Shown here in pieces: positions 1 to 64,000 of a stretch of DNA of 64,000 nucleotides. Under the pieces are notes generated by a model. It had not been told where the DNA came from and did no database searches. It saw only the letters and a list, made by a program, of their open reading frames with translations. This DNA comes from Candidatus Pelagibacter communis (GTDB lineage Bacteria; Pseudomonadota; Alphaproteobacteria; Pelagibacterales; Pelagibacteraceae), in contig NZ_CVSB01000037.1 of the NCBI RefSeq assembly GCF_001179845.1, positions 62,001 to 126,000 of the forward strand. The letters are read 5' to 3'. Numbering within the stretch: the stretch's first letter is position 1; every line of letters starts with the position of its first letter. Position numbers and translations under genes: made by a program.

Positions 1-271
1 CTACTTTTTGGGTTGCTATAATTTTATTGGATGCATTATTTATTTCTTCTTCTGTGTATGGAATTTCAAAACCCATTCTTCTTGCAGAGTGAAAAAATCT
101 AGCTGTATGCTCTTCTAATTTGAAAATTGAACCATCATAAACTCTCTCACCCTCAAATACACAACTGGCGTAGTGCATACCATGGCTTAAAACATGTAGT
201 TTAACCTCAGCCCAATCAACTAATTCGTTGTTGTACCATATTTTTCCAGATCGCTTGTCGTAAGGTATCAT
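1..271 (-). CDS. ilvE: Branched-chain amino acid aminotransferase, N-terminal part
   Basis: The reverse strand reads 90 codons from an ATG at 271 and then leaves the window at base 1, so the C-terminal two thirds, including the PLP lysine, are not visible. The visible part has the typical IlvE opening: MIPYDKRSGKIW, a stretch around LSHGMHYASCVFEGERVY, and an EEHTARFF segment. These match fold-type IV PLP transaminases, which exchange amino groups between glutamate and the keto acids of Leu, Ile and Val in the cytoplasm. The gene points away from the MarR/response-regulator genes, with about 70 bases between the starts. Partial gene, family call fairly sure. Confidence 0.88.
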   Translation of the reverse strand, partial: MIPYDKRSGKIWYNNELVDWAEVKLHVLSHGMHYASCVFEGERVYDGSIFKLEEHTARFFHSARRMGFEIPYTEEEINNASNKIIATQKV

Positions 272-343
272 GTGTGAAAATTTTTTAATTTATAAATGAA
301 AAATATCTTTGTATCTTTAATATGTCAATATAACTTACCTATT

Positions 344-781
344 ATGAAAGAACTTTTATATTTAAAAGATGACCAGCTTAAAGATCTAATTGAAAAACTA
401 TTTGTAAGCTATAGAGAAACCTTTTCTGACTCTAAAAAAATATTAGATAGATATTCAATTGGTTTAGCACACCATAAAGTAATTCATTTACTGTCAATGT
501 ATGAGGGGATCTCAATTTCTGAGCTGCTTAAGAGATTAAAAGTAACAAAACAAAGTTTAAATCGTGTTCTCAAAGATTTGATTAAACTTGAAATCGTCAT
601 TTTTAAAAAAGATGACCAAGATACTAGAGTAAAGCATGTTTTTCTGAATGATAAAGGTAAAAAAATTTTTAATGAAATTTTCAATTTACAAAAAAAGAGA
701 ATTTATAATGCTTTATTAAGTTCAAGTTCTGAAGAAGTTATTAATTTTGATAATGTACTAAGTAAAATAATTAATGGATAA
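344..781 (+). CDS. petP: MarR-family transcriptional regulator (PetP-like)
   Basis: A 145-residue protein with a winged-helix core of the MarR type. The recognition region is around ISELLKRLKVTKQSLNRVLKDL, followed by a wing with a DDQDTRVKHVFL stretch. An in-frame start exists at 296, but the ATG at 344 gives the usual MarR length and is preferred. Its stop overlaps the start of the response-regulator gene by 8 bases. In Rhodobacter a MarR-like petP sits directly before petR near the cytochrome bc1 genes, and the same petP-petR order is seen here with petABC about 7 kb away. Ligand and target are unknown. The petP symbol rests on context. Confidence 0.75.
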   Translation: MKELLYLKDDQLKDLIEKLFVSYRETFSDSKKILDRYSIGLAHHKVIHLLSMYEGISISELLKRLKVTKQSLNRVLKDLIKLEIVIFKKDDQDTRVKHVFLNDKGKKIFNEIFNLQKKRIYNALLSSSSEEVINFDNVLSKIING

Positions 782-1451
782 GTTTATCGCACATATACTA
801 GTGGTTGATGATGATGATGGAATTAGATCTCTTGTAAAAAAATATTTAAATGAAAATAAATTTTTAGTCACTACTGCTGAAAATGCAGAAAATGCATCAG
901 AGAAAATAAAAATAATTAAGTTTGATTTAATAGTTTTGGATATCATGATGCCTGGTAAAAGTGGTCTTGAATTTTTAAAAGAAAATAAAAAAAAAATAGA
1001 TACACCAGTTATACTTCTCACTGCTAAAGGTGAAGCAAGTGAAAGGGTTGAAGGGTTAGAGATTGGTGCTGATGATTATTTACCGAAACCATTTGAACCA
1101 AAAGAATTAATTCTAAGAATACAGAACATCTTAAATAAAACTATCAAAACAGATCAGAAAAGGGTTATAGAATTTGCAAATGTCAAAATTGATTTGAATA
1201 AACTTTTAATATTTAAAAGTAATAAAGAATTTAAGATTAATGCAACGGAAAAAACGATTTTAGAAAAAATGATTAATAACCCAGGCAAAACATTTTCTAG
1301 GGAAGATATTGGTCAATTAATCAATTTAGATAAAGAGAGATCAATAGATGTTATTATTACTCGGCTTAGAAAAAAAATTGAAATTGATCCAAAAAATCCA
1401 AAATTTTTGCAAACAATAAGAGGTGCAGGATATGTTCTCTGGATTGAGTAA
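774..1451 (+). CDS. petR: OmpR/PhoB-family response regulator (PetR-like)
   Basis: A 225-residue two-component response regulator. The receiver domain (about residues 1-120) has the acidic pocket (VVDDDDG), the phospho-accepting Asp in LDIMMPGKSG, and the conserved Thr and Lys in LLTAKG and PKPF. The C-terminal half is an OmpR-type winged helix ending in IRGAGYVLW, typical of DNA-binding regulators of this class. It overlaps the MarR gene upstream by 8 bases and the histidine kinase downstream, so the three are probably co-translated. The kinase next door is its likely partner. petR is the name used for the Rhodobacter homologue needed for cytochrome bc1 synthesis, and an OmpR name would fit equally well. 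Confidence 0.85.
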   Translation: MDKFIAHILVVDDDDGIRSLVKKYLNENKFLVTTAENAENASEKIKIIKFDLIVLDIMMPGKSGLEFLKENKKKIDTPVILLTAKGEASERVEGLEIGADDYLPKPFEPKELILRIQNILNKTIKTDQKRVIEFANVKIDLNKLLIFKSNKEFKINATEKTILEKMINNPGKTFSREDIGQLINLDKERSIDVIITRLRKKIEIDPKNPKFLQTIRGAGYVLWIE

Positions 1452-2751
1452 TTACTTAAAAAAAATATTACCAAAAAGATTATTTTATAGAGCACTTCTT
1501 ATAGTTGCTATTCCAGTTTTGGTTTTGCAACTGGTAATTACAATTGTTTTTTTTGATAGCCTTTGGATCAAAACAAACAAGGGTATGACAAGAACCTTGG
1601 TAAATGAAATTAGTACATTTATTGAAGGCTATGAAAGTGAGCAAGAAAATAAACAAGAGTTGCTAGATCTTTTTTCCATATTTTTAGATTTAAATATTGA
1701 GTTTACCAATAACGAAAAATTACAAAATACAGATACTGAAAGATGGTTTAGTCCTATAGATAGAACTTTAAGAAGAGAACTAAAATCTAAATTTGGATTA
1801 GATGAATACTGGTTTGATACAACAAGTTATAAAGAATTAATTGATTTAAGAATTAAATACGAAAATGGTTATTTTAAATTTTTAGTGCCTAAAGATAGGG
1901 TTGCAAGTTCTTCAGCAAGAATATTTGCACTTTGGATCACAGTACCTGCAATTATAATGGTGATCATTTCTCTAATATTTTTAAAAAATCAAACTAGACC
2001 AATCACTAACCTAGCTCGTGCGGCTGAAAGGTTTGGTAAAGGAGAAAATATTGAAGAGTTCAAACCTTCTGGAGCCCTTGAAATAAGACAAGCAGGACAT
2101 GAATTTGATAAAATGAGAAAGAGAATTGAAAGACACTTAAATCAAAGAACAGAAATGTTATCTGGAATAAGTCATGATTTAAGAACACCCTTAACAAGGA
2201 TGAAACTACAATTAGCTTTTATAAGAGATAAAGAAACTGTTAATAAATTGACTGAAGATATCAATGAAATGGAGAAAATGTTAAATGAATATTTACAATT
2301 CACCAGCTCATCATATGTTGAAAAAGATGAAATGTTTAATCTATCTGAATTAATTTCAGAAGTTATTGATAAATATAATAATGAAAATATTTCACAAAAC
2401 TTAACACCAAGAATTTACTTTAATGGTAGGAAAAATTTAATTAATAGGTGTCTAAATAATCTAATTGATAATTCACTGAAATATGCAAATAAAGTCGAAA
2501 TTAGTTTAAGTAAAAAAAATACAAATTTATTCATTATTATTGATGATGATGGTCCTGGAATACCAAAAAATGAGTATGAAAATGTATTTAAACCTTTCTA
2601 TAAAATAGATAAGGGTCGAGCAGACTCAAAATCAAGTGTTGGTCTTGGTTTATCAATTTCATCTGACATTATTAAATCTCATGGAGGAAATATAATGTTA
2701 GAAAAATCAAAAATGGATGGTTTAAGAGTTAAGGTTTTCTTGCCCGTTTAA
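1432..2751 (+). CDS. EnvZ-like membrane sensor histidine kinase
   Basis: A 439-residue sensor kinase. A hydrophobic segment lies near residues 22-43, followed by a periplasmic domain of roughly 110 residues, a second membrane segment near 163-185 and a HAMP linker. The phospho-accepting His is near residue 248 in SHDLRTPLTR. The ATPase domain has an N box (NLIDNSLKYAN), a G1 box (DDDGPGIP) and a G2 box (GLGLSIS). A GTG nine bases upstream is in frame, but the ATG at 1432 is the likelier start. It overlaps the response-regulator gene, which argues for a cognate pair. Its last 23 bases overlap the 3' end of ubiK on the other strand. The stimulus cannot be read from sequence. Confidence 0.85.
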   Translation: MFSGLSNYLKKILPKRLFYRALLIVAIPVLVLQLVITIVFFDSLWIKTNKGMTRTLVNEISTFIEGYESEQENKQELLDLFSIFLDLNIEFTNNEKLQNTDTERWFSPIDRTLRRELKSKFGLDEYWFDTTSYKELIDLRIKYENGYFKFLVPKDRVASSSARIFALWITVPAIIMVIISLIFLKNQTRPITNLARAAERFGKGENIEEFKPSGALEIRQAGHEFDKMRKRIERHLNQRTEMLSGISHDLRTPLTRMKLQLAFIRDKETVNKLTEDINEMEKMLNEYLQFTSSSYVEKDEMFNLSELISEVIDKYNNENISQNLTPRIYFNGRKNLINRCLNNLIDNSLKYANKVEISLSKKNTNLFIIIDDDGPGIPKNEYENVFKPFYKIDKGRADSKSSVGLGLSISSDIIKSHGGNIMLEKSKMDGLRVKVFLPV

Positions 2752-2980
2752 CTTTTTTATTTTTTTTTTTATCAAGTTTATTTATTTTATTTTCAAGATT
2801 CTCAACACGTTTTGAGAGTACTTCAAACTCATCTTTGCTTGTAAGTTTCATTTTAAAAACAAACTCATCTCTTTTGGATTTTAAGATATTAAATAATTCA
2901 GTAGTTAAGTCTTTTGAAGATACTAGTCCCTGCTCTATTAATTTAGCAAACTTATCAATTATAAATTTAGAATTTTTCAT
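2729..2980 (-). CDS. ubiK: Ubiquinone biosynthesis accessory factor UbiK (BMFP/YqiC family)
   Basis: A small 83-residue protein. The N-terminal half is helical (FIIDKFAKLIEQG) and the C-terminal half is a predicted coiled coil (VLSKRVENLENKINKL) ending in a basic tail rich in Lys and Arg. This is the UbiK/BMFP layout. In Enterobacteria the protein assists the late aerobic steps of ubiquinone synthesis, probably through lipid binding and trimer formation. The Met at 2980 is chosen over a Met 15 bases upstream because family members begin at this point. The gene is convergent with the kinase gene, overlapping it by 23 bases, and divergent from lgt with a 32-base spacer. Confidence 0.72.
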   Translation of the reverse strand: MKNSKFIIDKFAKLIEQGLVSSKDLTTELFNILKSKRDEFVFKMKLTSKDEFEVLSKRVENLENKINKLDKKKNKKVKRARKP

Positions 2981-3012
2981 ATTTAAGATATACATTATAA
3001 GTATTATTAAAA

Positions 3013-3783
3013 ATGTTCATTAATAATTTTGACCCAGTAGCCTTAGAAATATTTTCTCTAGAAATCAGATGGTATTCTTTAGCTTATATGTTTGGAATTA
3101 TATTAGGCTGGATTCTCGCAAAAAAATTATTTATCCAAGACATAGAAGTTAAAAATAAATTTGATGATTATTTAACTTATTTAATTATAGGTATAATTTT
3201 AGGAGGAAGACTTGGTTATATTATTATTTATAATTTAAGTTTTTATATAAATAATCCATTAGATATATTTAAAATTTGGCAAGGAGGAATGTCCTTCCAT
3301 GGTGGTTTAATTGGAGTTATTTTCGCATCTATATTTTTCGCTAGAAAAAATAATCAAAATCCATTCTTATATTTAGATATTGTTGCTTTAGTAGCTCCAG
3401 TCGGATTATTTTTTGGACGAATAGCAAACTTTATAAATTCAGAGTTGTATGGAACTATAACTAATGTACCCTGGGCAGTAACATTTGTTCAGGTAGATAA
3501 TCTTCCTAGGCATCCCTCGCAATTATATGAAGCACTATTAGAGGGTTTATTTTTATTTTTATTATTAATTTATTTTAAAAATAAATTTTCAAACAAACCT
3601 GGTGTGATTTCAGGATTATTTTTAATAATTTACTCAATTTTCAGATTTATTATTGAATTTTACAGAGTACCAGATGAACAGCTTGGTTATATACTTTTAA
3701 ACTTAACGATGGGGCAAGTAGTAAGTTTAATATTTATAATATCAGGAGTAATCTTATTTTATTTAAAATATGAAACTCGCTAA
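3013..3783 (+). CDS. lgt: Prolipoprotein diacylglyceryl transferase
   Basis: Lgt moves diacylglycerol from phosphatidylglycerol to the lipobox cysteine of prolipoproteins in the inner membrane, the first step of lipoprotein maturation. The 256-residue protein is strongly hydrophobic with about seven membrane segments. It carries the family HGG motif near residue 96, an essential-type Arg region in GGRLGYI, and the FGRIANFINSELYG signature. LspA, which acts next, is encoded far away at 55882-56382. The gene ends 14 bases inside the next coding region, which suggests co-translation with the MidA-type methyltransferase, an order common in alphaproteobacteria. Confidence 0.95.
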   Translation: MFINNFDPVALEIFSLEIRWYSLAYMFGIILGWILAKKLFIQDIEVKNKFDDYLTYLIIGIILGGRLGYIIIYNLSFYINNPLDIFKIWQGGMSFHGGLIGVIFASIFFARKNNQNPFLYLDIVALVAPVGLFFGRIANFINSELYGTITNVPWAVTFVQVDNLPRHPSQLYEALLEGLFLFLLLIYFKNKFSNKPGVISGLFLIIYSIFRFIIEFYRVPDEQLGYILLNLTMGQVVSLIFIISGVILFYLKYETR

Positions 3784-4822
3784 AACAAATAATTTACCAT
3801 TAGATCAATTTATAAATTTTGCTCTTTACGATAAGGACAAAGGTTTTTATATGAAAAAAAATCCTTTTGGTGAAGATGGAGACTTTATTACTGCTCCCAA
3901 TGTCACAAGATTATTTTCGGAGATTATTGCAATTTGGACGATTACTTTTTGGAAAAGCATTGGCTCTCCAAAAAAATTTAATTTGCTAGAACTGGGAGCT
4001 GGAAATGGTGAAATGATGAAAGTCATAGATGAGACACTTATAAATTTTCCTGAGTGTTATAATGCCTGCAGTTTTGTAATTCATGAAAAAAGTGATTTTT
4101 TATTAAATGAACAAAAAAAAAATTTAAATTCTAAAAAATTTTCATGGTTAAAAAACATTAAAAAAATAAACTCAAATCCAACAATTTTTTTAGCTAATGA
4201 ATTTTTTGACGCCATACCGATCAAACAATTTTTTAAAAAAAAAGATAGTTGGTTTGAAAGATTTGTGAATTTAAGTGATCCAAACAAAGCTGAATTTAAA
4301 GAAGAAAAAATTGATATAGAAACAATTGAAAAACATCTTAATTTCGAAATATCAAAAGATCAAAGTGTTATAGAATATTCGCCAGATACATTTAAATATT
4401 TAAAAACAATTTGTGACTTAATACAAAAAAATGATGGAGGAATGTTAGTTATTGATTATGGTTATGCAGATAGCAAAATGCATGAAACTCTTCAGGCAGT
4501 AAATAATCACAAATATTCTAACGTTTTAGAAAATATTGGAGACTCTGATATTACCTACAATATAAACTTTCATTCCTTTGAAAAATTTATTAATCAGTTT
4601 AAAGAAGTTAATTCAATTTTTACAAATCAAAAAAAATTTTTGACAAATATGGGTATTCTTCAAAGAGCAGAAATAATAAGCAAAAATATAGCATTTTCTA
4701 AAAAAGCAGATTTATTTTATCGAGTAAGACGTTTAATAGATGAAAATCAAATGGGTGAATTGTTCAAAGTCATGCTTGTAAAAAATAGGAGAAACAATTT
4801 TAAGACAGGTTTTCAAAATTGA
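3770..4822 (+). CDS. SAM-dependent methyltransferase, MidA/NDUFAF7 family (DUF185)
   Basis: A 350-residue protein of the COG1565/DUF185 family. It has an N-terminal segment FALYDKDKGFYMKK, the family GDFITAPNVTRLFSEI stretch, and a class I SAM-binding motif LLELGAGNGEMM near residue 75. The acidic segment VIDYGYAD lies further on. The mitochondrial relative NDUFAF7 dimethylates an arginine of a complex I subunit. A complex I assembly role here is therefore plausible but not shown by the sequence. The gene overlaps lgt by 14 bases and pgeF by 4 bases, so the three form one translationally coupled unit. Confidence 0.85.
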   Translation: MKLAKTNNLPLDQFINFALYDKDKGFYMKKNPFGEDGDFITAPNVTRLFSEIIAIWTITFWKSIGSPKKFNLLELGAGNGEMMKVIDETLINFPECYNACSFVIHEKSDFLLNEQKKNLNSKKFSWLKNIKKINSNPTIFLANEFFDAIPIKQFFKKKDSWFERFVNLSDPNKAEFKEEKIDIETIEKHLNFEISKDQSVIEYSPDTFKYLKTICDLIQKNDGGMLVIDYGYADSKMHETLQAVNNHKYSNVLENIGDSDITYNINFHSFEKFINQFKEVNSIFTNQKKFLTNMGILQRAEIISKNIAFSKKADLFYRVRRLIDENQMGELFKVMLVKNRRNNFKTGFQN

Positions 4823-5577
4823 TAAAATCAAAAAAACTTTCGAAAATAAATATAATTAAACATGGTTTTTTTAATAAAACTGGTGGTAAATCAAAAAAAA
4901 TTTATAAAAGTTTAAACTGTGGTCCTGGTTCTAAAGATAATCCCTCAGATGTTAAAAAAAATTTACAAATAGTTAAAAAAAAAATAAAAAGCACCGCTAA
5001 ACGTATTTTTTTACTTCATCAAATGCATAGTAATAAGTTTGTTTATATTAATAAAAAAAATAAATTTAGATCAAAACCAAAAGCAGACGCAGTAATTACA
5101 AACCAAAAAAACATACCAATTGGTGTTTTAACTGCTGACTGTGTGCCGATTTTAATCTGTGATGAAAGAATAAAATTAGTTGCTGCAATTCATGCAGGAT
5201 GGAAAGGTGCATACAAAGATATAATTAGCAAAGTAATCCAATTTATGATCAAAAAAGGATCTAATCCTAAAAATATTACTGCAGCTATCGGACCTGCTAT
5301 CTCAGCTAAAAATTATGAAGTCAAACAAGATTTTAAAAGAAAATTTATAAAAAAGGATAAAAAAAATAATAAATTTTTTAAAATTAAGTACAAAAAGCTT
5401 TATTTTGATTTACCTAAATATGTAAAATCATGTCTTTTAAAGAATAAAATAAAAAATATTGAGTCTTTAAATATTGATACATTTAATATTAATAATAATT
5501 TTTTTAGTGCAAGAAGAGCGCTAAGGCTAAATCATGATGATTATGGTAGAAATATTTCAATAATTATGCTTAATTAG
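4819..5577 (+). CDS. pgeF: Peptidoglycan editing factor PgeF (YfiH/laccase-domain family)
   Basis: A 252-residue protein with the COG1496 signature. A metal-type His is in LLHQMHSN, a Cys in TADCVPILICD, a second His in AAIHAGWKGA, and a closing FSARR motif. E. coli YfiH removes misincorporated serine from cell-wall precursors. Older annotation as polyphenol oxidase comes from the same fold. The coding region seems to start at a TTG at 4819 that overlaps the previous stop codon by 4 bases, and no better start is visible nearby. The composition is very Lys/Asn-rich, like its neighbours. Confidence 0.88.
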   Translation: MIKSKKLSKINIIKHGFFNKTGGKSKKIYKSLNCGPGSKDNPSDVKKNLQIVKKKIKSTAKRIFLLHQMHSNKFVYINKKNKFRSKPKADAVITNQKNIPIGVLTADCVPILICDERIKLVAAIHAGWKGAYKDIISKVIQFMIKKGSNPKNITAAIGPAISAKNYEVKQDFKRKFIKKDKKNNKFFKIKYKKLYFDLPKYVKSCLLKNKIKNIESLNIDTFNINNNFFSARRALRLNHDDYGRNISIIMLN

Positions 5578-5586
5578 GTTTTTTTA

Positions 5587-6519
5587 ATGAAATTATTATC
5601 CGGAAATAGCAACAAACCATTAAGCAAGAATATTGCTAAATATCTAAAATCTAAATTGGTTAACTCAAGCATTAGAAATTTTTCTGATGGAGAAATTTAT
5701 GTTGAAATAAATGAGAATATCAGAGGTAACAGTATTTTTATAATTCAATCTGTTTCTTCGCCTGCAAATGATAATTTGATGGAGCTTTTATTGTGTATTG
5801 ATGCACTAAAAAGATCTTCTGCAAAAAATATAACTGCCGTAATTCCATATTTTGGTTATGCCAGACAAGACAGAAAGGTAGTACCTAGAACTTCAATTTC
5901 TGCAAAACTAGTATCAAACTTAATTACAAAAGCGGGAGCTGACAGAGTAGTTACTGTTGATTTACATGCAGGTCAAATTCAAGGTTTCTTTGATATTCCG
6001 GTAGACAACTTGTTTGCAACACCTATTTTTGCAAGACATGCAAAAAAAAAGATAAAAAGTAAAAACCTTATTTGCGTTGCTCCAGATGTGGGTGGAACTG
6101 AGCGAGCAAGAGCACTAGGTAAACTACTAAATGTTGGATTAGCAATTGTAGATAAAAGACGACCGAAGCCAGGTCAATCTCAAGTCATGAATGTCATAGG
6201 AGATGTAAAAGGTAAAACTTGTATAATTGTAGATGATATAATCGATTCTGGTGGAACAATAGTAAATGCAGCTAAAGCTCTTAAAGATAGAGGGGCTAAA
6301 GAAGTTTATGTCTATATAACTCATGGTGTTCTTAGTGGTGAAGCTGTAAAAAAAATTAAAAATTCAGCAATTAAGAATTTAGTAATAACTGATACGATCG
6401 ATAACATGAGCAGAACTAAAGGTGTTAAAAACATTGAGGTTCTGTCAATTTCAGGGCTTATGGGAGAAGCAATTAAAAGAATATCTAATTCAACCTCAGT
6501 ATCAGATTTATTCAAATAA
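5587..6519 (+). CDS. prs: Ribose-phosphate pyrophosphokinase
   Basis: Prs makes PRPP from ribose-5-phosphate and ATP for purine, pyrimidine, His, Trp and NAD synthesis. At 310 residues it has the normal bacterial length. Recognisable parts are the N-terminal [12 protein letters not shown], the [10 protein letters not shown] stretch, the catalytic loop [10 protein letters not shown], and the PRPP-binding loop [10 protein letters not shown] near residue 220. It lies 9 bases after pgeF and is followed by rplY, pth and ychF, a common alphaproteobacterial order. No Shine-Dalgarno-like motif is visible; a T run precedes the ATG. Confidence 0.96.
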
Positions 6520-6564
6520 ATACCTTGAGTTATTAAGTAACTTGAGCTAAAAACCCTTGTTTTT

Positions 6565-7278
6565 ATGAATTCATTAGATGCCAACATCAGAAATACCAAA
6601 ACTAAAGGTGAATTAAATTCATTAAGAGATAATGGTAATGTGCCTGCTATAATTTATGGTGGAGAGGCTCAAAACGAGAAAATTTCAATATCTAAAAAAA
6701 TACTCAAGTCACTAATTGAAAAAGAAAACTTTTTATCAAGCATCATAACTTTAAATATTGATGGCAAACCTCAAAAAGTTCTACCAAGAGAAATAAAATA
6801 TGACATTATTTCAGATGAACCAATTCATGTAGACTTTCTAAGAATAGTTTCAGGCATAAAAGTTAGAATTGAAGTTCCAGTAAAATTTTTAAATCATGAA
6901 AAATCACCTGGTTTGAAAAGAGGTGGGGTTTTAAACATTGTACGAAGAAAAGTTGAACTAAAATGTCCAAGCGAAAAAATTCCTGAAAATCTTGTAATAG
7001 ATCTTGATGGAGTTGATATTGGAGAGAGTTTTAAGATCTCTTCTATAAATCTTGACAGTGAAGTTACTCCTACAATTCAAGGAAGAGATTTCGTAATTGC
7101 AACTCTAGCAGCTCCGACTGTTATGAAAGAACCTGAAAAACCTGCAGAAGCTGATGCGGCTGAGGGAGAAGGTGCTGAAGGAGCAGAGGCGGCGGCAGCT
7201 GAAGGTGGAGATAAGACAGCAGCTGAAAGTGATAAAAAAGAAGGTGAAGATAAAAAACCCGCTGAAGAAAAAAAATAA
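6565..7278 (+). CDS. rplY: 50S ribosomal protein L25 (CTC type, long form)
   Basis: L25 binds 5S rRNA in the large ribosomal subunit. The 237-residue protein starts with the 5S-binding domain (RNTKTKGELNSLR, then VPAIIYGG) and continues with the TL5/CTC beta domain (VDFLRI, GLKRGGVLNIV). It ends in a tail of about 45 residues made almost only of Ala, Glu, Gly and Lys. Such acidic Ala-rich tails are common in alphaproteobacterial L25 and are probably disordered. The gene stands 45 bases after prs and 41 bases before pth. A second reading frame over the tail is a composition artefact and not a gene. Confidence 0.93.
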   Translation: MNSLDANIRNTKTKGELNSLRDNGNVPAIIYGGEAQNEKISISKKILKSLIEKENFLSSIITLNIDGKPQKVLPREIKYDIISDEPIHVDFLRIVSGIKVRIEVPVKFLNHEKSPGLKRGGVLNIVRRKVELKCPSEKIPENLVIDLDGVDIGESFKISSINLDSEVTPTIQGRDFVIATLAAPTVMKEPEKPAEADAAEGEGAEGAEAAAAEGGDKTAAESDKKEGEDKKPAEEKK

Positions 7279-7319
7279 GTTAATTAAAATTGAATTTTAT
7301 TCTCCAATATTAATATTTT

Positions 7320-7880
7320 ATGCTTCTACTTGTAGGATTAGGCAATCCAACCCCAGATAGTGAAAAAAATAGACACAATATTGGTTTCAAGATTATAGAT
7401 GCAATAAATAAAAAATTTGGACTTTCAAAACAAAAACCAAAATTCAAAGGACTTCTTACAACTGGTAATGTGGGTGAACAAAAAGTTTATGCAATTAAAC
7501 CTTTAACATTTATGAATAATTCTGGAATTTGTATTAGAGAATTAATTGAATATTTTAAAATAGATGCTGAGGATGTTATCGTTTTTCATGACGATCTAGA
7601 TGTAGAATTTGGAAAAATAAAAGCAAAATTTGGTGGCTCTGATGCAGGACATAACGGAATTGCATCAATAGATAAATTTATTGGTAAAGATTATTCAAGA
7701 GTGCGAATAGGAATTGGTAAACCAAAAGATAAAATGGAAGTTAGTGATTTTGTTCTTCAAAATTTTGACGAGGATGAAATGCTTGAATTGGAAAAAATTA
7801 CCAATAACATCACAGATTCTATTTCAATACTTATCGAAAAGAAATTAGATTTATTCTCTAGTACTGTAAATAATAAATAA
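7320..7880 (+). CDS. pth: Peptidyl-tRNA hydrolase
   Basis: Pth releases tRNA from peptidyl-tRNA that drops off ribosomes. The 186-residue protein shows the family hallmarks: GLGNPTPDSEKNRHNIGF with the catalytic His near residue 20, the KPLTFMNNSG segment with the conserved Asn, the HDDLDVEFG stretch with the catalytic Asp, and GGSDAGHNGI. Length is normal. Its stop codon overlaps the ATG of ychF by one base (TAATG), which suggests translational coupling. The L25-Pth-YchF order is widely conserved and links the three to ribosome function. Confidence 0.96.
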   Translation: MLLLVGLGNPTPDSEKNRHNIGFKIIDAINKKFGLSKQKPKFKGLLTTGNVGEQKVYAIKPLTFMNNSGICIRELIEYFKIDAEDVIVFHDDLDVEFGKIKAKFGGSDAGHNGIASIDKFIGKDYSRVRIGIGKPKDKMEVSDFVLQNFDEDEMLELEKITNNITDSISILIEKKLDLFSSTVNNK

Positions 7881-8953
7881 TGAGTTTTAAATGTGGAATT
7901 GTTGGTTTGCCTAATGTGGGTAAATCTACACTCTTCAATGCTCTAACAAACTCAGGCAAAGCCCAAGCTGCAAATTTTCCATTTTGTACGATAGATCCTA
8001 ATGTGGGAGTAGTCCCTGTTCCAGATAAAAGATTGAACAAATTATCAGAAGTTTCAAAATCAAAAAAAACAATAAATACAACTATTTCATTTGTAGATAT
8101 AGCTGGTCTTGTGAAAGGTGCATCTAAAGGTGAAGGATTAGGCAATAAATTTCTGTCCCACATAAGAGAAGTTGATGCAGTTATTCATATGATTAGATGC
8201 TTTGACTCGGACGATATTCAAAATGTTAATCCTAATGTTGACCCAATAAGAGATCTTGAGATCATTGAAACTGAAATGATGTTGGCTGACCTAGAATCTA
8301 TCCAAAAAAGACTTGAAAAAAATAATAAGAAAAATGTAGACGAAGATCAGCTTAAAATTTTAGAGATTGCATTAGACTGTATTAATAATGACAAAGATAT
8401 ATCAACATTAAATTCTCAATTTGATACAAAACAACTTAATCAAAGTGGTCTTTTATCAATAAAACCAAAGATTTTTGTTTGCAATGTTGATGAGCAAAGC
8501 GTACAGGATGGAAATCAATATACTAAAAACTTTATTGAAAAATTTGGAAAAGATAACACTCTGATTGTTTCTGCGGACATAGAGAACCAAATAAATGAAT
8601 TAGCAGATGATGAAAAAAAAAATTATATGGATATGATTGGTTTAAAAGATACAGGTCTGAGTATGTTAATTCAAAAGGGCTATAAAATATTAGAACTTGA
8701 TACGTATTTTACCTCTGGACCTGAAGAAACAAGGGCTTGGACTATTCAAAAAAACTGCACTGCTCCTAAAGCTGCAGGTGAAATTCATACAGATTTTGAA
8801 AAAGGCTTCATTAGAGCTGAAACTATATCTTATGAAGATTTCGTTGCTAATGATGGATGGGTAAATTCTAAAGCAAATGGAAAAATGAGACTAGAAGGTA
8901 AAGATTATATTGTGAAAGATGGAGACGTACTAAACTTCAGATTCAACACGTGA
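7880..8953 (+). CDS. ychF: Redox-regulated ATPase/GTPase YchF (OLA1 family)
   Basis: A 357-residue Obg-related P-loop NTPase. The G1 loop GLPNVGKSTLFNALT opens the protein, the G3 motif DIAGLVKGA is near residue 75, and a TGS domain closes it (AAGEIHTDFEKGFIRAE). YchF binds ribosomes and prefers ATP over GTP in studied homologues. It is linked to stress responses and translation. The last 24 bases overlap the 3' end of petC on the opposite strand, so the two transcripts must converge within coding sequence; no terminator is visible. Confidence 0.95.
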   Translation: MSFKCGIVGLPNVGKSTLFNALTNSGKAQAANFPFCTIDPNVGVVPVPDKRLNKLSEVSKSKKTINTTISFVDIAGLVKGASKGEGLGNKFLSHIREVDAVIHMIRCFDSDDIQNVNPNVDPIRDLEIIETEMMLADLESIQKRLEKNNKKNVDEDQLKILEIALDCINNDKDISTLNSQFDTKQLNQSGLLSIKPKIFVCNVDEQSVQDGNQYTKNFIEKFGKDNTLIVSADIENQINELADDEKKNYMDMIGLKDTGLSMLIQKGYKILELDTYFTSGPEETRAWTIQKNCTAPKAAGEIHTDFEKGFIRAETISYEDFVANDGWVNSKANGKMRLEGKDYIVKDGDVLNFRFNT

Positions 8954-9709
8954 CCATATCTTTTTCATGCTGAAGTAAACAAGAATTGTCAAAATAATTA
9001 AGTATATAATTGCTTTAAAGCCCATTTGATGTCTAGCTTCTAGATGGGGTTCAGCAGCCCACATTAAAAATGTTGTTACATCTTTTGACATTTGTTCAAC
9101 AGTAGCAGCAGTTCCATCACCGTACTCAACCAACCCATCAGAAAGTGGAGCGGCCATTCTTATTTTATTTCCATACATGTATTTATTATAATGAACACCA
9201 TCATCTAAAATCATTCCGCTAGGAGCTTCTTCATAGCCTTGTAATAAAGAATATACGTAATCAACACCACCACCTCTAGCTTTAACCAAAACAGACATGT
9301 CTGGAGGGTATGCACCACCATTTGCAGCTTGAGCAGCTTTTACATTGTCATACGGCATTACAAATTTATCAGATAATTTACCTGGTCTAGCAAACATTTC
9401 ACCATCTGCATTAGGTCCATCCATTACCTCAAATGAAGCTGCAATAGCCTTAGCTTGATCTTCTGGAAATTCTGGTCCACCTTTTTCAGCTAAATTTCTG
9501 TAACTTAAGTATTTCATTGAGTGACATGAGGCACAAACTTCTGTGTAAACTTGATATCCTCTTTGAAGAGAAGCTCTGTCAAATTTTCCAAAAAGCCCTT
9601 TAAAACTCCAATCTGTTTTTAAGTAATCAACTTTTTCAGCAGCAAAAGAGAAGGTATTTGACGAACAAATTAATAATAATACTGAAAATATTTTAAGAAA
9701 TTTTTTCAC
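8930..9709 (-). CDS. petC: Cytochrome c1 of the bc1 complex
   Basis: A 259-residue c-type cytochrome. It has an N-terminal signal peptide (MKKFLKIFSVLLLICSS, cleaved near FAAE), the haem-binding CASCH motif near residue 60, a Met ligand candidate in RMAAPLSDGLVEYGDGT, and a C-terminal membrane anchor ending in KIWSRVESEV. It passes electrons from the Rieske protein to soluble cytochrome c in the periplasm. It is the last gene of petABC and its ATG directly follows the petB stop. The 3' end overlaps ychF by 24 bases. Confidence 0.96.
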   Translation of the reverse strand: MKKFLKIFSVLLLICSSNTFSFAAEKVDYLKTDWSFKGLFGKFDRASLQRGYQVYTEVCASCHSMKYLSYRNLAEKGGPEFPEDQAKAIAASFEVMDGPNADGEMFARPGKLSDKFVMPYDNVKAAQAANGGAYPPDMSVLVKARGGGVDYVYSLLQGYEEAPSGMILDDGVHYNKYMYGNKIRMAAPLSDGLVEYGDGTAATVEQMSKDVTTFLMWAAEPHLEARHQMGFKAIIYLIILTILVYFSMKKIWSRVESEV

Positions 9710-10972
9710 TTATTCTATCTTGCTTTCTTTTTTCCTCGCGGTTGCTAAATTGGGTGAACCACCAAGAACTGGTTCGGTTATGCTCAAAGGTACTGGTAAA
9801 GTTTTTTCTTTAAATCCTAAAACAGGAAGAATAACTAAAAAATGTAAAAAGTAATATGCCGTAGCAACTCTTGCAATTAACAAATAAAGTCCTTCAGCTG
9901 GCATTGCACCTACATAACCAAGAATTAGAACATCAGCAACTAGTATCCAGTAAAACTGTTTATACAAAGGTCTAAATACTGCAGATCTAATTTTCGAAGT
10001 ATCTAACCAAGGTAAGACAGCTAGAATTAATATTGCAGATAACATTGCCACAACCCCCAATAATTTATCTGGGACAGATCTTAAAATTGCATAGAAAGGT
10101 AATAGATACCATTCAGGTACAATATGTGCGGGTGTTACCATTGGATTTGCCTCAATATAATTATCAGCATGACCTAGTATATTTGGTGAATAAAAAACAA
10201 AAAATGCAAAAACAATCATGAACATTAATAAAGCGAAACCATCTTTGATTACGATGTAAGGATGGAAAGGTACAGTGTCTTTGGACGGTTTTTTGATGTC
10301 TATTCCAACTGGATTATTATTTCCAGGAACATGCAAAGCCCAGATATGCAAAACAACTAATCCTAATATTAAAAATGGAATAAGATAATGCAACGTAAAA
10401 AATCTGGTTAAAGTTGGATTGTCTACTGAGTATCCACCCCATAACCATGTAACAATACCCTCTCCAACAAAGGGAATGGCACTAAATAAATTTGTAATTA
10501 CAGTTGCTCCCCAGAAGCTCATTTGTCCCCAGGGCAATACATAGCCCATGAACGCAGCTGCCATCATTAGCAAGTAAATAATTATTCCAATTATCCAAAT
10601 TATTTCTCTTGGTGCTTTGTAAGAACCGTAAAACAATGATCTAAAAATATGAATGTAGACTGCTAAGAAAAACATAGATGCACCGTTTGCATGAATATAT
10701 CTAATTAACCAACCATAGTTAACATCACGCATGATGTGCTCAACACTCTCAAAAGCCATATCAGCGTGAGCGATGTAATGCATAGCAAGAGTTAATCCAG
10801 TTATAATTTGAGTGATTAAGCAAAAAGTTAAAATTCCACCAAATGTCCACCAATAATTTAAATTTTTAGGAGTCGGATAATCAGTTAAATGATTTGCAAG
10901 AGTTAATAGTGGCAATCGATCATTAAACCATTGTCCTACTTTTGATTTTGGTCTGTAATCGTGATCACTCAT
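9710..10972 (-). CDS. petB: Cytochrome b of the bc1 complex
   Basis: A 420-residue membrane protein with eight or so hydrophobic helices. Haem-ligand histidines are visible in LAMHYIAH and YIHANGAS, and in HYLIPF and [12 protein letters not shown]. The Qo-site [14 protein letters not shown] motif is intact. It oxidises ubiquinol and reduces ubiquinone across the membrane in complex III. It lies between the Rieske and cytochrome c1 genes, 11 bases after petA and abutting petC, so the operon is the standard petABC. Confidence 0.97.
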
Positions 10973-10983
10973 TAGTGTTCAAT

Positions 10984-11493
10984 TTATCCAATCTTAATTG
11001 TATTAGCGTTAACAAATTCGTATTTGGGAATTTCCATGTTTAAAGGAGCTGGTCCTTTTCTTATTCTTCCAGATGTATCATAGTGAGATCCATGACATGG
11101 ACAGAACCATCCATTGTAATCGCCTTTGTCATTTAAAGGTACACATCCTAAATGTGTGCAAACCCCTAACATTACAAGCCACTCAGGGTTTTTAGCTCTA
11201 TCCTCATCTTTCTCAGGATGAATTAAATCCTCCATCTTTACTTTTCTTGCTTCATCAATTTCTTCTTGAGTTCTTCTTCGTATAAAGACTGGTTTACCTC
11301 TCCACAAAACAGTTAATGTATTTCCTGGTGTTAATGCACTTACATCAACTTCTGTGCTAGCTAATGCTTTAACAGAAGCATCTGGATTCATTTGATCTAT
11401 CATTGGCCACACCACTGCAGCGGCACCAACAGCTCCTACCGCTGTGGTAGCTGTAAATAAAAAATCTCTTCTTTTTGTTTTTTTTTCAGACAC
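10984..11493 (-). CDS. petA: Rieske iron-sulfur subunit of the bc1 complex
   Basis: A 169-residue Rieske protein. The N-terminus carries a twin-arginine-like signal ([14 protein letters not shown]) that doubles as a membrane anchor. The 2Fe-2S ligands are in CTHLGCVPL and CPCHGSHYD, followed by the GPAPLN loop. It carries electrons from ubiquinol to cytochrome c1. The start is a GTG at 11493, since no ATG fits the signal peptide. It is the first gene of petABC, and the operon promoter should lie in the 92-base AT-rich space shared with trmL. Confidence 0.96.
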
Positions 11494-11585
11494 TATTAGT
11501 AGCTTTTATTATTATCTCTTTTTGATTTAAAATAGTTAATATACGAATTCATATAATATAAAATAATTATTTTACTACTGAAAGA

Positions 11586-12059
11586 ATGACACAGAATTCA
11601 ACAATTTTAGGACCCAAAATAGCTTTGTATGAGCCTGATATACCTCAGAATACTGCTGCAATCATAAGAACCTGCGCTTGTTTGGGTGCTAAATTAGAAA
11701 TAATTGAACCATGTGGCTTTCTATTATCAGACAAACGTTTTAAAAGAGTGGTTATGGACTATATGGACTATAGTCAAATAGAGTTTTATCAAAGTTCAGA
11801 AAAATTTTTTGAGGCAAAGAAAAAACAGAGAATCGTATTGATGACAACTAAGGGTTCAATAAATTATACTAAATTTAAATTTAAGCCTGATGATACTATT
11901 TTGTTTGGAAGAGAAAGTGCTGGGGTCCCCGAGAAGGTTCATAAAATTATTAAAAATCGTTTAAAAATACCAATGAATAATCAAGTAAGATCTCTTAATA
12001 TTGCATCGTCTGTTGCCATTGTTTTGGCAGAAAGTTTGCGTCAAATTGAATTAATATAA
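11586..12059 (+). CDS. trmL: tRNA (cytidine/uridine-34 2'-O)-methyltransferase TrmL
   Basis: A 157-residue SPOUT methyltransferase of the minimal TrmL (YibK) size. It shows the ALYEPDIPQNTAAIIRT opening, the FGRESAGVPE motif, and the knot region MNNQVRSLNIASSVAIVL that binds SAM. TrmL methylates the wobble ribose of tRNA-Leu isoacceptors in E. coli. It is transcribed away from petABC with a 92-base spacer and is followed after 1 base by hemF, so the two are probably co-transcribed. Confidence 0.92.
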   Translation: MTQNSTILGPKIALYEPDIPQNTAAIIRTCACLGAKLEIIEPCGFLLSDKRFKRVVMDYMDYSQIEFYQSSEKFFEAKKKQRIVLMTTKGSINYTKFKFKPDDTILFGRESAGVPEKVHKIIKNRLKIPMNNQVRSLNIASSVAIVLAESLRQIELI

Positions 12060-12060
12060 A

Positions 12061-12888
12061 ATGGATATTTTAATTAAAAAAGACTTAGCAAGTAATTGGT
12101 TTAAGCTATTACAAAATGCAATATGTGACGACATTTTAAAAATTGAAAAAAACAAAGTAAATTTTCAATCAACTTCTTGGAATAGAAGCAGTAAAAAAGA
12201 TGAGGGTGGTGGTGAATATAGGATTCTTAAAAATGGAAAAATTTTTGAAAAAGTAGGAGTAAATTTTTCAAAAGTTTATGGAAAATTTCCTAAGCAATTT
12301 CAAAAGAATATACTGGGCGCAAGTAAAGATCCTAGATTTTGGGCATCAGGAATATCAATAGTTATGCATATGCAAAATCCCCATATTCCTGCAATGCATT
12401 TTAATACCAGATTTATTTGCACAACAAAGAATTGGTTTGGTGGAGGTATGGATGTAACCCCGGCAATAAAAGATGAAAAAGAGAAGAAAAACTTTCATAA
12501 AATATTAAAGGCAATGTGTGATAGACATAATAAAAATTATTATAAAAAATATAAAAAGTGGTGTGATGAATATTTTTATCTACCTCACAGAAAAGAAGCC
12601 AGAGGTATAGGTGGAATATTTTTTGACTATAAAAATGATAATTTTGAAAATGACTTTAAATTTGTCAGAGATGTTGGTGTTACATTTCAAATGCTATTTA
12701 ATGAAATAATTAAAAAAAAATTAAAAAGAAAATGGACTTTAAAAGATAAAGAGTTTCAGTATATTAAAAGAGGTCGATACGCAGAATTTAATTTGCTCTA
12801 CGATAGAGGAACAAAATTTGGGCTACAAACTGGCGGTAATGTTGAAGGAATTTTGATGTCATTACCTCCGGTTGCAAAATGGAAATAA
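12061..12888 (+). CDS. hemF: Oxygen-dependent coproporphyrinogen III oxidase
   Basis: HemF decarboxylates coproporphyrinogen III to protoporphyrinogen IX using O2, a late haem step. The 275-residue protein is a little shorter than E. coli HemF (about 299). It carries the family segments [12 protein letters not shown]-like (here [14 protein letters not shown]), [11 protein letters not shown], the catalytic-region [26 protein letters not shown], and GIGGIFFDY. Haem is needed for the bc1 and aa3 complexes encoded in this window. Use of the oxygen-dependent enzyme fits an aerobic lifestyle. Confidence 0.96.
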
Positions 12889-12892
12889 AAAA

Positions 12893-13369
12893 ATGGATAA
12901 AGAGCCAATAACATTAAACGGATTAAATAAACTAAAAGAAGAATTAGTTTTTTTAAAAGAAAAAAAAAGACCTGAGATAGTAGCTGCAATTGCTGAAGCG
13001 AGATCCCATGGAGACCTTAAAGAAAATGCTGAATATCATGCAGCTAAAGAAGAACAATCTCATAACGAGGGAAGAATTACAGAAATCAACGATATTATTG
13101 CAAGAGCAAATGTTATTGATGTTACAAAACTAAATAACGAAGGAAAAGTAATTTTTGGATCTACAGTTTATTTAGAAGATTTAGATACTGGTGAAAAAAT
13201 TAATTATAAAATTGTTGGAAGAGATGAGGCAGATTTAAAACAAAAACTGATTTTCTTTCAATCACCAATTGGTAAAGGCTTGATTGGAAAAAATAAAAGT
13301 GATTTAGTTGAAATAAATACACCCTCTGGTGTAAAAAATTTTGAAATTAAAGACGTTAAATATATTTAA
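12893..13369 (+). CDS. greA: Transcription elongation factor GreA
   Basis: GreA rescues backtracked RNA polymerase by stimulating transcript cleavage. The 158-residue protein has the usual length when started at the ATG at 12893; an in-frame TTG upstream would overlap hemF and is not needed. The N-terminal coiled coil ([38 protein letters not shown]) holds the acidic tip, and the C-terminal FKBP-like domain ends in KDVKYI. Its stop codon and that of the convergent cca gene share the palindromic TTAA at 13366-13369. Confidence 0.96.
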
Positions 13370-14640
13370 CTTTTAACTATTTGCTGTACTTGCTTATCTG
13401 AAATTTGAAATCCATTTTGAACCCAAGTTTCTTCTATTTTTTTTAATTTATTACCTAAAGTTTTACCCTCAGTAATTTGAAATTTAGACATTAGTAGATC
13501 AGCCCCTATTGGCAAAGTTGGAATAGTTTTCTCTTTATAATTATCTAATAGTTTAATTAGTTTTTGCTCTACTTTGTTTGAGTTAAAAATTTTAAAATTA
13601 ATTATATCTATTACAGCCTGTCGCCCATTAAAATAAAAAAGTTTATTCAAATTTTTCTCTGTAAAGCTGTTAAGAGTTACTTTTTCTCTATAAAAAAGAT
13701 CTATCAATTTTAATCTTTTCTTATCTTTGTTAGATATTTTAAATTTATAAAGAAAATAATCAGCATTATCAGTCCCATCAATTACTAAAAGCGCAATCAA
13801 GAATATAAAGTCAATTTTTAAAAAATTCTCTGCAGCATAAGAATTTTGTTTTTTAAAATTTTTAATATTCTTTAATTGAGGGAAAATTATTTCTATGAGT
13901 TCTAAACTTTCTTTATCTTTAAAGAGTTTTAAAAATCCATTTGAAGTAGTTATTTTTTTTAGTTCATCGATTAATCTTTCAGATGATATATTTGAAATTC
14001 CATCAATATTTTTTTTTATATTTTTTATTATTTCTGGCTGGTGCTTATGATTTGAGTAATTTAAATAAAATCTTAAATACCTCAAAATACGTAAATAATC
14101 CTCTTGAATTCTTTTTTCCGCATTGCCAATAAAATTAATATAACCCTCCTCTAAATCTTTTTTACCGTTAAATGGATCAAATAAATTACCATCACCATCT
14201 GCATAAATTGAATTGATAGTAAAATCCCTTCTAGAAGCATCTTCCTTCCAATCTAAAGAAAATTCTACTTCAGCATGCCTTCCATCAGTTGAGACGTCTT
14301 TTCTTAAAGAAGTAATTTCATATTTATATTCGTCAATTATTGCGGTTATAGTTCCATGTTCAATTCCTGTTTCGTAATAACTTATTTGTTTGTTTTTAAG
14401 AGCCTCACAAACTTCCGGGGGCGTTAAATTTGTTGCTAGGTCAATATCATCAACATTTTCTTTTTTTATCACTTTTCTTACACACCCACCCACATATCTT
14501 ATTTCACTTTTCTCTGAAAAATTATTAATTGCTTCAAAAATTTTATTTGCTGGTGTTGTTAAAGTAATTTGTTTTAAATTTTGACTGATATAATCAAGAT
14601 TTTTTGATCGGGAAAAAAATTTATCTAAAAAATTTTTCAT
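13366..14640 (-). CDS. cca: CCA tRNA nucleotidyltransferase / poly(A) polymerase family
   Basis: A 424-residue class II nucleotidyltransferase. The head domain has the flexible-loop region [11 protein letters not shown], the metal-binding acidic pair in DDIDLAT, an EVTSL-like strand ([20 protein letters not shown]), and the [12 protein letters not shown] motif. The RNA-binding region follows with [12 protein letters not shown]. Alphaproteobacterial proteins of this group add or repair the tRNA 3' CCA; a poly(A) polymerase role cannot be excluded from sequence. The start codon lies only 3 bases downstream of a tRNA-Gln gene on the same strand. The stop overlaps greA at a shared TTAA. Confidence 0.9.
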
Positions 14641-14643
14641 AAA

Positions 14644-14717
14644 TGGCTGGGGCGCTAGGATTCGAACCTAGGATGCAGGTACCAAAAACCCGTGCCTTAC
14701 CGCTTGGCTACGCCCCA
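14644..14717 (-). tRNA. tRNA-Gln (anticodon TTG)
   Basis: The reverse strand folds into a full cloverleaf of 74 bases. The acceptor TGGGGCG pairs with CGCCCCA, the discriminator base is G, and CCA is encoded. The D arm is GCC...GGC. The anticodon stem CGGGT/ACCTG encloses the loop TTTTGGT, giving anticodon TTG. The T arm is a perfect CTAGG/CCTAG stem around TTCGAAT. The U1-A72 pair and G73 are typical of tRNA-Gln. It lies between ispE and cca on the same strand, 33 bases after ispE and 3 bases before the cca ATG. Confidence 0.96.
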
Positions 14718-14750
14718 ATACTAGCTTCCTATAACATAAAAATATAAAAT

Positions 14751-15596
14751 TCATATAGTTTTTGCTGTAACACACCAATAATTTTTATATTTTCTTTTAA
14801 ATTTAGCTTTTGCCAATTTACAACTCTTTAATGAATTATAATAGGCAACAATTGTTGATCCTGAACCAGTCATTCTTACAAATAATGGATTATTTATACT
14901 TTCTAAGAACAACTTTATTTTTTTTAGTTTTGGATATTTTTTGAGTGCTATTTTTTCAAGGGCATTTTGTTGATCAATCAAATATTTTATTCCAAACATG
15001 TTTTTTTTAGGTTTGTTATATTTTGATTTTGTATACTTTCTAACAGCTGAGTATATTTTTTTAGTTGAGCACCCAAAATTAGGCTTTACTAAAGTAGAGT
15101 AATATTTTGGAGTATTATAAATCTTTTTTATTCTACCATCTGATGACAACACACAGCTAGATGAAATGGTGCCCAAAATAACATCAGAACCAACTAAGTC
15201 ACAGATACTTCGAGTTTTTTGATAATTAGGATTAATAATTTTTTTTTTAACCAGATAATTAAACACACTAGCTGCATTCATCGATCCCCCGCCCAACCCA
15301 GCTTCTTGAGGGATTGATTTTTTAATTTTAACTTTAAATTTTTTATTTTTTAATAAATTTTCTTTATCTAGTATTTGAAATAATTTTTGAACAGTATTTT
15401 TTTTTCCAATATTTTTAGAAAACTTTCCATAAAAAGAAATATGATGTTTTTTTCTATTATGTTGATTTATCGAAATAACATCATGTAAATCTATGAAATC
15501 AATTATACTTTCAATTTTATGTAAAACCTTTTTTTTTCCAGTGATATTTAGTGCTAAATTTAACTTTGCATTAGATTTAATTTTATTAATTTTCAT
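14751..15596 (-). CDS. ispE: 4-diphosphocytidyl-2-C-methyl-D-erythritol kinase
   Basis: IspE phosphorylates CDP-methylerythritol in the MEP isoprenoid pathway. The 281-residue protein is a GHMP kinase. It begins with SNAKLNLALNITGKK, has the ATP-binding glycine loop PQEAGLGGGSMNAA near residue 95, and a C-terminal MTGSGSTIVAYY motif. IspH of the same pathway is at 32201-33145. The ATG directly follows the stop of the upstream TPR gene, and the tRNA-Gln and cca genes lie downstream on the same strand. Confidence 0.94.
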   Translation of the reverse strand: MKINKIKSNAKLNLALNITGKKKVLHKIESIIDFIDLHDVISINQHNRKKHHISFYGKFSKNIGKKNTVQKLFQILDKENLLKNKKFKVKIKKSIPQEAGLGGGSMNAASVFNYLVKKKIINPNYQKTRSICDLVGSDVILGTISSSCVLSSDGRIKKIYNTPKYYSTLVKPNFGCSTKKIYSAVRKYTKSKYNKPKKNMFGIKYLIDQQNALEKIALKKYPKLKKIKLFLESINNPLFVRMTGSGSTIVAYYNSLKSCKLAKAKFKRKYKNYWCVTAKTI

Positions 15597-17282
15597 TTAG
15601 GAATTTTTAAGACCTTCAATTACTTTAATATTGATATTTTCTCTCATATCGTCTTCGGTGTCATCAAAAGTTAATACGTTATTCCAAAAATATCTTGCTT
15701 GAATTTTTCGATTTAACTTCCATAAAATGTCTCCATAATGATCATTCACGATTGGATCATCTGGCATTAATTCTACAGCTCTTTTTAAATACTTTTCTGC
15801 TTCTACATAATCCTCTATTAAAAAATATGCCCAACCAATTGAATCAATAATATATGGATCATTGCTTTTTAAATCATATGCTGTTTTCAACATATCCATT
15901 GCTTCATTAATTTTATAATCACGCTCTAACCAAGAGTAAGCAAGGTAATTCAAAATATATGCATCACTAGGATCAATTTTAAGCGCATGCAACAAATCTT
16001 CATCTGACTTTTCATAATTGCCCATTCTTTCATAGCTACCACCTCTACGGTACAATACATCTGATTTAATAAGTGAATTGTCATCCAGTGTTAAAATAAT
16101 TTCTGTATAACGATCTATTGCCTTTTCATAATTTTTAGAATTCTTATAAAAATTAGCTAAATCAAAAATCATTTTTATATTTGGATTTTCAATTTTATTA
16201 AATTTTGAATCTATGTATTTAATCCCATTTTCATAATCTTGCTGTTGAATTATTATTTGAGCTTCTTTTTTTAATCTAAACCAATAATAAAATTCATCTT
16301 TTTTTTTAAAGTTTTTTAAGATCCTTTGTACTTTATCAAATTCATCATTAAGATAAAAATTTTCTGCAACCAATGACAAATTAAATTCAAACTTGGGATT
16401 TAAATAGTTTGACAAATTTAAGTAAAAATTTGATTTGTCAAAATTATCCTGAGAAGAATAAAGATTAGAGATTAAAAATAAAAACTCACTTACAAGATCA
16501 TTATGATCTTTGCATGAAAAAATTTTTCCAAAATCATCGAATTTTTCTTTGTCTACCCAACTTTTACTTTGTGAAAGTAAAAGTGTTGAATTTATATAAT
16601 CAATTTGTTCAACAACTAATCTTGCTTCATTTAATTTATTGTTATCAATTAAATGATTAAGATAAAAGAAAATGTATCTTGAATAGTCGCCTTGTTGATT
16701 ATTTATTAAATTAAGAAAAAATAACGAAGTTCTTTTGTCTTCAATATAACATCTTTGGAATGTCTCGGCTATAAGAGACAGGTTCCCAAAATTTTTTTTG
16801 TTATCTAATATTTTTTTATTTTTAAATGTATAAATGTACTGTTTTAGAGTTTCAAATATAACTAGATTTATCCTATCTTCATCTTGAAATTTTAAACTTT
16901 GTGATAAATATTCGTCAGCTTTTTTAAAGTTATTTTTTTTTAAACTATCAATTATTAAAATTATATATGCATCATAAAAATCTGAATTAGATTTGTTTGC
17001 ATTGTTATTTAATACATTAATTGCTTGAGGTACTTTGTTATCTAAAACTAAAGAGTTAACATATCTTTTTAAATAACTGTCATGTTTGTTAATTAATACT
17101 TTGGTTAAGTTAAAATATTTTAAAGCTTCAGAATTATCTCGATTTTCAAATGCAACAATTCCAGAAAAATAATTTGATAAATCTCTTGAGTTGAAATCAT
17201 TAAAAGTAGCACTTTTAGAATACAAAGGTGTCTGATAAGATATGAATATTAATAGTACTAATTTTAAAAATTTTAGGAACAT
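15597..17282 (-). CDS. Exported tetratricopeptide-repeat protein
   Basis: A 561-residue protein with an N-terminal signal peptide (MFLKFLKLVLLIFISY, cleaved near YSKS). The C-terminal 200 residues contain clear TPR units, such as ALKIDPSDAYILNYLAYSWLER, AYDLKSNDPYIIDSIGWAYF and AVELMPDDPIVNDHYGDILW. The N-terminal half has looser repeats. TPR proteins mediate protein-protein contacts; this one should act in the periplasm or at the outer membrane. An exported TPR gene next to ispE is common in alphaproteobacteria. Its start lies 11 bases from the divergent uracil-DNA glycosylase start. The partner is unknown. Confidence 0.85.
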   Translation of the reverse strand: MFLKFLKLVLLIFISYQTPLYSKSATFNDFNSRDLSNYFSGIVAFENRDNSEALKYFNLTKVLINKHDSYLKRYVNSLVLDNKVPQAINVLNNNANKSNSDFYDAYIILIIDSLKKNNFKKADEYLSQSLKFQDEDRINLVIFETLKQYIYTFKNKKILDNKKNFGNLSLIAETFQRCYIEDKRTSLFFLNLINNQQGDYSRYIFFYLNHLIDNNKLNEARLVVEQIDYINSTLLLSQSKSWVDKEKFDDFGKIFSCKDHNDLVSEFLFLISNLYSSQDNFDKSNFYLNLSNYLNPKFEFNLSLVAENFYLNDEFDKVQRILKNFKKKDEFYYWFRLKKEAQIIIQQQDYENGIKYIDSKFNKIENPNIKMIFDLANFYKNSKNYEKAIDRYTEIILTLDDNSLIKSDVLYRRGGSYERMGNYEKSDEDLLHALKIDPSDAYILNYLAYSWLERDYKINEAMDMLKTAYDLKSNDPYIIDSIGWAYFLIEDYVEAEKYLKRAVELMPDDPIVNDHYGDILWKLNRKIQARYFWNNVLTFDDTEDDMRENINIKVIEGLKNS

Positions 17283-17293
17283 GTAACCATACT

Positions 17294-18013
17294 ATGACTA
17301 AAAAAGTGATAAATCAAAATACCAAATTAAACCAAGAACTAATTAATACTATTGAGCCAAAATTTATATTCGCTGATAAGCCAATAAATAGATTTAATAT
17401 TTTAGAAACGAACAATGGAACCCTGCAAATTAATAAAGAAGAATTAATAAAAAATTTAAAAGATCAAATAAATTCAATTGAAAATTGTAAATTGAAAGAA
17501 AATTCAAATAAAATTATTTTAGGTGAGGGAAATATAAATAGTCCACTAATGTTAATTGGAGAGGCTCCTGGGCCTGAGGAAGAAAAATTGGGCGTCCCAT
17601 TTAGAGGTGAAGTTGGTGAACTTCTTAACAAAATGCTTATAGCCATCAATATTAAGAGACAAAATATTTACACTAGTTATGCAATCAATTTTAGACCACC
17701 TGATGACAGAAAACCAACCTCGACCGAAATTAAAAGATACTCAGAATTTTTGAAAGAGCATATATCAATTATAAACCCAAAGATCATTGTTTTGATGGGT
17801 AGTTCAGCAATGGAGGCTGTTACAGGAATAAGTGAAAAAATAACTAATGAAAGAGGACATTGGAAGGAAGTGATTTTAAAAAACAAAACATTCCCTTTAA
17901 TGATAACTTTTAATCCATCTTATTTAATCCGTTTTCCAGAAAATAAAAAACACTCATGGGAAGATTTAAAGAAAATTAGAGACAAAATAAAAGATCTGAA
18001 GTTAAAAATTTGA
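17294..18013 (+). CDS. Uracil-DNA glycosylase, family 4-like, with altered motifs
   Basis: A 239-residue protein of the family 4/SPO1 polymerase-like glycosylase group. Motif A reads GEAPGPEEEKLGVPFRG near residues 89-105, and INFRPPDDRKPT follows near 131-142. Motif C reads TFNPSYLIR near 205-213, where most members have HPSYLLR or HPAYLLR, so the usual His is Asn207. Only one cysteine (Cys65) is present, whereas classic family 4 enzymes use four to hold a 4Fe-4S cluster. Many alphaproteobacterial relatives also lack some of these cysteines. Uracil removal is therefore likely but not certain. The gene overlaps rnhB by one base at its stop. Confidence 0.75.
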   Translation: MTKKVINQNTKLNQELINTIEPKFIFADKPINRFNILETNNGTLQINKEELIKNLKDQINSIENCKLKENSNKIILGEGNINSPLMLIGEAPGPEEEKLGVPFRGEVGELLNKMLIAINIKRQNIYTSYAINFRPPDDRKPTSTEIKRYSEFLKEHISIINPKIIVLMGSSAMEAVTGISEKITNERGHWKEVILKNKTFPLMITFNPSYLIRFPENKKHSWEDLKKIRDKIKDLKLKI

Positions 18014-18573
18014 TGAAGATAATTGCTGGGGTTGATGAGGTTGGTAGAGGAAGTTTAATTGGGCCTGTTTATGCTTCAGCAGTAATTTTAAAAAAATCAA
18101 TTAATCAAAAATTATTAAAAGACTCAAAATCATTAAGTAAAAAAGAGAGGGAGTATCTTTGTACATATATAAAAAAAAATTCTTATTGGTCCATAGGCAA
18201 AGCTTCTGTCAAAGAAATAGAAAAGCTGAATATACTACAGGCAAGTTTGCTGGCTATGAAAAGAGCTATAAAAAAACTTAAGAAAAAACCAACACACGTT
18301 CTGATAGATGGAAACAAAACTCCAGAATTAGAAAATTATAATTTAAAATCAGTTATTAAAGGAGATAAAAAAATCCCCTCTATTTCGGCAGCTTCTATAA
18401 TTGCAAAAGTATCAAGGGATAAGTTTATAGCCACCTTGTCAAAAAAAAATACAGGTTATGACTGGGATAAAAACTTCGGGTACGGAACAAAACAGCACTT
18501 AAAAGCTTTGAAAAAATTAGGTATTACCAAACATCATAGAAAAACTTTTTCACCAATATCTAAAATAAATTAA
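18013..18573 (+). CDS. rnhB: Ribonuclease HII
   Basis: RNase HII cuts RNA in RNA-DNA hybrids and starts ribonucleotide excision repair. The 186-residue protein has the family opening AGVDEVGRGSLIGPVYASAVIL with catalytic Asp and Glu, the DSKSLSKKERE stretch, the VLIDGNKTPE strand with a catalytic Asp, and GDKKIPSISAASIIAKVSRD. The ATG at 18013 overlaps the udg stop; a TTG three bases earlier is also in frame. It forms a DNA-repair pair with the upstream glycosylase. RNase HI is also present, at 34113-34538. Confidence 0.95.
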   Translation: MKIIAGVDEVGRGSLIGPVYASAVILKKSINQKLLKDSKSLSKKEREYLCTYIKKNSYWSIGKASVKEIEKLNILQASLLAMKRAIKKLKKKPTHVLIDGNKTPELENYNLKSVIKGDKKIPSISAASIIAKVSRDKFIATLSKKNTGYDWDKNFGYGTKQHLKALKKLGITKHHRKTFSPISKIN

Positions 18574-18612
18574 TACTACATCTAGTTACCTTCTAATTTA
18601 GAAACACTAATC

Positions 18613-18661
18613 GAATCCAAATTTTTCAATCTCAGGTTGACCGTAGAATCCATTTGGAGTC
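18613..18661. promoter_or_regulatory. Three GANTC methylation sites upstream of ccrM
   Basis: The 104-base space between rnhB and ccrM holds GAATC at 18613-18617, GAATC at 18646-18650 and GAGTC at 18657-18661. GANTC is the site methylated by CcrM. In Caulobacter, GANTC sites in the ccrM leader make transcription depend on the methylation state. At the base composition of this window about one site per 400 bases is expected by chance, so three in 49 bases in front of this particular gene looks functional. Self-regulation is inference. Confidence 0.6.
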
Positions 18662-18677
18662 TAATTAATTTTTACAA

Positions 18678-19748
18678 ATGAAAACTGATTTCAAAAATAA
18701 AATAATTAATGGAGATAGTCTCGAAGAATTAAAAAAAATTCCACGTGAAACTTTTGATTTAATTTTTGCTGATCCTCCTTACAACTTACAATTAAAAAGT
18801 GAATTAACTAGACCCGATAGATCAAAGGTTAGTGCGGTAAATGATAAGTGGGATCAATTTGAAAATTTTAAAAAATATGATGATTTCACTTATGAATGGC
18901 TTGGTGAATGTAAAAGAATTTTAAAAAAAGATGGAGCAATTTGGGTTATAGGAAGCTACCATAATATTTTTAGAGTTGGCACAGCAATCCAAAATTTAGG
19001 TTTTTGGATTTTAAACGATGTCATTTGGAATAAAAACAATCCAATGCCAAACTTTAGAGGAACACGTTTTACTAACGCTCATGAAACTTTGATATGGGCT
19101 TCTAAAAGTGAAAAATCAAAATACACATTCAATTATCAATCTTTAAAATGCTTAAATGATGATTTGCAAATGAGATCTAATTGGGATCTTCCAATATGCA
19201 ATGGTTCTGAAAGACTTAAAAAGGATGGAAAAAAAATTCACTCTACACAAAAACCAGAAGCACTATTACATAGAATTTTACTAGCTACATCTAATAAAAA
19301 TGACCTGATTCTTGATCCTTTTTTAGGATCAGGAACAACAGCTACAGTAGCAAAAAAACTAGGAAGAAATTATTTTGGAATAGAAAAGGAAAAAAATTAT
19401 TTTAAAGCTGCTGAGCAACGCATAAAAGCTACAAAACCTATTGAGGACGACTTATTAGATACTCTAAAAAATAATAGATCAAAACCAAGAATTCCTTTTG
19501 GTTCATTAGTTGAGCTTGGAATAATTAAACCTGGAACTAATATTTTTGATAATAAGAAAAAAATAACAGCCAGAATTATGGCTGATGGTAGTATAAAACA
19601 TAATCAAGCAGAGGGTTCTATACACAAAGTTGCGGCTACTATTTTAGGAGCTGAAAGTTGCAATGGATGGACTTTTTGGCACTGTGATATAAATGGACGA
19701 ACTTATCCTATTGATTATCTAAGACAAAGATTAATTTCTAAAAATTAA
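18678..19748 (+). CDS. ccrM: Cell-cycle DNA adenine N6-methyltransferase CcrM (GANTC)
   Basis: A 356-residue beta-class DNA methyltransferase. Motif IV is ADPPYNLQL near residue 31. The SAM-binding motif I comes late, as DLILDPFLGSGTTATVAKKLGRN. A C-terminal extension of about 85 residues (RIMADGSIKH, SIHKVAATILGAESCNGW) is characteristic of CcrM rather than of ordinary restriction-system methylases. CcrM methylates the adenine of GANTC late in the cell cycle. Three GANTC sites lie just upstream. The stop codon shares a TTAA with the stop of the convergent flavoprotein gene. Confidence 0.93.
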   Translation: MKTDFKNKIINGDSLEELKKIPRETFDLIFADPPYNLQLKSELTRPDRSKVSAVNDKWDQFENFKKYDDFTYEWLGECKRILKKDGAIWVIGSYHNIFRVGTAIQNLGFWILNDVIWNKNNPMPNFRGTRFTNAHETLIWASKSEKSKYTFNYQSLKCLNDDLQMRSNWDLPICNGSERLKKDGKKIHSTQKPEALLHRILLATSNKNDLILDPFLGSGTTATVAKKLGRNYFGIEKEKNYFKAAEQRIKATKPIEDDLLDTLKNNRSKPRIPFGSLVELGIIKPGTNIFDNKKKITARIMADGSIKHNQAEGSIHKVAATILGAESCNGWTFWHCDINGRTYPIDYLRQRLISKN

Positions 19749-20887
19749 CTTTTATAAATTTTACCCAAATAACTTTGTAAAAATTTTTTATTCTTAGTTA
19801 AAAGTTTTAAAAAAATATTTCTTAATATAATCATAATTGGATTTGATAAATGGAAAGCAAATTGATTGAAATTAGATCTGCTTTTAATCATTTTTACTCT
19901 CTTCAATCTGATATCATAAAAATTATTATTATTTATTAAACATTTATATAATTCATTAGATCCCTCAATTGATTGGGAAGCTCCCTGCGCAAATGAAGGT
20001 GAAAAAGCAAAAAATGCGTCTCCTACAAGGAATATATTTTTTGGAGGATTGTATAAATTTTTACTTACAAATATTGGAAATAATTTAATATTTTGAAGAC
20101 TTTCCAAAAAACTTAAAGAAACTTTTTTAGATAATTTAAATTTAATATTTTTTATAAAAGAACTCTCATTAAAAAGATTGTAATTCTCTTGCTCATTTGA
20201 ATTTAATTTATGTTTTAAAATGCCAATAAAATTTAAATTTTTATCATTATTAATTGGATAAATAACATAATGAAAATTTGGCCCTAAAAACAAAGAAATA
20301 TTTTCTTCATTTATATTTTGTAGATTTTCTCTCGATATAGTGCCCCTAATAGCAATCGTGTCATTGTAAATTGGTTTTGATTTATTGTTTGAAATTAATA
20401 ACTTCCCCTTAGAAAACACACCATCTGAAATAATTAAGTAATCGCAACTAATTTTATTTTTATCAAATATTAATTTTATTGAATCTTTATCATAATCAAT
20501 CTGTTCAATAGTGTGATTATATCTAATTATATCCTCGTTTATTTGTTCTTTTAAAAATTGAAGTAATTTTGATCTTTTCAATGTTGTATATTTACAATCT
20601 TCAGAATTAAATTTTGAAATGTCTAAGTCACAAATTTTTTTTGAATTTTTAATTTCATAAAAATCAATTTTTTTTGGATTAAATTTTTCCTCTTTAGTGA
20701 GAGAAGCAAAGCCTATTTTGTTTAAAAGCTTCACGCTATTTACTGACAGCTGAATTCCATAGCCTTCATCTATTTCTATTGAATTTCTTTTTTCATAAAT
20801 CGTAACCTGATAATCCTTATGATCTTTAAATAAATTGGCAATATACAAACCAGAAATTCCAGCACCAATTATTGCTATTTTTTTCAT
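19745..20887 (-). CDS. FAD-dependent monooxygenase (group A flavoprotein)
   Basis: A 380-residue flavoprotein. The N-terminal Rossmann motif is IIGAGISGLYIANLF, a mid-protein DG motif occurs in IISDGVFSKG, and the C-terminal FAD motif is GDAFFAFSPSFAQGASQSIEG. The last motif resembles salicylate or kynurenine hydroxylases (GDAAH...QGANQ) more than UbiH/UbiF, with Phe replacing the common His. The substrate is unknown; a ubiquinone ring hydroxylation role is possible but unsupported. It overlaps mutY by 4 bases (ATGA), so it is translated with mutY. Confidence 0.7.
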   Translation of the reverse strand: MKKIAIIGAGISGLYIANLFKDHKDYQVTIYEKRNSIEIDEGYGIQLSVNSVKLLNKIGFASLTKEEKFNPKKIDFYEIKNSKKICDLDISKFNSEDCKYTTLKRSKLLQFLKEQINEDIIRYNHTIEQIDYDKDSIKLIFDKNKISCDYLIISDGVFSKGKLLISNNKSKPIYNDTIAIRGTISRENLQNINEENISLFLGPNFHYVIYPINNDKNLNFIGILKHKLNSNEQENYNLFNESSFIKNIKFKLSKKVSLSFLESLQNIKLFPIFVSKNLYNPPKNIFLVGDAFFAFSPSFAQGASQSIEGSNELYKCLINNNNFYDIRLKRVKMIKSRSNFNQFAFHLSNPIMIILRNIFLKLLTKNKKFLQSYLGKIYKS

Positions 20888-21870
20888 TTATGACTTTCTA
20901 AAAATTTTACTATCTTTTTTGTAAATGTTGGCAGTGTATAATTTTGAAGCTTTGTTGGATCAATCCAATAATTATTTTTATTTAAATTATATTTATTTTT
21001 AAATTCAATTTTAATATTCATGCTCATATTAGACATTTTAAAATTCAAATCTCTATCAAAATTTTTAGGATTATTTACTTCCTCCATCGGGAAGATATTA
21101 AAATTTTTCAAAAAATTAAATTTATTATTTTTGATTAATAAATAATGATTATTTTTTTTATAAACATTTAGCTTGTAAAAAGTTTCCTTACCTTTTTTTT
21201 TAAATTTTACTAAATCAAAATTTTTATTTTTAAATGATTTGCATTTTTTTACTAATGGACAGTTCTTACAATTAGGACTAACAGGTTTACAAATTAGTGC
21301 TCCTATTTCCATTAAAGCTTGAGCATAATCACTAGACCTTTTGACAGATGTTCCAAAAATTTTTTTCTTCTCATGTAAATTTTCTTTTTTTATTTGATCT
21401 TGTTTTTTTAAAAATAAGTATCTCTTTAATACTCTTTCAATATTACCATCTAGAGGAATTATTGGTTCATTGAATGCAATTGCAGAAATTGCACTTGCTG
21501 TATAATCTCCAATTCCTGGAAGAGACTTTAAATCTACAAAATTTCTAGGTATTTTTTTATTAAAATTTTTAACAACTATTTGAGCTGTTTTTTTTAAATT
21601 TCTTACTCTTGAATAGTATCCAAGACCCTCCCAAAGTTTCATTAATTTTCTATCATCATATTTAGATAATTTTTCTATTGTGGGAATATTTTTTATAAAT
21701 CTATTAAAGTAAGGTATTACCGTTGCAACCTGGGTTTGCTGCAACATAAATTCACTTACTAAAGTGTAATATTGCTTTTTTGTTTGAGAAACATTCTTTC
21801 TCCAAGGTAAAGATCGTTTATTTAAATCATACCAATTAAGAATATTATTTGTTATTATTTGATCTTTCAT
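20884..21870 (-). CDS. mutY: A/G-specific adenine glycosylase
   Basis: MutY removes adenine mispaired with 8-oxoguanine. The protein has the PWRK opening, the FMLQQTQVATVIPYF helix, and the helix-hairpin-helix LPGIGDYTASAISAIAF with the catalytic Asp in PLDGNIERV. A 4Fe-4S cluster pattern C-x6-C-x2-C-x5-C is in the segment from ALICKPVS to KKCKSF. The C-terminal Nudix-like domain is present but poorly conserved. The Met at 21870 gives a 328-residue protein starting MKDQIITNN. A longer start at 21915 would lie deep inside the divergent gene. Its start codon directly abuts that of the DciA-like gene. Confidence 0.93.
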   Translation of the reverse strand: MKDQIITNNILNWYDLNKRSLPWRKNVSQTKKQYYTLVSEFMLQQTQVATVIPYFNRFIKNIPTIEKLSKYDDRKLMKLWEGLGYYSRVRNLKKTAQIVVKNFNKKIPRNFVDLKSLPGIGDYTASAISAIAFNEPIIPLDGNIERVLKRYLFLKKQDQIKKENLHEKKKIFGTSVKRSSDYAQALMEIGALICKPVSPNCKNCPLVKKCKSFKNKNFDLVKFKKKGKETFYKLNVYKKNNHYLLIKNNKFNFLKNFNIFPMEEVNNPKNFDRDLNFKMSNMSMNIKIEFKNKYNLNKNNYWIDPTKLQNYTLPTFTKKIVKFLESHK

Positions 21871-22359
21871 ATGCAATCTAAAAATAATACTAAGCAGAGA
21901 AACGCTAGCATTCAAGGATTAAGATCTTTCAAAGACACTTTGCCAAAAAATGTCAAAAAAATAATAAATAAAAAAGGTCATGTATATTCAGAAACTCTGA
22001 GCAATTGGAAATTTTTAGTTGGAAGCGAATTATTTAAAATTTGCTATCCAAAAACATTTAAAAATTCAAATAAATTTGGTGTTAGTACCTTAGTGGTTAT
22101 GGTCAAGCGAGGACATGAAGTTGACGTAGAATATTCGAAAAAAGATATTTTAAATAAAATGAATAATTTTTTTGGATATTCTGTTGTTGAAAAGCTTAAA
22201 TTCATAAGTTTTGATGATCAACATGAAATGACGGGCTCGGGTGAAACAAAAGTTAAAAATGTGGCAATTAGTAAATATCAAGATAAGATTAAAGGTGTTA
22301 AAAACGAAAAAATTAAAAAATCATTAACAGAGTTAACCAGGGTTTTTAGAGAGAAATGA
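21871..22359 (+). CDS. DciA-like protein (DUF721)
   Basis: A 162-residue basic protein with a DUF721 domain. The N-terminal helix region is around LPKNVKKIINKKGH, then ETLSNWKFLVGSEL, then a strand-rich part with STLVVMVKRGHEVDVEY. In many bacteria DUF721 proteins (DciA) assist loading of the replicative helicase. The family call is good; the helicase-loading role here is inferred. The ATG at 21871 directly abuts the mutY start codon on the other strand (CATATG). An in-frame TTG at 21859 is less likely. It overlaps the next gene by 4 bases. Confidence 0.75.
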   Translation: MQSKNNTKQRNASIQGLRSFKDTLPKNVKKIINKKGHVYSETLSNWKFLVGSELFKICYPKTFKNSNKFGVSTLVVMVKRGHEVDVEYSKKDILNKMNNFFGYSVVEKLKFISFDDQHEMTGSGETKVKNVAISKYQDKIKGVKNEKIKKSLTELTRVFREK

Positions 22360-22934
22360 AAAAAATTATATTCTTAATATTAATATTTTTTACTACAGTC
22401 TTAAATGTACAAGCTGAGGAAATTAAAAGGATAACTGTCGGTAAAAAGGATGCAAAAATAACTATTATAGCTTTTGAATCATTAACTTGTAGTCATTGTG
22501 CTAACTTTCATAAAAATGTTTATCCTCAATTAAAAGAAGAATTTCTAGATAAAGGAATTGCTAAAATTGAATTTAGACATTTTCCATTAGACATAGCTGC
22601 CTTTAATGCATCTAAAGTTTCTCAGTGTAAGAATGATGGAAATTCAGATATCCTTGAAAGTTTATATGCTAATCAACAAAAATGGGTAAAGGGAAGTTCA
22701 ATACAGGAGGCAAATAAAAATCTACAAAAATTTTTAAAAAGTGAGGGATTTAGTATTGATTTTGATACTTGCATAAATAATAAGGAAATTGAAGATTTTG
22801 TATTAAACGATCGAATCGATGGAGCAAAGAACTTCAAAGTGAACGCAACTCCTACGATTATTATTAACAACGAAAAATTTGAAAAAACTCTAAATTATAA
22901 AAATTTAAAAAAAGCGCTAGAAAAACTGATATAA
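22356..22934 (+). CDS. DsbA-family thiol:disulfide oxidoreductase
   Basis: A 192-residue exported thioredoxin-fold protein. It has a signal peptide (MKKIIFLILIFFTTVLNVQA), an active site CSHC in LTCSHCANFH, and a cis-Pro loop NATPTIII near the C-terminus. The layout fits periplasmic DsbA/DsbG-like or BdbD-like oxidoreductases with a helical insert. It should form or rearrange disulfides in exported proteins. It overlaps the DciA-like gene by 4 bases and is followed by smc after 8 bases. Confidence 0.88.
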   Translation: MKKIIFLILIFFTTVLNVQAEEIKRITVGKKDAKITIIAFESLTCSHCANFHKNVYPQLKEEFLDKGIAKIEFRHFPLDIAAFNASKVSQCKNDGNSDILESLYANQQKWVKGSSIQEANKNLQKFLKSEGFSIDFDTCINNKEIEDFVLNDRIDGAKNFKVNATPTIIINNEKFEKTLNYKNLKKALEKLI

Positions 22935-22942
22935 GTTAGTGC

Positions 22943-25516
22943 ATGGAGTTTAAAAAAATCCAATTAAATGGATTTAAATCTTTTGCTGAAAAAACCAACT
23001 TCTTAATTGAGGATGGTCTTACGGGTATAGTGGGTCCTAACGGCTGTGGTAAATCTAACATTGTAGAATCTTTAAGATGGGTAATGGGAGAGACCTCGGC
23101 AAAAAGTATGCGTGGATCTGGTATGGAAGATGTTATATTTTCAGGGACATCTAACAAAGCATCAAAAAATATTGCAGAAGTATCAATCGAAGTTGAAAAC
23201 AAAGATAAAGAGGGCCCTATCCAATACCGTGAATTAGAGCAAATACAAGTGAGAAGAAAAATAGAAAAAGATAAAGGATCTAAATTTTATATTAATGATA
23301 AAGAAGTAAGAGCAAGAGATGCTCAAATGTTTTTTGCAGATCTTTCGACTGGTGCGCACTCTCCATCCATGATTAGTCAAGGAAGAATAGGTGCATTGGT
23401 AACAGCGAAACCAACAGATAGAAGGTCTATTTTAGAAGAAGCCGCAGGAATATCTGGTTTACACGTTAGAAGACATGAGGCTGAATTAAGATTAGGTGCG
23501 GCTGAGAATAATTTAAAAAGAGCGGATGAACTAAGAAGACAGCAAGAAAAACAATTAGCAAATCTTCAAAAACAAGCTGAAGAGGCAACAAAATACAAAC
23601 TAATTTCAGATCAAATTAAAAAAATTGAAGCAGGTTTATATTATTTAAAATTATTAGAAATAGATAAAGAAATTAGAATAGAAAATGAAATTAATACTGA
23701 GGCAGAAGGAGAAGTAGAAGGATTTAATAACAAAATATCTGAATTAGAAAACTCAATTAAAACTTTTACAGATAAAGTAAATCCATTGAGAGAGAAAAAT
23801 ATTGAAAATTTATCAAGGATACAAAGACTTAATTTAGAACTTCAAAGTTTAGATGAAGAAAATACAAGAATTCAAGATGAGATAGAAAGCATCAAAAAAT
23901 CAATTCAAACACTTGATGATGATATCACGAGAGAAAAAGGGATAATCATAGACGCTAACTCAAATGAAAAAAGATTGAAGGAAGAAAAAACTGAATTAAT
24001 TGAGACAGACTCGAAGTATTTTGAAACAGAAAAATTATCTAATGAAGAGTTAGAAAGTGCAAAAAATAAACTTAAAGAAGAACAAAAAGCTGTTGATGAA
24101 GTTGTAAACAGTTTAGCAGAAGAAACTGTAAATATAAGTGTTGGTCCAATAAGAAATGTAAAAAACACTATATCAAGGGTAAAAGAATTAATAGATAGTA
24201 ATGAAATAAATCAAGCAGTAACACTTCTAGATAGATGTAATATGGAGCTAGATAGTTTTTTAAATGATTTAAAAAATGAGAGATCTAGAAGTGAGTTATT
24301 AGGAGTTAGCGAAAAATCAGAAAATATAAAATTACTCCAAGAAAAATATGCTGATGCATATAGTAAAAATCAATCAATTAAAAATGAGTCCATAAAAAGA
24401 AATGAAAGAATTAAAACCATTGAAACGGAAATTGAAAGTTGGAAAAATTTATTAACTAACTCAGAAAAAATGGTTAATGAACTAACACAAAGAAAAGAAA
24501 AATTATCAAAACAATTAAGTGATTTAGAAAACCAGCCTAGAGCCCAGGCAGAAAGAAAAGGTCAAATTTCAGAAAATTTAAGAATTTCAGATAAAGAAAA
24601 AATTGATAATGAAGCGATTATAGATGAGACAGATCAAAAAATTGAAATGTTAAGAACGCAATTAAATGAAATTCAAGAACAATCAATTCAAATCAGAGAA
24701 AGAAAAGCAAGCTCAGGAGCTACAATTGAAGGCCTGCAAAAAAGAAAAAATGATCTCCTTGATAGAATTAGTTCTGAGTTAAATTTGAATGAAGATAATA
24801 TTTTAGAAAATTCAAATTTAAACGGGGTAGAAGAGCTTCCAAATCCAGTTGATCAAGAAGATGCTTTAGACAAGAAAAAACAAGAAAGAGAAAAATTAGG
24901 ATCTGTAAATTTAAAAGCAGATGAAGAAACAAGTAAATATGAAGAAGAGATAAAAAAAATGGAACAGGATCGTGCCGATCTTGTTGCTGCTATCGTAAAA
25001 CTTAAAGATAGTATTAATGAACTTAATCAAAAAGGAAGGGAAAGATTGATTGAAGCTTTTGAAAAAGTTAATAGAAAATTTAATGAAGTTTATACAAAAC
25101 TTTTCAATGGTGGAAATGCCAAACTAGAACTGGTGGACTCTGATGATCCACTTGAAGCAGGTTTAGAAATGTTAGTTAGTCCTCCGGGAAAAAGACTTCA
25201 ATCTATAACTTTGTTATCTGGAGGTGAGCAAGCTTTGACCGCCCTCTCATTAATCTTTGCAGTATTTTTAACAAACCCTTCACCTATATGTGTATTAGAT
25301 GAGGTTGATGCACCACTTGACGATGCTAACGTAACAAGATTTTGTAGTCTACTTGAGGAATTAATAAAAATAACCAATACTAAATTCATAATCGTAACTC
25401 ATCATGCTTTAACCATGTCAAAAATGAACAGACTATATGGGGTGACGATGCCTCAAAAAGGAATTAGTCAGCTTGTGGCTGTTGATTTACAAAAAGCAGA
25501 GAGTATGGTTGCTTAA
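22943..25516 (+). CDS. smc: Chromosome segregation protein SMC, short form without a recognisable hinge
   Basis: The heads are clearly SMC. Walker A is GPNGCGKSN (residues 31-39), followed by WVMGETSAKSMRG. The signature LLSGGEQALTALSLIF starts near residue 757, and Walker B is LDEVDAPLDD. Between them lies mostly coiled coil. At 857 residues it is about 300 shorter than usual bacterial SMC (about 1150). I cannot see the Gly-rich globular hinge normally at the arm tip. Instead residues about 394-445 form a short non-coil stretch (NISVGPIRNVKNT and on). SMC organises and segregates chromosomes with ScpA/ScpB, which are not in this window. No CxxC zinc hook is present, so RecN or Rad50-like alternatives do not fit. 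Confidence 0.88.
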   Translation: MEFKKIQLNGFKSFAEKTNFLIEDGLTGIVGPNGCGKSNIVESLRWVMGETSAKSMRGSGMEDVIFSGTSNKASKNIAEVSIEVENKDKEGPIQYRELEQIQVRRKIEKDKGSKFYINDKEVRARDAQMFFADLSTGAHSPSMISQGRIGALVTAKPTDRRSILEEAAGISGLHVRRHEAELRLGAAENNLKRADELRRQQEKQLANLQKQAEEATKYKLISDQIKKIEAGLYYLKLLEIDKEIRIENEINTEAEGEVEGFNNKISELENSIKTFTDKVNPLREKNIENLSRIQRLNLELQSLDEENTRIQDEIESIKKSIQTLDDDITREKGIIIDANSNEKRLKEEKTELIETDSKYFETEKLSNEELESAKNKLKEEQKAVDEVVNSLAEETVNISVGPIRNVKNTISRVKELIDSNEINQAVTLLDRCNMELDSFLNDLKNERSRSELLGVSEKSENIKLLQEKYADAYSKNQSIKNESIKRNERIKTIETEIESWKNLLTNSEKMVNELTQRKEKLSKQLSDLENQPRAQAERKGQISENLRISDKEKIDNEAIIDETDQKIEMLRTQLNEIQEQSIQIRERKASSGATIEGLQKRKNDLLDRISSELNLNEDNILENSNLNGVEELPNPVDQEDALDKKKQEREKLGSVNLKADEETSKYEEEIKKMEQDRADLVAAIVKLKDSINELNQKGRERLIEAFEKVNRKFNEVYTKLFNGGNAKLELVDSDDPLEAGLEMLVSPPGKRLQSITLLSGGEQALTALSLIFAVFLTNPSPICVLDEVDAPLDDANVTRFCSLLEELIKITNTKFIIVTHHALTMSKMNRLYGVTMPQKGISQLVAVDLQKAESMVA

Positions 25517-25525
25517 ACTATATAA

Positions 25526-25801
25526 ATGCCAAAAGACCCTTTCAAAACTCGCTTAGAGATTGCAAAAAACAAGATTTCAAAGAAAAATCTCTACAATAAG
25601 AAGAATGACCCCTCGCCTATAGGAACTGCATTCAAATTGAGCACAGAACTTGTTTCTGCAGTGGCTGTGGGGACAATTATTGGGTTTATTTTTGACAAGA
25701 CCTTTGGTACTAAACCCTGGTTTATATTAATATTTTTTTTTGTTGGTGTAGTTGCTGGAATAACCAATGTGATTAGATCCGCAAAAAAAATGCAAAAATA
25801 A
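25526..25801 (+). CDS. atpI: ATP synthase accessory protein AtpI/AtpZ
   Basis: A 91-residue protein with two membrane helices (VSAVAVGTIIGFIFD and WFILIFFFVGVVAGITNVI). The family motif GTxFDxxFGTxPW-like region is seen as IFDKTFGTKPW. AtpI/AtpZ proteins assist c-ring assembly or ion supply for the F-type ATP synthase. It starts 9 bases after smc and precedes atpB, the usual position as first gene of the Fo operon. Confidence 0.85.
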   Translation: MPKDPFKTRLEIAKNKISKKNLYNKKNDPSPIGTAFKLSTELVSAVAVGTIIGFIFDKTFGTKPWFILIFFFVGVVAGITNVIRSAKKMQK

Positions 25802-25810
25802 ATAAGTATT

Positions 25811-26545
25811 ATGGCAGCAAATCCTATGTCCCAATTCGACGTTTATAGAATTGGACCTGAAATTAAAGTTGGAGCATTCGACATATCATTTACGAACGCA
25901 AGTTTGTTTATGATTTTAAGTACTGTGTCTATTTTGTTAATCTTTAATTTAGGATCAAAAAAAAATTCAATACTACCAAACAAAATTCAATTATTAGCAG
26001 AACTTAGCTATACCTTTGTGTCCAAAATGATTAGCGATACAGCTGGATCAAAAGCTAAACCATACTTTGCATTTATATTTTCTCTATTCATGTTTGTTTT
26101 ATTTTGTAACATGTTTGGAATGATACCTTATACTTTCACTGTAACCAGTCATATAATTGTAACATTTGTACTCGCAGCATTTATATTTATTGGAGTGACT
26201 GTAATTGGGTTTATTAAACATGGATTTGGGTATTTAAAATTATTTGTCCCAAGTGGAGTGCCTGCAGTATTGCTCCCTTTAATTGTTGTTATTGAAATTA
26301 TTTCTTATTTAAGTAGGCCTATAAGTTTATCAGTTAGATTATTTGCCAATATGATGGCTGGTCATACAATGATGAAAGTTTTCGGAGGCTTTGTAATTAG
26401 CCTTGGAATAGTTGGTGGGTGGCTTCCACTAAGTTTTTCGGTTGCGTTAACTGGTTTGGAGATCTTAGTTGCTTTTCTTCAAGCTTATGTTTTTGCAATC
26501 TTAACCTGCATCTATTTAAATGATGCATTAAATTTACACCATTAA
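25811..26545 (+). CDS. atpB: ATP synthase Fo subunit a
   Basis: Subunit a forms the proton half-channels against the c-ring. The 244-residue protein has several membrane helices. The essential Arg lies in SRPISLSVRLFANMMAGH, and a last helix segment contains LEILVAFLQAYVFAIL. Length is normal for alphaproteobacteria. The gene is second in the Fo cluster atpI-atpB-atpE-atpF'-atpF. The F1 genes are not in this window, as is usual for alphaproteobacteria, where the two operons are separate. Confidence 0.96.
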   Translation: MAANPMSQFDVYRIGPEIKVGAFDISFTNASLFMILSTVSILLIFNLGSKKNSILPNKIQLLAELSYTFVSKMISDTAGSKAKPYFAFIFSLFMFVLFCNMFGMIPYTFTVTSHIIVTFVLAAFIFIGVTVIGFIKHGFGYLKLFVPSGVPAVLLPLIVVIEIISYLSRPISLSVRLFANMMAGHTMMKVFGGFVISLGIVGGWLPLSFSVALTGLEILVAFLQAYVFAILTCIYLNDALNLHH

Positions 26546-26550
26546 TAACA

Positions 26551-26557
26551 GAGGAGG
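26551..26557 (+). promoter_or_regulatory. Strong Shine-Dalgarno site of atpE
   Basis: GAGGAGG sits 5 bases before the atpE ATG. It is the best ribosome-binding site I can see in the window, where most starts have no clear one. This fits the need for about ten c subunits per complex against one subunit a. Confidence 0.7.
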
Positions 26558-26562
26558 ATATA

Positions 26563-26790
26563 ATGGAATTAGAAGCAGCAAAAATGATCGGAGCAGGTTT
26601 AGCAGCAATTGCTTTAGCTGGAGCCGGTGTTGGTATCGGAATAATTTTTGGAAATTATTTGTCTGGTGCAATGAGAAATCCATCTGCAGCACAAAAACAA
26701 TTTCCTAACTTGCTTTTAGGTTTCGCACTTGCAGAAGCTACAGGATTATTCGGATTAGTAGTTGCGTTAATCATTCTCTTTGCGTTTTAA
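26563..26790 (+). CDS. atpE: ATP synthase Fo subunit c
   Basis: A 75-residue hairpin protein with two membrane helices around a polar loop (RNPSAAQKQ). The ion-carrying carboxylate is the Glu in FALAEATGLFGL. The first helix is Gly/Ala-rich (AGAGVGIGIIFG), which allows tight ring packing. No Gln of the Na+-binding signature is seen, so protons are the likely coupling ion. A strong ribosome-binding site precedes it. The next gene begins 4 bases after its stop. Confidence 0.97.
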   Translation: MELEAAKMIGAGLAAIALAGAGVGIGIIFGNYLSGAMRNPSAAQKQFPNLLLGFALAEATGLFGLVVALIILFAF

Positions 26791-26794
26791 ATTG

Positions 26795-27385
26795 ATGGTT
26801 AAAAAAATATATTTTCAGTCAATATTTTTTAGCTTCTTTTTTATTAAAGAAGCTTTTGCAGCTGAAAGCGGAGGTATGCCTCAATTAAATCCAGAGTTTT
26901 GGGTTTCTCAAATTTTTTGGCTAGTACTTACTTTTGGTATTATGTATTTAGTTTTATCTAAACTAATACTACCAAAAATTAGTAACAACTTAGAATCGAG
27001 AAAATCCCAAATATTAGAAAATATTGAGGCTGCTGAGAAACAAAGAGAAGATAGTGATGCAAAACTAAAAGAATACGATGAAATTATATCTAAAAGCAAA
27101 CTTGAGGCTAATAGTATTTTCAATCAAGCAAGAGAAAAAGCGCTAAAAGATATTGGTGCAAAAAGAGAAGTGCTTGATAAGCAAATTGATAATGAAATTG
27201 CTGAGGCTGAAAAAGAAATAGATGCATTAAGAAAAAATGCGCCAGATAAAATAAATAAAATTGCTATTGAGACTTCATCTGAGTTATTGCAAAAACTAAT
27301 TGGAGCAGAAGTAAATAATAGTAGTATATCTGCAATTGTTGACGATCTATCTAAAAGAAATGGAGATAAATACTATGGCAATTGA
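26795..27385 (+). CDS. atpF': ATP synthase Fo subunit b' (AtpF2/AtpG type)
   Basis: A 196-residue peripheral-stalk subunit. After a hydrophobic, possibly signal-like N-terminus (FQSIFFSFFFIKEAFA) it has PQLNPEFWVSQIFWLVLTFGIMY as its membrane anchor. A long charged helix follows. Two b-type genes in a row (b' then b) are typical of alphaproteobacteria and phototrophs, giving a heterodimeric stalk. The ATG at 26795 is preferred over a TTG at 26780 inside atpE. It overlaps atpF by 11 bases. Confidence 0.92.
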   Translation: MVKKIYFQSIFFSFFFIKEAFAAESGGMPQLNPEFWVSQIFWLVLTFGIMYLVLSKLILPKISNNLESRKSQILENIEAAEKQREDSDAKLKEYDEIISKSKLEANSIFNQAREKALKDIGAKREVLDKQIDNEIAEAEKEIDALRKNAPDKINKIAIETSSELLQKLIGAEVNNSSISAIVDDLSKRNGDKYYGN

Positions 27386-27872
27386 TGCAACATTTTGGGT
27401 AGCCGTATCATTTATTATTTTTTTTGGAGCGTTAATTTACCTTAAAATTCCACAAAAAATTTCTGAAATGTTAGATAAAATGATATCTGACATTAAAAAT
27501 GAAATTGATGAAAGCGAAAAATTAAGAACCGAGGCAAAAACACTATTAGATAACTCACAAAAAAAATTAGATACAGCTCAGTCTGTTAGCAACGAAATTC
27601 TTGAGAACGCCAAAAAAGATGCAGATAGATTAATAATTGAGATGAATGATAAGTTTCATAAATCATCAGAAATTAAAAAAAATTTAGCTGAAAATAAAAT
27701 AAGTCAGATGAAAGAAGCGGCTTTAAAAGAAATTAAGGACGCATCAATAAAGATTGCCGTGGACTCAGTTAAAAAAATAATAACTACATCTGTAGACAAG
27801 TCAAAATTAGATGCTGTGTTTCAAAAAAATTTAGATGAAACTAAAGCAGAGTTAAAAAAAATTAACTCATAA
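27375..27872 (+). CDS. atpF: ATP synthase Fo subunit b
   Basis: A 165-residue stalk subunit with an N-terminal membrane anchor (DATFWVAVSFIIFFGALIYL), then KIPQKISEMLDK and a long charged helix. The ATG at 27375 is chosen, because upstream in-frame codons lie in the b' gene and add a non-family sequence. It closes the Fo cluster. Only 39 bases without a hairpin separate it from crtI, so readthrough into the retinal genes is likely. Confidence 0.93.
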   Translation: MAIDATFWVAVSFIIFFGALIYLKIPQKISEMLDKMISDIKNEIDESEKLRTEAKTLLDNSQKKLDTAQSVSNEILENAKKDADRLIIEMNDKFHKSSEIKKNLAENKISQMKEAALKEIKDASIKIAVDSVKKIITTSVDKSKLDAVFQKNLDETKAELKKINS

Positions 27873-27911
27873 TACACTTACAATTTTTCAAAAAAGCTAT
27901 AAATTATTAAA

Positions 27912-29372
27912 ATGAACTCTATAGTCATTGGATCGGGATTTGGTGGGATCGCAGCAGCGCTAAGACTTAAGGCAAAAGGACATAACGTAAAATTAATAGA
28001 AAAACATCCAGACCTAGGTGGAAGAGCAAGAGTTTTTAAGAAAAACGGATTTATATATGATGCTGGACCAACAGTAATTACTGCACCCTACTTAATTAAT
28101 GAATTGTTCGAGTTATTCAATAAAGATCCAAAAAATTATATAGAACTAACTCCACTTAAAATTTGGTACCAGTTTATTTTTGAAGACAAAACTAAATTTA
28201 ATTATTCAGGCGACGAAATAGAGATGAAAAACCAAATTGAGAAGCTTAGCAAAGAAGATGTAAATGGATATGAAAAATTAGTTAATTTTACAAAAAAAAT
28301 ATTTGATAAAGGTTTTTTAGAACTTGCAGATGTACCATTTGATAAACCTTTCGTAATGATGCAACAATTGCCTGCCCTATTAAAACTTAAAAGTTATAAA
28401 TCAGTTTACTCACTTGTTTCATCTTATATAAAAAATGAAAAATTAAGAAGAATGCTTAGCATGCATCCTTTACTAGTTGGGGGAAATCCCTTTACCACCA
28501 CTTCTATTTATGGATTAATTCTTTATTTAGAAAAAAAATGGGGAATACATTATTCAGTTGGAGGAACAGGAAATATAATTAAAGGTTTAGAAAAATTAAT
28601 GAATGAGGTTGGTATTGAAATAATAAAAAACAGTGAAGTTACAGAAATTATATCAAAAAATAATAAAATAAGTGGTGTAAAATTAAATAATGACAATGAA
28701 ATTGGTGCAGATAATGTTGTTTGTAATGCAGATCCACCTGCATTTTACGAGAAAATGTTAAGCAAAAGCAACGAGAATTCCATGTTGTTTAATTGGAAAA
28801 AAAATCGAATGGAATATTCTATGGGCTTATTTGTTTACTATTTTGGAACAAAAAAAATTTATGAGAATGTTGAACATCATACAATAAAGTTTGGAGAAAA
28901 GTATAAAGAACATCTTGATGAAATATTTGATAAGAAAAAATTAAATAACGATATTAGCTATTATCTTCACAGACCTACAGCGACCGATAAAACTATGGCC
29001 CCAGATGGAAATGATTGTTTTTATGTGTTAGTGCCTGTTCCCAACAATCAATCAAAAATAAATTGGGAAACTGAAGGTGAGAAAATGAAAAATCTTGTAA
29101 TTGAAAAAATGGAAAAAGACTTAATGCCAGATCTTAAGAATAATATAGTTGAGGACTTTTATCTAACACCTGATTACTTTGAAAAAGAATTAAATACAAA
29201 ATTTGGATCAGGGTTTTCAATTCAACCTAAATTTACACAATCCGCATACTTTAGATTTCATAATAAATCTGAAATATATGATGGTTTATACTTTGTTGGT
29301 GCAGGAACACATCCTGGGGCTGGGGTACCAGGTGTTCTCTCTTCAGCAAAAGTTTTAGATAAATTATTTTAA
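27912..29372 (+). CDS. crtI: Phytoene desaturase
   Basis: CrtI desaturates phytoene to lycopene with FAD. The 486-residue protein opens with the dinucleotide fold VIGSGFGGIAAALRLKAKGH and the GGRARVF motif. It closes with the carotenoid desaturase signature GAGTHPGAGVPGVLSSAKVL. It overlaps crtB by one base and heads the crtI-crtB-crtY-blh series, which makes beta-carotene and then retinal. A possible -10 (TATAAA, 27898-27903) lies just before the start but no good -35 is seen. Confidence 0.95.
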   Translation: MNSIVIGSGFGGIAAALRLKAKGHNVKLIEKHPDLGGRARVFKKNGFIYDAGPTVITAPYLINELFELFNKDPKNYIELTPLKIWYQFIFEDKTKFNYSGDEIEMKNQIEKLSKEDVNGYEKLVNFTKKIFDKGFLELADVPFDKPFVMMQQLPALLKLKSYKSVYSLVSSYIKNEKLRRMLSMHPLLVGGNPFTTTSIYGLILYLEKKWGIHYSVGGTGNIIKGLEKLMNEVGIEIIKNSEVTEIISKNNKISGVKLNNDNEIGADNVVCNADPPAFYEKMLSKSNENSMLFNWKKNRMEYSMGLFVYYFGTKKIYENVEHHTIKFGEKYKEHLDEIFDKKKLNNDISYYLHRPTATDKTMAPDGNDCFYVLVPVPNNQSKINWETEGEKMKNLVIEKMEKDLMPDLKNNIVEDFYLTPDYFEKELNTKFGSGFSIQPKFTQSAYFRFHNKSEIYDGLYFVGAGTHPGAGVPGVLSSAKVLDKLF

Positions 29373-30223
29373 TGTTAACAAAGAATTATTTAGCTATTTA
29401 CGCAAAATCTTTTAATTGGGCAGGTTTTTTTTTACCAAAAAAAACCTATGAAAAATGCTCTGCGCTTTATGATTTTTGTAGAGAAGCAGATAATATTGCT
29501 GATGATGAAAATAAGATAGAAGTAAAAAAAGATAATTTTATTAAATTTAGAAATAATTTTATTAATAAAAATTATGATGATCCGGTTATTAAAAACATGT
29601 GGGGTCTTATTAATGAATTTAGTATTTCAACTAAAATTGTAGATGATTTATTTGAGGGTATTAATTCTGATATAAAAGAAAATGTTAAACTTAATTCAAA
29701 AAAAGAATTATTAATTTATTCCTATAGGGTGGCTGGAACAGTTGGATTGATGATGGCTAAGATATTGAATGTTCACAAAGAACCATCTCTAAAATCAGCT
29801 ATTGATCTTGGGATTGCTATGCAATTAACAAATATTTCCAGGGATGTTATGGAAGATAAAAAAAATAAAAGATTTTATATCAATGAAAGTTTTGAGGACA
29901 TAAAGACCACAATCAAGCTTTCAGAAAAGTTTTATGAAAATTCATTTTACTCAATTAAAGAAATACCGTTAAGTTTCAGATTTTCTATTTTAGTAGCAAG
30001 AAGGGTTTATAGAAAAATAGGATATAAAATCTTAAATAAACAAAACATAGAAAATTATAAAAAGTCTGGAAAAATTTATGTTTCAAATATTGAAAAAATT
30101 ATTGAAACTTTTTTATCTATTTTTGACTTAATTAAGTTATCACTTATAAGTAAAAACGATGATAATATTAATCATGACCATAATTTAATTAATGAAGAAA
30201 TAAATTTAAATGAAAGAATTTGA
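29372..30223 (+). CDS. crtB: Phytoene synthase
   Basis: CrtB joins two geranylgeranyl diphosphates into phytoene. The 283-residue protein has both aspartate-rich motifs: CREADNIADDE near residue 35 and NISRDVMEDKKNKRFY near residue 155. The C-terminal 25 residues are Asn/Asp-rich. It overlaps crtI by 1 and crtY by 14 bases. The gene for GGPP synthase (crtE) is not in this window, so the substrate must come from an enzyme encoded elsewhere. Confidence 0.94.
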   Translation: MLTKNYLAIYAKSFNWAGFFLPKKTYEKCSALYDFCREADNIADDENKIEVKKDNFIKFRNNFINKNYDDPVIKNMWGLINEFSISTKIVDDLFEGINSDIKENVKLNSKKELLIYSYRVAGTVGLMMAKILNVHKEPSLKSAIDLGIAMQLTNISRDVMEDKKNKRFYINESFEDIKTTIKLSEKFYENSFYSIKEIPLSFRFSILVARRVYRKIGYKILNKQNIENYKKSGKIYVSNIEKIIETFLSIFDLIKLSLISKNDDNINHDHNLINEEINLNERI

Positions 30224-31274
30224 TTATACAATTATAGGAGGAGGTTGCGCAGGTCTTTCATTAGCATATGAGCTGGAAGTTTATGAAAAATTAAAAGATA
30301 AAACCCTAGCAATAATTGAACCAAGAGAAGATTATAAAAGAGATAAAACCTGGTCATTTTGGAAAGTTTTTTCCCATAATTTTGATGACTGTGTCAAAAA
30401 AAGTTGGAATAATTTTACAATAAATACACCCAATAATACGAAATATATAAATTGCGAACATACGCCATATCAAACAATTGATAGTGGTATGTTCTACGAA
30501 AAAATACTTTCAAAACTTAAATTAAATAAAAATATTCAGTTTTTTAAAAGTATTGACGAAATAGATAAATCAAATTCAATTGTATTTAATAGTGTACCTA
30601 ATTTTGAGAATAAACAGAGTGAGTTATGGCAACACTTTTGTGGAGTTGAAATAGAAACAGAAAAAGACTTTTTTGATGACGAAATTTTCAATTTGATGGA
30701 CTTTGCTTGTGATCAAAGAAACAAAGTTCATTTTTTTTATACGTTACCATTTACTAAAAGGAATGCATTAGTTGAAACTACTTGGATATCTGAGCTAAAT
30801 GATGAAAAACTCAAAGATTATGATGAACAAATTGATAATTATTTAAGCAACCACCTAAATATCAGAAACTGTAAAATCAATTTCAAAGAAACTGGTGCAA
30901 TTCCACTTTTTAGACAGAAAAATGTAAATAAATTAAATGAAATTTATATAGGCTCAGCAGGAGGCATGACTAGATTAAGTACAGGTTATACGTTCCTAAA
31001 TATTCAAGAACAGAGCAGATATATAAGAGAAAACATAGAAAATATTAAAAATGTAAATTTATTTAAAATTAATTCAAAATATGATTTTTTAGATAAAATC
31101 TTATTAAGAGTTCTAAAAAATAATTCCAATGAAATGGGAAATATATTTTTTAAAGTTTTTAATTCAAAACCTAAAACAGCTATCAACTTTTTATCAAATA
31201 AAAGCAGTTTTTTTGAAGATTTAGAGGTAATTCTAAAAATGCCAAAGTGGAAATTTTTAAAAGAATTAATTTAA
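30210..31274 (+). CDS. crtY: Lycopene beta-cyclase
   Basis: CrtY closes both ends of lycopene to make beta-carotene. The 354-residue protein has the FAD-type opening FDYTIIGGGCAGLSLAYEL, the KTWSFW motif, and a second conserved segment IGSAGGMTRLSTGYTF. Length is close to other bacterial CrtY proteins (about 380). It overlaps crtB by 14 bases, and the blh gene starts 1 base after it, so the four genes are tightly coupled. Confidence 0.92.
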   Translation: MKEFDYTIIGGGCAGLSLAYELEVYEKLKDKTLAIIEPREDYKRDKTWSFWKVFSHNFDDCVKKSWNNFTINTPNNTKYINCEHTPYQTIDSGMFYEKILSKLKLNKNIQFFKSIDEIDKSNSIVFNSVPNFENKQSELWQHFCGVEIETEKDFFDDEIFNLMDFACDQRNKVHFFYTLPFTKRNALVETTWISELNDEKLKDYDEQIDNYLSNHLNIRNCKINFKETGAIPLFRQKNVNKLNEIYIGSAGGMTRLSTGYTFLNIQEQSRYIRENIENIKNVNLFKINSKYDFLDKILLRVLKNNSNEMGNIFFKVFNSKPKTAINFLSNKSSFFEDLEVILKMPKWKFLKELI

Positions 31275-31275
31275 A

Positions 31276-32211
31276 ATGAACAATAAAATAAAAAAAATAA
31301 ATCTAAATCATTCATTTATTTTTTTCTTTCTTGTAAACATTTTTTGTATTTTACTGTTCAAGTTTAATAATTTTAATATTTCATCAATTTTGTGTTTACT
31401 TTTAATTTTAATTATAGGGGTTTCCCATGGTTCATTAGATCATATTAAAGGAAAAAAACTGCTTAAATTGTTTAATATAAAATCAAGTTATATATTCTAC
31501 ATTATATATATTTTAATTTCGGTATTAGTTATCGTAACTTGGATATTGTTACCATCAATAACTTTAATTATTTTTTTAATGATCGCTTCCTACCACTTTG
31601 GCAAAGAAGATACACAATTTTTGATTAATGAAAAATCTTATTTCACTCAAATACTTTATTTTTTTAAAGGATTATTAATTATACTTGCTCCTTTGTATTT
31701 TCATTTTCAGGAAACAATAGCGATTTTCAAATTATTATTAATCAATAATGAGACATTTTATTCAAGTTTAGATTTTATTGAGACAAATAATGTAATTCAA
31801 ATAGGAATATTCTGCAGCACACTATCTAGTATTTTTCTTTTCTTAAAGAATTTTGAAATCAAGAAATTTGTTGTTTTTTTAGATTATTTTTCAATTTTGA
31901 TATTAAATTATTATTTATCTCCACTAATAGCTTTTACTGTTTATTTCTGTTTTTTACATTCAATAAGACATTCAATTTCCCTCGCTATTGAACTTGATCC
32001 AAATAGTATAGTTAATGGATTTAAATTATTTGTTAATAAAGCTTTACCTTTAACAATTTTAACTGCTATTTTTTCTTTTATTGCACTTTATCTACTGAAT
32101 AATTCATTTAATTTAGATAGTGCAATTTTAAAAATAATATTTATAGGTTTGGCGTCTTTAACCTTTCCACATATATTGCTGGAATATTTTTTAGAAAAAA
32201 ATGAAAAATAA
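31276..32211 (+). CDS. blh: Beta-carotene 15,15'-dioxygenase, Brp/Blh family
   Basis: Blh splits beta-carotene into two retinal molecules. The 311-residue protein has many membrane segments. Metal-type histidines are in GVSHGSLDHIKGK, ASYHFGKEDTQF and FLHSIRHSISLA, as in the Brp/Blh family. In marine bacteria this enzyme supplies retinal to proteorhodopsin. No rhodopsin gene is in this window, so one is predicted elsewhere in the genome. The last 11 bases overlap ispH. Confidence 0.9.
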   Translation: MNNKIKKINLNHSFIFFFLVNIFCILLFKFNNFNISSILCLLLILIIGVSHGSLDHIKGKKLLKLFNIKSSYIFYIIYILISVLVIVTWILLPSITLIIFLMIASYHFGKEDTQFLINEKSYFTQILYFFKGLLIILAPLYFHFQETIAIFKLLLINNETFYSSLDFIETNNVIQIGIFCSTLSSIFLFLKNFEIKKFVVFLDYFSILILNYYLSPLIAFTVYFCFLHSIRHSISLAIELDPNSIVNGFKLFVNKALPLTILTAIFSFIALYLLNNSFNLDSAILKIIFIGLASLTFPHILLEYFLEKNEK

Positions 32212-33145
32212 AGAATTAAAAATATTATTATCTGCGCCTCGTGGGTTCTGTGCTGGGGTGGAAAGAGCAATTGAAATAGTTGAAAAATCTATACAAAAAT
32301 TTGGAGCTCCGGTTTATGTGCGTCATGAAATAGTACACAATAAGTATGTTGTAGATGATTTAAAAAATAAAGGGGCAATATTTGTTGAAGAGCTGGAGGA
32401 GATAAAGGATAAATCAAGACCGGTAATTTTTTCAGCGCATGGTGTTCCGAAAAAAATACCTGAAGATGCAAAAAATTATAAAATGACTTATGTGGATGCT
32501 ACATGTCCACTTGTTTCTAAAGTTCATAGAGAAGCAGAAAATCTTAATAAAGCTGGCTACCATATAATATTAATTGGTCATCAAAATCATCCAGAAGTAA
32601 TTGGAACTATGGGTCAATTAAATGAAGGTTCTATAGATCTAATCCAAAATGAGGTAGATGCTGCAAACTATAAAAATAAAGAAGACAAAAAATTAGCATA
32701 TATTACTCAGACTACTTTGTCAGTTGATGATACAAAAGAAATAATCAAAATTTTAAAAACCAATTTTCCTAATATAAAAGAACCAATGAAAGAAGATATT
32801 TGTTATGCAACCACAAACCGTCAAATGGCAGTAAAAAATATTGCAAAAAATTGTGACATGTTTTTTGTTATTGGTAGTAGAAACTCTTCAAATTCTGTTA
32901 GACTAGTTGAAGTAGCAAAAAAATCAGGCTGTGAAAATTCACAACTTATTCACTCAGAAAGCTCAATACCGTATGATCAAATAAAAAATTGCAATACTAT
33001 AGGTATATCTTCAGGAGCATCTGCGCCAGAAATATTAGTAGAAAATTTTATTAATGATTTAAAAAATAAATTTTCTATAAGTATCGATGAAGTTGAAATA
33101 ATTAAAGAAGATGTTGTATTTAAAGTTCCCAACAAATTAAATTAA
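32201..33145 (+). CDS. ispH: 4-hydroxy-3-methylbut-2-enyl diphosphate reductase
   Basis: IspH makes IPP and DMAPP in the last MEP-pathway step with a 4Fe-4S cluster. The three cluster cysteines are in PRGFCAGVERAIE, DATCPLVSKVH and EDICYATTNRQ. The EIVHNKYVV segment is also present. The length of 314 residues is normal. It overlaps blh by 11 bases, which puts isoprenoid supply and retinal formation in one translational chain. It is followed by thrB after 2 bases. Confidence 0.96.
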   Translation: MKNKELKILLSAPRGFCAGVERAIEIVEKSIQKFGAPVYVRHEIVHNKYVVDDLKNKGAIFVEELEEIKDKSRPVIFSAHGVPKKIPEDAKNYKMTYVDATCPLVSKVHREAENLNKAGYHIILIGHQNHPEVIGTMGQLNEGSIDLIQNEVDAANYKNKEDKKLAYITQTTLSVDDTKEIIKILKTNFPNIKEPMKEDICYATTNRQMAVKNIAKNCDMFFVIGSRNSSNSVRLVEVAKKSGCENSQLIHSESSIPYDQIKNCNTIGISSGASAPEILVENFINDLKNKFSISIDEVEIIKEDVVFKVPNKLN

Positions 33146-33147
33146 AA

Positions 33148-34113
33148 ATGGCTGTCTATACAAAAATAAATCAAAAAGAAATTAATATTATTAATAAAAA
33201 ATTTAATATTGATAAAGTAATAAGTTTTAAAGGTATCAAGCAAGGAATAGAAAACACAAACTATCTTCTTAAATCAAAAAAGAAAAAATATATTTTAACT
33301 ATTTTTGAAAAAAGAGTTTTGCAAAAAGAAATACCTTTTTTTATGAAGTTAATGGATCATTTGAATAATTCAAAAATAAACTGTCCTAAGCCACTGAAAA
33401 CTAAAGAAAATAAATATCTTATTAAATTAAAAAACAAAACTGCATGTATTGTATCATTCTTAGAGGGTAAAGATAAAAAAATTTTAAATATAAATGATTG
33501 TTATGTAATTGGTAAAACAATTGCTCGAATGCATTTGGTCACAAATAAAATGAAGCTTAATAGAAAAAATTCGATGGGTATTAGGAATTTAAAACCCTTG
33601 TTGGAAAGTATTAAATTTAAGTCAAAAAAATTTTCAAATTTAAAAGTATTCTTAAAAAATAACCTAAAAAATGTTAATAAAAATTGGCCTAAACAATTAC
33701 CCAAAGGTATTATCCATGGTGACTTGTTTATAGATAATATATTTTTCAAAAGAAATAAACTTTCAGGAATTATTGATTTCTACTTTGCTGCTAATGATTA
33801 TTTTATGTATGAAATTGCTATATGCATCAATGCTCTTTGTTTTGACTATAAAAAGAGAAAATTCCAAATGAATCATAAAAAAATTAAAAATTTAATCAAA
33901 GGGTATGAAAGCGTTAAAAAAATTTCAACAAAGGAAAAGAAATCTATAAATATTTTATGTAGAGGTGCAGCATTAAGATATTTGTTAACAAGATTGTATG
34001 ACTATTCAAATACACCAAAAACAGCATTGATTAAAATTAAAGATCCTAATGAATATTATCAAAAATTGCTTTCTCACAACAATTTAAGTTCATTTAAAGA
34101 CTATTTAAATTAA
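33148..34113 (+). CDS. thrB: Homoserine kinase (phosphotransferase-fold type)
   Basis: A 321-residue kinase of the aminoglycoside-phosphotransferase fold. It has GIENTNYLLKSKKKKYILTIFE in the N-lobe and the catalytic loop GIIHGDLFIDNIFF, followed by GIIDFYFA. This ThrB type is common in alphaproteobacteria and phosphorylates homoserine for threonine synthesis. Threonine synthase is encoded on the other strand 0.9 kb away. It ends one base into rnhA, a common alphaproteobacterial pairing. Confidence 0.9.
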   Translation: MAVYTKINQKEINIINKKFNIDKVISFKGIKQGIENTNYLLKSKKKKYILTIFEKRVLQKEIPFFMKLMDHLNNSKINCPKPLKTKENKYLIKLKNKTACIVSFLEGKDKKILNINDCYVIGKTIARMHLVTNKMKLNRKNSMGIRNLKPLLESIKFKSKKFSNLKVFLKNNLKNVNKNWPKQLPKGIIHGDLFIDNIFFKRNKLSGIIDFYFAANDYFMYEIAICINALCFDYKKRKFQMNHKKIKNLIKGYESVKKISTKEKKSINILCRGAALRYLLTRLYDYSNTPKTALIKIKDPNEYYQKLLSHNNLSSFKDYLN

Positions 34114-34538
34114 TGATTATAATTTACACAGACGGTTCTTGTTTAACAAATCCAGGTAATGGTGGATGGGCTGCTATTATAAATGATGAAAAAGAAATAA
34201 GAAAAATTAGTGGTAGTGAAAAAAACACTACAAATAATAGAATGGAGCTACTTGCTCCAATAAATGCACTGAAGGATATGAAGCCTGGTGTTGAAATAAA
34301 AATATATACTGACTCTCAATATGTGAAAAATGGAATAACTGAATGGATTAATACTTGGTTAGCTAATAATTGGAAAACATCAAAAAAAGAAGATGTTAAA
34401 AATAAAGATTTGTGGATTGAATTATATAATTTGAATAAATCACTTAATGTTCAATGGAATTGGGTAAAGGCTCATGATGGAAATCCTATGAATGAAGAAG
34501 TAGACTTATTAGCTAAAAAAGCTGCGAATTTAGACTAA
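34113..34538 (+). CDS. rnhA: Ribonuclease HI
   Basis: RNase HI degrades RNA in RNA-DNA hybrids. The 141-residue protein has the catalytic acidic set in IYTDGSCLTNPG, NRMELLAPINAL and YTDSQYVKNG, and an active-site His in VKAHDGNPMNEEVDLLAK. In most homologues the residue before that His is Gly, while here it is Ala. It overlaps thrB by one base and the convergent peroxiredoxin gene by 9 bases at the 3' end. Confidence 0.95.
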   Translation: MIIIYTDGSCLTNPGNGGWAAIINDEKEIRKISGSEKNTTNNRMELLAPINALKDMKPGVEIKIYTDSQYVKNGITEWINTWLANNWKTSKKEDVKNKDLWIELYNLNKSLNVQWNWVKAHDGNPMNEEVDLLAKKAANLD

Positions 34539-35015
34539 ATTTAAAAAGTTTTCTGCTGCTGAAATTTCACAAGATCCAGTATCTTTTTCTTCTTGTAACT
34601 TAATAACCTTCATATCTTCAACATACATCGTGTATCTATTTGATCTAATACCTAAACCTCTACCACTTTTATCAACATCCGCACCTATATCTTTAGTAAA
34701 ATTTAAAAAAGGGTCTCCCATCATAATAATTTTATCGCCTACATTATTTTCTTTTCCCCAGGCATTCATAACAAAAGGATCATTTACAGATATGCAAATA
34801 ATATGATCAATACCTTTTTCTTTATACTTATCATGCAACTTAACATAACCAGGTAAATGTTTAGCAGAACACACTGATGTATAAGCACCTGGTAATCCAA
34901 ATAAGACTACTTTTTTATTTTTGAAAAAATCTTCAATTTTTTTTTTAGTTGGCTCACCATTTTCTAAAACAAATACTTCTGAATTAGGCAGTAAATCATT
35001 TTCGTTTATTTTCAT
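34530..35015 (-). CDS. Peroxiredoxin, Prx5-like
   Basis: A 161-residue thiol peroxidase. The peroxidatic Cys is in LPGAYTSVCSAKHLPGYV near residue 49, and the active-site Arg is probably in the GIRSNRYTM stretch. A second Cys in TGSCEISAAE near the C-terminus could act as the resolving residue. Prx5-type enzymes reduce hydrogen peroxide and organic peroxides with glutathione, glutaredoxin or thioredoxin. The start overlaps the thrC stop by one base, so it ends the long cta-surf1-thrC operon. Confidence 0.92.
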   Translation of the reverse strand: MKINENDLLPNSEVFVLENGEPTKKKIEDFFKNKKVVLFGLPGAYTSVCSAKHLPGYVKLHDKYKEKGIDHIICISVNDPFVMNAWGKENNVGDKIIMMGDPFLNFTKDIGADVDKSGRGLGIRSNRYTMYVEDMKVIKLQEEKDTGSCEISAAENFLNLV

Positions 35016-36394
35016 TATGTTCTATCTTTAATATGTTGTTTTACTTTTTCAATATCATTTTCAACAATATCATAATTTTCTTTTTGATCTAAAACAAAAG
35101 TTAATTCATTGGGCAATTCTGCTTTCACATTAATTGCACTTTGAATGGCGTCTGGAAACTTGCAGGGATGCGCTGTTGCAAGTACGATATTGTTTCCTTT
35201 TAAGTTATGTTTATCAAATGCTCCATACCCAATAGCTGTGTGTGGATCTAAAACTACTGCAAATTTTTCATATACATTTTTAATTACCTCTAAGGTCTCA
35301 TCCTCACTCATTCTAGCTGATAAAAAGTTTTCGCTAATTTTATTTAATTTATCGTCATTTATTAAATACTGTCCCTTCTCTTTAATATTTTTCATATCTA
35401 GAGAAGTCTGTTGATCGTCTCCATTATTAAGATCAAATATAAGTCTTTCAAAATTACTGGCTATTTGTATATCCATACTTGGGGAGATAGTTTCTGAAAC
35501 TTTTTCTGCTTCATAACTACCTTTTGAAATTGCTCTATGTAAAATATCATTTTGATTAGTTGCAACAATCAATTTATCTATCGGCAAGCCCATTTTTTTG
35601 GCTAAATATCCTGCATATACATCTCCAAAATTTCCTGTCGGCACTGAAAAATTTGTTGGTTCATTTGCATCTTCAACTGATAAATAACTATAAAAGTAAT
35701 AAACACTTTGAGCAATAATCCTCGCCCAGTTAATAGAGTTTACACCTGACATTTTAATATCATTTGAAAATTTCTTGTCTGCAAACATGGATTTAACTAA
35801 GTTTTGACAATCATCAAAATTTCCCTTTATGGCTATGTTAAATACGTTTTCATCTTTACCTGTTGTCATTAATTTTCTTTGAACTGGTGAAACACGATTA
35901 TCTGGATGAAGCACAAAAATATTAACATTTTTTTTACCTTTAATTGCATCAATTGCTGCAGCACCAGTATCTCCAGATGTGGCAACAACAATATTAATCT
36001 TTTGATTTTCATTATTTAGGTAATACTCGTAAAAGTTACCTAAAAGTTGCATAGCAACATCTTTAAAAGCTAAAGTTGGACCATGAAACAGCTCTAACAC
36101 AGTTCTGTCTCCAAGTTTTATAAAATCTACAACATTATCCCGTCTAAATGTAGAGTAAGACTTGTCAATAATTTTACTTAATTCTGCTTGTGACATGAAA
36201 TTACCAATAAATGGATGAACGATCTTTTTGGCTAACTCTGAGTAGCTTAGTTTTTTAAATTCTTTAACTTCATTTTCAGTATATTTCGTTAATTCTTCTG
36301 GAATAAATAAGCCTCCATCATCAGCAAGGCCTTTGATAAAAACCTCTTTAAATTCAAAGGTTTTTGATGTGTCTCTTGTACTTACGTATCTCAT
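35015..36394 (-). CDS. thrC: Threonine synthase
   Basis: ThrC converts O-phosphohomoserine to threonine with PLP. The 459-residue protein starts MRYVSTRDTS, has the PLP Lys in GPTLAFKDVAMQ, the phosphate-binding ATSGDTGAAA motif, and VPTGNFGDVYAGY. The length is typical. It directly abuts surf1 upstream and overlaps the peroxiredoxin start by one base. Its partner thrB is nearby on the other strand. Confidence 0.96.
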   Translation of the reverse strand: MRYVSTRDTSKTFEFKEVFIKGLADDGGLFIPEELTKYTENEVKEFKKLSYSELAKKIVHPFIGNFMSQAELSKIIDKSYSTFRRDNVVDFIKLGDRTVLELFHGPTLAFKDVAMQLLGNFYEYYLNNENQKINIVVATSGDTGAAAIDAIKGKKNVNIFVLHPDNRVSPVQRKLMTTGKDENVFNIAIKGNFDDCQNLVKSMFADKKFSNDIKMSGVNSINWARIIAQSVYYFYSYLSVEDANEPTNFSVPTGNFGDVYAGYLAKKMGLPIDKLIVATNQNDILHRAISKGSYEAEKVSETISPSMDIQIASNFERLIFDLNNGDDQQTSLDMKNIKEKGQYLINDDKLNKISENFLSARMSEDETLEVIKNVYEKFAVVLDPHTAIGYGAFDKHNLKGNNIVLATAHPCKFPDAIQSAINVKAELPNELTFVLDQKENYDIVENDIEKVKQHIKDRT

Positions 36395-37048
36395 TTAATA
36401 ATTTTTTTTCCTGAAATATAAATATATTAAAAGAATTGAAATCGCCATAGAAAACCAAGTAATTGCATACTTCTTGTGATTATTTGAAATTTTAGCAGTA
36501 ATCACTCTTGGTTTTGGAATTTTGTAATCCCCGTTTAAATAAATGACATACTCTGAAAAATTTCTTCCAGTAAATTTTGAAATATCTTCTCTATTCAAAG
36601 TAAACCAATAATTTTTCTCAATATCGTTTTCTGGTTTAAATGTACTTGGTTTAGTTTGTAGCATAAGAGTGCCGACTATTTTATTTTGATCAACTAAATT
36701 TATTTCAGGTAGGTCTTTTTTTTCAAAAGGTATCCATCCCCTATTCATTAAGTAATTGACGTCACCAATTTTTATTGGATTAACTACCTCAAATCCAGGT
36801 TTCCCTGCATCATTTAAATTATATAAGTAAATTTGTTTATCAAAATCAATATCTCCACTTGTTTTTATTCTAAGATAGTTTTTTTTTTCAACATTGGATA
36901 ATTCCACTGGGTCGTTTTTTAAAGAATTTTCTATTTGCTCAATTAGCTCTAATTTCCAATTTAATCTATAAATTTGCCAAAACCCTAGGGAGAGAAGAAT
37001 TAAAATAATAAAATAAACAAAAACTGAAAATAGTAATTTATTCTTCAA
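36395..37048 (-). CDS. SURF1-family cytochrome oxidase assembly protein
   Basis: A 217-residue protein with the two-helix SURF1 layout. An N-terminal membrane segment (LLFSVFVYFIILILLSLGFWQIYRL) contains the family GFWQ motif. A periplasmic domain follows with LMNRGWIPFE, and a second membrane segment is near the C-terminus (YAITWFSMAISILLIYLYF). SURF1 helps insert haem a into cytochrome oxidase. It lies 9 bases after ctaE, the standard alphaproteobacterial location. Confidence 0.93.
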   Translation of the reverse strand: MKNKLLFSVFVYFIILILLSLGFWQIYRLNWKLELIEQIENSLKNDPVELSNVEKKNYLRIKTSGDIDFDKQIYLYNLNDAGKPGFEVVNPIKIGDVNYLMNRGWIPFEKKDLPEINLVDQNKIVGTLMLQTKPSTFKPENDIEKNYWFTLNREDISKFTGRNFSEYVIYLNGDYKIPKPRVITAKISNNHKKYAITWFSMAISILLIYLYFRKKNY

Positions 37049-37057
37049 GGATAAATA

Positions 37058-37846
37058 TTAACTTCCCCAAATATAAATTGCAGCAAATAAGAATAGCCAC
37101 ACTACGTCAACGAAATGCCAGTACCAAGCAGCTGCTTCAAATCCAAAATGATGATCTTTAGTAAAATGACCTAGTCTTCCTCTCCACAAGCATACTGCTA
37201 AAAATATCGTTCCAATTATGACGTGAAAACCATGAAAACCTGTTGCCATATAAAATACAGCTCCATAAATATGTCCTGAGTACGTAAAAGTAGCGTGATG
37301 ATATTCGTATGCTTGCAATAATGTAAAAAAGAAACCAAGAATAACAGTTAGTGTTAAACCTTGTATAAATCCTTTTCTATCATCTTCTAATAAAGCGTGA
37401 TGAGCCCAAGTAACAGTTGTTCCTGATAATAATAAAACTAGAGTATTTATTAAAGGAATGTCCCAAGGATCAAACGTTTCAATATCTTTGGGAGGCCATA
37501 CATTTCCAACAAATTCATTTGGAAATAAACTTATATCAAAGTAAGCCCAGAACCATGCAACAAAGAACATTACCTCTGAAGCAATAAATAAAGTCATTCC
37601 ATATCTGTGATGAATTTGAACAACAGGAGTATGATGACCTTGATGTTCAGCTTCGATAACTACATCTCTAAACCACATGTACGCGCCATAAATTAATAAC
37701 GCTAAACCAAGATACATTCCCCAGGAAATGCCATTATGCATATAAAAAATTGCACCTATTGCTAATACTAAGCATGCAAACGATGTATAGATTGGCCAAG
37801 GGCTTGGATCAACTAAGTGGTAATCGTGTTTTTTTTCTGCTGACAT
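37058..37846 (-). CDS. ctaE: Cytochrome c oxidase subunit III
   Basis: A 262-residue membrane protein with seven hydrophobic segments. It has the subunit III hallmarks DPSPWP near the N-terminus, FIASEVMFFVAWFWAYF, and the C-terminal AAAWYWHFVDVVWLFLF. Subunit III stabilises the aa3 oxidase and supports proton uptake. It follows ctaG by 9 bases. All three core subunits, CtaC, CtaD and CtaE, are in this one minus-strand operon. Confidence 0.97.
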   Translation of the reverse strand: MSAEKKHDYHLVDPSPWPIYTSFACLVLAIGAIFYMHNGISWGMYLGLALLIYGAYMWFRDVVIEAEHQGHHTPVVQIHHRYGMTLFIASEVMFFVAWFWAYFDISLFPNEFVGNVWPPKDIETFDPWDIPLINTLVLLLSGTTVTWAHHALLEDDRKGFIQGLTLTVILGFFFTLLQAYEYHHATFTYSGHIYGAVFYMATGFHGFHVIIGTIFLAVCLWRGRLGHFTKDHHFGFEAAAWYWHFVDVVWLFLFAAIYIWGS

Positions 37847-37855
37847 TTTTCGTGA

Positions 37856-38389
37856 TTATGATTGTTTATAGTAATCTGTCGAGAAAAAAGTGTACGACAT
37901 GGTTACATCTTGTAGATTTTTTGTTGTTGGATCATTTACAAGTTCAGGGTCTAAATAAAAAGTCATCACATAAGTAGCCTTCTCACCAGCCTTCAACTCT
38001 TGTTTTTCAAAGCAAAAACATCCTAATTTACTATAATATTTACCAAAACTTGCTGGCGACACATTAAAACTAGCAACACCATAAGTAGTTTCATCTCCAA
38101 TATTCTCAACTTCAAATTCTATTCTGTTGACCTGGCCAACCTTTACATCAATCACGTTCGATTTTGCCTTAAAATTCCATTCAAGATTATTCACATTTGT
38201 ATCAAACCTCACGCTTACAACCTTATCTAAAACTATTTTTGGGGCCTCTTTAGATACCTGGGTTGTTCCACCGAAGCCTGTAACTCTACAAAACAGATCA
38301 TACAAAGGCACTGCCGCAAAAGACAATCCTAACATAAGGACAAAAATCCCAGCCAAAAGTAAAGGAGTTAATGTTTTGCTTTTAATCAT
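37856..38389 (-). CDS. ctaG: Cytochrome c oxidase assembly protein CtaG/Cox11
   Basis: Cox11 delivers copper to the CuB centre. The 177-residue protein has one N-terminal membrane anchor (TLTPLLLAGIFVLMLGLSFAAVPLYDLFCRVTG is the region) and a periplasmic beta domain. The copper-binding CFCFEKQEL motif is near residue 125, and YVMTFYLDP follows. The start overlaps the stop of the small membrane protein upstream by 4 bases (ATGA), which implies coupled translation. Confidence 0.95.
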   Translation of the reverse strand: MIKSKTLTPLLLAGIFVLMLGLSFAAVPLYDLFCRVTGFGGTTQVSKEAPKIVLDKVVSVRFDTNVNNLEWNFKAKSNVIDVKVGQVNRIEFEVENIGDETTYGVASFNVSPASFGKYYSKLGCFCFEKQELKAGEKATYVMTFYLDPELVNDPTTKNLQDVTMSYTFFSTDYYKQS

Positions 38390-38511
38390 ATCTGTCTATC
38401 AAATACTCCAACGTTGTATAAAGTAAAAACAAATAAAAATACCATAAACGCTAAAATTGCTATTGCAGTTATAATATTTTTTTTCTTTGTTTTCTTGTCA
38501 GGCGTTATCAT
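38386..38511 (-). CDS. 41-residue single-helix protein in the cox operon (CoxF-like)
   Basis: Reading the reverse strand between ctaB and ctaG gives an open frame from an ATG at 38511 to a TGA at 38386-38388. It starts MITPDKKTKKKNI, continues with one membrane helix (about residues 14-32), and ends VGVFDRQI. The 4-base ATGA overlaps with both ctaB and ctaG show that it is a real link in a coupled chain. Many alphaproteobacteria have a tiny membrane protein at this place, sometimes called CoxF. An assembly or stability role is inferred from position only. Confidence 0.8.
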   Translation of the reverse strand: MITPDKKTKKKNIITAIAILAFMVFLFVFTLYNVGVFDRQI

Positions 38512-39419
38512 AAAATTTTATCAATTAAAAAAAGAACAAAAATCAAAAATAAATACAAAATTGAATATCCAAAAATAGATTTTGCTTTTTTTGCATCAAA
38601 TTTGTTCTTTTTAAATTTATAAAGTTCGAAACATAAATAATTATAATAAATTGTCAAAATTAATGATGGGATTAAAAAAGTTATACCCACAAAACCAATA
38701 GCATATGGTAAAACAATTACTGGTAACATTGTTAAAGAATAAATAAATATATTTAATTTTGTACTCTCAACACCATTTGTTAGAGGAAGCATTGGAATCT
38801 TTGCTTTTTTGTAATCATCTGATTTATACAAACTTAAAGCCCAAAAATGCGAAGGCGTCCAAAAGAATATAATCAAAAAGAATGTAATTGGCTCAAAAGT
38901 CAAAGAATTGGTAGCTATAGTCCAACCAATCACTGGGGGCAATGCTCCTGCGGCTCCTCCTATCACTATATTTTGCGGAGTTTTTCTTTTTAACCAAATT
39001 GTATAAACAAACACATAAAACAAAATAGTAAAAAGTAATAAAATAGCTGATATTCTGTTTGAATAATAATCAAGTGCAATTACAGAAAAAATCGAAAGAG
39101 AAATTCCAAATACCAGTGCTTGATTTCTATTTACTTTACCTGTCGGAATTGGTCTCAAACAAGTTCTTGTCATAAGAGCATCTAAATCAGACTCGTACCA
39201 CATATTTAAAGCCCCAGCAGCTCCTGCTCCAATTGAAACTAAAATTATTCCAATGATTGCATCTTTTGTTGGAATTATATTTGGAGCCATTAACAATCCA
39301 ACTGCACATGTAAATATAACCAAAGACATTACTCTTGGTTTCATTAATTTAAATAATTCAGATAAATTAAAGGCGTCTTCTTGAGATAAGTTTCTATTTT
39401 TTAATTTAGACTTAATCAT
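38508..39419 (-). CDS. ctaB: Protoheme IX farnesyltransferase (haem O synthase)
   Basis: CtaB attaches farnesyl to haem b to make haem O, the precursor of haem a. The 303-residue UbiA-superfamily membrane protein has LMKPRVMSLVIFTC, the aspartate-rich NMWYESDLDALMTRTCLRPIP motif, and a second region FWTPSHFWALSLYKSDDYKKA. It lies 33 bases after ctaD and overlaps the small protein gene downstream by 4 bases. Haem A synthase (ctaA) is not in this window. Confidence 0.96.
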   Translation of the reverse strand: MIKSKLKNRNLSQEDAFNLSELFKLMKPRVMSLVIFTCAVGLLMAPNIIPTKDAIIGIILVSIGAGAAGALNMWYESDLDALMTRTCLRPIPTGKVNRNQALVFGISLSIFSVIALDYYSNRISAILLLFTILFYVFVYTIWLKRKTPQNIVIGGAAGALPPVIGWTIATNSLTFEPITFFLIIFFWTPSHFWALSLYKSDDYKKAKIPMLPLTNGVESTKLNIFIYSLTMLPVIVLPYAIGFVGITFLIPSLILTIYYNYLCFELYKFKKNKFDAKKAKSIFGYSILYLFLIFVLFLIDKIL

Positions 39420-39452
39420 TAATTTAAAGTTAAAAAATCTTGTTTGCTATAT

Positions 39453-41904
<2,452 letters not shown>

Positions 41905-41965
41905 TTTTTTACCCTATATAGAGCGTCTTTTAAAAAAATACACTTTTACTTTTAGCGACAAAATA

Positions 41966-42664
41966 TCAATTAATGGCGTAATTTATGATCGATAGAGCAG
42001 AAATTACAGCCGTTTCAGATCTCAATATGTTTTCATTGATTTTAATAGGCTGAACACCACTAAATTTAAGAATCTCTTCCCTCTCCTCCTCAGAAAAATC
42101 TCCCTCTGGTCCTATGATTACGCAAGTAGGCTTGGTGGTTAACTTTTTAATGTCAATTTTTGTATTAGTAGTGTTGAGATCAGTAAAAATTAAATCCATA
42201 TCATTATTTAGAAAGCTTTTTAATTTTTGAGGCTCTTCAATTGATGGAACAGTTATTCTGTTTGATTGTTCAGCTGCTTCTATGATTACTTTTTCCAATC
42301 TCTCTTTATTAATCTTCCTAACAATCGTTCTTTCAAAGATAATTGGTAAAAACTTAGTTACACCAAGCTCTGTAGCTTTTTGGATCATGAAATTAAAGTA
42401 ATTTGATTTGATAGGAGAGAAAGCCAGCCAGAGATCTATGGTATTTTCTTTCTGTCTTAATTGTTTCGTAACATTAAATTCAACTATGCTTTTATTGATA
42501 TTTGCGATTTTCGCCTCCCATTCGCCACTACTATTAAAAAGAGAAAAAACTTCTTTCTCTTTAAGTCTCATAACTTTTGAAACATAGTGTGATTGAGATT
42601 TATCAAGTTTGTCAGTCAAATTAAGAGATAAACTTTTTGAATAAAATAATCTAATGTTACTCAT
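41966..42664 (-). CDS. rsmE: 16S rRNA (uracil-1498-N3)-methyltransferase
   Basis: A 232-residue SPOUT methyltransferase. The N-terminal PUA-like domain has SQSHYVSKVMRLKEKEVF, and the C-terminal knot has IGPEGDFSEEEREEIL followed by LRSETAVISALSII. RsmE methylates U1498 of 16S rRNA. It faces the haloacid dehalogenase gene with only 16 bases between the two starts. Downstream is the cox operon on the same strand. Confidence 0.94.
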   Translation of the reverse strand: MSNIRLFYSKSLSLNLTDKLDKSQSHYVSKVMRLKEKEVFSLFNSSGEWEAKIANINKSIVEFNVTKQLRQKENTIDLWLAFSPIKSNYFNFMIQKATELGVTKFLPIIFERTIVRKINKERLEKVIIEAAEQSNRITVPSIEEPQKLKSFLNNDMDLIFTDLNTTNTKIDIKKLTTKPTCVIIGPEGDFSEEEREEILKFSGVQPIKINENILRSETAVISALSIINYAIN

Positions 42665-42680
42665 ATTGATAAGTTAGTTT

Positions 42681-43343
42681 ATGAAAAATATTAAAGCAAT
42701 AATTTTTGATGCTTACGGCACCTTATTTGATGTCAATTCAGCTGCTGAAAAATGTAAAGATAAAATAGGTGATAAGTGGGAAGGTTTCGCCAATTATTGG
42801 AGAACAACACAATTAGAATATACTTGGCTAAGAAGTTTAATGAAACGTCACAAGGATTTTTGGCAGGTAACAGAGGATAGTTTAGATAAATCTATGAAAG
42901 CTTATAAGATAGATTCTTCAATGAGAAATGAGTTATTAGATCTTTATAAAATTCTTTCTCCTTTCAAAGAAGTTCCTGAAGTTTTAAAATCATTAAAAGA
43001 AAAAGATTTTAAACTTGCTATTCTTTCTAATGGTACTCCTGCTCTTCTTAATGAATTAGTTAAGAGTAATAACTTGGAAAATATATTTAATAATATTTTT
43101 TCAATTGAAGAAGTTGGAGTTTATAAACCAGATTCTAAAGTTTATGACCTTCCAATAAATCAATATCAAATAAAAAAAAATGAAGTTGCTTTTTTAAGTG
43201 CTAACACTTGGGATGTATCAGGTGGTGGAAATTATGGATTCAATTCTATTTGGGTAAACAGAAATAATAATATTTTTGATAACCTTGATTATAAACCTCA
43301 AAACGAAATCAAAAATCTAAAAGAGTTACTCAATATTATCTAA
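42681..43343 (+). CDS. Haloacid dehalogenase type II (HAD superfamily)
   Basis: A 220-residue HAD hydrolase close to L-2-haloacid dehalogenases. The nucleophile Asp is in IIFDAYGTLFDVNSAAE, the cap domain follows with YTWLRSLM, the Thr/Ser motif is in LAILSNGTP, the Lys in YKPDSKVY, and SANTWDVSGGGNYGF closes the site. The YGTLFDV and SANxWDV motifs are typical of true type II dehalogenases. The natural substrate is unknown. The 3' end overlaps the HxlR regulator gene by 8 bases. Confidence 0.88.
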   Translation: MKNIKAIIFDAYGTLFDVNSAAEKCKDKIGDKWEGFANYWRTTQLEYTWLRSLMKRHKDFWQVTEDSLDKSMKAYKIDSSMRNELLDLYKILSPFKEVPEVLKSLKEKDFKLAILSNGTPALLNELVKSNNLENIFNNIFSIEEVGVYKPDSKVYDLPINQYQIKKNEVAFLSANTWDVSGGGNYGFNSIWVNRNNNIFDNLDYKPQNEIKNLKELLNII

Positions 43344-43713
43344 TTCTATTTTCTTCAAAGTTTTTATTTAGTTTTAAAGAAATAGCTCTTGTGTTTTTTC
43401 TATTCCAGTCAGAAAAAGATTTTAAAATAGGAATTACGGATAAACCAAATTCAGTAAGTGAATACTCTACTTTTGGAGGTACTACTTGATGTACTTTTCT
43501 ATTAACTATTCCATCGGTTTCTAACTCTTTAAGTTGCTTGGATAACATTTGTTGGGTGATTGTTTTTAATACTTTTTTAAGTTCATTAAATCTTACTTTC
43601 TTGCTGTTATATAATGTAAATAAAATTCTTATTTTCCATTTACCACCTAAAAAATAAATAGCTCTTTCGGCGGGACAATTAATTAAATCTTTCATAAGGA
43701 TTAAATAACTCAT
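43336..43713 (-). CDS. HxlR-family transcriptional regulator
   Basis: A 125-residue winged-helix regulator. It has NCPAERAIYFLGGKWKIRILF near the N-terminus, a recognition region MLSKQLKELETDGIVNR, and a wing PPKVEYSLTEFG. The single Cys in NCPAE is at the place where YodB/QorR-type HxlR proteins sense quinones or thiol stress. It is divergent from the CDGSH-DoxX-pirin-Qor genes, with a palindrome between them. An inner Met at 43695 is also possible as the start. The regulatory link to the cluster is inferred from layout. Confidence 0.87.
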   Translation of the reverse strand: MSYLILMKDLINCPAERAIYFLGGKWKIRILFTLYNSKKVRFNELKKVLKTITQQMLSKQLKELETDGIVNRKVHQVVPPKVEYSLTEFGLSVIPILKSFSDWNRKNTRAISLKLNKNFEENRIR

Positions 43714-43730
43714 CTATTTAAATTTTCAAG

Positions 43731-43756
43731 GTATGATTTTGTATACTAGTATGATT
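43731..43756. promoter_or_regulatory. Candidate HxlR operator
   Basis: The 109-base space between the HxlR and CDGSH starts contains a perfect 10-base palindrome ATACTAGTAT at 43743-43752. It is overlapped by two direct copies of GTATGATT at 43731-43738 and 43749-43756. HxlR dimers usually bind AT-rich palindromes with GTA/TAC arms. The assignment is a guess from position and symmetry, and short palindromes are not rare in AT-rich DNA. Confidence 0.4.
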
Positions 43757-43822
43757 ATATTGCGTTCTTGCAGAATTAAATACAAACTATTAGATAACCC
43801 TAAACTTAATGAAAGGGTAAAA

Positions 43823-44077
43823 ATGAGCAAAGGACAAAAAGCAGGTAACGGACCAATGGCTATCGAAGTTGAAAAAGGCAAATCATATTATTGGTGTGCA
43901 TGTGGACGATCAAAAAAACAACCATTCTGTGATGGTTCACATACCAGTCCACTAAATGATGAAGGAACAAAGTTTACTCCTTTTGCATATAAAGCAGAAG
44001 AAACAAAAAAAATGTTTTTCTGTGCATGTAAACAAACTAACAATCAACCATTCTGCGATGGTTCACACAATAAATAA
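43823..44077 (+). CDS. Tandem CDGSH iron-sulfur protein
   Basis: An 84-residue protein with two CDGSH motifs, each a Cys-x-Cys followed by CDGSH: YWCACGRSKKQPFCDGSH and FFCACKQTNNQPFCDGSH. Each should hold a 2Fe-2S cluster with three Cys and one His, as in mitoNEET-type proteins. The ATG at 43823 (MSKGQKAGNG) is preferred to an upstream frame extension with unrelated sequence. It is first in a four-gene row with DoxX, pirin and quinone oxidoreductase genes. A redox or cluster-sensing role is inferred. Confidence 0.9.
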   Translation: MSKGQKAGNGPMAIEVEKGKSYYWCACGRSKKQPFCDGSHTSPLNDEGTKFTPFAYKAEETKKMFFCACKQTNNQPFCDGSHNK

Positions 44078-44080
44078 ACT

Positions 44081-44458
44081 ATGACAAATATTTTAGATTT
44101 AGTAGGAAGAGTATTTATCTCTTTAGTATTTTTATTAAGTGGAATAAATAAAATTGTAAATTACGAGGGATCTATCAGATGGATGGAATCTTTTGGAATG
44201 CCTGGTATTTTTTTAATTCCAGCAATTATACTAGAAATAGGTGCTCCTATATTAATTATAATTGGGTACAAAGTAAAAATCGCTGCAGCTTTACTAAGTG
44301 TATTTTGTATTGCAACTGCGCTTATTTTTCATACTGATTTTAGTAATCAAATGCAGTTTGTATCCTTTATGAAAAATATAGCTCTTGCAGGTGGATTTTT
44401 ATTTTTAGTGATAAATGATACAAAGGATTTTAGTTTAGAGGGTAAATTATCAAAATAA
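44081..44458 (+). CDS. DoxX-family membrane protein
   Basis: A 125-residue protein with four membrane helices and the DoxX opening VGRVFISLVFLLSGINKI. It continues with WMESFGMPG and ILEIGAPILIIIGYK. DoxX proteins are small quinone- or thiol-linked membrane proteins with poorly defined roles, often found with oxidative-stress genes. It starts 3 bases after the CDGSH gene and ends directly before the pirin gene, so co-transcription is very likely. Confidence 0.87.
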   Translation: MTNILDLVGRVFISLVFLLSGINKIVNYEGSIRWMESFGMPGIFLIPAIILEIGAPILIIIGYKVKIAAALLSVFCIATALIFHTDFSNQMQFVSFMKNIALAGGFLFLVINDTKDFSLEGKLSK

Positions 44459-45295
44459 ATGTCAAATATAGAAGTAAGTAAAATTATTGACCCTATTCCA
44501 GCTTCTGATGGTGCTGGAGTTAAATTAAAAAGAAGTATTGGTGTTGAGCCAAATTATTTTGATCCTTTCTTAATGCTTGATGAATTTGGTTCAGAAAATA
44601 GTGAGGATTATATAGCTGGTTTTCCACCCCACCCTCATCGAGGAATTGAAACAGTAACTTATATGTTGGCTGGAGATTTTGAGCACAAAGATAGTACAGG
44701 TGGTGAGGGCAGAATGACTGCTGGAGACGTTCAATGGATGAAAACCGGAAGTGGAATTATCCATTCAGAAATGCCTGCTATGAAAGAAGGAAGACTTCAT
44801 GGGTTCCAATTATGGATTAACATGCCTGCTAAATTAAAAATGAGTAAGCCTGAATATCTTTATATTGATGCTGATAAAATGAGTGTTCATAAAGATGATG
44901 ATAAACAAGTAAAAGTAATAGCTGGAAAATTTGAAAAAGCTGAAGGACCAGTAAAAGGTCATAACGTTGAGCCAGTTTATTTTGATGTAGAATTAAACAA
45001 AGATAAAGAGTTCAATTTTAAATTACCATCTACTCACAATACGTTTATTTATTTAATTAGTGGAGAAATCGAAATTGGTAAAAATAAACATGAAAATGTT
45101 AAAGACAGTACTTTAATTCTTTTAACTAAGGGTGAAGACTTAATAGTTAAAGCTAAATCAAACGCTAAGTTTTTAGTAATTTCAGGCAAACCAATTAACG
45201 AGGAAATAGCAAGAGGTGGACCATTTGTGATGAATACTAAAGCAGAGATCTTGCAAGCAGTTCAAGATTATCATAATGGTACATTTGTAAAATAA
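44459..45295 (+). CDS. Pirin-family protein
   Basis: A 278-residue double cupin. The N-terminal cupin has the pirin signature FPPHPHRGIETVTYML, then GDVQWMKTGSGIIHSEMP, with metal-binding His and Glu residues. The LHGFQLWINMP stretch is also typical. The C-terminal cupin is present. Bacterial pirins include quercetinases and redox-sensing regulators; the sequence does not decide between these. The ATG directly follows the doxX stop. Confidence 0.92.
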   Translation: MSNIEVSKIIDPIPASDGAGVKLKRSIGVEPNYFDPFLMLDEFGSENSEDYIAGFPPHPHRGIETVTYMLAGDFEHKDSTGGEGRMTAGDVQWMKTGSGIIHSEMPAMKEGRLHGFQLWINMPAKLKMSKPEYLYIDADKMSVHKDDDKQVKVIAGKFEKAEGPVKGHNVEPVYFDVELNKDKEFNFKLPSTHNTFIYLISGEIEIGKNKHENVKDSTLILLTKGEDLIVKAKSNAKFLVISGKPINEEIARGGPFVMNTKAEILQAVQDYHNGTFVK

Positions 45296-45298
45296 ATT

Positions 45299-46273
45299 AT
45301 GAAAGCTGTACAAATTAACAAAACTGGTGGTCCTGAAGTTTTAGAAGTTAAGGATATATCTTTAGATAAGCCTGGTCCAGATCAAGTAACTATTGAGCAA
45401 AAAGCAATTGGTCTTAACTACATTGATACTTATCATCGATCAGGTTTGTACCCTTTAAAACTACCGATTGGTTTAGGTTTAGAAGGTGCTGGAATTATTA
45501 CAGATGTTGGGGAAAATGTGAAAGACTTCAAAGTTGGTGATAAAATTTCATATGCTGGAATTCCTTTAGGATCTTATTCTTCTCATAGAAATTACCCAAC
45601 TAAAAATTTGGTGAAAGTACCAGACGGTATTGATCTAGAAATAGCTGCAACATTAATGACAAAAGGTTTAACAACTTTTTATCTTTTACATAAAACTTAT
45701 CCAGTTAAATCAGGTGAAACAATTTTATTTCACGCAGCTGCTGGTGGAGTTGGTCAGATTTTTGGACAATGGGCAAAAAGTTTAGGATGTACTGTTATAG
45801 GCACAGTTGGATCAGATGAAAAAGTGAACATAGCAAAAGAAAATGGTTATGATCATGTTATAAATTATAATAAAGAAGATTTTGCAAAAAAAGTTTTAGA
45901 GATTACCAACGGTAAGGGAGTGCCAGTTGTTTATGATGGTGTTGGAAAAGATACACTAGATGGATCTATTGAATGTTTAGCAATAAGAGGAATGATGGTT
46001 TCTTTTGGAAATGCATCGGGTCCATTGTCTGAAATAAATGTTCCAAAAGTTCTTCAACCGAAAGGACTTTATCTTGTAAGACCATCAATGCAACAATACC
46101 TTTCTACAAGACAGGAATTAGATGAAGCATCAACAACAATGTTTGAAAAAATTAGCTCTGGTAAAGTAAAAATTAAAATTTTTAAAAAATATAAGTTAGA
46201 AGAAGTTATTCAGGCTCATCGAGATCTGGAAGGAAGAAAAATTTTAGGACCAGCTGTAATAGTTCCTAATTAA
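45299..46273 (+). CDS. qor: NADPH:quinone oxidoreductase (zinc-free MDR family)
   Basis: A 324-residue medium-chain reductase. The N-terminus is MKAVQINKTGGPEVLEV, the substrate domain has AIGLNYIDTYHRSGLYP, and the NADPH fold has HAAAGGVGQIFGQWAKSLG. Zinc-binding residues are absent, as in quinone reductases of the Qor type. It follows the pirin gene by 3 bases. Its stop overlaps the stop of the convergent DUF2721 gene by 8 bases. A role in quinone detoxification would fit the HxlR regulator upstream. Confidence 0.92.
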   Translation: MKAVQINKTGGPEVLEVKDISLDKPGPDQVTIEQKAIGLNYIDTYHRSGLYPLKLPIGLGLEGAGIITDVGENVKDFKVGDKISYAGIPLGSYSSHRNYPTKNLVKVPDGIDLEIAATLMTKGLTTFYLLHKTYPVKSGETILFHAAAGGVGQIFGQWAKSLGCTVIGTVGSDEKVNIAKENGYDHVINYNKEDFAKKVLEITNGKGVPVVYDGVGKDTLDGSIECLAIRGMMVSFGNASGPLSEINVPKVLQPKGLYLVRPSMQQYLSTRQELDEASTTMFEKISSGKVKIKIFKKYKLEEVIQAHRDLEGRKILGPAVIVPN

Positions 46274-46670
46274 CATCAACATCCATATCTGACATATGCA
46301 ACTTTAATGCATTTGTTGAAATTTGAATTTCTCTTATAAAAAAAATTATAGATATGATCATAGATAGACAACAAGATCCAAAAATTACTCTTGCCAAAAA
46401 AACTTCATCTAAGTAAAGAGCAAATACAGTTAACATATTAAAAAGAAACCCAAAAGCCGCAAATAATATTGTCCATCTTAAAAGAGTTATTCTGCCACTT
46501 AAATTTATAAATTGCTTTTTCCACTCGGGTGGAATGTGTTTTTCATAAACATGCTCGTCATGTAGCTGTCTAATTAGAATACTAAGAGAATGGAACCTGT
46601 TACTATAAACTCCCATTAATAAAGGAATTGCTGGAAACATTAGTGCTGTGACTGTGTAATCTATATTCAT
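46266..46670 (-). CDS. DUF2721 membrane protein
   Basis: A 134-residue protein with an N-terminal hydrophobic stretch (YTVTALMFPAIPLLMGVYSNRF) and two further membrane helices (LRWTILFAAFGFLFNMLTVFAL and ARVIFGSCCLSMIISIIFF). An amphipathic segment LIRQLHDEHVYEK follows the first. This layout fits DUF2721, whose function is unknown. It is convergent with qor and divergent from ubiA with a 49-base spacer. Confidence 0.75.
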   Translation of the reverse strand: MNIDYTVTALMFPAIPLLMGVYSNRFHSLSILIRQLHDEHVYEKHIPPEWKKQFINLSGRITLLRWTILFAAFGFLFNMLTVFALYLDEVFLARVIFGSCCLSMIISIIFFIREIQISTNALKLHMSDMDVDVN

Positions 46671-46719
46671 ACGAATCAGTTTGATTATGAATCTAGCCTT
46701 TGTTATTTACAAGTAAAAT

Positions 46720-47583
46720 ATGAACCAATTAAATCTTTTCATTGAGTTAACTAGATTAAAAAAACCAATTGGCTTTATGCTGTTATTTTGGCCATGTGCA
46801 TGGGGATTAACTATTGCATATGATTTTTCAACTAATCTTAAAAATTATTATTTTTATCTATTGCTATTTTTTTTTGGTGCAGTGCTAATGAGGTCAGCCG
46901 GATGTATTGTAAATGATATATTAGATAAAGAATTTGATAAAAAAGTATTTAGAACAAAAGACAGGCCTGTAGCTTCAGGAAAAATTTCAGTAAAACTTGG
47001 TATCACTTATGCTTTGATATTATGTTTTTGTGCTTTATTGATACTATTAAATTTCAATACTATTACTATTATATTGGCAATAGGATCTATGCCCCTTGCT
47101 TTCACGTATCCGTTGATGAAAAGATTTACATATTGGCCACAATTGTTTTTAGGCATAACTTTCAATTATGGCTTATTACTTGGATGGACATCAATTAATG
47201 AAAGTTTAAACATTATTCCAACATTATTCTACATAGGAGCCATATTTTGGACACTCGGCTATGACACAATTTATGGGTTTCAAGATATTAAAGATGATGA
47301 AATAATTGGTCTAAAATCAACTTCAATTAAATTTAAAAAAAAACCATTTATTTTTCTATTAGCTTGTTATGTTATTTTATTTTCAATGATAATTGCTTTA
47401 GGAATATTAGAAAAATTTAATATATTTTATTACGCCTTTAGTTTAATAATTGGGTATCATTTATTTTTGTACCAATTAAAAAGTGTTAACTTAGATAATC
47501 CTATGAATTGCTTAAAAGTTTTTAAAAGTAATAATCTTTTAGGTTTTCTTGTATTTATACAAATATTAATTGGTAAAATCTAG
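46720..47583 (+). CDS. ubiA: 4-hydroxybenzoate polyprenyltransferase
   Basis: UbiA attaches the polyprenyl tail to 4-hydroxybenzoate in ubiquinone synthesis. The 287-residue membrane protein has RLKKPIGFMLLFWPCAWGL, the first Asp-rich motif NDILDKEFDKKV followed by RTKDRPVASG, and a second motif YDTIYGFQDIKDDEIIGLKS. Length and helices are normal. It is followed by msbA, whose start lies 4 bases after the ubiA stop. UbiK at 2729-2980 serves the same pathway. Confidence 0.94.
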   Translation: MNQLNLFIELTRLKKPIGFMLLFWPCAWGLTIAYDFSTNLKNYYFYLLLFFFGAVLMRSAGCIVNDILDKEFDKKVFRTKDRPVASGKISVKLGITYALILCFCALLILLNFNTITIILAIGSMPLAFTYPLMKRFTYWPQLFLGITFNYGLLLGWTSINESLNIIPTLFYIGAIFWTLGYDTIYGFQDIKDDEIIGLKSTSIKFKKKPFIFLLACYVILFSMIIALGILEKFNIFYYAFSLIIGYHLFLYQLKSVNLDNPMNCLKVFKSNNLLGFLVFIQILIGKI

Positions 47584-47587
47584 AGAT

Positions 47588-49333
47588 ATGACAAATAAAG
47601 AAATATTAATTAGACTGTACAAAAATTATACCAGTAAATATTTAAATAGAATTTTGATCGCTGGTTTTTATTCTATTTTAGTTGCAGGTAGTACCTCAGC
47701 AGTAGCGTACTTATTAGACCCTGCAATAAAAAAAATTTTCGTAGATAAAGATGAAACTTTAATTTATTTAATTCCAATTGCTATAATTCTAGCTTTTTCT
47801 ACAAAAGGTATTTCTTTATACTTGGCAAAAGTAACTATGATTCATGTAGCGGAGGATGTAAAAAAAAATATACAACTTGATATGATGGCATCATTAATTA
47901 ATGCAGATACTAAAGTTATTGACAACCAACATACTGGGAAAATTGTATCACATATTAATCATGATGCTGGTGTAATTATAAATTTGCTAGGTGTTGTATT
48001 ATTAAATCTTATTAAAGATACCCTAACTCTGTTTGGACTTATTTTTGTTATGTTTTATCAGAATTGGAAATTATCACTTATAGCTTTAATAATGATTCCC
48101 TTAGCATCTTATGCTGCTCAAAAACTCGGAAAAAGAATGGGCAAAATTTCTACAAAAGGAATGGAAAATGCTAGTTTTTTAAATACTCATTTATTGGAAA
48201 TATTCAAAAATCACAAACTAATGAAAATATTTCAAAGGGAAAATTATGAATATCTCAGAATTGATGACAAATTAGAACACGTAAAAAATACTACAAAAAA
48301 AATGCAAAAAATATTTGTTAAAGTATCACCAATAATGGAATCTTTAACAGGTATAATGATTGCATTATTAATCTTCTATTCAGGAAAATTAATAATCAAT
48401 CGTGAAATAGATATTAACAATTTTTTTTCTTTCCTTGCGGCAATGATGTTGGCTTATCAGCCAGTTAGGTCACTTTCTACTTTAAATATGGCAATACAAG
48501 CAGGGTTAAGTGCTGCAAGAAGAATTTTACCAGTTATTGATCAAAAAATTGAAATCAATGATGATACAAATTGTAAGGATCTAGTAGTTAAAAATGGAGA
48601 GATAAATTTTAATAATGTTGATTTTAAATATGATTTAAATAGTGAAAATTTAAATATTCTAAACAAAATTAATATAAACATTTCTGGTGGTAAAATGACT
48701 GCTTTAGTTGGGCATAGTGGATCGGGGAAATCAACTATTCTAAATTTAATCCCAAGATTTTATAATGCAACTGCAGGAGAAATTAAAATTGATAATCAGC
48801 CTATAAACAACTTAAGCATTAATTCGCTCAGAAAAGAAATTTCTCTTGTAAGCCAAGACACAACTTTATTTGATGATACTATTAAAAATAATATTGCTTA
48901 TGCAAACTTAAATGCTACTGATGAAGAAATTATTGAAGTAGCAAAAAAATCTTTTGCCTCAGAATTTATTGAAAAATTACCAAATAGGTACAATTCTTTA
49001 ATAGGTGAAAATGGACTAAGACTGTCAGGGGGTGAAAAACAAAGAATATCTATAGCGAGAGCTATGCTGAAAAAGAGTTCGATCATTCTACTTGATGAAG
49101 CAACGTCATCTCTTGATGCTGATACGGAACAAAAAATTCAAAAAGCTTTGACTTTATTAACAAAAAATAAAACAACTGTTGTTATTGCTCACCGTTTATC
49201 CACTATTTTAAGCTCAGATCAAATATATGTTATTGACTCTGGAAAAGTTATAGCAAACGGTAATCATAATGAATTGTTAAAGAACTCATCTGTCTATAAA
49301 AATTTTTATGATAAACAAATCACTAAAAATTAA
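47588..49333 (+). CDS. msbA: Lipid A export ABC transporter MsbA-type
   Basis: A 581-residue half-transporter. The N-terminal membrane domain has about six helices. The ATPase domain has Walker A GHSGSGKSTILNLI, the signature LSGGEKQRISIARAML, and Walker B IILLDEATSSLD. It should flip lipid A-core across the inner membrane as a homodimer. The ATG at 47588 is chosen over a TTG inside the ubiA end. The following waaA, lpxK and lpxL genes support the lipid A assignment. It overlaps waaA by one base. Confidence 0.9.
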   Translation: MTNKEILIRLYKNYTSKYLNRILIAGFYSILVAGSTSAVAYLLDPAIKKIFVDKDETLIYLIPIAIILAFSTKGISLYLAKVTMIHVAEDVKKNIQLDMMASLINADTKVIDNQHTGKIVSHINHDAGVIINLLGVVLLNLIKDTLTLFGLIFVMFYQNWKLSLIALIMIPLASYAAQKLGKRMGKISTKGMENASFLNTHLLEIFKNHKLMKIFQRENYEYLRIDDKLEHVKNTTKKMQKIFVKVSPIMESLTGIMIALLIFYSGKLIINREIDINNFFSFLAAMMLAYQPVRSLSTLNMAIQAGLSAARRILPVIDQKIEINDDTNCKDLVVKNGEINFNNVDFKYDLNSENLNILNKININISGGKMTALVGHSGSGKSTILNLIPRFYNATAGEIKIDNQPINNLSINSLRKEISLVSQDTTLFDDTIKNNIAYANLNATDEEIIEVAKKSFASEFIEKLPNRYNSLIGENGLRLSGGEKQRISIARAMLKKSSIILLDEATSSLDADTEQKIQKALTLLTKNKTTVVIAHRLSTILSSDQIYVIDSGKVIANGNHNELLKNSSVYKNFYDKQITKN

Positions 49334-50583
49334 TGATTTTATTTTATAGATTTTTAATTAATGTAATTTTTATCCTTTCTCCATTAATAATTTTGATCAG
49401 ACTCTTAAAAAAAAGAGAGAGTCCCAAAAGGTTTAAAGAAAAACTTGGGTTTTTTACAAAAAACAGGTCTAAAGGAAAATTGATATGGTTTCATGGAGCA
49501 AGTGTTGGTGAGCTTCAAAGTATAGTTCCTTTATTGGAAAAATTAGAAAAATCAAAAAAAATTTCTCAAATATTGATAACTTCAAACACTCTAAGTTCCT
49601 CAAAAATAATTTCTAAAATAAAACTAAAAAAAATTTTACATCAATTTTTTCCTATAGATAATGAATTAATTATAAAAAAATTTATTAATCATTGGAAACC
49701 ATCTGCGGCTTTTTTTATTGACTCTGAGATTTGGCCTAACACTATGATAAATTTAAATAAAGAAAAAATCCCAACTATTCTTATCAATGCAAGAATTACT
49801 AAGAAATCTTATAAAAAATGGATTAAATTAAAAAACTTTTCAAAATTAATTTTTAATAAATTTGATCTTTGCTTGTCCTCAAATAAAGAAACAGTTAGTT
49901 TTTTAAAAAAACTTGGTGCAAAAAATATTAAATATTTTGGTAACTTAAAATATTCCCAATCAGAAAATGAAAAAATTGAGATTGATAGTCAAACAATAAA
50001 GTTTATATCAAGAAAAACTGTATGGTGTGCTTCCAGTACTCATAACTCAGAGGAAAAATTTGCTGGGCTTATTCACAAAAAATTGAAGAAAAAATATAAA
50101 AATCTTTTAACAGTTATTATTCCTAGACATATAGATAGAGACGAAGAAATAAAAGAACAGTTGTCTAATTTAGGTTTGAAAGTTCACACACATGAACCAA
50201 AATCTAGAATTAATGAAGATACTGATATTTATCTAGTAAATGCATTTGGAAAAACTAAATCATTTTATTCCCTCATAAAGAACATTTTCTTGGGTGGGTC
50301 TCTCATAGAACATGGAGGACAAAATCCTTTGGAAGCAGTCAGATATAACTGTAATATATTGCATGGTCCAAATGTTTCAAACTTTAATGAAATTTATAAG
50401 TTTCTTAATAAACAAAAAATCTCCAAAAAAGTGATAAATTTAAATCAAACTACAAATATTTTAAATAAACTCCTCAATTCAAAAAAATCACAAAAAAATA
50501 TAAAAGATAAGATAAATAAAATTGGTCAAAAAATAATAGAAAAAAATATTGATGAAATAAATTTAATTTTAAACAAAGTATGA
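49333..50583 (+). CDS. waaA: 3-deoxy-D-manno-octulosonic acid (Kdo) transferase
   Basis: WaaA adds Kdo to lipid IVA. The 416-residue GT-B protein has an N-terminal membrane anchor, the RFKEKLGF segment, the catalytic-type Glu in WFHGASVGELQS, FFIDSEIWPN, and the C-terminal FLGGSLIEHGGQNPLEAV stretch that binds CMP-Kdo. Length is normal. It overlaps msbA by one base and lpxK by 4 bases. Confidence 0.94.
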   Translation: MILFYRFLINVIFILSPLIILIRLLKKRESPKRFKEKLGFFTKNRSKGKLIWFHGASVGELQSIVPLLEKLEKSKKISQILITSNTLSSSKIISKIKLKKILHQFFPIDNELIIKKFINHWKPSAAFFIDSEIWPNTMINLNKEKIPTILINARITKKSYKKWIKLKNFSKLIFNKFDLCLSSNKETVSFLKKLGAKNIKYFGNLKYSQSENEKIEIDSQTIKFISRKTVWCASSTHNSEEKFAGLIHKKLKKKYKNLLTVIIPRHIDRDEEIKEQLSNLGLKVHTHEPKSRINEDTDIYLVNAFGKTKSFYSLIKNIFLGGSLIEHGGQNPLEAVRYNCNILHGPNVSNFNEIYKFLNKQKISKKVINLNQTTNILNKLLNSKKSQKNIKDKINKIGQKIIEKNIDEINLILNKV

Positions 50584-51512
50584 AGTTAAAAAAACCTTAT
50601 TTTTGGGACTTGCCAAAACCAAATTTTTTATCTTACTTATTAATTCCTTTTTCATTACCAATTATTCTAAGAAATTTTTTGTTTAAATTTCTTAAAAAAA
50701 AAAAACCGTTTAATATTAAAACTATTTGCGTGGGAAATATTTATCTTGGAGGTACAGGAAAAACTCCACTTACTATTAAAATATATGAAATTTTAAAAGG
50801 ATTAAATTTTAAAATAGCCACCGTAAAAAAAAACTATTCAGATCAAAAAGATGAGCAGCTTTTGTTAAAACAAAAAACTTCATTGATAATTTCAAAAAAA
50901 AGAAAAGATGCTGTTTACCAAGGTATAAATCAAAACTTTGATGTTCTAGTATTTGATGATGGACTACAGGATATAAGTGTTGATTTTAATTTGAAATTTG
51001 TCTGTTTCAAATCAAAAAATTGGATTGGAAATGGCCACCTTATCCCAGCTGGACCGCTTAGAGAGAAAGTTTCAAGTTTAAAGAGATTTGATGCAGTTTT
51101 TTTAAATGGAAGCTTAGGTAATTTTGAAAAAATTGAAAATCAAATTAAAAGTATAAATTTAAATATTAAAATTTTTAAAACTTTTTATAAAATATTAAAC
51201 ATTAAAAAATATAATTTAGATAAAAAATATTTAATATTCTCTGGAATAGGCGAACCATCTGATTTTAAAGATATTCTATTGGAAAATAAATTTAAAATTG
51301 CTAGAGAAGTAGTATTTCCTGATCACTATAAATATAGTCTCAAAGATTTAGAAGAAATTCAAAATATAGCAAAAAATGAGAGCTTAAAAATTATAACTAC
51401 AGAGAAAGACTTTATGAAAATTCCTGAAAAATTTAAAAAAGATATTGATTATTTAACTATTGATTTAGTTATTCGAGATGAAAAAAAATTAATTGAGCTA
51501 CTAACTAAATAA
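50580..51512 (+). CDS. lpxK: Tetraacyldisaccharide 4'-kinase
   Basis: LpxK phosphorylates the lipid A disaccharide to lipid IVA at the inner membrane. The 310-residue protein has an N-terminal membrane-associated segment, a P-loop GNIYLGGTGKTPLTIKI, the LVFDDGLQD motif, and GHLIPAGPLREK. It overlaps waaA by 4 bases (ATGA) and is followed by lpxL after 1 base. The order kinase, Kdo transferase, acyltransferase is a compact lipid A module. Confidence 0.93.
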   Translation: MKLKKPYFWDLPKPNFLSYLLIPFSLPIILRNFLFKFLKKKKPFNIKTICVGNIYLGGTGKTPLTIKIYEILKGLNFKIATVKKNYSDQKDEQLLLKQKTSLIISKKRKDAVYQGINQNFDVLVFDDGLQDISVDFNLKFVCFKSKNWIGNGHLIPAGPLREKVSSLKRFDAVFLNGSLGNFEKIENQIKSINLNIKIFKTFYKILNIKKYNLDKKYLIFSGIGEPSDFKDILLENKFKIAREVVFPDHYKYSLKDLEEIQNIAKNESLKIITTEKDFMKIPEKFKKDIDYLTIDLVIRDEKKLIELLTK

Positions 51513-51513
51513 T

Positions 51514-52374
51514 ATGAAATACATAAAGTATTTTTTTCAATTTTTATTAATAAGCTGTTTGTTAATTTTTTTTAAGATTATCGGATTAAAATTCTCAAGA
51601 ATTATAGCAAGTAAATTGCTTTCTACAATTGGTCCTTTTTTCAGATCTGAAAAAATTATTGAAAAAAATATTTCATATGCATTTCATGAGCCAGATAAAG
51701 ATTTTAAGAATAAAATTATTAATAGTATGTGGAAAAGTTATGGAAAAATTTTAGCTGAATATGTTTTTATGAAATATTTTAGAAAAATTGAGTCAAAAAA
51801 ATTTCTAGAAATAAAAGGTCAAGAAATTTTAGAAAAAATAAAACTTTCAAAAAAACCTGTAATATTTGTATCTGGACATTTTGATAATTTTGAATTGATG
51901 GCTATGCATATTGAAAAGTCAGGGATTGATCTTGCTGCAATTTATAGACCTCTCAATAATTATTTTCTCAATCCAATAATGGAAAATATTAGAGAAAAAT
52001 ATATTTGTCGTAAACAAATAAAAAAAGGGATTTCTGGCACTAAAGAGATCTTAAAACATTTTAAGTTAGGCACCTCAATTGCTTTAATGATTGATCAAAG
52101 AGTTTCCCAAGGCATAAGATCTTTGTTATTTAAAAATGAAGCTTTGACGACAACAATTCCTGCACAATTTGTCAAAAAATTTAATTGTAAAGTTGTTCCA
52201 ATTTATATTGAGCGAAAAAATAATGAAACATTTATGTTAGAAATTATGCAACCTATAAGTTTTGATAATGATAAAACTATTGAAAATATTACTTTAAAAT
52301 TAAATGAGTTGTTAGAAATGATGATTGTTAGAAATCCTCACCAATGGATTTGGTCTCACAATAGATGGAAATAA
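51514..52374 (+). CDS. lpxL: Lipid A biosynthesis acyltransferase (LpxL/HtrB family)
   Basis: A 286-residue late acyltransferase with an N-terminal membrane anchor. The HX4E catalytic motif is in VSGHFDNFELMA near residue 118, RPLNNYFL follows, and the DQRVSQGIRSLLF stretch is typical. It adds a secondary acyl chain to Kdo-lipid IVA. The exact chain position cannot be told from sequence. It ends one base from the stop of the convergent DUF2093 gene. Confidence 0.9.
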   Translation: MKYIKYFFQFLLISCLLIFFKIIGLKFSRIIASKLLSTIGPFFRSEKIIEKNISYAFHEPDKDFKNKIINSMWKSYGKILAEYVFMKYFRKIESKKFLEIKGQEILEKIKLSKKPVIFVSGHFDNFELMAMHIEKSGIDLAAIYRPLNNYFLNPIMENIREKYICRKQIKKGISGTKEILKHFKLGTSIALMIDQRVSQGIRSLLFKNEALTTTIPAQFVKKFNCKVVPIYIERKNNETFMLEIMQPISFDNDKTIENITLKLNELLEMMIVRNPHQWIWSHNRWK

Positions 52375-52375
52375 G

Positions 52376-52582
52376 TTAATTCTTTTCTCTTTTTTTCTCT
52401 GCCTCAATGTAAGAAAAGTAAGCTTCCTGATCTTCTACATTCCAATAAGTTAAATTTTCTAAAGGAATTTTTTTTCCTGATATTGCACAAATCACATGAT
52501 CTCCATCCTGAATAACTTTAAAATTATTTGGTAAATATTTTATTTTTGCTAATTTTTTAAACATTTTTGGTTTATATATCAT
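52376..52582 (-). CDS. DUF2093 protein
   Basis: A 68-residue protein starting MIYKPKMFKKLAKIKYLP, with the core PNNFKVIQDGDHVICAISGKKIPLENLTYWNVEDQEAY in the family order. DUF2093 is a small alphaproteobacterial family without known function; the sequence DHVICAISGKKIPL suggests a small beta fold with one Cys. The start at 52582 leaves 3 bases to the divergent purD ATG. An inner Met at 52564 would leave 21. Confidence 0.78.
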   Translation of the reverse strand: MIYKPKMFKKLAKIKYLPNNFKVIQDGDHVICAISGKKIPLENLTYWNVEDQEAYFSYIEAEKKREKN

Positions 52583-52585
52583 TAT

Positions 52586-53848
52586 ATGAAAGTTGGTGTA
52601 ATAGGAAATGGAGGACGCGAACACGCATTATGCCATTCATTAAAAAACTCAAATAAAATAAAACAAATTTATTGTTTTCCTGGGAATGCTGGCACAAGTT
52701 CAATTGCAGAAAATGTCAATATTGATTTAAACAATTTTGAAAAGCTAAAGGATTTTATAATACAAAATAATATTAACTTTATTATTGTTGGTCCAGAAAA
52801 ACCTTTGGTGGATGGAATTGTTGATTATTTGCAAAAATACAAAATTAAAGTTTTTGGACCAAATAAAGTAGCTTCACAACTTGAAGGTTCAAAAATATTC
52901 ACAAAAAAACTTTGTGAAAAATATAAAATACCAACTGCTAAATTTGGAATTTTTTCAAACACAAAAGAAGCTTTATCATTTCTTCAAAATTGCACCTTTC
53001 CCATTGTTATTAAAGCTGACGGCTTAGCTGCTGGCAAAGGTGTTTATATTTCCGAAAATTATAAAGAAGCATCAAAAGCTGTGCATGAAATATTTGATGG
53101 TAAATTTGGTAATGCTGAAAATTTGCTTATTGAGGAATTTTTACGTGGAGAAGAAATGAGTTTCTTTATTATCTCCGATGGCCAAAGTTATAAAATGTTT
53201 GGAACTGCTCAAGATCATAAAAGAGTTTTTGAAGGTGACCAGGGTAAAAATACAGGAGGAATGGGAGCATACTCACCTTCAAGATTAGAGACACATGAAC
53301 TAAATAAAAAAATAATTAATAAAATTATTGAACCTACTCTTAAAGGTCTAAAGAAACTCAATTGTGAATATAAAGGATTTCTTTATGCAGGATTGATGAT
53401 TGTTAATGGGGAGCCCTTTTTAATTGAATATAATGTAAGAATGGGAGATCCGGAATGTCAGACATTACTTCCAAAATTAAAAACTGACTTTTCAGTAATA
53501 ATAAATAAATGTATTGAGCAACAACTCCATGACTTAGAAATTGAATGGTATGATGATAAGTCAATTTGTATCGTATTATGCTCAAAAGGTTATCCTGAAA
53601 GTTATCAAAAAAATTTTATAATTGATCTTGAAAAATTAAACTTAAAAAAAAATCAGTTTATTTTTCATGCTGGCACAAAAAAAGTTAATAACGCTATTTT
53701 ATCCGATGGTGGAAGAGTTTTAAATATTGTGACTAGGTCAAATGAATTTAAGTCAGCGAGAGAAAGTTCGTTAAAACTTCTTAAAGAAATAAATTGGGAT
53801 AATGGATTTTATAGAAAAGATATTGGTCACAAGGTCATCAAAGAATGA
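52586..53848 (+). CDS. purD: Phosphoribosylamine-glycine ligase
   Basis: PurD makes glycinamide ribonucleotide in purine synthesis. The 420-residue ATP-grasp enzyme has GNGGREHAL at the N-terminus, VGPEKPLVDGIVDYL, the ATP-binding loop KADGLAAGKGVYI, and GGMGAYSP followed by EYNVRMGDPECQ. The length is normal. It overlaps rsmD by 4 bases. The start lies 3 bases from that of DUF2093 on the other strand, leaving no room for a separate promoter and leader. Confidence 0.96.
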   Translation: MKVGVIGNGGREHALCHSLKNSNKIKQIYCFPGNAGTSSIAENVNIDLNNFEKLKDFIIQNNINFIIVGPEKPLVDGIVDYLQKYKIKVFGPNKVASQLEGSKIFTKKLCEKYKIPTAKFGIFSNTKEALSFLQNCTFPIVIKADGLAAGKGVYISENYKEASKAVHEIFDGKFGNAENLLIEEFLRGEEMSFFIISDGQSYKMFGTAQDHKRVFEGDQGKNTGGMGAYSPSRLETHELNKKIINKIIEPTLKGLKKLNCEYKGFLYAGLMIVNGEPFLIEYNVRMGDPECQTLLPKLKTDFSVIINKCIEQQLHDLEIEWYDDKSICIVLCSKGYPESYQKNFIIDLEKLNLKKNQFIFHAGTKKVNNAILSDGGRVLNIVTRSNEFKSARESSLKLLKEINWDNGFYRKDIGHKVIKE

Positions 53849-54411
53849 GAATCATATCTGGGTCTTTTAAAGGAAGAAAAATTTTAGAACCAAAAGATAG
53901 GAATACTAGACCTTTAAAAGATCTTACTAAAGAATCTATTTTCAATATCATAAAACACTCAAATAAATTTAAAATAAATTTTTCCAATTCATATATATTG
54001 GACTTGTTTTCTGGTGTAGGTTCATTTGGAATTGAATGCTTGTCTAGAGGGGTTGAAAAAGTAATTTTTATTGAAAATTATCACGGGGTTATACCTTTAT
54101 TAAAAAAAAATTTGTATGGTTTAAAATCAGTTGAAAATTACGAAATAATTGAAAAAGATATTTATAATGAAAATATTTTTTCAAAGTTGAATAATAAATT
54201 TGACATTATTTTTTTAGATCCACCATACAAAAATAAAAATTTAAAAAATTTACTAAATAAAATTGATGATCAAAAAATATTAAAAAAAAATGGAATAATT
54301 ATTTTGCACAGACATAAAAGTGAAACTGATTCCTTTCCACCGAACTTTCAAATTATTGAACAGAAAGTTTATGGGATATCAAAAATAATATTTTTATCTT
54401 ATTTAAATTAA
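53845..54411 (+). CDS. rsmD: 16S rRNA (guanine-966-N2)-methyltransferase
   Basis: A 188-residue class I methyltransferase. It starts MRIISGSFKGRKI, has TRPLKDLTKESIFNI, the SAM motif LDLFSGVGSFGIECLSRG, and the catalytic IFLDPPYKNK. RsmD methylates G966 in 16S rRNA. It overlaps purD by 4 bases and the convergent pgi gene by 9 bases. Confidence 0.93.
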   Translation: MRIISGSFKGRKILEPKDRNTRPLKDLTKESIFNIIKHSNKFKINFSNSYILDLFSGVGSFGIECLSRGVEKVIFIENYHGVIPLLKKNLYGLKSVENYEIIEKDIYNENIFSKLNNKFDIIFLDPPYKNKNLKNLLNKIDDQKILKKNGIIILHRHKSETDSFPPNFQIIEQKVYGISKIIFLSYLN

Positions 54412-55560
54412 TATTTTTTTGGTTTCATTTTTGATTAATTCAACAGCTGGTTGATCATATGGGTTAAGATTTAACATTTTACCAATTAATATTGTTTCTA
54501 AAATAAAAAAACTAAATAATTCACCTAATGTTTTTTCGTCTCTTTTAAAAATCGTAAAACTTCTAAAAGGAATATTTTTTTTTTGGAAAACATTTTCTGT
54601 AGCTAATTTTTGGGATAATTTTATTTGATTCAAATTTTTATTCTTTAAATAACTAAAACTCTTGTTCTTATAAAAGTTAGTTTTAATTCTTGTTGAATTA
54701 TTTTCGTTAACAAAGAAAAAAGTATAAAAGTTATTTTTAAATCCATCTAAATATAATTGCATAACACTATGATTATCCTTAGGCATATTAGAGATTATTG
54801 GTAATATACCTTTTTTATTCTTTCCAAGACTTTCCGCAATTAATTGCTGATACCAATTAAATAAGTTTTGAGATTTTTCATCATAGTTTATAATGATAGA
54901 GTTATATTTTTTATTTTTAATAAAATGTAAAGTTGAACTAACATTTGAAACTAAAGAATTAAAAAAAATTTTATTTTTAACAAGCAAATTTAAATTTTTA
55001 AATTTATTGGATTTTAAACCCATTAATTCTGCCGGTAGCATACCAACTTCAGATAAAACAGAATATCTTCCGCCTATAAAATTATTATGTTTTACTATAT
55101 CGGCTTTTAACTTTTCAGCTAAAAGATATAAATAACTTTTCTTATTTTCTGTTATAAATATATTCTTGTGTTTCTTTTTTAATAATAAATTAGTATTAAT
55201 TATTGTTTCAATTGTATTTCCAGATTTAGAAATAACTAAATTAATAATTTTTTCGTCATTATTTATTTTTGAAAATGCTTGAAGATTATCAATAAATGAA
55301 AATTTTTTTTTTATTTTTTTACTTAAAAAATCATAGATAGTTTGAGCGCCTAGAGTAGATCCACCCATCCCTATAATTCTGTAATTAAGAGCCTTACTAT
55401 ATTTATTTACTAATTTTCTGTGATATGAATTTCTATATGATTTTCTTAATGATCTAATTATTTCATTATCCTCTTGAAGTAGTTTTTTTAGTATTTTTTT
55501 TACTTTTTTTGTGTTTTTTTTAATTTTAAAATTTTTGAAATTAATATTGCCAGTCAACAT
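54403..55560 (-). CDS. pgi: Glucose-6-phosphate isomerase, short form
   Basis: A sugar isomerase of the Pgi family with GMGGSTLGAQTIYDFL, the phosphate-binding VISKSGNTIETI, the signature GGRYSVLSEVGMLPAEL, and the C-terminal NPYDQPAVELIK. At 385 residues it is well below the usual 440-550. The missing part is mostly N-terminal, and the core motifs are complete, so activity is plausible. It interconverts glucose-6-P and fructose-6-P. It ends the minus-strand row ileS, lspA, lipoprotein, pgi. Confidence 0.88.
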   Translation of the reverse strand: MLTGNINFKNFKIKKNTKKVKKILKKLLQEDNEIIRSLRKSYRNSYHRKLVNKYSKALNYRIIGMGGSTLGAQTIYDFLSKKIKKKFSFIDNLQAFSKINNDEKIINLVISKSGNTIETIINTNLLLKKKHKNIFITENKKSYLYLLAEKLKADIVKHNNFIGGRYSVLSEVGMLPAELMGLKSNKFKNLNLLVKNKIFFNSLVSNVSSTLHFIKNKKYNSIIINYDEKSQNLFNWYQQLIAESLGKNKKGILPIISNMPKDNHSVMQLYLDGFKNNFYTFFFVNENNSTRIKTNFYKNKSFSYLKNKNLNQIKLSQKLATENVFQKKNIPFRSFTIFKRDEKTLGELFSFFILETILIGKMLNLNPYDQPAVELIKNETKKILI

Positions 55561-55562
55561 TT

Positions 55563-55895
55563 TTATTTGATTTTATCAATAATTTTCTTTTCTAGATCTC
55601 CAGTATTTTCATTTGAGTTTGTCACATTAATATTTTCATCTTTATTTTTAAGCAATTTTTCAAATTCACTAGCTTGATCATTTTCAGCTTTAATAGAGTT
55701 GGTTTTATCAATTTCATTTTTTGGCACGGGCATTTTTTCAAAGTCAGGTGGAACTACTAATGGATTTTTTTTTATAACTAAAAATTCTTCACCTTGATCA
55801 ATATTCTTTCCACTAAAACCTTTTTTAACATCTTGGCATCCAGGCAATAAAAATAAAAAAATTAACAAAAAAATTGGATAATTATTTTTTTTCAT
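55563..55895 (-). CDS. DUF3035-like lipoprotein
   Basis: A 110-residue putative lipoprotein. The signal peptide ends in a lipobox LLPGC, so Cys20 should be lipidated by Lgt and the signal cut by LspA. The mature part has VIKKNPLVVPPDFEKMPVP, typical of the DUF3035 family that follows lspA in alphaproteobacteria. The rest is charged and probably disordered. Function unknown. It overlaps lspA by 14 bases. Confidence 0.8.
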   Translation of the reverse strand: MKKNNYPIFLLIFLFLLPGCQDVKKGFSGKNIDQGEEFLVIKKNPLVVPPDFEKMPVPKNEIDKTNSIKAENDQASEFEKLLKNKDENINVTNSNENTGDLEKKIIDKIK

Positions 55896-56382
55896 AATTT
55901 CTATTTAGTGGTAAAATTTCCCACAATATAAGCATTATTACACCAAATGTAATAAAAATATCAGCTATATTAAATATAAACCAATGAAAATTCCCTACAT
56001 GTAAATCAATAAAATCTGGCACTGCTTTAAAAAAAATACGATCATATAAGTTCCCAAGTGCACCTCCAAATACTATTAATAAAAAATATCTTTGTACACC
56101 ATGCTGTTTGATAGACATTATTAATATTATAAGCGCAGTAAAAACTATAATTAATGTTAAAAAATTATACCAATTTTCATGGCTTGAAGAAAAAAGACCA
56201 AATGCAATTCCTTCATTCCAGATCAAAATGATATTTAAATATTTTGATGAAAATATTTCAGAACCAAAAAATTTCTCATCTAAATTAATTACATGAATTT
56301 TAGAAATTCTATCAAGTAAAAAAATTATTAGAACTAAAGAAGAATTAATAAAAAAATTTTTTCCTAGATTTTTTATTATCAT
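55882..56382 (-). CDS. lspA: Lipoprotein signal peptidase
   Basis: LspA cuts signal peptides from prolipoproteins after Lgt action. The 166-residue protein has four membrane helices. The catalytic Asp pair is in GGALGNLYDRIFF and FNIADIFITFGV. The length is normal. It overlaps ileS by 4 bases and the lipoprotein gene by 14 bases. The ileS-lspA pairing is conserved in many bacteria. Confidence 0.95.
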   Translation of the reverse strand: MIIKNLGKNFFINSSLVLIIFLLDRISKIHVINLDEKFFGSEIFSSKYLNIILIWNEGIAFGLFSSSHENWYNFLTLIIVFTALIILIMSIKQHGVQRYFLLIVFGGALGNLYDRIFFKAVPDFIDLHVGNFHWFIFNIADIFITFGVIMLILWEILPLNRNYEKK

Positions 56383-59111
56383 TCCTTATTCACAGTACAA
56401 TTATCTCTATCACAGGCTGTTTCTTTAATCTTCCAACAGATCGAGCACTTTGATCCTTTTGCTTTAGTAGTTAGTGCTGTTGTTTCAATGTCATCTTTAT
56501 AACTAACCACAGCCTTTGATGTAATACAAAGTTCAGAAAAATCTGTATTTTCCGTAAGTTTTTTTAATTTTTGATTCAATTGTATTTTTAAATCTGCCTC
56601 TAAACTTGATCCTATTTCTTTACTGGCTCTTTTCTCTTCTATGCTTATATTGCAAATATCTCTAATTTTAATTAATTCGATCCATTTTTTGCTAAGTTTT
56701 TCATTTTTAAATTTTTCAGGAAATTCTATAAATTTTTCAAGATGAATACTTTTTTTGTCTTTGAATAATAATTTAAAAATTTCTTCAGTTGTAAAAGATA
56801 TTATAGGGGCAAACCATTTTAGTAGAGCATTTAAAATAATATTGAGAAGTAAAATTGTTGATTTTCTTTTCTTTGTATCTTTACCGTCGCAATAAAGATT
56901 ATCTTTTCTAATATCAAAGTAAAAAGCAGATAAATCAACAGTACAAAAGTTTAACAATTCTTTATACAAATTATGGAAATCATAATTACTAAAATATTTT
57001 TTAAAATTTGTATTTAAAACATATAATTTATGTAGCATTAACTGTTCTAATTCAGGTAAATCATCTACACTAAGTTGTTCAAAATTTATTATTTCGAAAT
57101 TATCATTTATATTTCCAAGTAAATATCTAAAAGTATTTCTAATTTTTCTATATGATTCTGCATGCTGATCTAGAATTGAATAATCTATTCTTAAATCTTC
57201 TGCATAATTTGATGATGCTACCCAAATTCTTAAAATATCGGCACCATACTTTTTTAGGATATCATCAGGCGCAATTACATTTCCCAATGATTTAGACATT
57301 TTTAATCCTTTGCCATCTACAACAAAACCATGGGATAAAATAGATTCAAATGGTGCTCTTCCTCTTGTTCCGCAAGACTCTAGAAGTGATGAATGAAACC
57401 ATCCTCTGTGCTGATCAGATCCTTCTAAATACATAGAAGCTGGCCATTTTAAATCGTCTCTTTTTTCTAACACAAATGAATGAGTAGAACCGCTATCAAA
57501 CCAAACTTCAACGATATCGCTTAATTTTTCATAATCCTGAGCTTTGTATTTGTTGCCTAAAAATCTTTGAGGATCGTCAGAAAACCAACAATCGGATCCT
57601 TCATTTTCATAAATTGAAGCAATATTTTCTATTACTTCATCATCAACTAAAATTTCCTTCGTTTTCCTATTCACAAAAATTGGAAGAGGGACTCCCCAAA
57701 CTCTTTGTCTTGAGACACACCAATCAGGCCTTGTTTCTATCATTGATTTTAATCTTTCTTTACCTTTGCTTGGATAAAAAATGGTTTCATCAATAGCTTT
57801 TAATGCTTTGCTCCTTAGTTTGTGACTTTCCATTGAAATAAACCATTGTGGTGTAGCTCTGTGAACCAATGGTGCTTTAGACCTCCAAGAATGTGGGTAA
57901 GAGTGTACTAACTCACCATTAGTTAATAAATTTTTCTGTTCTTTTAATTTTTCAATTATAATTGGGTTTGCTTTGAAAATATGAATTCCTTCAAACAATT
58001 TCACATTGTTTGTATATTTTCCATCTCCATCAACTGTTTCTATGGCTTTAATATCGTTATTTAAACAAAGATTAAAGTCATCAGGTCCATGACTTGGAGC
58101 ACAATGAACTATTCCAGTTCCTTGCTCAGTAGTTACAAATCTAGCTTCTAGCATTGGGATATCATGATCATAACCAAGATTTAAAAAAGGGTGACTACAA
58201 ATAGTATTTTTAAATTCTTTTCCTTTAAATGTGTGAATTTTTTTATAATTATTTAGTTCACACTCTTTAACAACTGATTCTAACAGAGCATCTGCAATTA
58301 CAATTTTTCTATTTTTAAAATCACCTTCGTCATTTATTTCTAATATAATATAATCAAGAGACTCGTTATATGCTAAAGCTTTATTGGCTGGTATTGTCCA
58401 TGGAGTTGTTGTCCAAATAACTATTTCATTTCCAACTAAATCTTTTAAATTTGATGATTTGACTTTAAACGAAGTGTAAATTGTATCTGATTTATGATCT
58501 TGATATTCTACCTCAGCATCTGCAAGTGCAGTTTTCTCAACCGTTGACCATAACACTGGTTTGAAACCTTTATATAAACTTCCTTCTTTTAAAAATTTAC
58601 CAAGCTCTCTAACTATCTGAGCTTCTGCATTAAAGCTCATTGTTGAGTAATAATTTTCCCAATCCCCTACAACACCCAATCTTTTAAATTGACTTTTGTG
58701 AACTTCAATCCACTTTTCTGCAAATGTTCTGCATTCTTTTCTAAACTCAACGATTGGAACTTCGTTTTTGTTTTTTTTATTTTTTTTATATTGTTCCTCA
58801 ATTTTCCATTCAATTGGCAAGCCATGACAATCCCAGCCTGGAACATAAATAGAGTCTTTTCCTTCCATTTGATGAAATTTTACAATTATATCTTTAAGAA
58901 TTTTATTCAGAGCTGTTCCCATGTGGATATTTCCATTTGCATAAGGAGGACCATCATGTAAAACAAATTTTTCTCTTCCTTTACTTTGATCTCTTAATTC
59001 ATCGTAAAGATTTATTTTTTTCCAATATTCAAGAATTTCTGGTTCTTTAACAGGCAGGTTGGCTTTCATGGAAAAAGCTGTTTTTGGGAGATTTATTTGA
59101 GATTTAGTCAT
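56379..59111 (-). CDS. ileS: Isoleucyl-tRNA synthetase
   Basis: A 910-residue class I synthetase. The HIGH-type motif is in GPPYANGNIHMGTALNKILKD, WDCHGLPIE follows, and the KMSKS motif is in GLKMSKSLGN. The editing domain has TTTPWTIPANKALAYN. A C-terminal zinc-finger-like end has CSICWKI and a later Cys pair. It charges tRNA-Ile. It lies between ribF and lspA, overlapping both by 4 bases. Confidence 0.97.
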   Translation of the reverse strand: MTKSQINLPKTAFSMKANLPVKEPEILEYWKKINLYDELRDQSKGREKFVLHDGPPYANGNIHMGTALNKILKDIIVKFHQMEGKDSIYVPGWDCHGLPIEWKIEEQYKKNKKNKNEVPIVEFRKECRTFAEKWIEVHKSQFKRLGVVGDWENYYSTMSFNAEAQIVRELGKFLKEGSLYKGFKPVLWSTVEKTALADAEVEYQDHKSDTIYTSFKVKSSNLKDLVGNEIVIWTTTPWTIPANKALAYNESLDYIILEINDEGDFKNRKIVIADALLESVVKECELNNYKKIHTFKGKEFKNTICSHPFLNLGYDHDIPMLEARFVTTEQGTGIVHCAPSHGPDDFNLCLNNDIKAIETVDGDGKYTNNVKLFEGIHIFKANPIIIEKLKEQKNLLTNGELVHSYPHSWRSKAPLVHRATPQWFISMESHKLRSKALKAIDETIFYPSKGKERLKSMIETRPDWCVSRQRVWGVPLPIFVNRKTKEILVDDEVIENIASIYENEGSDCWFSDDPQRFLGNKYKAQDYEKLSDIVEVWFDSGSTHSFVLEKRDDLKWPASMYLEGSDQHRGWFHSSLLESCGTRGRAPFESILSHGFVVDGKGLKMSKSLGNVIAPDDILKKYGADILRIWVASSNYAEDLRIDYSILDQHAESYRKIRNTFRYLLGNINDNFEIINFEQLSVDDLPELEQLMLHKLYVLNTNFKKYFSNYDFHNLYKELLNFCTVDLSAFYFDIRKDNLYCDGKDTKKRKSTILLLNIILNALLKWFAPIISFTTEEIFKLLFKDKKSIHLEKFIEFPEKFKNEKLSKKWIELIKIRDICNISIEEKRASKEIGSSLEADLKIQLNQKLKKLTENTDFSELCITSKAVVSYKDDIETTALTTKAKGSKCSICWKIKETACDRDNCTVNKE

Positions 59112-60031
59112 TTAGTCTTTTTTGCGATATATAAATCTTTTTTAATTTGAGCTCTTAATTGATTAACATTATTAAATTTTTTTTCTTTTCTTATAAACTT
59201 TAAAAACTCTACTGATAAAAGTTTATTATAAAGATTTCCAGAAAAATTAAATAAATGAACTTCTAATAATATTTTTTTTTGGTTAAATGTTGGTCTAAAT
59301 CCAAGATTAGCAATTCCTTTAAGATATTTGTCACTATTTTTTCTTAAAACCTTCACAGCATAAACTCCTGGTTTTGCCAAAACATAATCATCGATATCTA
59401 TGTTGCAGGTTGGAAAACCAATTTTTTTTCCTACTTGTCTTCCTTTTTTAACTACTCCTTCTATTGTCCAGTTTCTTTTTAAAAGATTATTAGCTTTGTC
59501 TAAAAGACCCTTTTCTAAAAGATTTCTTATTAAAGATGATGATACGATCTTATTACTTTTAATTAATGGTTCTGGTTTAACAACTTTATAATTAAACAAT
59601 TGTTCGTATTTTTTTAATAAATTAACATTTCCTTCTCTTTTATTTCCAAATCTAAAATTATTGCTAACAAAAATAAATTTGGAACTTAATTTTTTATTTA
59701 AAATTTGAGTAATAAAGTTTAGCGCTTTAGTTTTTGAAAATTTTTTATCAAATTTTTTTGTAATTACAAAGTCTACTTTTAAATTACTTAGTAACTTAAT
59801 TTTTTGATTGATATTAGTAAGCCTAAAATTTTTTAATTTTTTATTAAAAAACATTTTTGGCATTGGATCAAAGTTTACAACACCAATCTTCAAATTATAT
59901 TTTTTCTTATACGATTGTGCTAATTTAAATAATTTTTGATGTCCTAAATGTAAGCCATCAAAATTACCTATTAAAATAATTGATCCTCTGTGTAATTTTC
60001 TAATATTAAAATTTGTATAGTGGTTTACCAT
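59108..60031 (-). CDS. ribF: Bifunctional riboflavin kinase / FAD synthetase
   Basis: A 307-residue enzyme that makes FMN and then FAD. The N-terminal nucleotidyltransferase domain has GNFDGLHLGHQKLF. The C-terminal kinase domain has GRQVGKKIGFPTCNIDI and KPGVYAVKV. The length is normal. It overlaps ileS by 4 bases and the HAD gene by 7 bases. FAD feeds the flavoproteins encoded here, such as CrtI and the monooxygenase. Confidence 0.95.
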   Translation of the reverse strand: MVNHYTNFNIRKLHRGSIILIGNFDGLHLGHQKLFKLAQSYKKKYNLKIGVVNFDPMPKMFFNKKLKNFRLTNINQKIKLLSNLKVDFVITKKFDKKFSKTKALNFITQILNKKLSSKFIFVSNNFRFGNKREGNVNLLKKYEQLFNYKVVKPEPLIKSNKIVSSSLIRNLLEKGLLDKANNLLKRNWTIEGVVKKGRQVGKKIGFPTCNIDIDDYVLAKPGVYAVKVLRKNSDKYLKGIANLGFRPTFNQKKILLEVHLFNFSGNLYNKLLSVEFLKFIRKEKKFNNVNQLRAQIKKDLYIAKKTK

Positions 60032-60843
60032 TTTAAATCTGATTGAATAAAATTAACTATAGCCTCATACTCTTTTGAAACATCTTGGATGCCTTTTTTT
60101 TTTATTTCATTTTTATGTATTCCGTTACTAATTAATAAAGAATCATAATTTAAAAGATTTGCACCTTTGATATCAGTATTTAAATTATCACCAATTGCTA
60201 ATATTTTTTTATTATTGTTATCAATCGATTGATTATAAACTTCTGGATGTGGTTTTCCAAAATATACTACCTCCCCACCCATTTTTTCAAAAACCATTGC
60301 GACAGAACCTGCACATAACTCTCTAACTTCACCACGATCAACGATTAAGTCTGGATTTGTACAAATCATTTTTTTGGCAATATGTTTTTCAAATAAATTT
60401 TTGTAAAAATTTAAATCCTTATCGTGATCATCGAATAATCCTGTACACAATAAATATTCACTATCACTAATATCTTCACACTTATTTTTCTCAAATAAAT
60501 AAAATAAATCAAAATCCCTTGGTGGACCTATGTGATAAAACTTTTTCGATAAGTACGATTTTTTCAAATAATTTAGAGCTGCCTCTCCTGAAGTAAATAC
60601 ATGATCTCTGAGCACTTTATCCATGCCCATCTTTTCTAAAAAATTTTGAACAGTTTTATTTGGTCGTGGAGCATTTGTTAAAAGTACTAGCATTTTCTTT
60701 TTTTTTAAAAGTTCATTTAAAACTGCTATCGCTTTTTCATGAAGGTTAACCCCATTATGAACAACACCCCATAAGTCTATATAAAAAAGATCATAATTAT
60801 CAGCAATTGATTTTAAGCCATTTAAATCTAAATTTTTGGTCAT
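60025..60843 (-). CDS. HAD class IIA hydrolase (TIGR01459-like)
   Basis: A 272-residue HAD phosphatase of the NagD/IIA group. The nucleophile is in FYIDLWGVVHNG, the Thr motif is in VLLTNAPRPN, and the closing acidic motif is GDNLNTDIKGAN. Alphaproteobacterial members of this subgroup lie beside ribF and groESL, as here. The substrate is unknown; a sugar or nucleotide phosphate is likely. It is divergent from groES with 132 bases between. Confidence 0.85.
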   Translation of the reverse strand: MTKNLDLNGLKSIADNYDLFYIDLWGVVHNGVNLHEKAIAVLNELLKKKKMLVLLTNAPRPNKTVQNFLEKMGMDKVLRDHVFTSGEAALNYLKKSYLSKKFYHIGPPRDFDLFYLFEKNKCEDISDSEYLLCTGLFDDHDKDLNFYKNLFEKHIAKKMICTNPDLIVDRGEVRELCAGSVAMVFEKMGGEVVYFGKPHPEVYNQSIDNNNKKILAIGDNLNTDIKGANLLNYDSLLISNGIHKNEIKKKGIQDVSKEYEAIVNFIQSDLKW

Positions 60844-60910
60844 ATTTTAAGGTATAAACCATAAAAACCCGAATTTACTAGCAATTTTAATATCCTAAAG
60901 ATTTTCTGAT

Positions 60911-60941
60911 CTTGAAATAGACGGTGAAATATCTATATGAG
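60911..60941 (+). promoter_or_regulatory. RpoH-type promoter of groESL
   Basis: CTTG at 60911-60914, a 17-base spacer, then TCTATATGAG at 60932-60941. This closely fits the alphaproteobacterial heat-shock sigma consensus CTTG-N17/18-CYTATNTNNG, with one mismatch. It ends 34 bases before the groS ATG. I see no CIRCE inverted repeat, so control by sigma-32 rather than HrcA is the likelier reading. Confidence 0.6.
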
Positions 60942-60975
60942 GCTCATATTTATAAAGATTTATTAAGGAGAATTT

Positions 60976-61266
60976 ATGAAGTTTAAACCGTTACATGACA
61001 GAGTTTTAATCGAAGTATTAGATGGCAGTGAAAAAACTGCTGGAGGAATAATTATCCCTGACACAGCTCAAGAAAAACCTCAGGAAGGCAAAGTTGTTGC
61101 TGTAGGTGGTGGTGCAAAAACTGAAGATGGAAAAATAATTCCAATGGATGTTAAAGTTGGTGATAAAGTTTTATTTGGTAAATGGTCAGGAACTGAAGTC
61201 AAAATTAATGGCAAAGAATACAGCATAATGAAAGAGTCTGACATTATGGGTATTTCAGGTAAATAA
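60976..61266 (+). CDS. groS: Co-chaperonin GroES
   Basis: The 96-residue GroES lid protein. It has [15 protein letters not shown], the mobile loop region [18 protein letters not shown], and [17 protein letters not shown]. It caps GroEL and helps protein folding in the cytoplasm. A clear AAGGAG ribosome-binding site lies 5 bases before the ATG. It precedes groL by 22 bases in the usual two-gene operon. Confidence 0.98.
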
Positions 61267-61276
61267 TTTAATTTAA

Positions 61277-62950
<1,674 letters not shown>

Positions 62951-62976
62951 TCCCCATTGTTCTCAAACAAAAATTC

Positions 62977-63008
62977 AAAAAGGGCAGTCTTTACTGCCCT
63001 TTTTTTTT
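62977..63008 (+). terminator. Intrinsic terminator of groESL
   Basis: A perfect 8-base stem AGGGCAGT/ACTGCCCT (62981-62988 with 62993-63000) closes a CTTT loop. It is preceded by an A run and followed by a T run to 63008. This is the only textbook Rho-independent terminator I see in the window. Confidence 0.93.
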
Positions 63009-63028
63009 GTTTATACGAAAATCATTAG

Positions 63029-63060
63029 TGATGAAGGAGTGATGAAGGAATGATGAAGGA
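63029..63060. repeat. Three tandem 11-base repeats with stop-start overlaps
   Basis: TGATGAAGGA occurs three times at 63029-63038, 63040-63049 and 63051-63060, each one base apart. A fourth TGATG occurs at 63066. On the plus strand each unit is a stop and start overlap (TGATG) followed by AAGGA, so the row reads as Met-Lys-Glu-stop twice and then a seven-codon frame ending at 63076. The function is unknown; a simple local duplication is possible. Confidence 0.75.
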
Positions 63061-63068
63061 TTTGGTGA

Positions 63069-63096
63069 TGTTATAGTCTCATTTGCAACTATAACA
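63069..63096. repeat. Inverted repeat at the 3' end of hsdR
   Basis: TGTTATAGT (63069-63077) and ACTATAACA (63088-63096) form a perfect 9-base stem around a 10-base loop. It lies one base beyond the hsdR stop codon. No T run follows it on the minus strand, so it is not a classic terminator. It may protect the mRNA 3' end or be a protein-binding site. Confidence 0.65.
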
Positions 63097-63097
63097 G

Positions 63098-64000
63098 TTA
63101 CTTATTTTTTCTATCTCTATAATCTTTATAAATTTTATCAAATATAAGATTTTTCAATCCTGAATTTTCATCAAGTTTTTTATAAAAATCAAATCTATCT
63201 TTAAGAAGAGATAAAATCACATTATCAAATTGTTTTTTGAAGTAATCTTGTTTATTTTGTTCTGAATTTGCTCCATTCATATACTTTTCAATTTCTTTAT
63301 CTTCAAAGATTTTTTGTCTAACATTATCAATATTCACTTTATCATCATCAGTTAAATTTATTCCATATCTTGAGTTAATTGTTTCAATTATTTCTGAAAG
63401 TAAATCTTTAACGGGAGGAGTATAAGTGCCAACTGCTGTTTTAATACCTTCGTAGTCATGATCCACTTTCTCTAATGGATCAATATGATCATGCAACTTT
63501 TGTATTCTTAATGACTCAAGGTCAATTAAATTTTCAATATTTACTCTTTCTTTTGTTTTTGGTTTTAATTTTTTTGATAAGTATCTATAAAAAATATAAT
63601 GTTTTTCTAATTCAACATCTGAAAAATTAATTATTTGAGATAAGTAACTGTATAATCTTATATAAGACGCAACTTTCAGTCTAAAATCTTCTCTTTGCTC
63701 ATCATCATCCAATGTAATCCATTTATCAACAACTTCATCTAAAACTGGATGAAGATTACCCTCTTCTCTATTTTTATCAAAAAATATTGAACAAAACTTT
63801 TCAACTTGTTCACTTGAAAATATTTTAAATTCATTAATTGAAGTTTGAATATCATAGAGTTTATTAGGATCTGTTTCTTCTTCAAGACCAACCTCTTGAT
63901 AGAATTTTTGAAATGAAAATCTAACTGTCTCTGGGTCGTTAGCAAAATCCAATACAAAAGTAAATGCCTTACCTGACATTGTTCGATTTAAACGAGATAG
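63098..64000 (-). CDS. hsdR: Type I restriction enzyme R subunit (HsdR), C-terminal part
   Basis: The minus-strand frame is open to the window edge and covers about 300 residues, with the N-terminal nuclease and most helicase motifs outside. The first visible residues, LSRLNRTMSGKAFTFVLDF, are the end of the helicase domain (motif VI and the following strand) of HsdR. The helical C-terminal domain follows with DPNKLYDIQTSINEF and LYSYLSQIINF, which in HsdR contacts the methylase core. HsdR translocates and cuts unmethylated DNA. The hsdM and hsdS genes should lie beyond the window. No true start codon is within it: the Met at 63979 is internal. Confidence 0.88.
   Translation of the reverse strand, partial: LSRLNRTMSGKAFTFVLDFANDPETVRFSFQKFYQEVGLEEETDPNKLYDIQTSINEFKIFSSEQVEKFCSIFFDKNREEGNLHPVLDEVVDKWITLDDDEQREDFRLKVASYIRLYSYLSQIINFSDVELEKHYIFYRYLSKKLKPKTKERVNIENLIDLESLRIQKLHDHIDPLEKVDHDYEGIKTAVGTYTPPVKDLLSEIIETINSRYGINLTDDDKVNIDNVRQKIFEDKEIEKYMNGANSEQNKQDYFKKQFDNVILSLLKDRFDFYKKLDENSGLKNLIFDKIYKDYRDRKNK

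What the first reader, a model, noticed from the sequence alone, without database searches (positions are those of the whole stretch)
63098..64000. Type I restriction gene beside groESL in a streamlined genome
Restriction systems are rare in very small marine genomes of this type. hsdR is at the window edge right after groESL, the spacer has tandem and inverted repeats, and it is the only clearly accessory gene seen. This may mark the left edge of a strain-specific defence island.
Basis: partly seen in the sequence, partly recalled or inferred. Interest (0 to 1): 0.5.

Follow-up and report, generated by a model that had tools for sequence, protein, structure and literature searches.

The report
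Mobile restriction cassettes beside SAR11 groEL
The restriction gene at the window's edge belongs to a compact DNA cassette inserted exactly at the end of the groEL gene of an ocean SAR11 bacterium; related cassettes carry other restriction systems in other cells, some at the tmRNA gene instead, and no insertion enzyme was found in those examined.

Summary
Past the window edge the contig completes a type I restriction operon (hsdM-hsdS-hsdR) inside an inserted element of about 6.7 kb. The left end carries three direct 11-bp iterons about 79 bp after the groL stop. The right end carries two iterons, then a second copy of groL's last bases, after which flanks differ between genomes. The same ends enclose other cargo: of 28 other Pelagibacteraceae/Pelagibacterales contigs with this right end, 13 show restriction-modification genes of several types, 11 other cargo, 4 none. 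In 55 of 55 genome pairs the right ends are more alike (mean 99.5%) than groL (82.7%). The arm layout recurs with diverged iterons at groL, and at copies of the tmRNA (ssrA) 3' end. No recombinase was found in the groL or ssrA loci examined. Best reading: non-autonomous, defence-carrying integrative cassettes with lambda-like attachment sites, moved by a recombinase acting in trans. That recombinase is unidentified and excision was not seen; 50 of 69 occupied groL regions show no recognisable right arm. groEL 3' ends are known island sites in staphylococci, so this is a new variant of a known kind.

The parts
61289..62950 (+). groL, whose 3' end is the insertion site
   Evidence: ORF; DNA match in 330 of 399 genus genomes
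62941..62954 (.). Proposed core GGGA-ATGTAA-TCCC at the left junction; holds the groL stop codon
   Evidence: Sequence. A second copy of groL's last bases, CAGTATGAGAATGTAA, lies at L003:7143-7158, 6,707 bp further (69657 if window numbering is continued)
62977..63004 (+). Terminator-like hairpin and T run that the element places behind groL
   Evidence: Sequence; inverted repeat I4
63026..63059 (+). Left arm: three direct 11-bp iterons (TGATGAAGG type)
   Evidence: the core-spacer-three-iteron layout is in 18 of 119 loci and 0 in controls
63098..64000 (-). 3' part of hsdR; the gene continues to 66046 in continued window numbering. Beyond the window follow hsdS (66043-67353), hsdM (67350-69053), a 110-aa gene (69136-69468), a CTTTTGAATTG repeat pair (69551-69573), two right-arm iterons (69580-69601) and the right core (69642-69657)
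   Evidence: coordinates are those of L003 plus 62499

Best explanation
The gene is the R subunit of a complete type I restriction-modification operon carried by a ~6.7-kb non-autonomous integrative element at the 3' end of groL. Inferred mechanism: a tyrosine integrase supplied in trans recombines a circular form of the element at a core that contains the groL stop codon (GGGA-ATGTAA-TCCC), leaving GroEL intact and placing the element's own terminator behind groL. The three left and two right iterons act as arm-type sites for the integrase or a partner protein, as in phage lambda (lambda comparison recalled). The cargo modifies host DNA and cuts unmodified phage DNA. Shown: both ends, the right boundary at a copy of groL's last bases, different cargo between the same ends, a matching unoccupied site, spread across divergent genomes, the same layout at ssrA. 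Inferred: the recombinase class, action in trans, the circle, iteron binding and phage restriction.
For: Full operon. 28 right ends hold majority fractions of 0.96-1.00 over the 90 bp up to the stop codon and 0.46-0.67 in the 50 bp after it. Right ends more alike than groL in 55 of 55 pairs. L067's flank beyond its right end is 90.9-94.5% identical to the sequence after groL in 11 of 11 unoccupied genomes compared. Right-arm layout in 19 of 69 occupied regions, 0 reversed, 0 minus strand, 2 in 952,171 bases beyond typA, 0 in window 1-62000; first iteron to core end is 63 or 73-74 bp. Left-arm layout in 18 of 119 loci, 0 in all controls. Same layout at tmRNA 3'-end copies: 9 right and 6 left arms at 27 copies, random means 0.17 and 0.05. 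Fused M-S and R restriction genes of one kind are at groL (L067) and at ssrA (L268). groEL 3' end is a known att site in staphylococci (PMC8125051, passages).
Against: No recombinase in 593 ORFs of groL regions and right-end contigs or in 20 loci around the 110-aa gene, both by a profile made from 17 Pelagibacter recombinases. No vehicle in viral contigs or phage records. No circular form was seen. In 50 of 69 occupied regions no right arm was recognised, and left arms without a recognised right arm exist (L064, L080, L122), so much of the variation at groL is not explained by this element. 18 of 27 tmRNA copies lack a recognised right arm. The bases shared between left and right core are few (ATGTAA to GAATGTAA).
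Confidence: 0.72

Rival explanations
1. Replacement island: cargo between conserved ends is swapped by homologous recombination, and the ends are merely shared flanks.
For: No recombinase in the loci. SAR11 O-chain islands are said to be exchanged with their flanks (PMC4033161, passages). Ends are conserved enough (99.5%) to serve as homology.
Against: At least 28 different 25-bp flanks follow the same right end; identity drops at the stop codon; a second copy of groL's last bases marks the right edge; the same layout occurs at a second gene with another core. This mode may still act on existing copies.
Confidence: 0.17
2. Integron-like variant of the best explanation: the one tyrosine recombinase most Pelagibacter genomes keep moves the cassettes.
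For: 14 of 18 genomes searched have exactly one PF00589 protein; PF00589 is in 294 of 399 genus genomes and 51 of 57 near-complete ones; it scores far below XerC/XerD cut-offs (76 and 67 against 330 and 335 bits); it lies beside variable genes.
Against: It shows only SAM-like and catalytic domains, so no evident arm-binding domain; no three-iteron array near it in the loci scanned; it may serve another task such as chromosome dimer resolution (inference).
Confidence: 0.18
3. Assembly artefact or chance neighbourhood in a draft genome.
For: 63 contigs, and the contig ends 208 bp after the right core.
Against: Same junctions in 28 other contigs, and the same operon at groL in another genome (L077: HsdR 92%, HsdM 73%, HsdS 32%).
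Confidence: 0.02

Closest known systems
Staphylococcal phage-inducible chromosomal islands at groEL (SeCISE48 and relatives)
   Different: Those islands encode integrase and excisionase and are packaged by a helper phage; here no recombinase was found and no helper is known
Type I restriction-modification, EcoR124-like R subunit
   Same: hsdM, hsdS, hsdR with the expected domains; nearest solved R relative is EcoR124; nearest solved M is 7vru
   Different: Ordinary operon; what is unusual is the carrier
Phage lambda attachment sites
   Same: Short core flanked by arm sites in direct tandem, three on one side and two on the other (lambda layout recalled)
   Different: No integrase gene beside it; iterons differ between element families; binding untested
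Integrons
   Same: Recombinase-free cassettes at fixed sites, if the resident recombinase is the driver
   Different: No recombinase beside the groL or ssrA loci examined; whole operons as cargo; attC hairpins not looked for
Tycheposons
   Same: Cargo islands in streamlined marine bacteria
   Different: As described in PMC10872708 (passages) they have tRNA borders, a tyrosine recombinase and 4-200 kb; here groL or tmRNA, no recombinase, about 0.7-7.3 kb where measured

Membership tests
Type I restriction-modification system | M, S and R subunits encoded together | tested here: met
   (NCBIfam hits below cut-offs)
Type I restriction-modification system | Walker A, DExH and PD-ExK-like motifs in R; methylase motifs in M | tested here: met
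   Regular-expression search, (motif names recalled)
Type I restriction-modification system | Restriction and methylation activity | not testable with these tools
   Needs an experiment
Site-specific genomic island at a gene 3' end | Repeated end of the target gene at both borders | tested here: met
   shared bases few (ATGTAA to GAATGTAA)
Site-specific genomic island at a gene 3' end | Unoccupied site in relatives | tested here: met
   (L067 against 11 unoccupied genomes)
Site-specific genomic island at a gene 3' end | Own integrase gene | tested here: not met
   Window element: none among its ORFs
Site-specific genomic island at a gene 3' end | Excision as a circle | not testable with these tools
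   No reads available
Phage-inducible chromosomal island | Integrase, regulators and phage-interference genes | tested here: not met
   Element holds hsdM, hsdS, hsdR and a 110-aa gene without Pfam match
Integron | Recombinase gene beside the attachment site | tested here: not met
Integron | Cassettes with attC sites | not tested
   No attC search was made
Tycheposon | tRNA border and tyrosine recombinase | tested here: not met
   Borders are groL or tmRNA ends; no recombinase in the loci; criteria from PMC10872708 passages

The most novel reading that the evidence does not exclude
SAR11 has an integron-like division of labour: the single tyrosine recombinase that most Pelagibacter genomes keep, with an iteron-binding partner, moves a shared pool of recombinase-free defence cassettes in and out of at least two fixed sites, the ends of groL and of the tmRNA gene, so that streamlined genomes exchange restriction specificities without mobile-element machinery in each cassette.
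Probability: 0.18. Interest if true: 0.88.

Novelty: new variant of a known kind. Interest (0 to 1): 0.7.

Why it matters
SAR11 cells are among the most abundant in the ocean, face heavy phage pressure and carry little recognised mobile DNA (general knowledge). How they exchange defence genes is open. These elements offer a concrete, testable vehicle with fixed sites, defined ends and swappable restriction systems. They would explain part of the patchy spread of restriction genes in these genomes, and they mark groL-typA and ssrA as places to look for new defence genes, since several cargo pairs match no Pfam family.

Tried and rejected
Vehicle searches failed: seven scans of viral contigs, six with exact DNA patterns and one with the 110-aa protein, and two DNA searches of phage records with the two ends. 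The one weak hit, a Streptococcus phage at E 0.1, was taken as chance. HsdM relatives in phage records are distant, 20 records, all under 60% identity. The AlphaFold model of the 110-aa protein is too poor to use (mean pLDDT 52.9), so no fold search was run; phmmer found only a PDB match at E 0.49. Rfam gave nothing over a gathering score in L003. A general 7-mer repeat test found 11 matched pairs, all of the TGATGAAGG family, and led to the tests. No three-iteron array was found in the loci around the resident recombinase. Literature: ten searches and passages of six papers gave no description of a SAR11 groEL or ssrA cassette; the library lacks most subscription papers.

Limits: the 28 right ends were chosen by an exact 26-bp match and anchored on an exact CAGTATGAGAATGTAA, so agreement over those bases is by construction. 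The 11 genomes of the 55-pair test came from the left repeat instead. The first 60 regions were picked for iterons or groL similarity and the next 60 by groL similarity, so 58 of 108 occupied is no population frequency. L077's left arm (visible) was missed because its groL end was placed 9 bp late. The patterns were written after seeing examples. The recombinase profile was made from 17 Pelagibacter proteins and can miss distant ones; Pfam PF00589 was run on whole genomes, where place lists were capped.

Full report
Observation. The minus-strand frame at 63098-64000 is real and runs off the window. The window lies in contig C37 of a 1.14-Mb draft of 63 contigs, 92.2% complete; the contig goes on about 5.9 kb past the window. 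There the frame completes a 982-aa HsdR; HsdS (436 aa) and HsdM (567 aa) lie upstream of it on the same strand with short overlaps, and then a small gene of 110 aa (133 aa from an earlier TTG). PADLOC and Pfam identify the three subunits. NCBIfam hsdR and hsdM match below their cut-offs. The nearest solved relatives of HsdR are EcoR124 HsdR entries. Motifs expected for R and M are present.

Both ends. groL stops at 62950. The junction reads GGGAATGTAATCCC (62941-62954). A terminator-like hairpin follows (62977-63004), then three 11-bp direct repeats (63026-63059). Beyond the operon come a pair of CTTTTGAATTG repeats, two iterons (L003:7081-7102) and CAGTATGAGAATGTAA (L003:7143-7158), a second copy of groL's last bases, 6,707 bp after the groL stop. 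What follows is 89-97% identical, over a BLAST stretch of an 85-bp query, to the sequence right after groL in eight relatives. The contig ends 208 bp on.

Relatives. groL matched by DNA in 330 of 399 genus genomes. I fetched 120 further stretches; 118 of them hold groL's end, and with L003 that makes 119 loci. In 108, typA lies on the same stretch: the gap is 133-436 bp in 50 and 916-8,914 bp in 58; the sample is not random. The iteron pattern is in 19 of 399 genomes, at groL in 17. Eleven loci, the window's included, show matched left and right arms, with about 0.9 to 7.2 kb between.

Cargo. The exact right end is in 28 contigs of GTDB species genomes, 27 titled Pelagibacteraceae and one Pelagibacterales (the window's own genome may be left out). 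Thirteen of 28 show restriction-modification genes in the 8 kb held: type I like the window's (L140, L151, L154, L163), another type I (L149, L160, L162), a fused M-S type I (L145, L148, L165), C5 methylase plus HaeII-like (L141), methylase plus HindIII-like (L138), C5 methylase plus HNH (L153). In L160 a DUF2130 gene lies between the restriction genes and the right end, and on the longer stretch L184 the nearest left arm is of another iteron family. Some contigs show only part of a system (L145, L148, L162, L163). Eleven show other cargo, such as DUF2130 (L143), MORN (L152), DUF805 (L156), or genes without a Pfam match over its cut-off (L157, L158, L161). Four show none: L139 and L150, where the arms are nearly fused, and L146 and L147, at contig edges. 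Between the window and L077, HsdR is 92%, HsdM 73% and HsdS 32% identical.

Why an inserted element. In the 28 right ends the majority base holds 0.96-1.00 over the last 90 bp up to the stop codon and 0.46-0.67 in the next 50 bp (partly by selection). In 55 pairs from 11 genomes the 75-bp right end averages 99.5% identity (minimum 97.3) and nearby groL 82.7% (76.2-92.4); the right end is the more alike in 55 of 55. Behind L067's right end lies the sequence that follows groL in genomes without insert (90.9-94.5%, 11 of 11 compared). Insertions stack in L074, L079 and L184.

Arm layout. Other groL elements have diverged iterons (CAATGAAG, GATGAAC, CAATGAAC) in the same geometry. Two iterons then a core occur in 19 of 69 occupied regions (20 ends); reversed 0, minus strand 0, 2 in 952,171 bases beyond typA, 0 in window 1-62000. 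From first iteron to core end is 63 or 73-74 bp, about one helical turn apart, which suggests a protein-DNA complex (inference). Core, 74-80 bp, three iterons occur in 18 of 119 loci, each starting at a groL stop or an internal core, and in no control. Against a complete explanation: 50 of 69 occupied regions have no recognised right arm, and L064, L080 and L122 have a left arm without one.

Second site. The 110-aa gene is in 43 of 300 genus genomes. Of 20 loci fetched around its hits, 10 hold copies of AGAACGCCCC, 27 in all. In L245 and L250 it sits at the end of the Rfam alpha_tmRNA match; ARAGORN finds tmRNA in 5 of 19 of these loci. Nine of 27 copies have a right arm and six a three-iteron left arm; random positions give means of 0.17 and 0.05, maxima 3 and 2, in 2,000 trials. 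In L262 and L268 both ends carry CACGAAG iterons. L268's 5.2-kb element holds a fused M-S methylase and an R subunit of the kinds seen in L067 at groL.

Who moves them. A recombinase profile found nothing in 593 ORFs of groL regions and right-end contigs or in the 20 loci around the 110-aa gene. Of 18 genomes with iterons at or near groL, 14 have exactly one PF00589 protein, each on a contig other than groL's, and four (57-90% complete) have none. Resolvases are absent from 14 of 14. PF00589 is in 294 of 399 genus genomes and 51 of 57 near-complete ones. The resident protein (317 aa here) has SAM-like and catalytic domains only, is far below XerC/XerD cut-offs and has variable genes on one side in the 16 loci viewed. 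Whether it drives the cassettes is open. No vehicle was found among viral contigs or phage records.

Known background. The groEL 3' end is an att site of staphylococcal islands with their own integrase (PMC8125051, passages). SAR11 hypervariable regions and exchanged O-chain islands are described (PMC2217521, passages; PMC4033161, passages); the passages seen do not mention this site. Ten searches of an open-access library gave no paper on these cassettes.

Verdict. The restriction operon is ordinary. Its carrier looks like a new variant of site-specific island: small, without recombinase, with lambda-like arms, often loaded with restriction systems, and using two conserved gene ends in SAR11.

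Noticed in passing
L003:6640-6969 (beyond the window); L241-L259: A 110-aa protein family without Pfam, PADLOC or good PDB match, in 43 of 300 genus genomes, often beside restriction or methylase genes and tmRNA 3'-end copies. It may be an accessory factor of the cassettes.
   Followed up: partly
L125:1459-2409 (own genome G000:C29) and L124-L137, L176, L178: A lone tyrosine recombinase, not close to XerC/XerD, with a conserved small gene on one side (ogt-like by eye, not tested) and variable genes on the other.
   Followed up: partly
L139 near 7165-7300; L082 just after groL: Left and right arms fused or nearly fused with no cargo between, as if cargo had been lost by recombination between iterons.
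   Followed up: no
L064, L083-L086, L088-L090, L109, L116-L120 and others: groL-typA gaps filled with genes without recognised arms, among them an FkbM methyltransferase (L064) and a recurring ~500-aa protein in five loci.
   Followed up: no
L066:719-2020, L068:1412-2725, L069:739-2256, L158:1013-2416: Cargo proteins of arm-bounded elements without a Pfam match over cut-off (L068:1412-2725 judged by its relative in L066): candidates for unknown defence genes.
   Followed up: no
L072:9021-9713: A YgjP-like metallopeptidase (PF01863, E 8.6e-60) directly after hsdR in a groL element, also beside R in L162.
   Followed up: no
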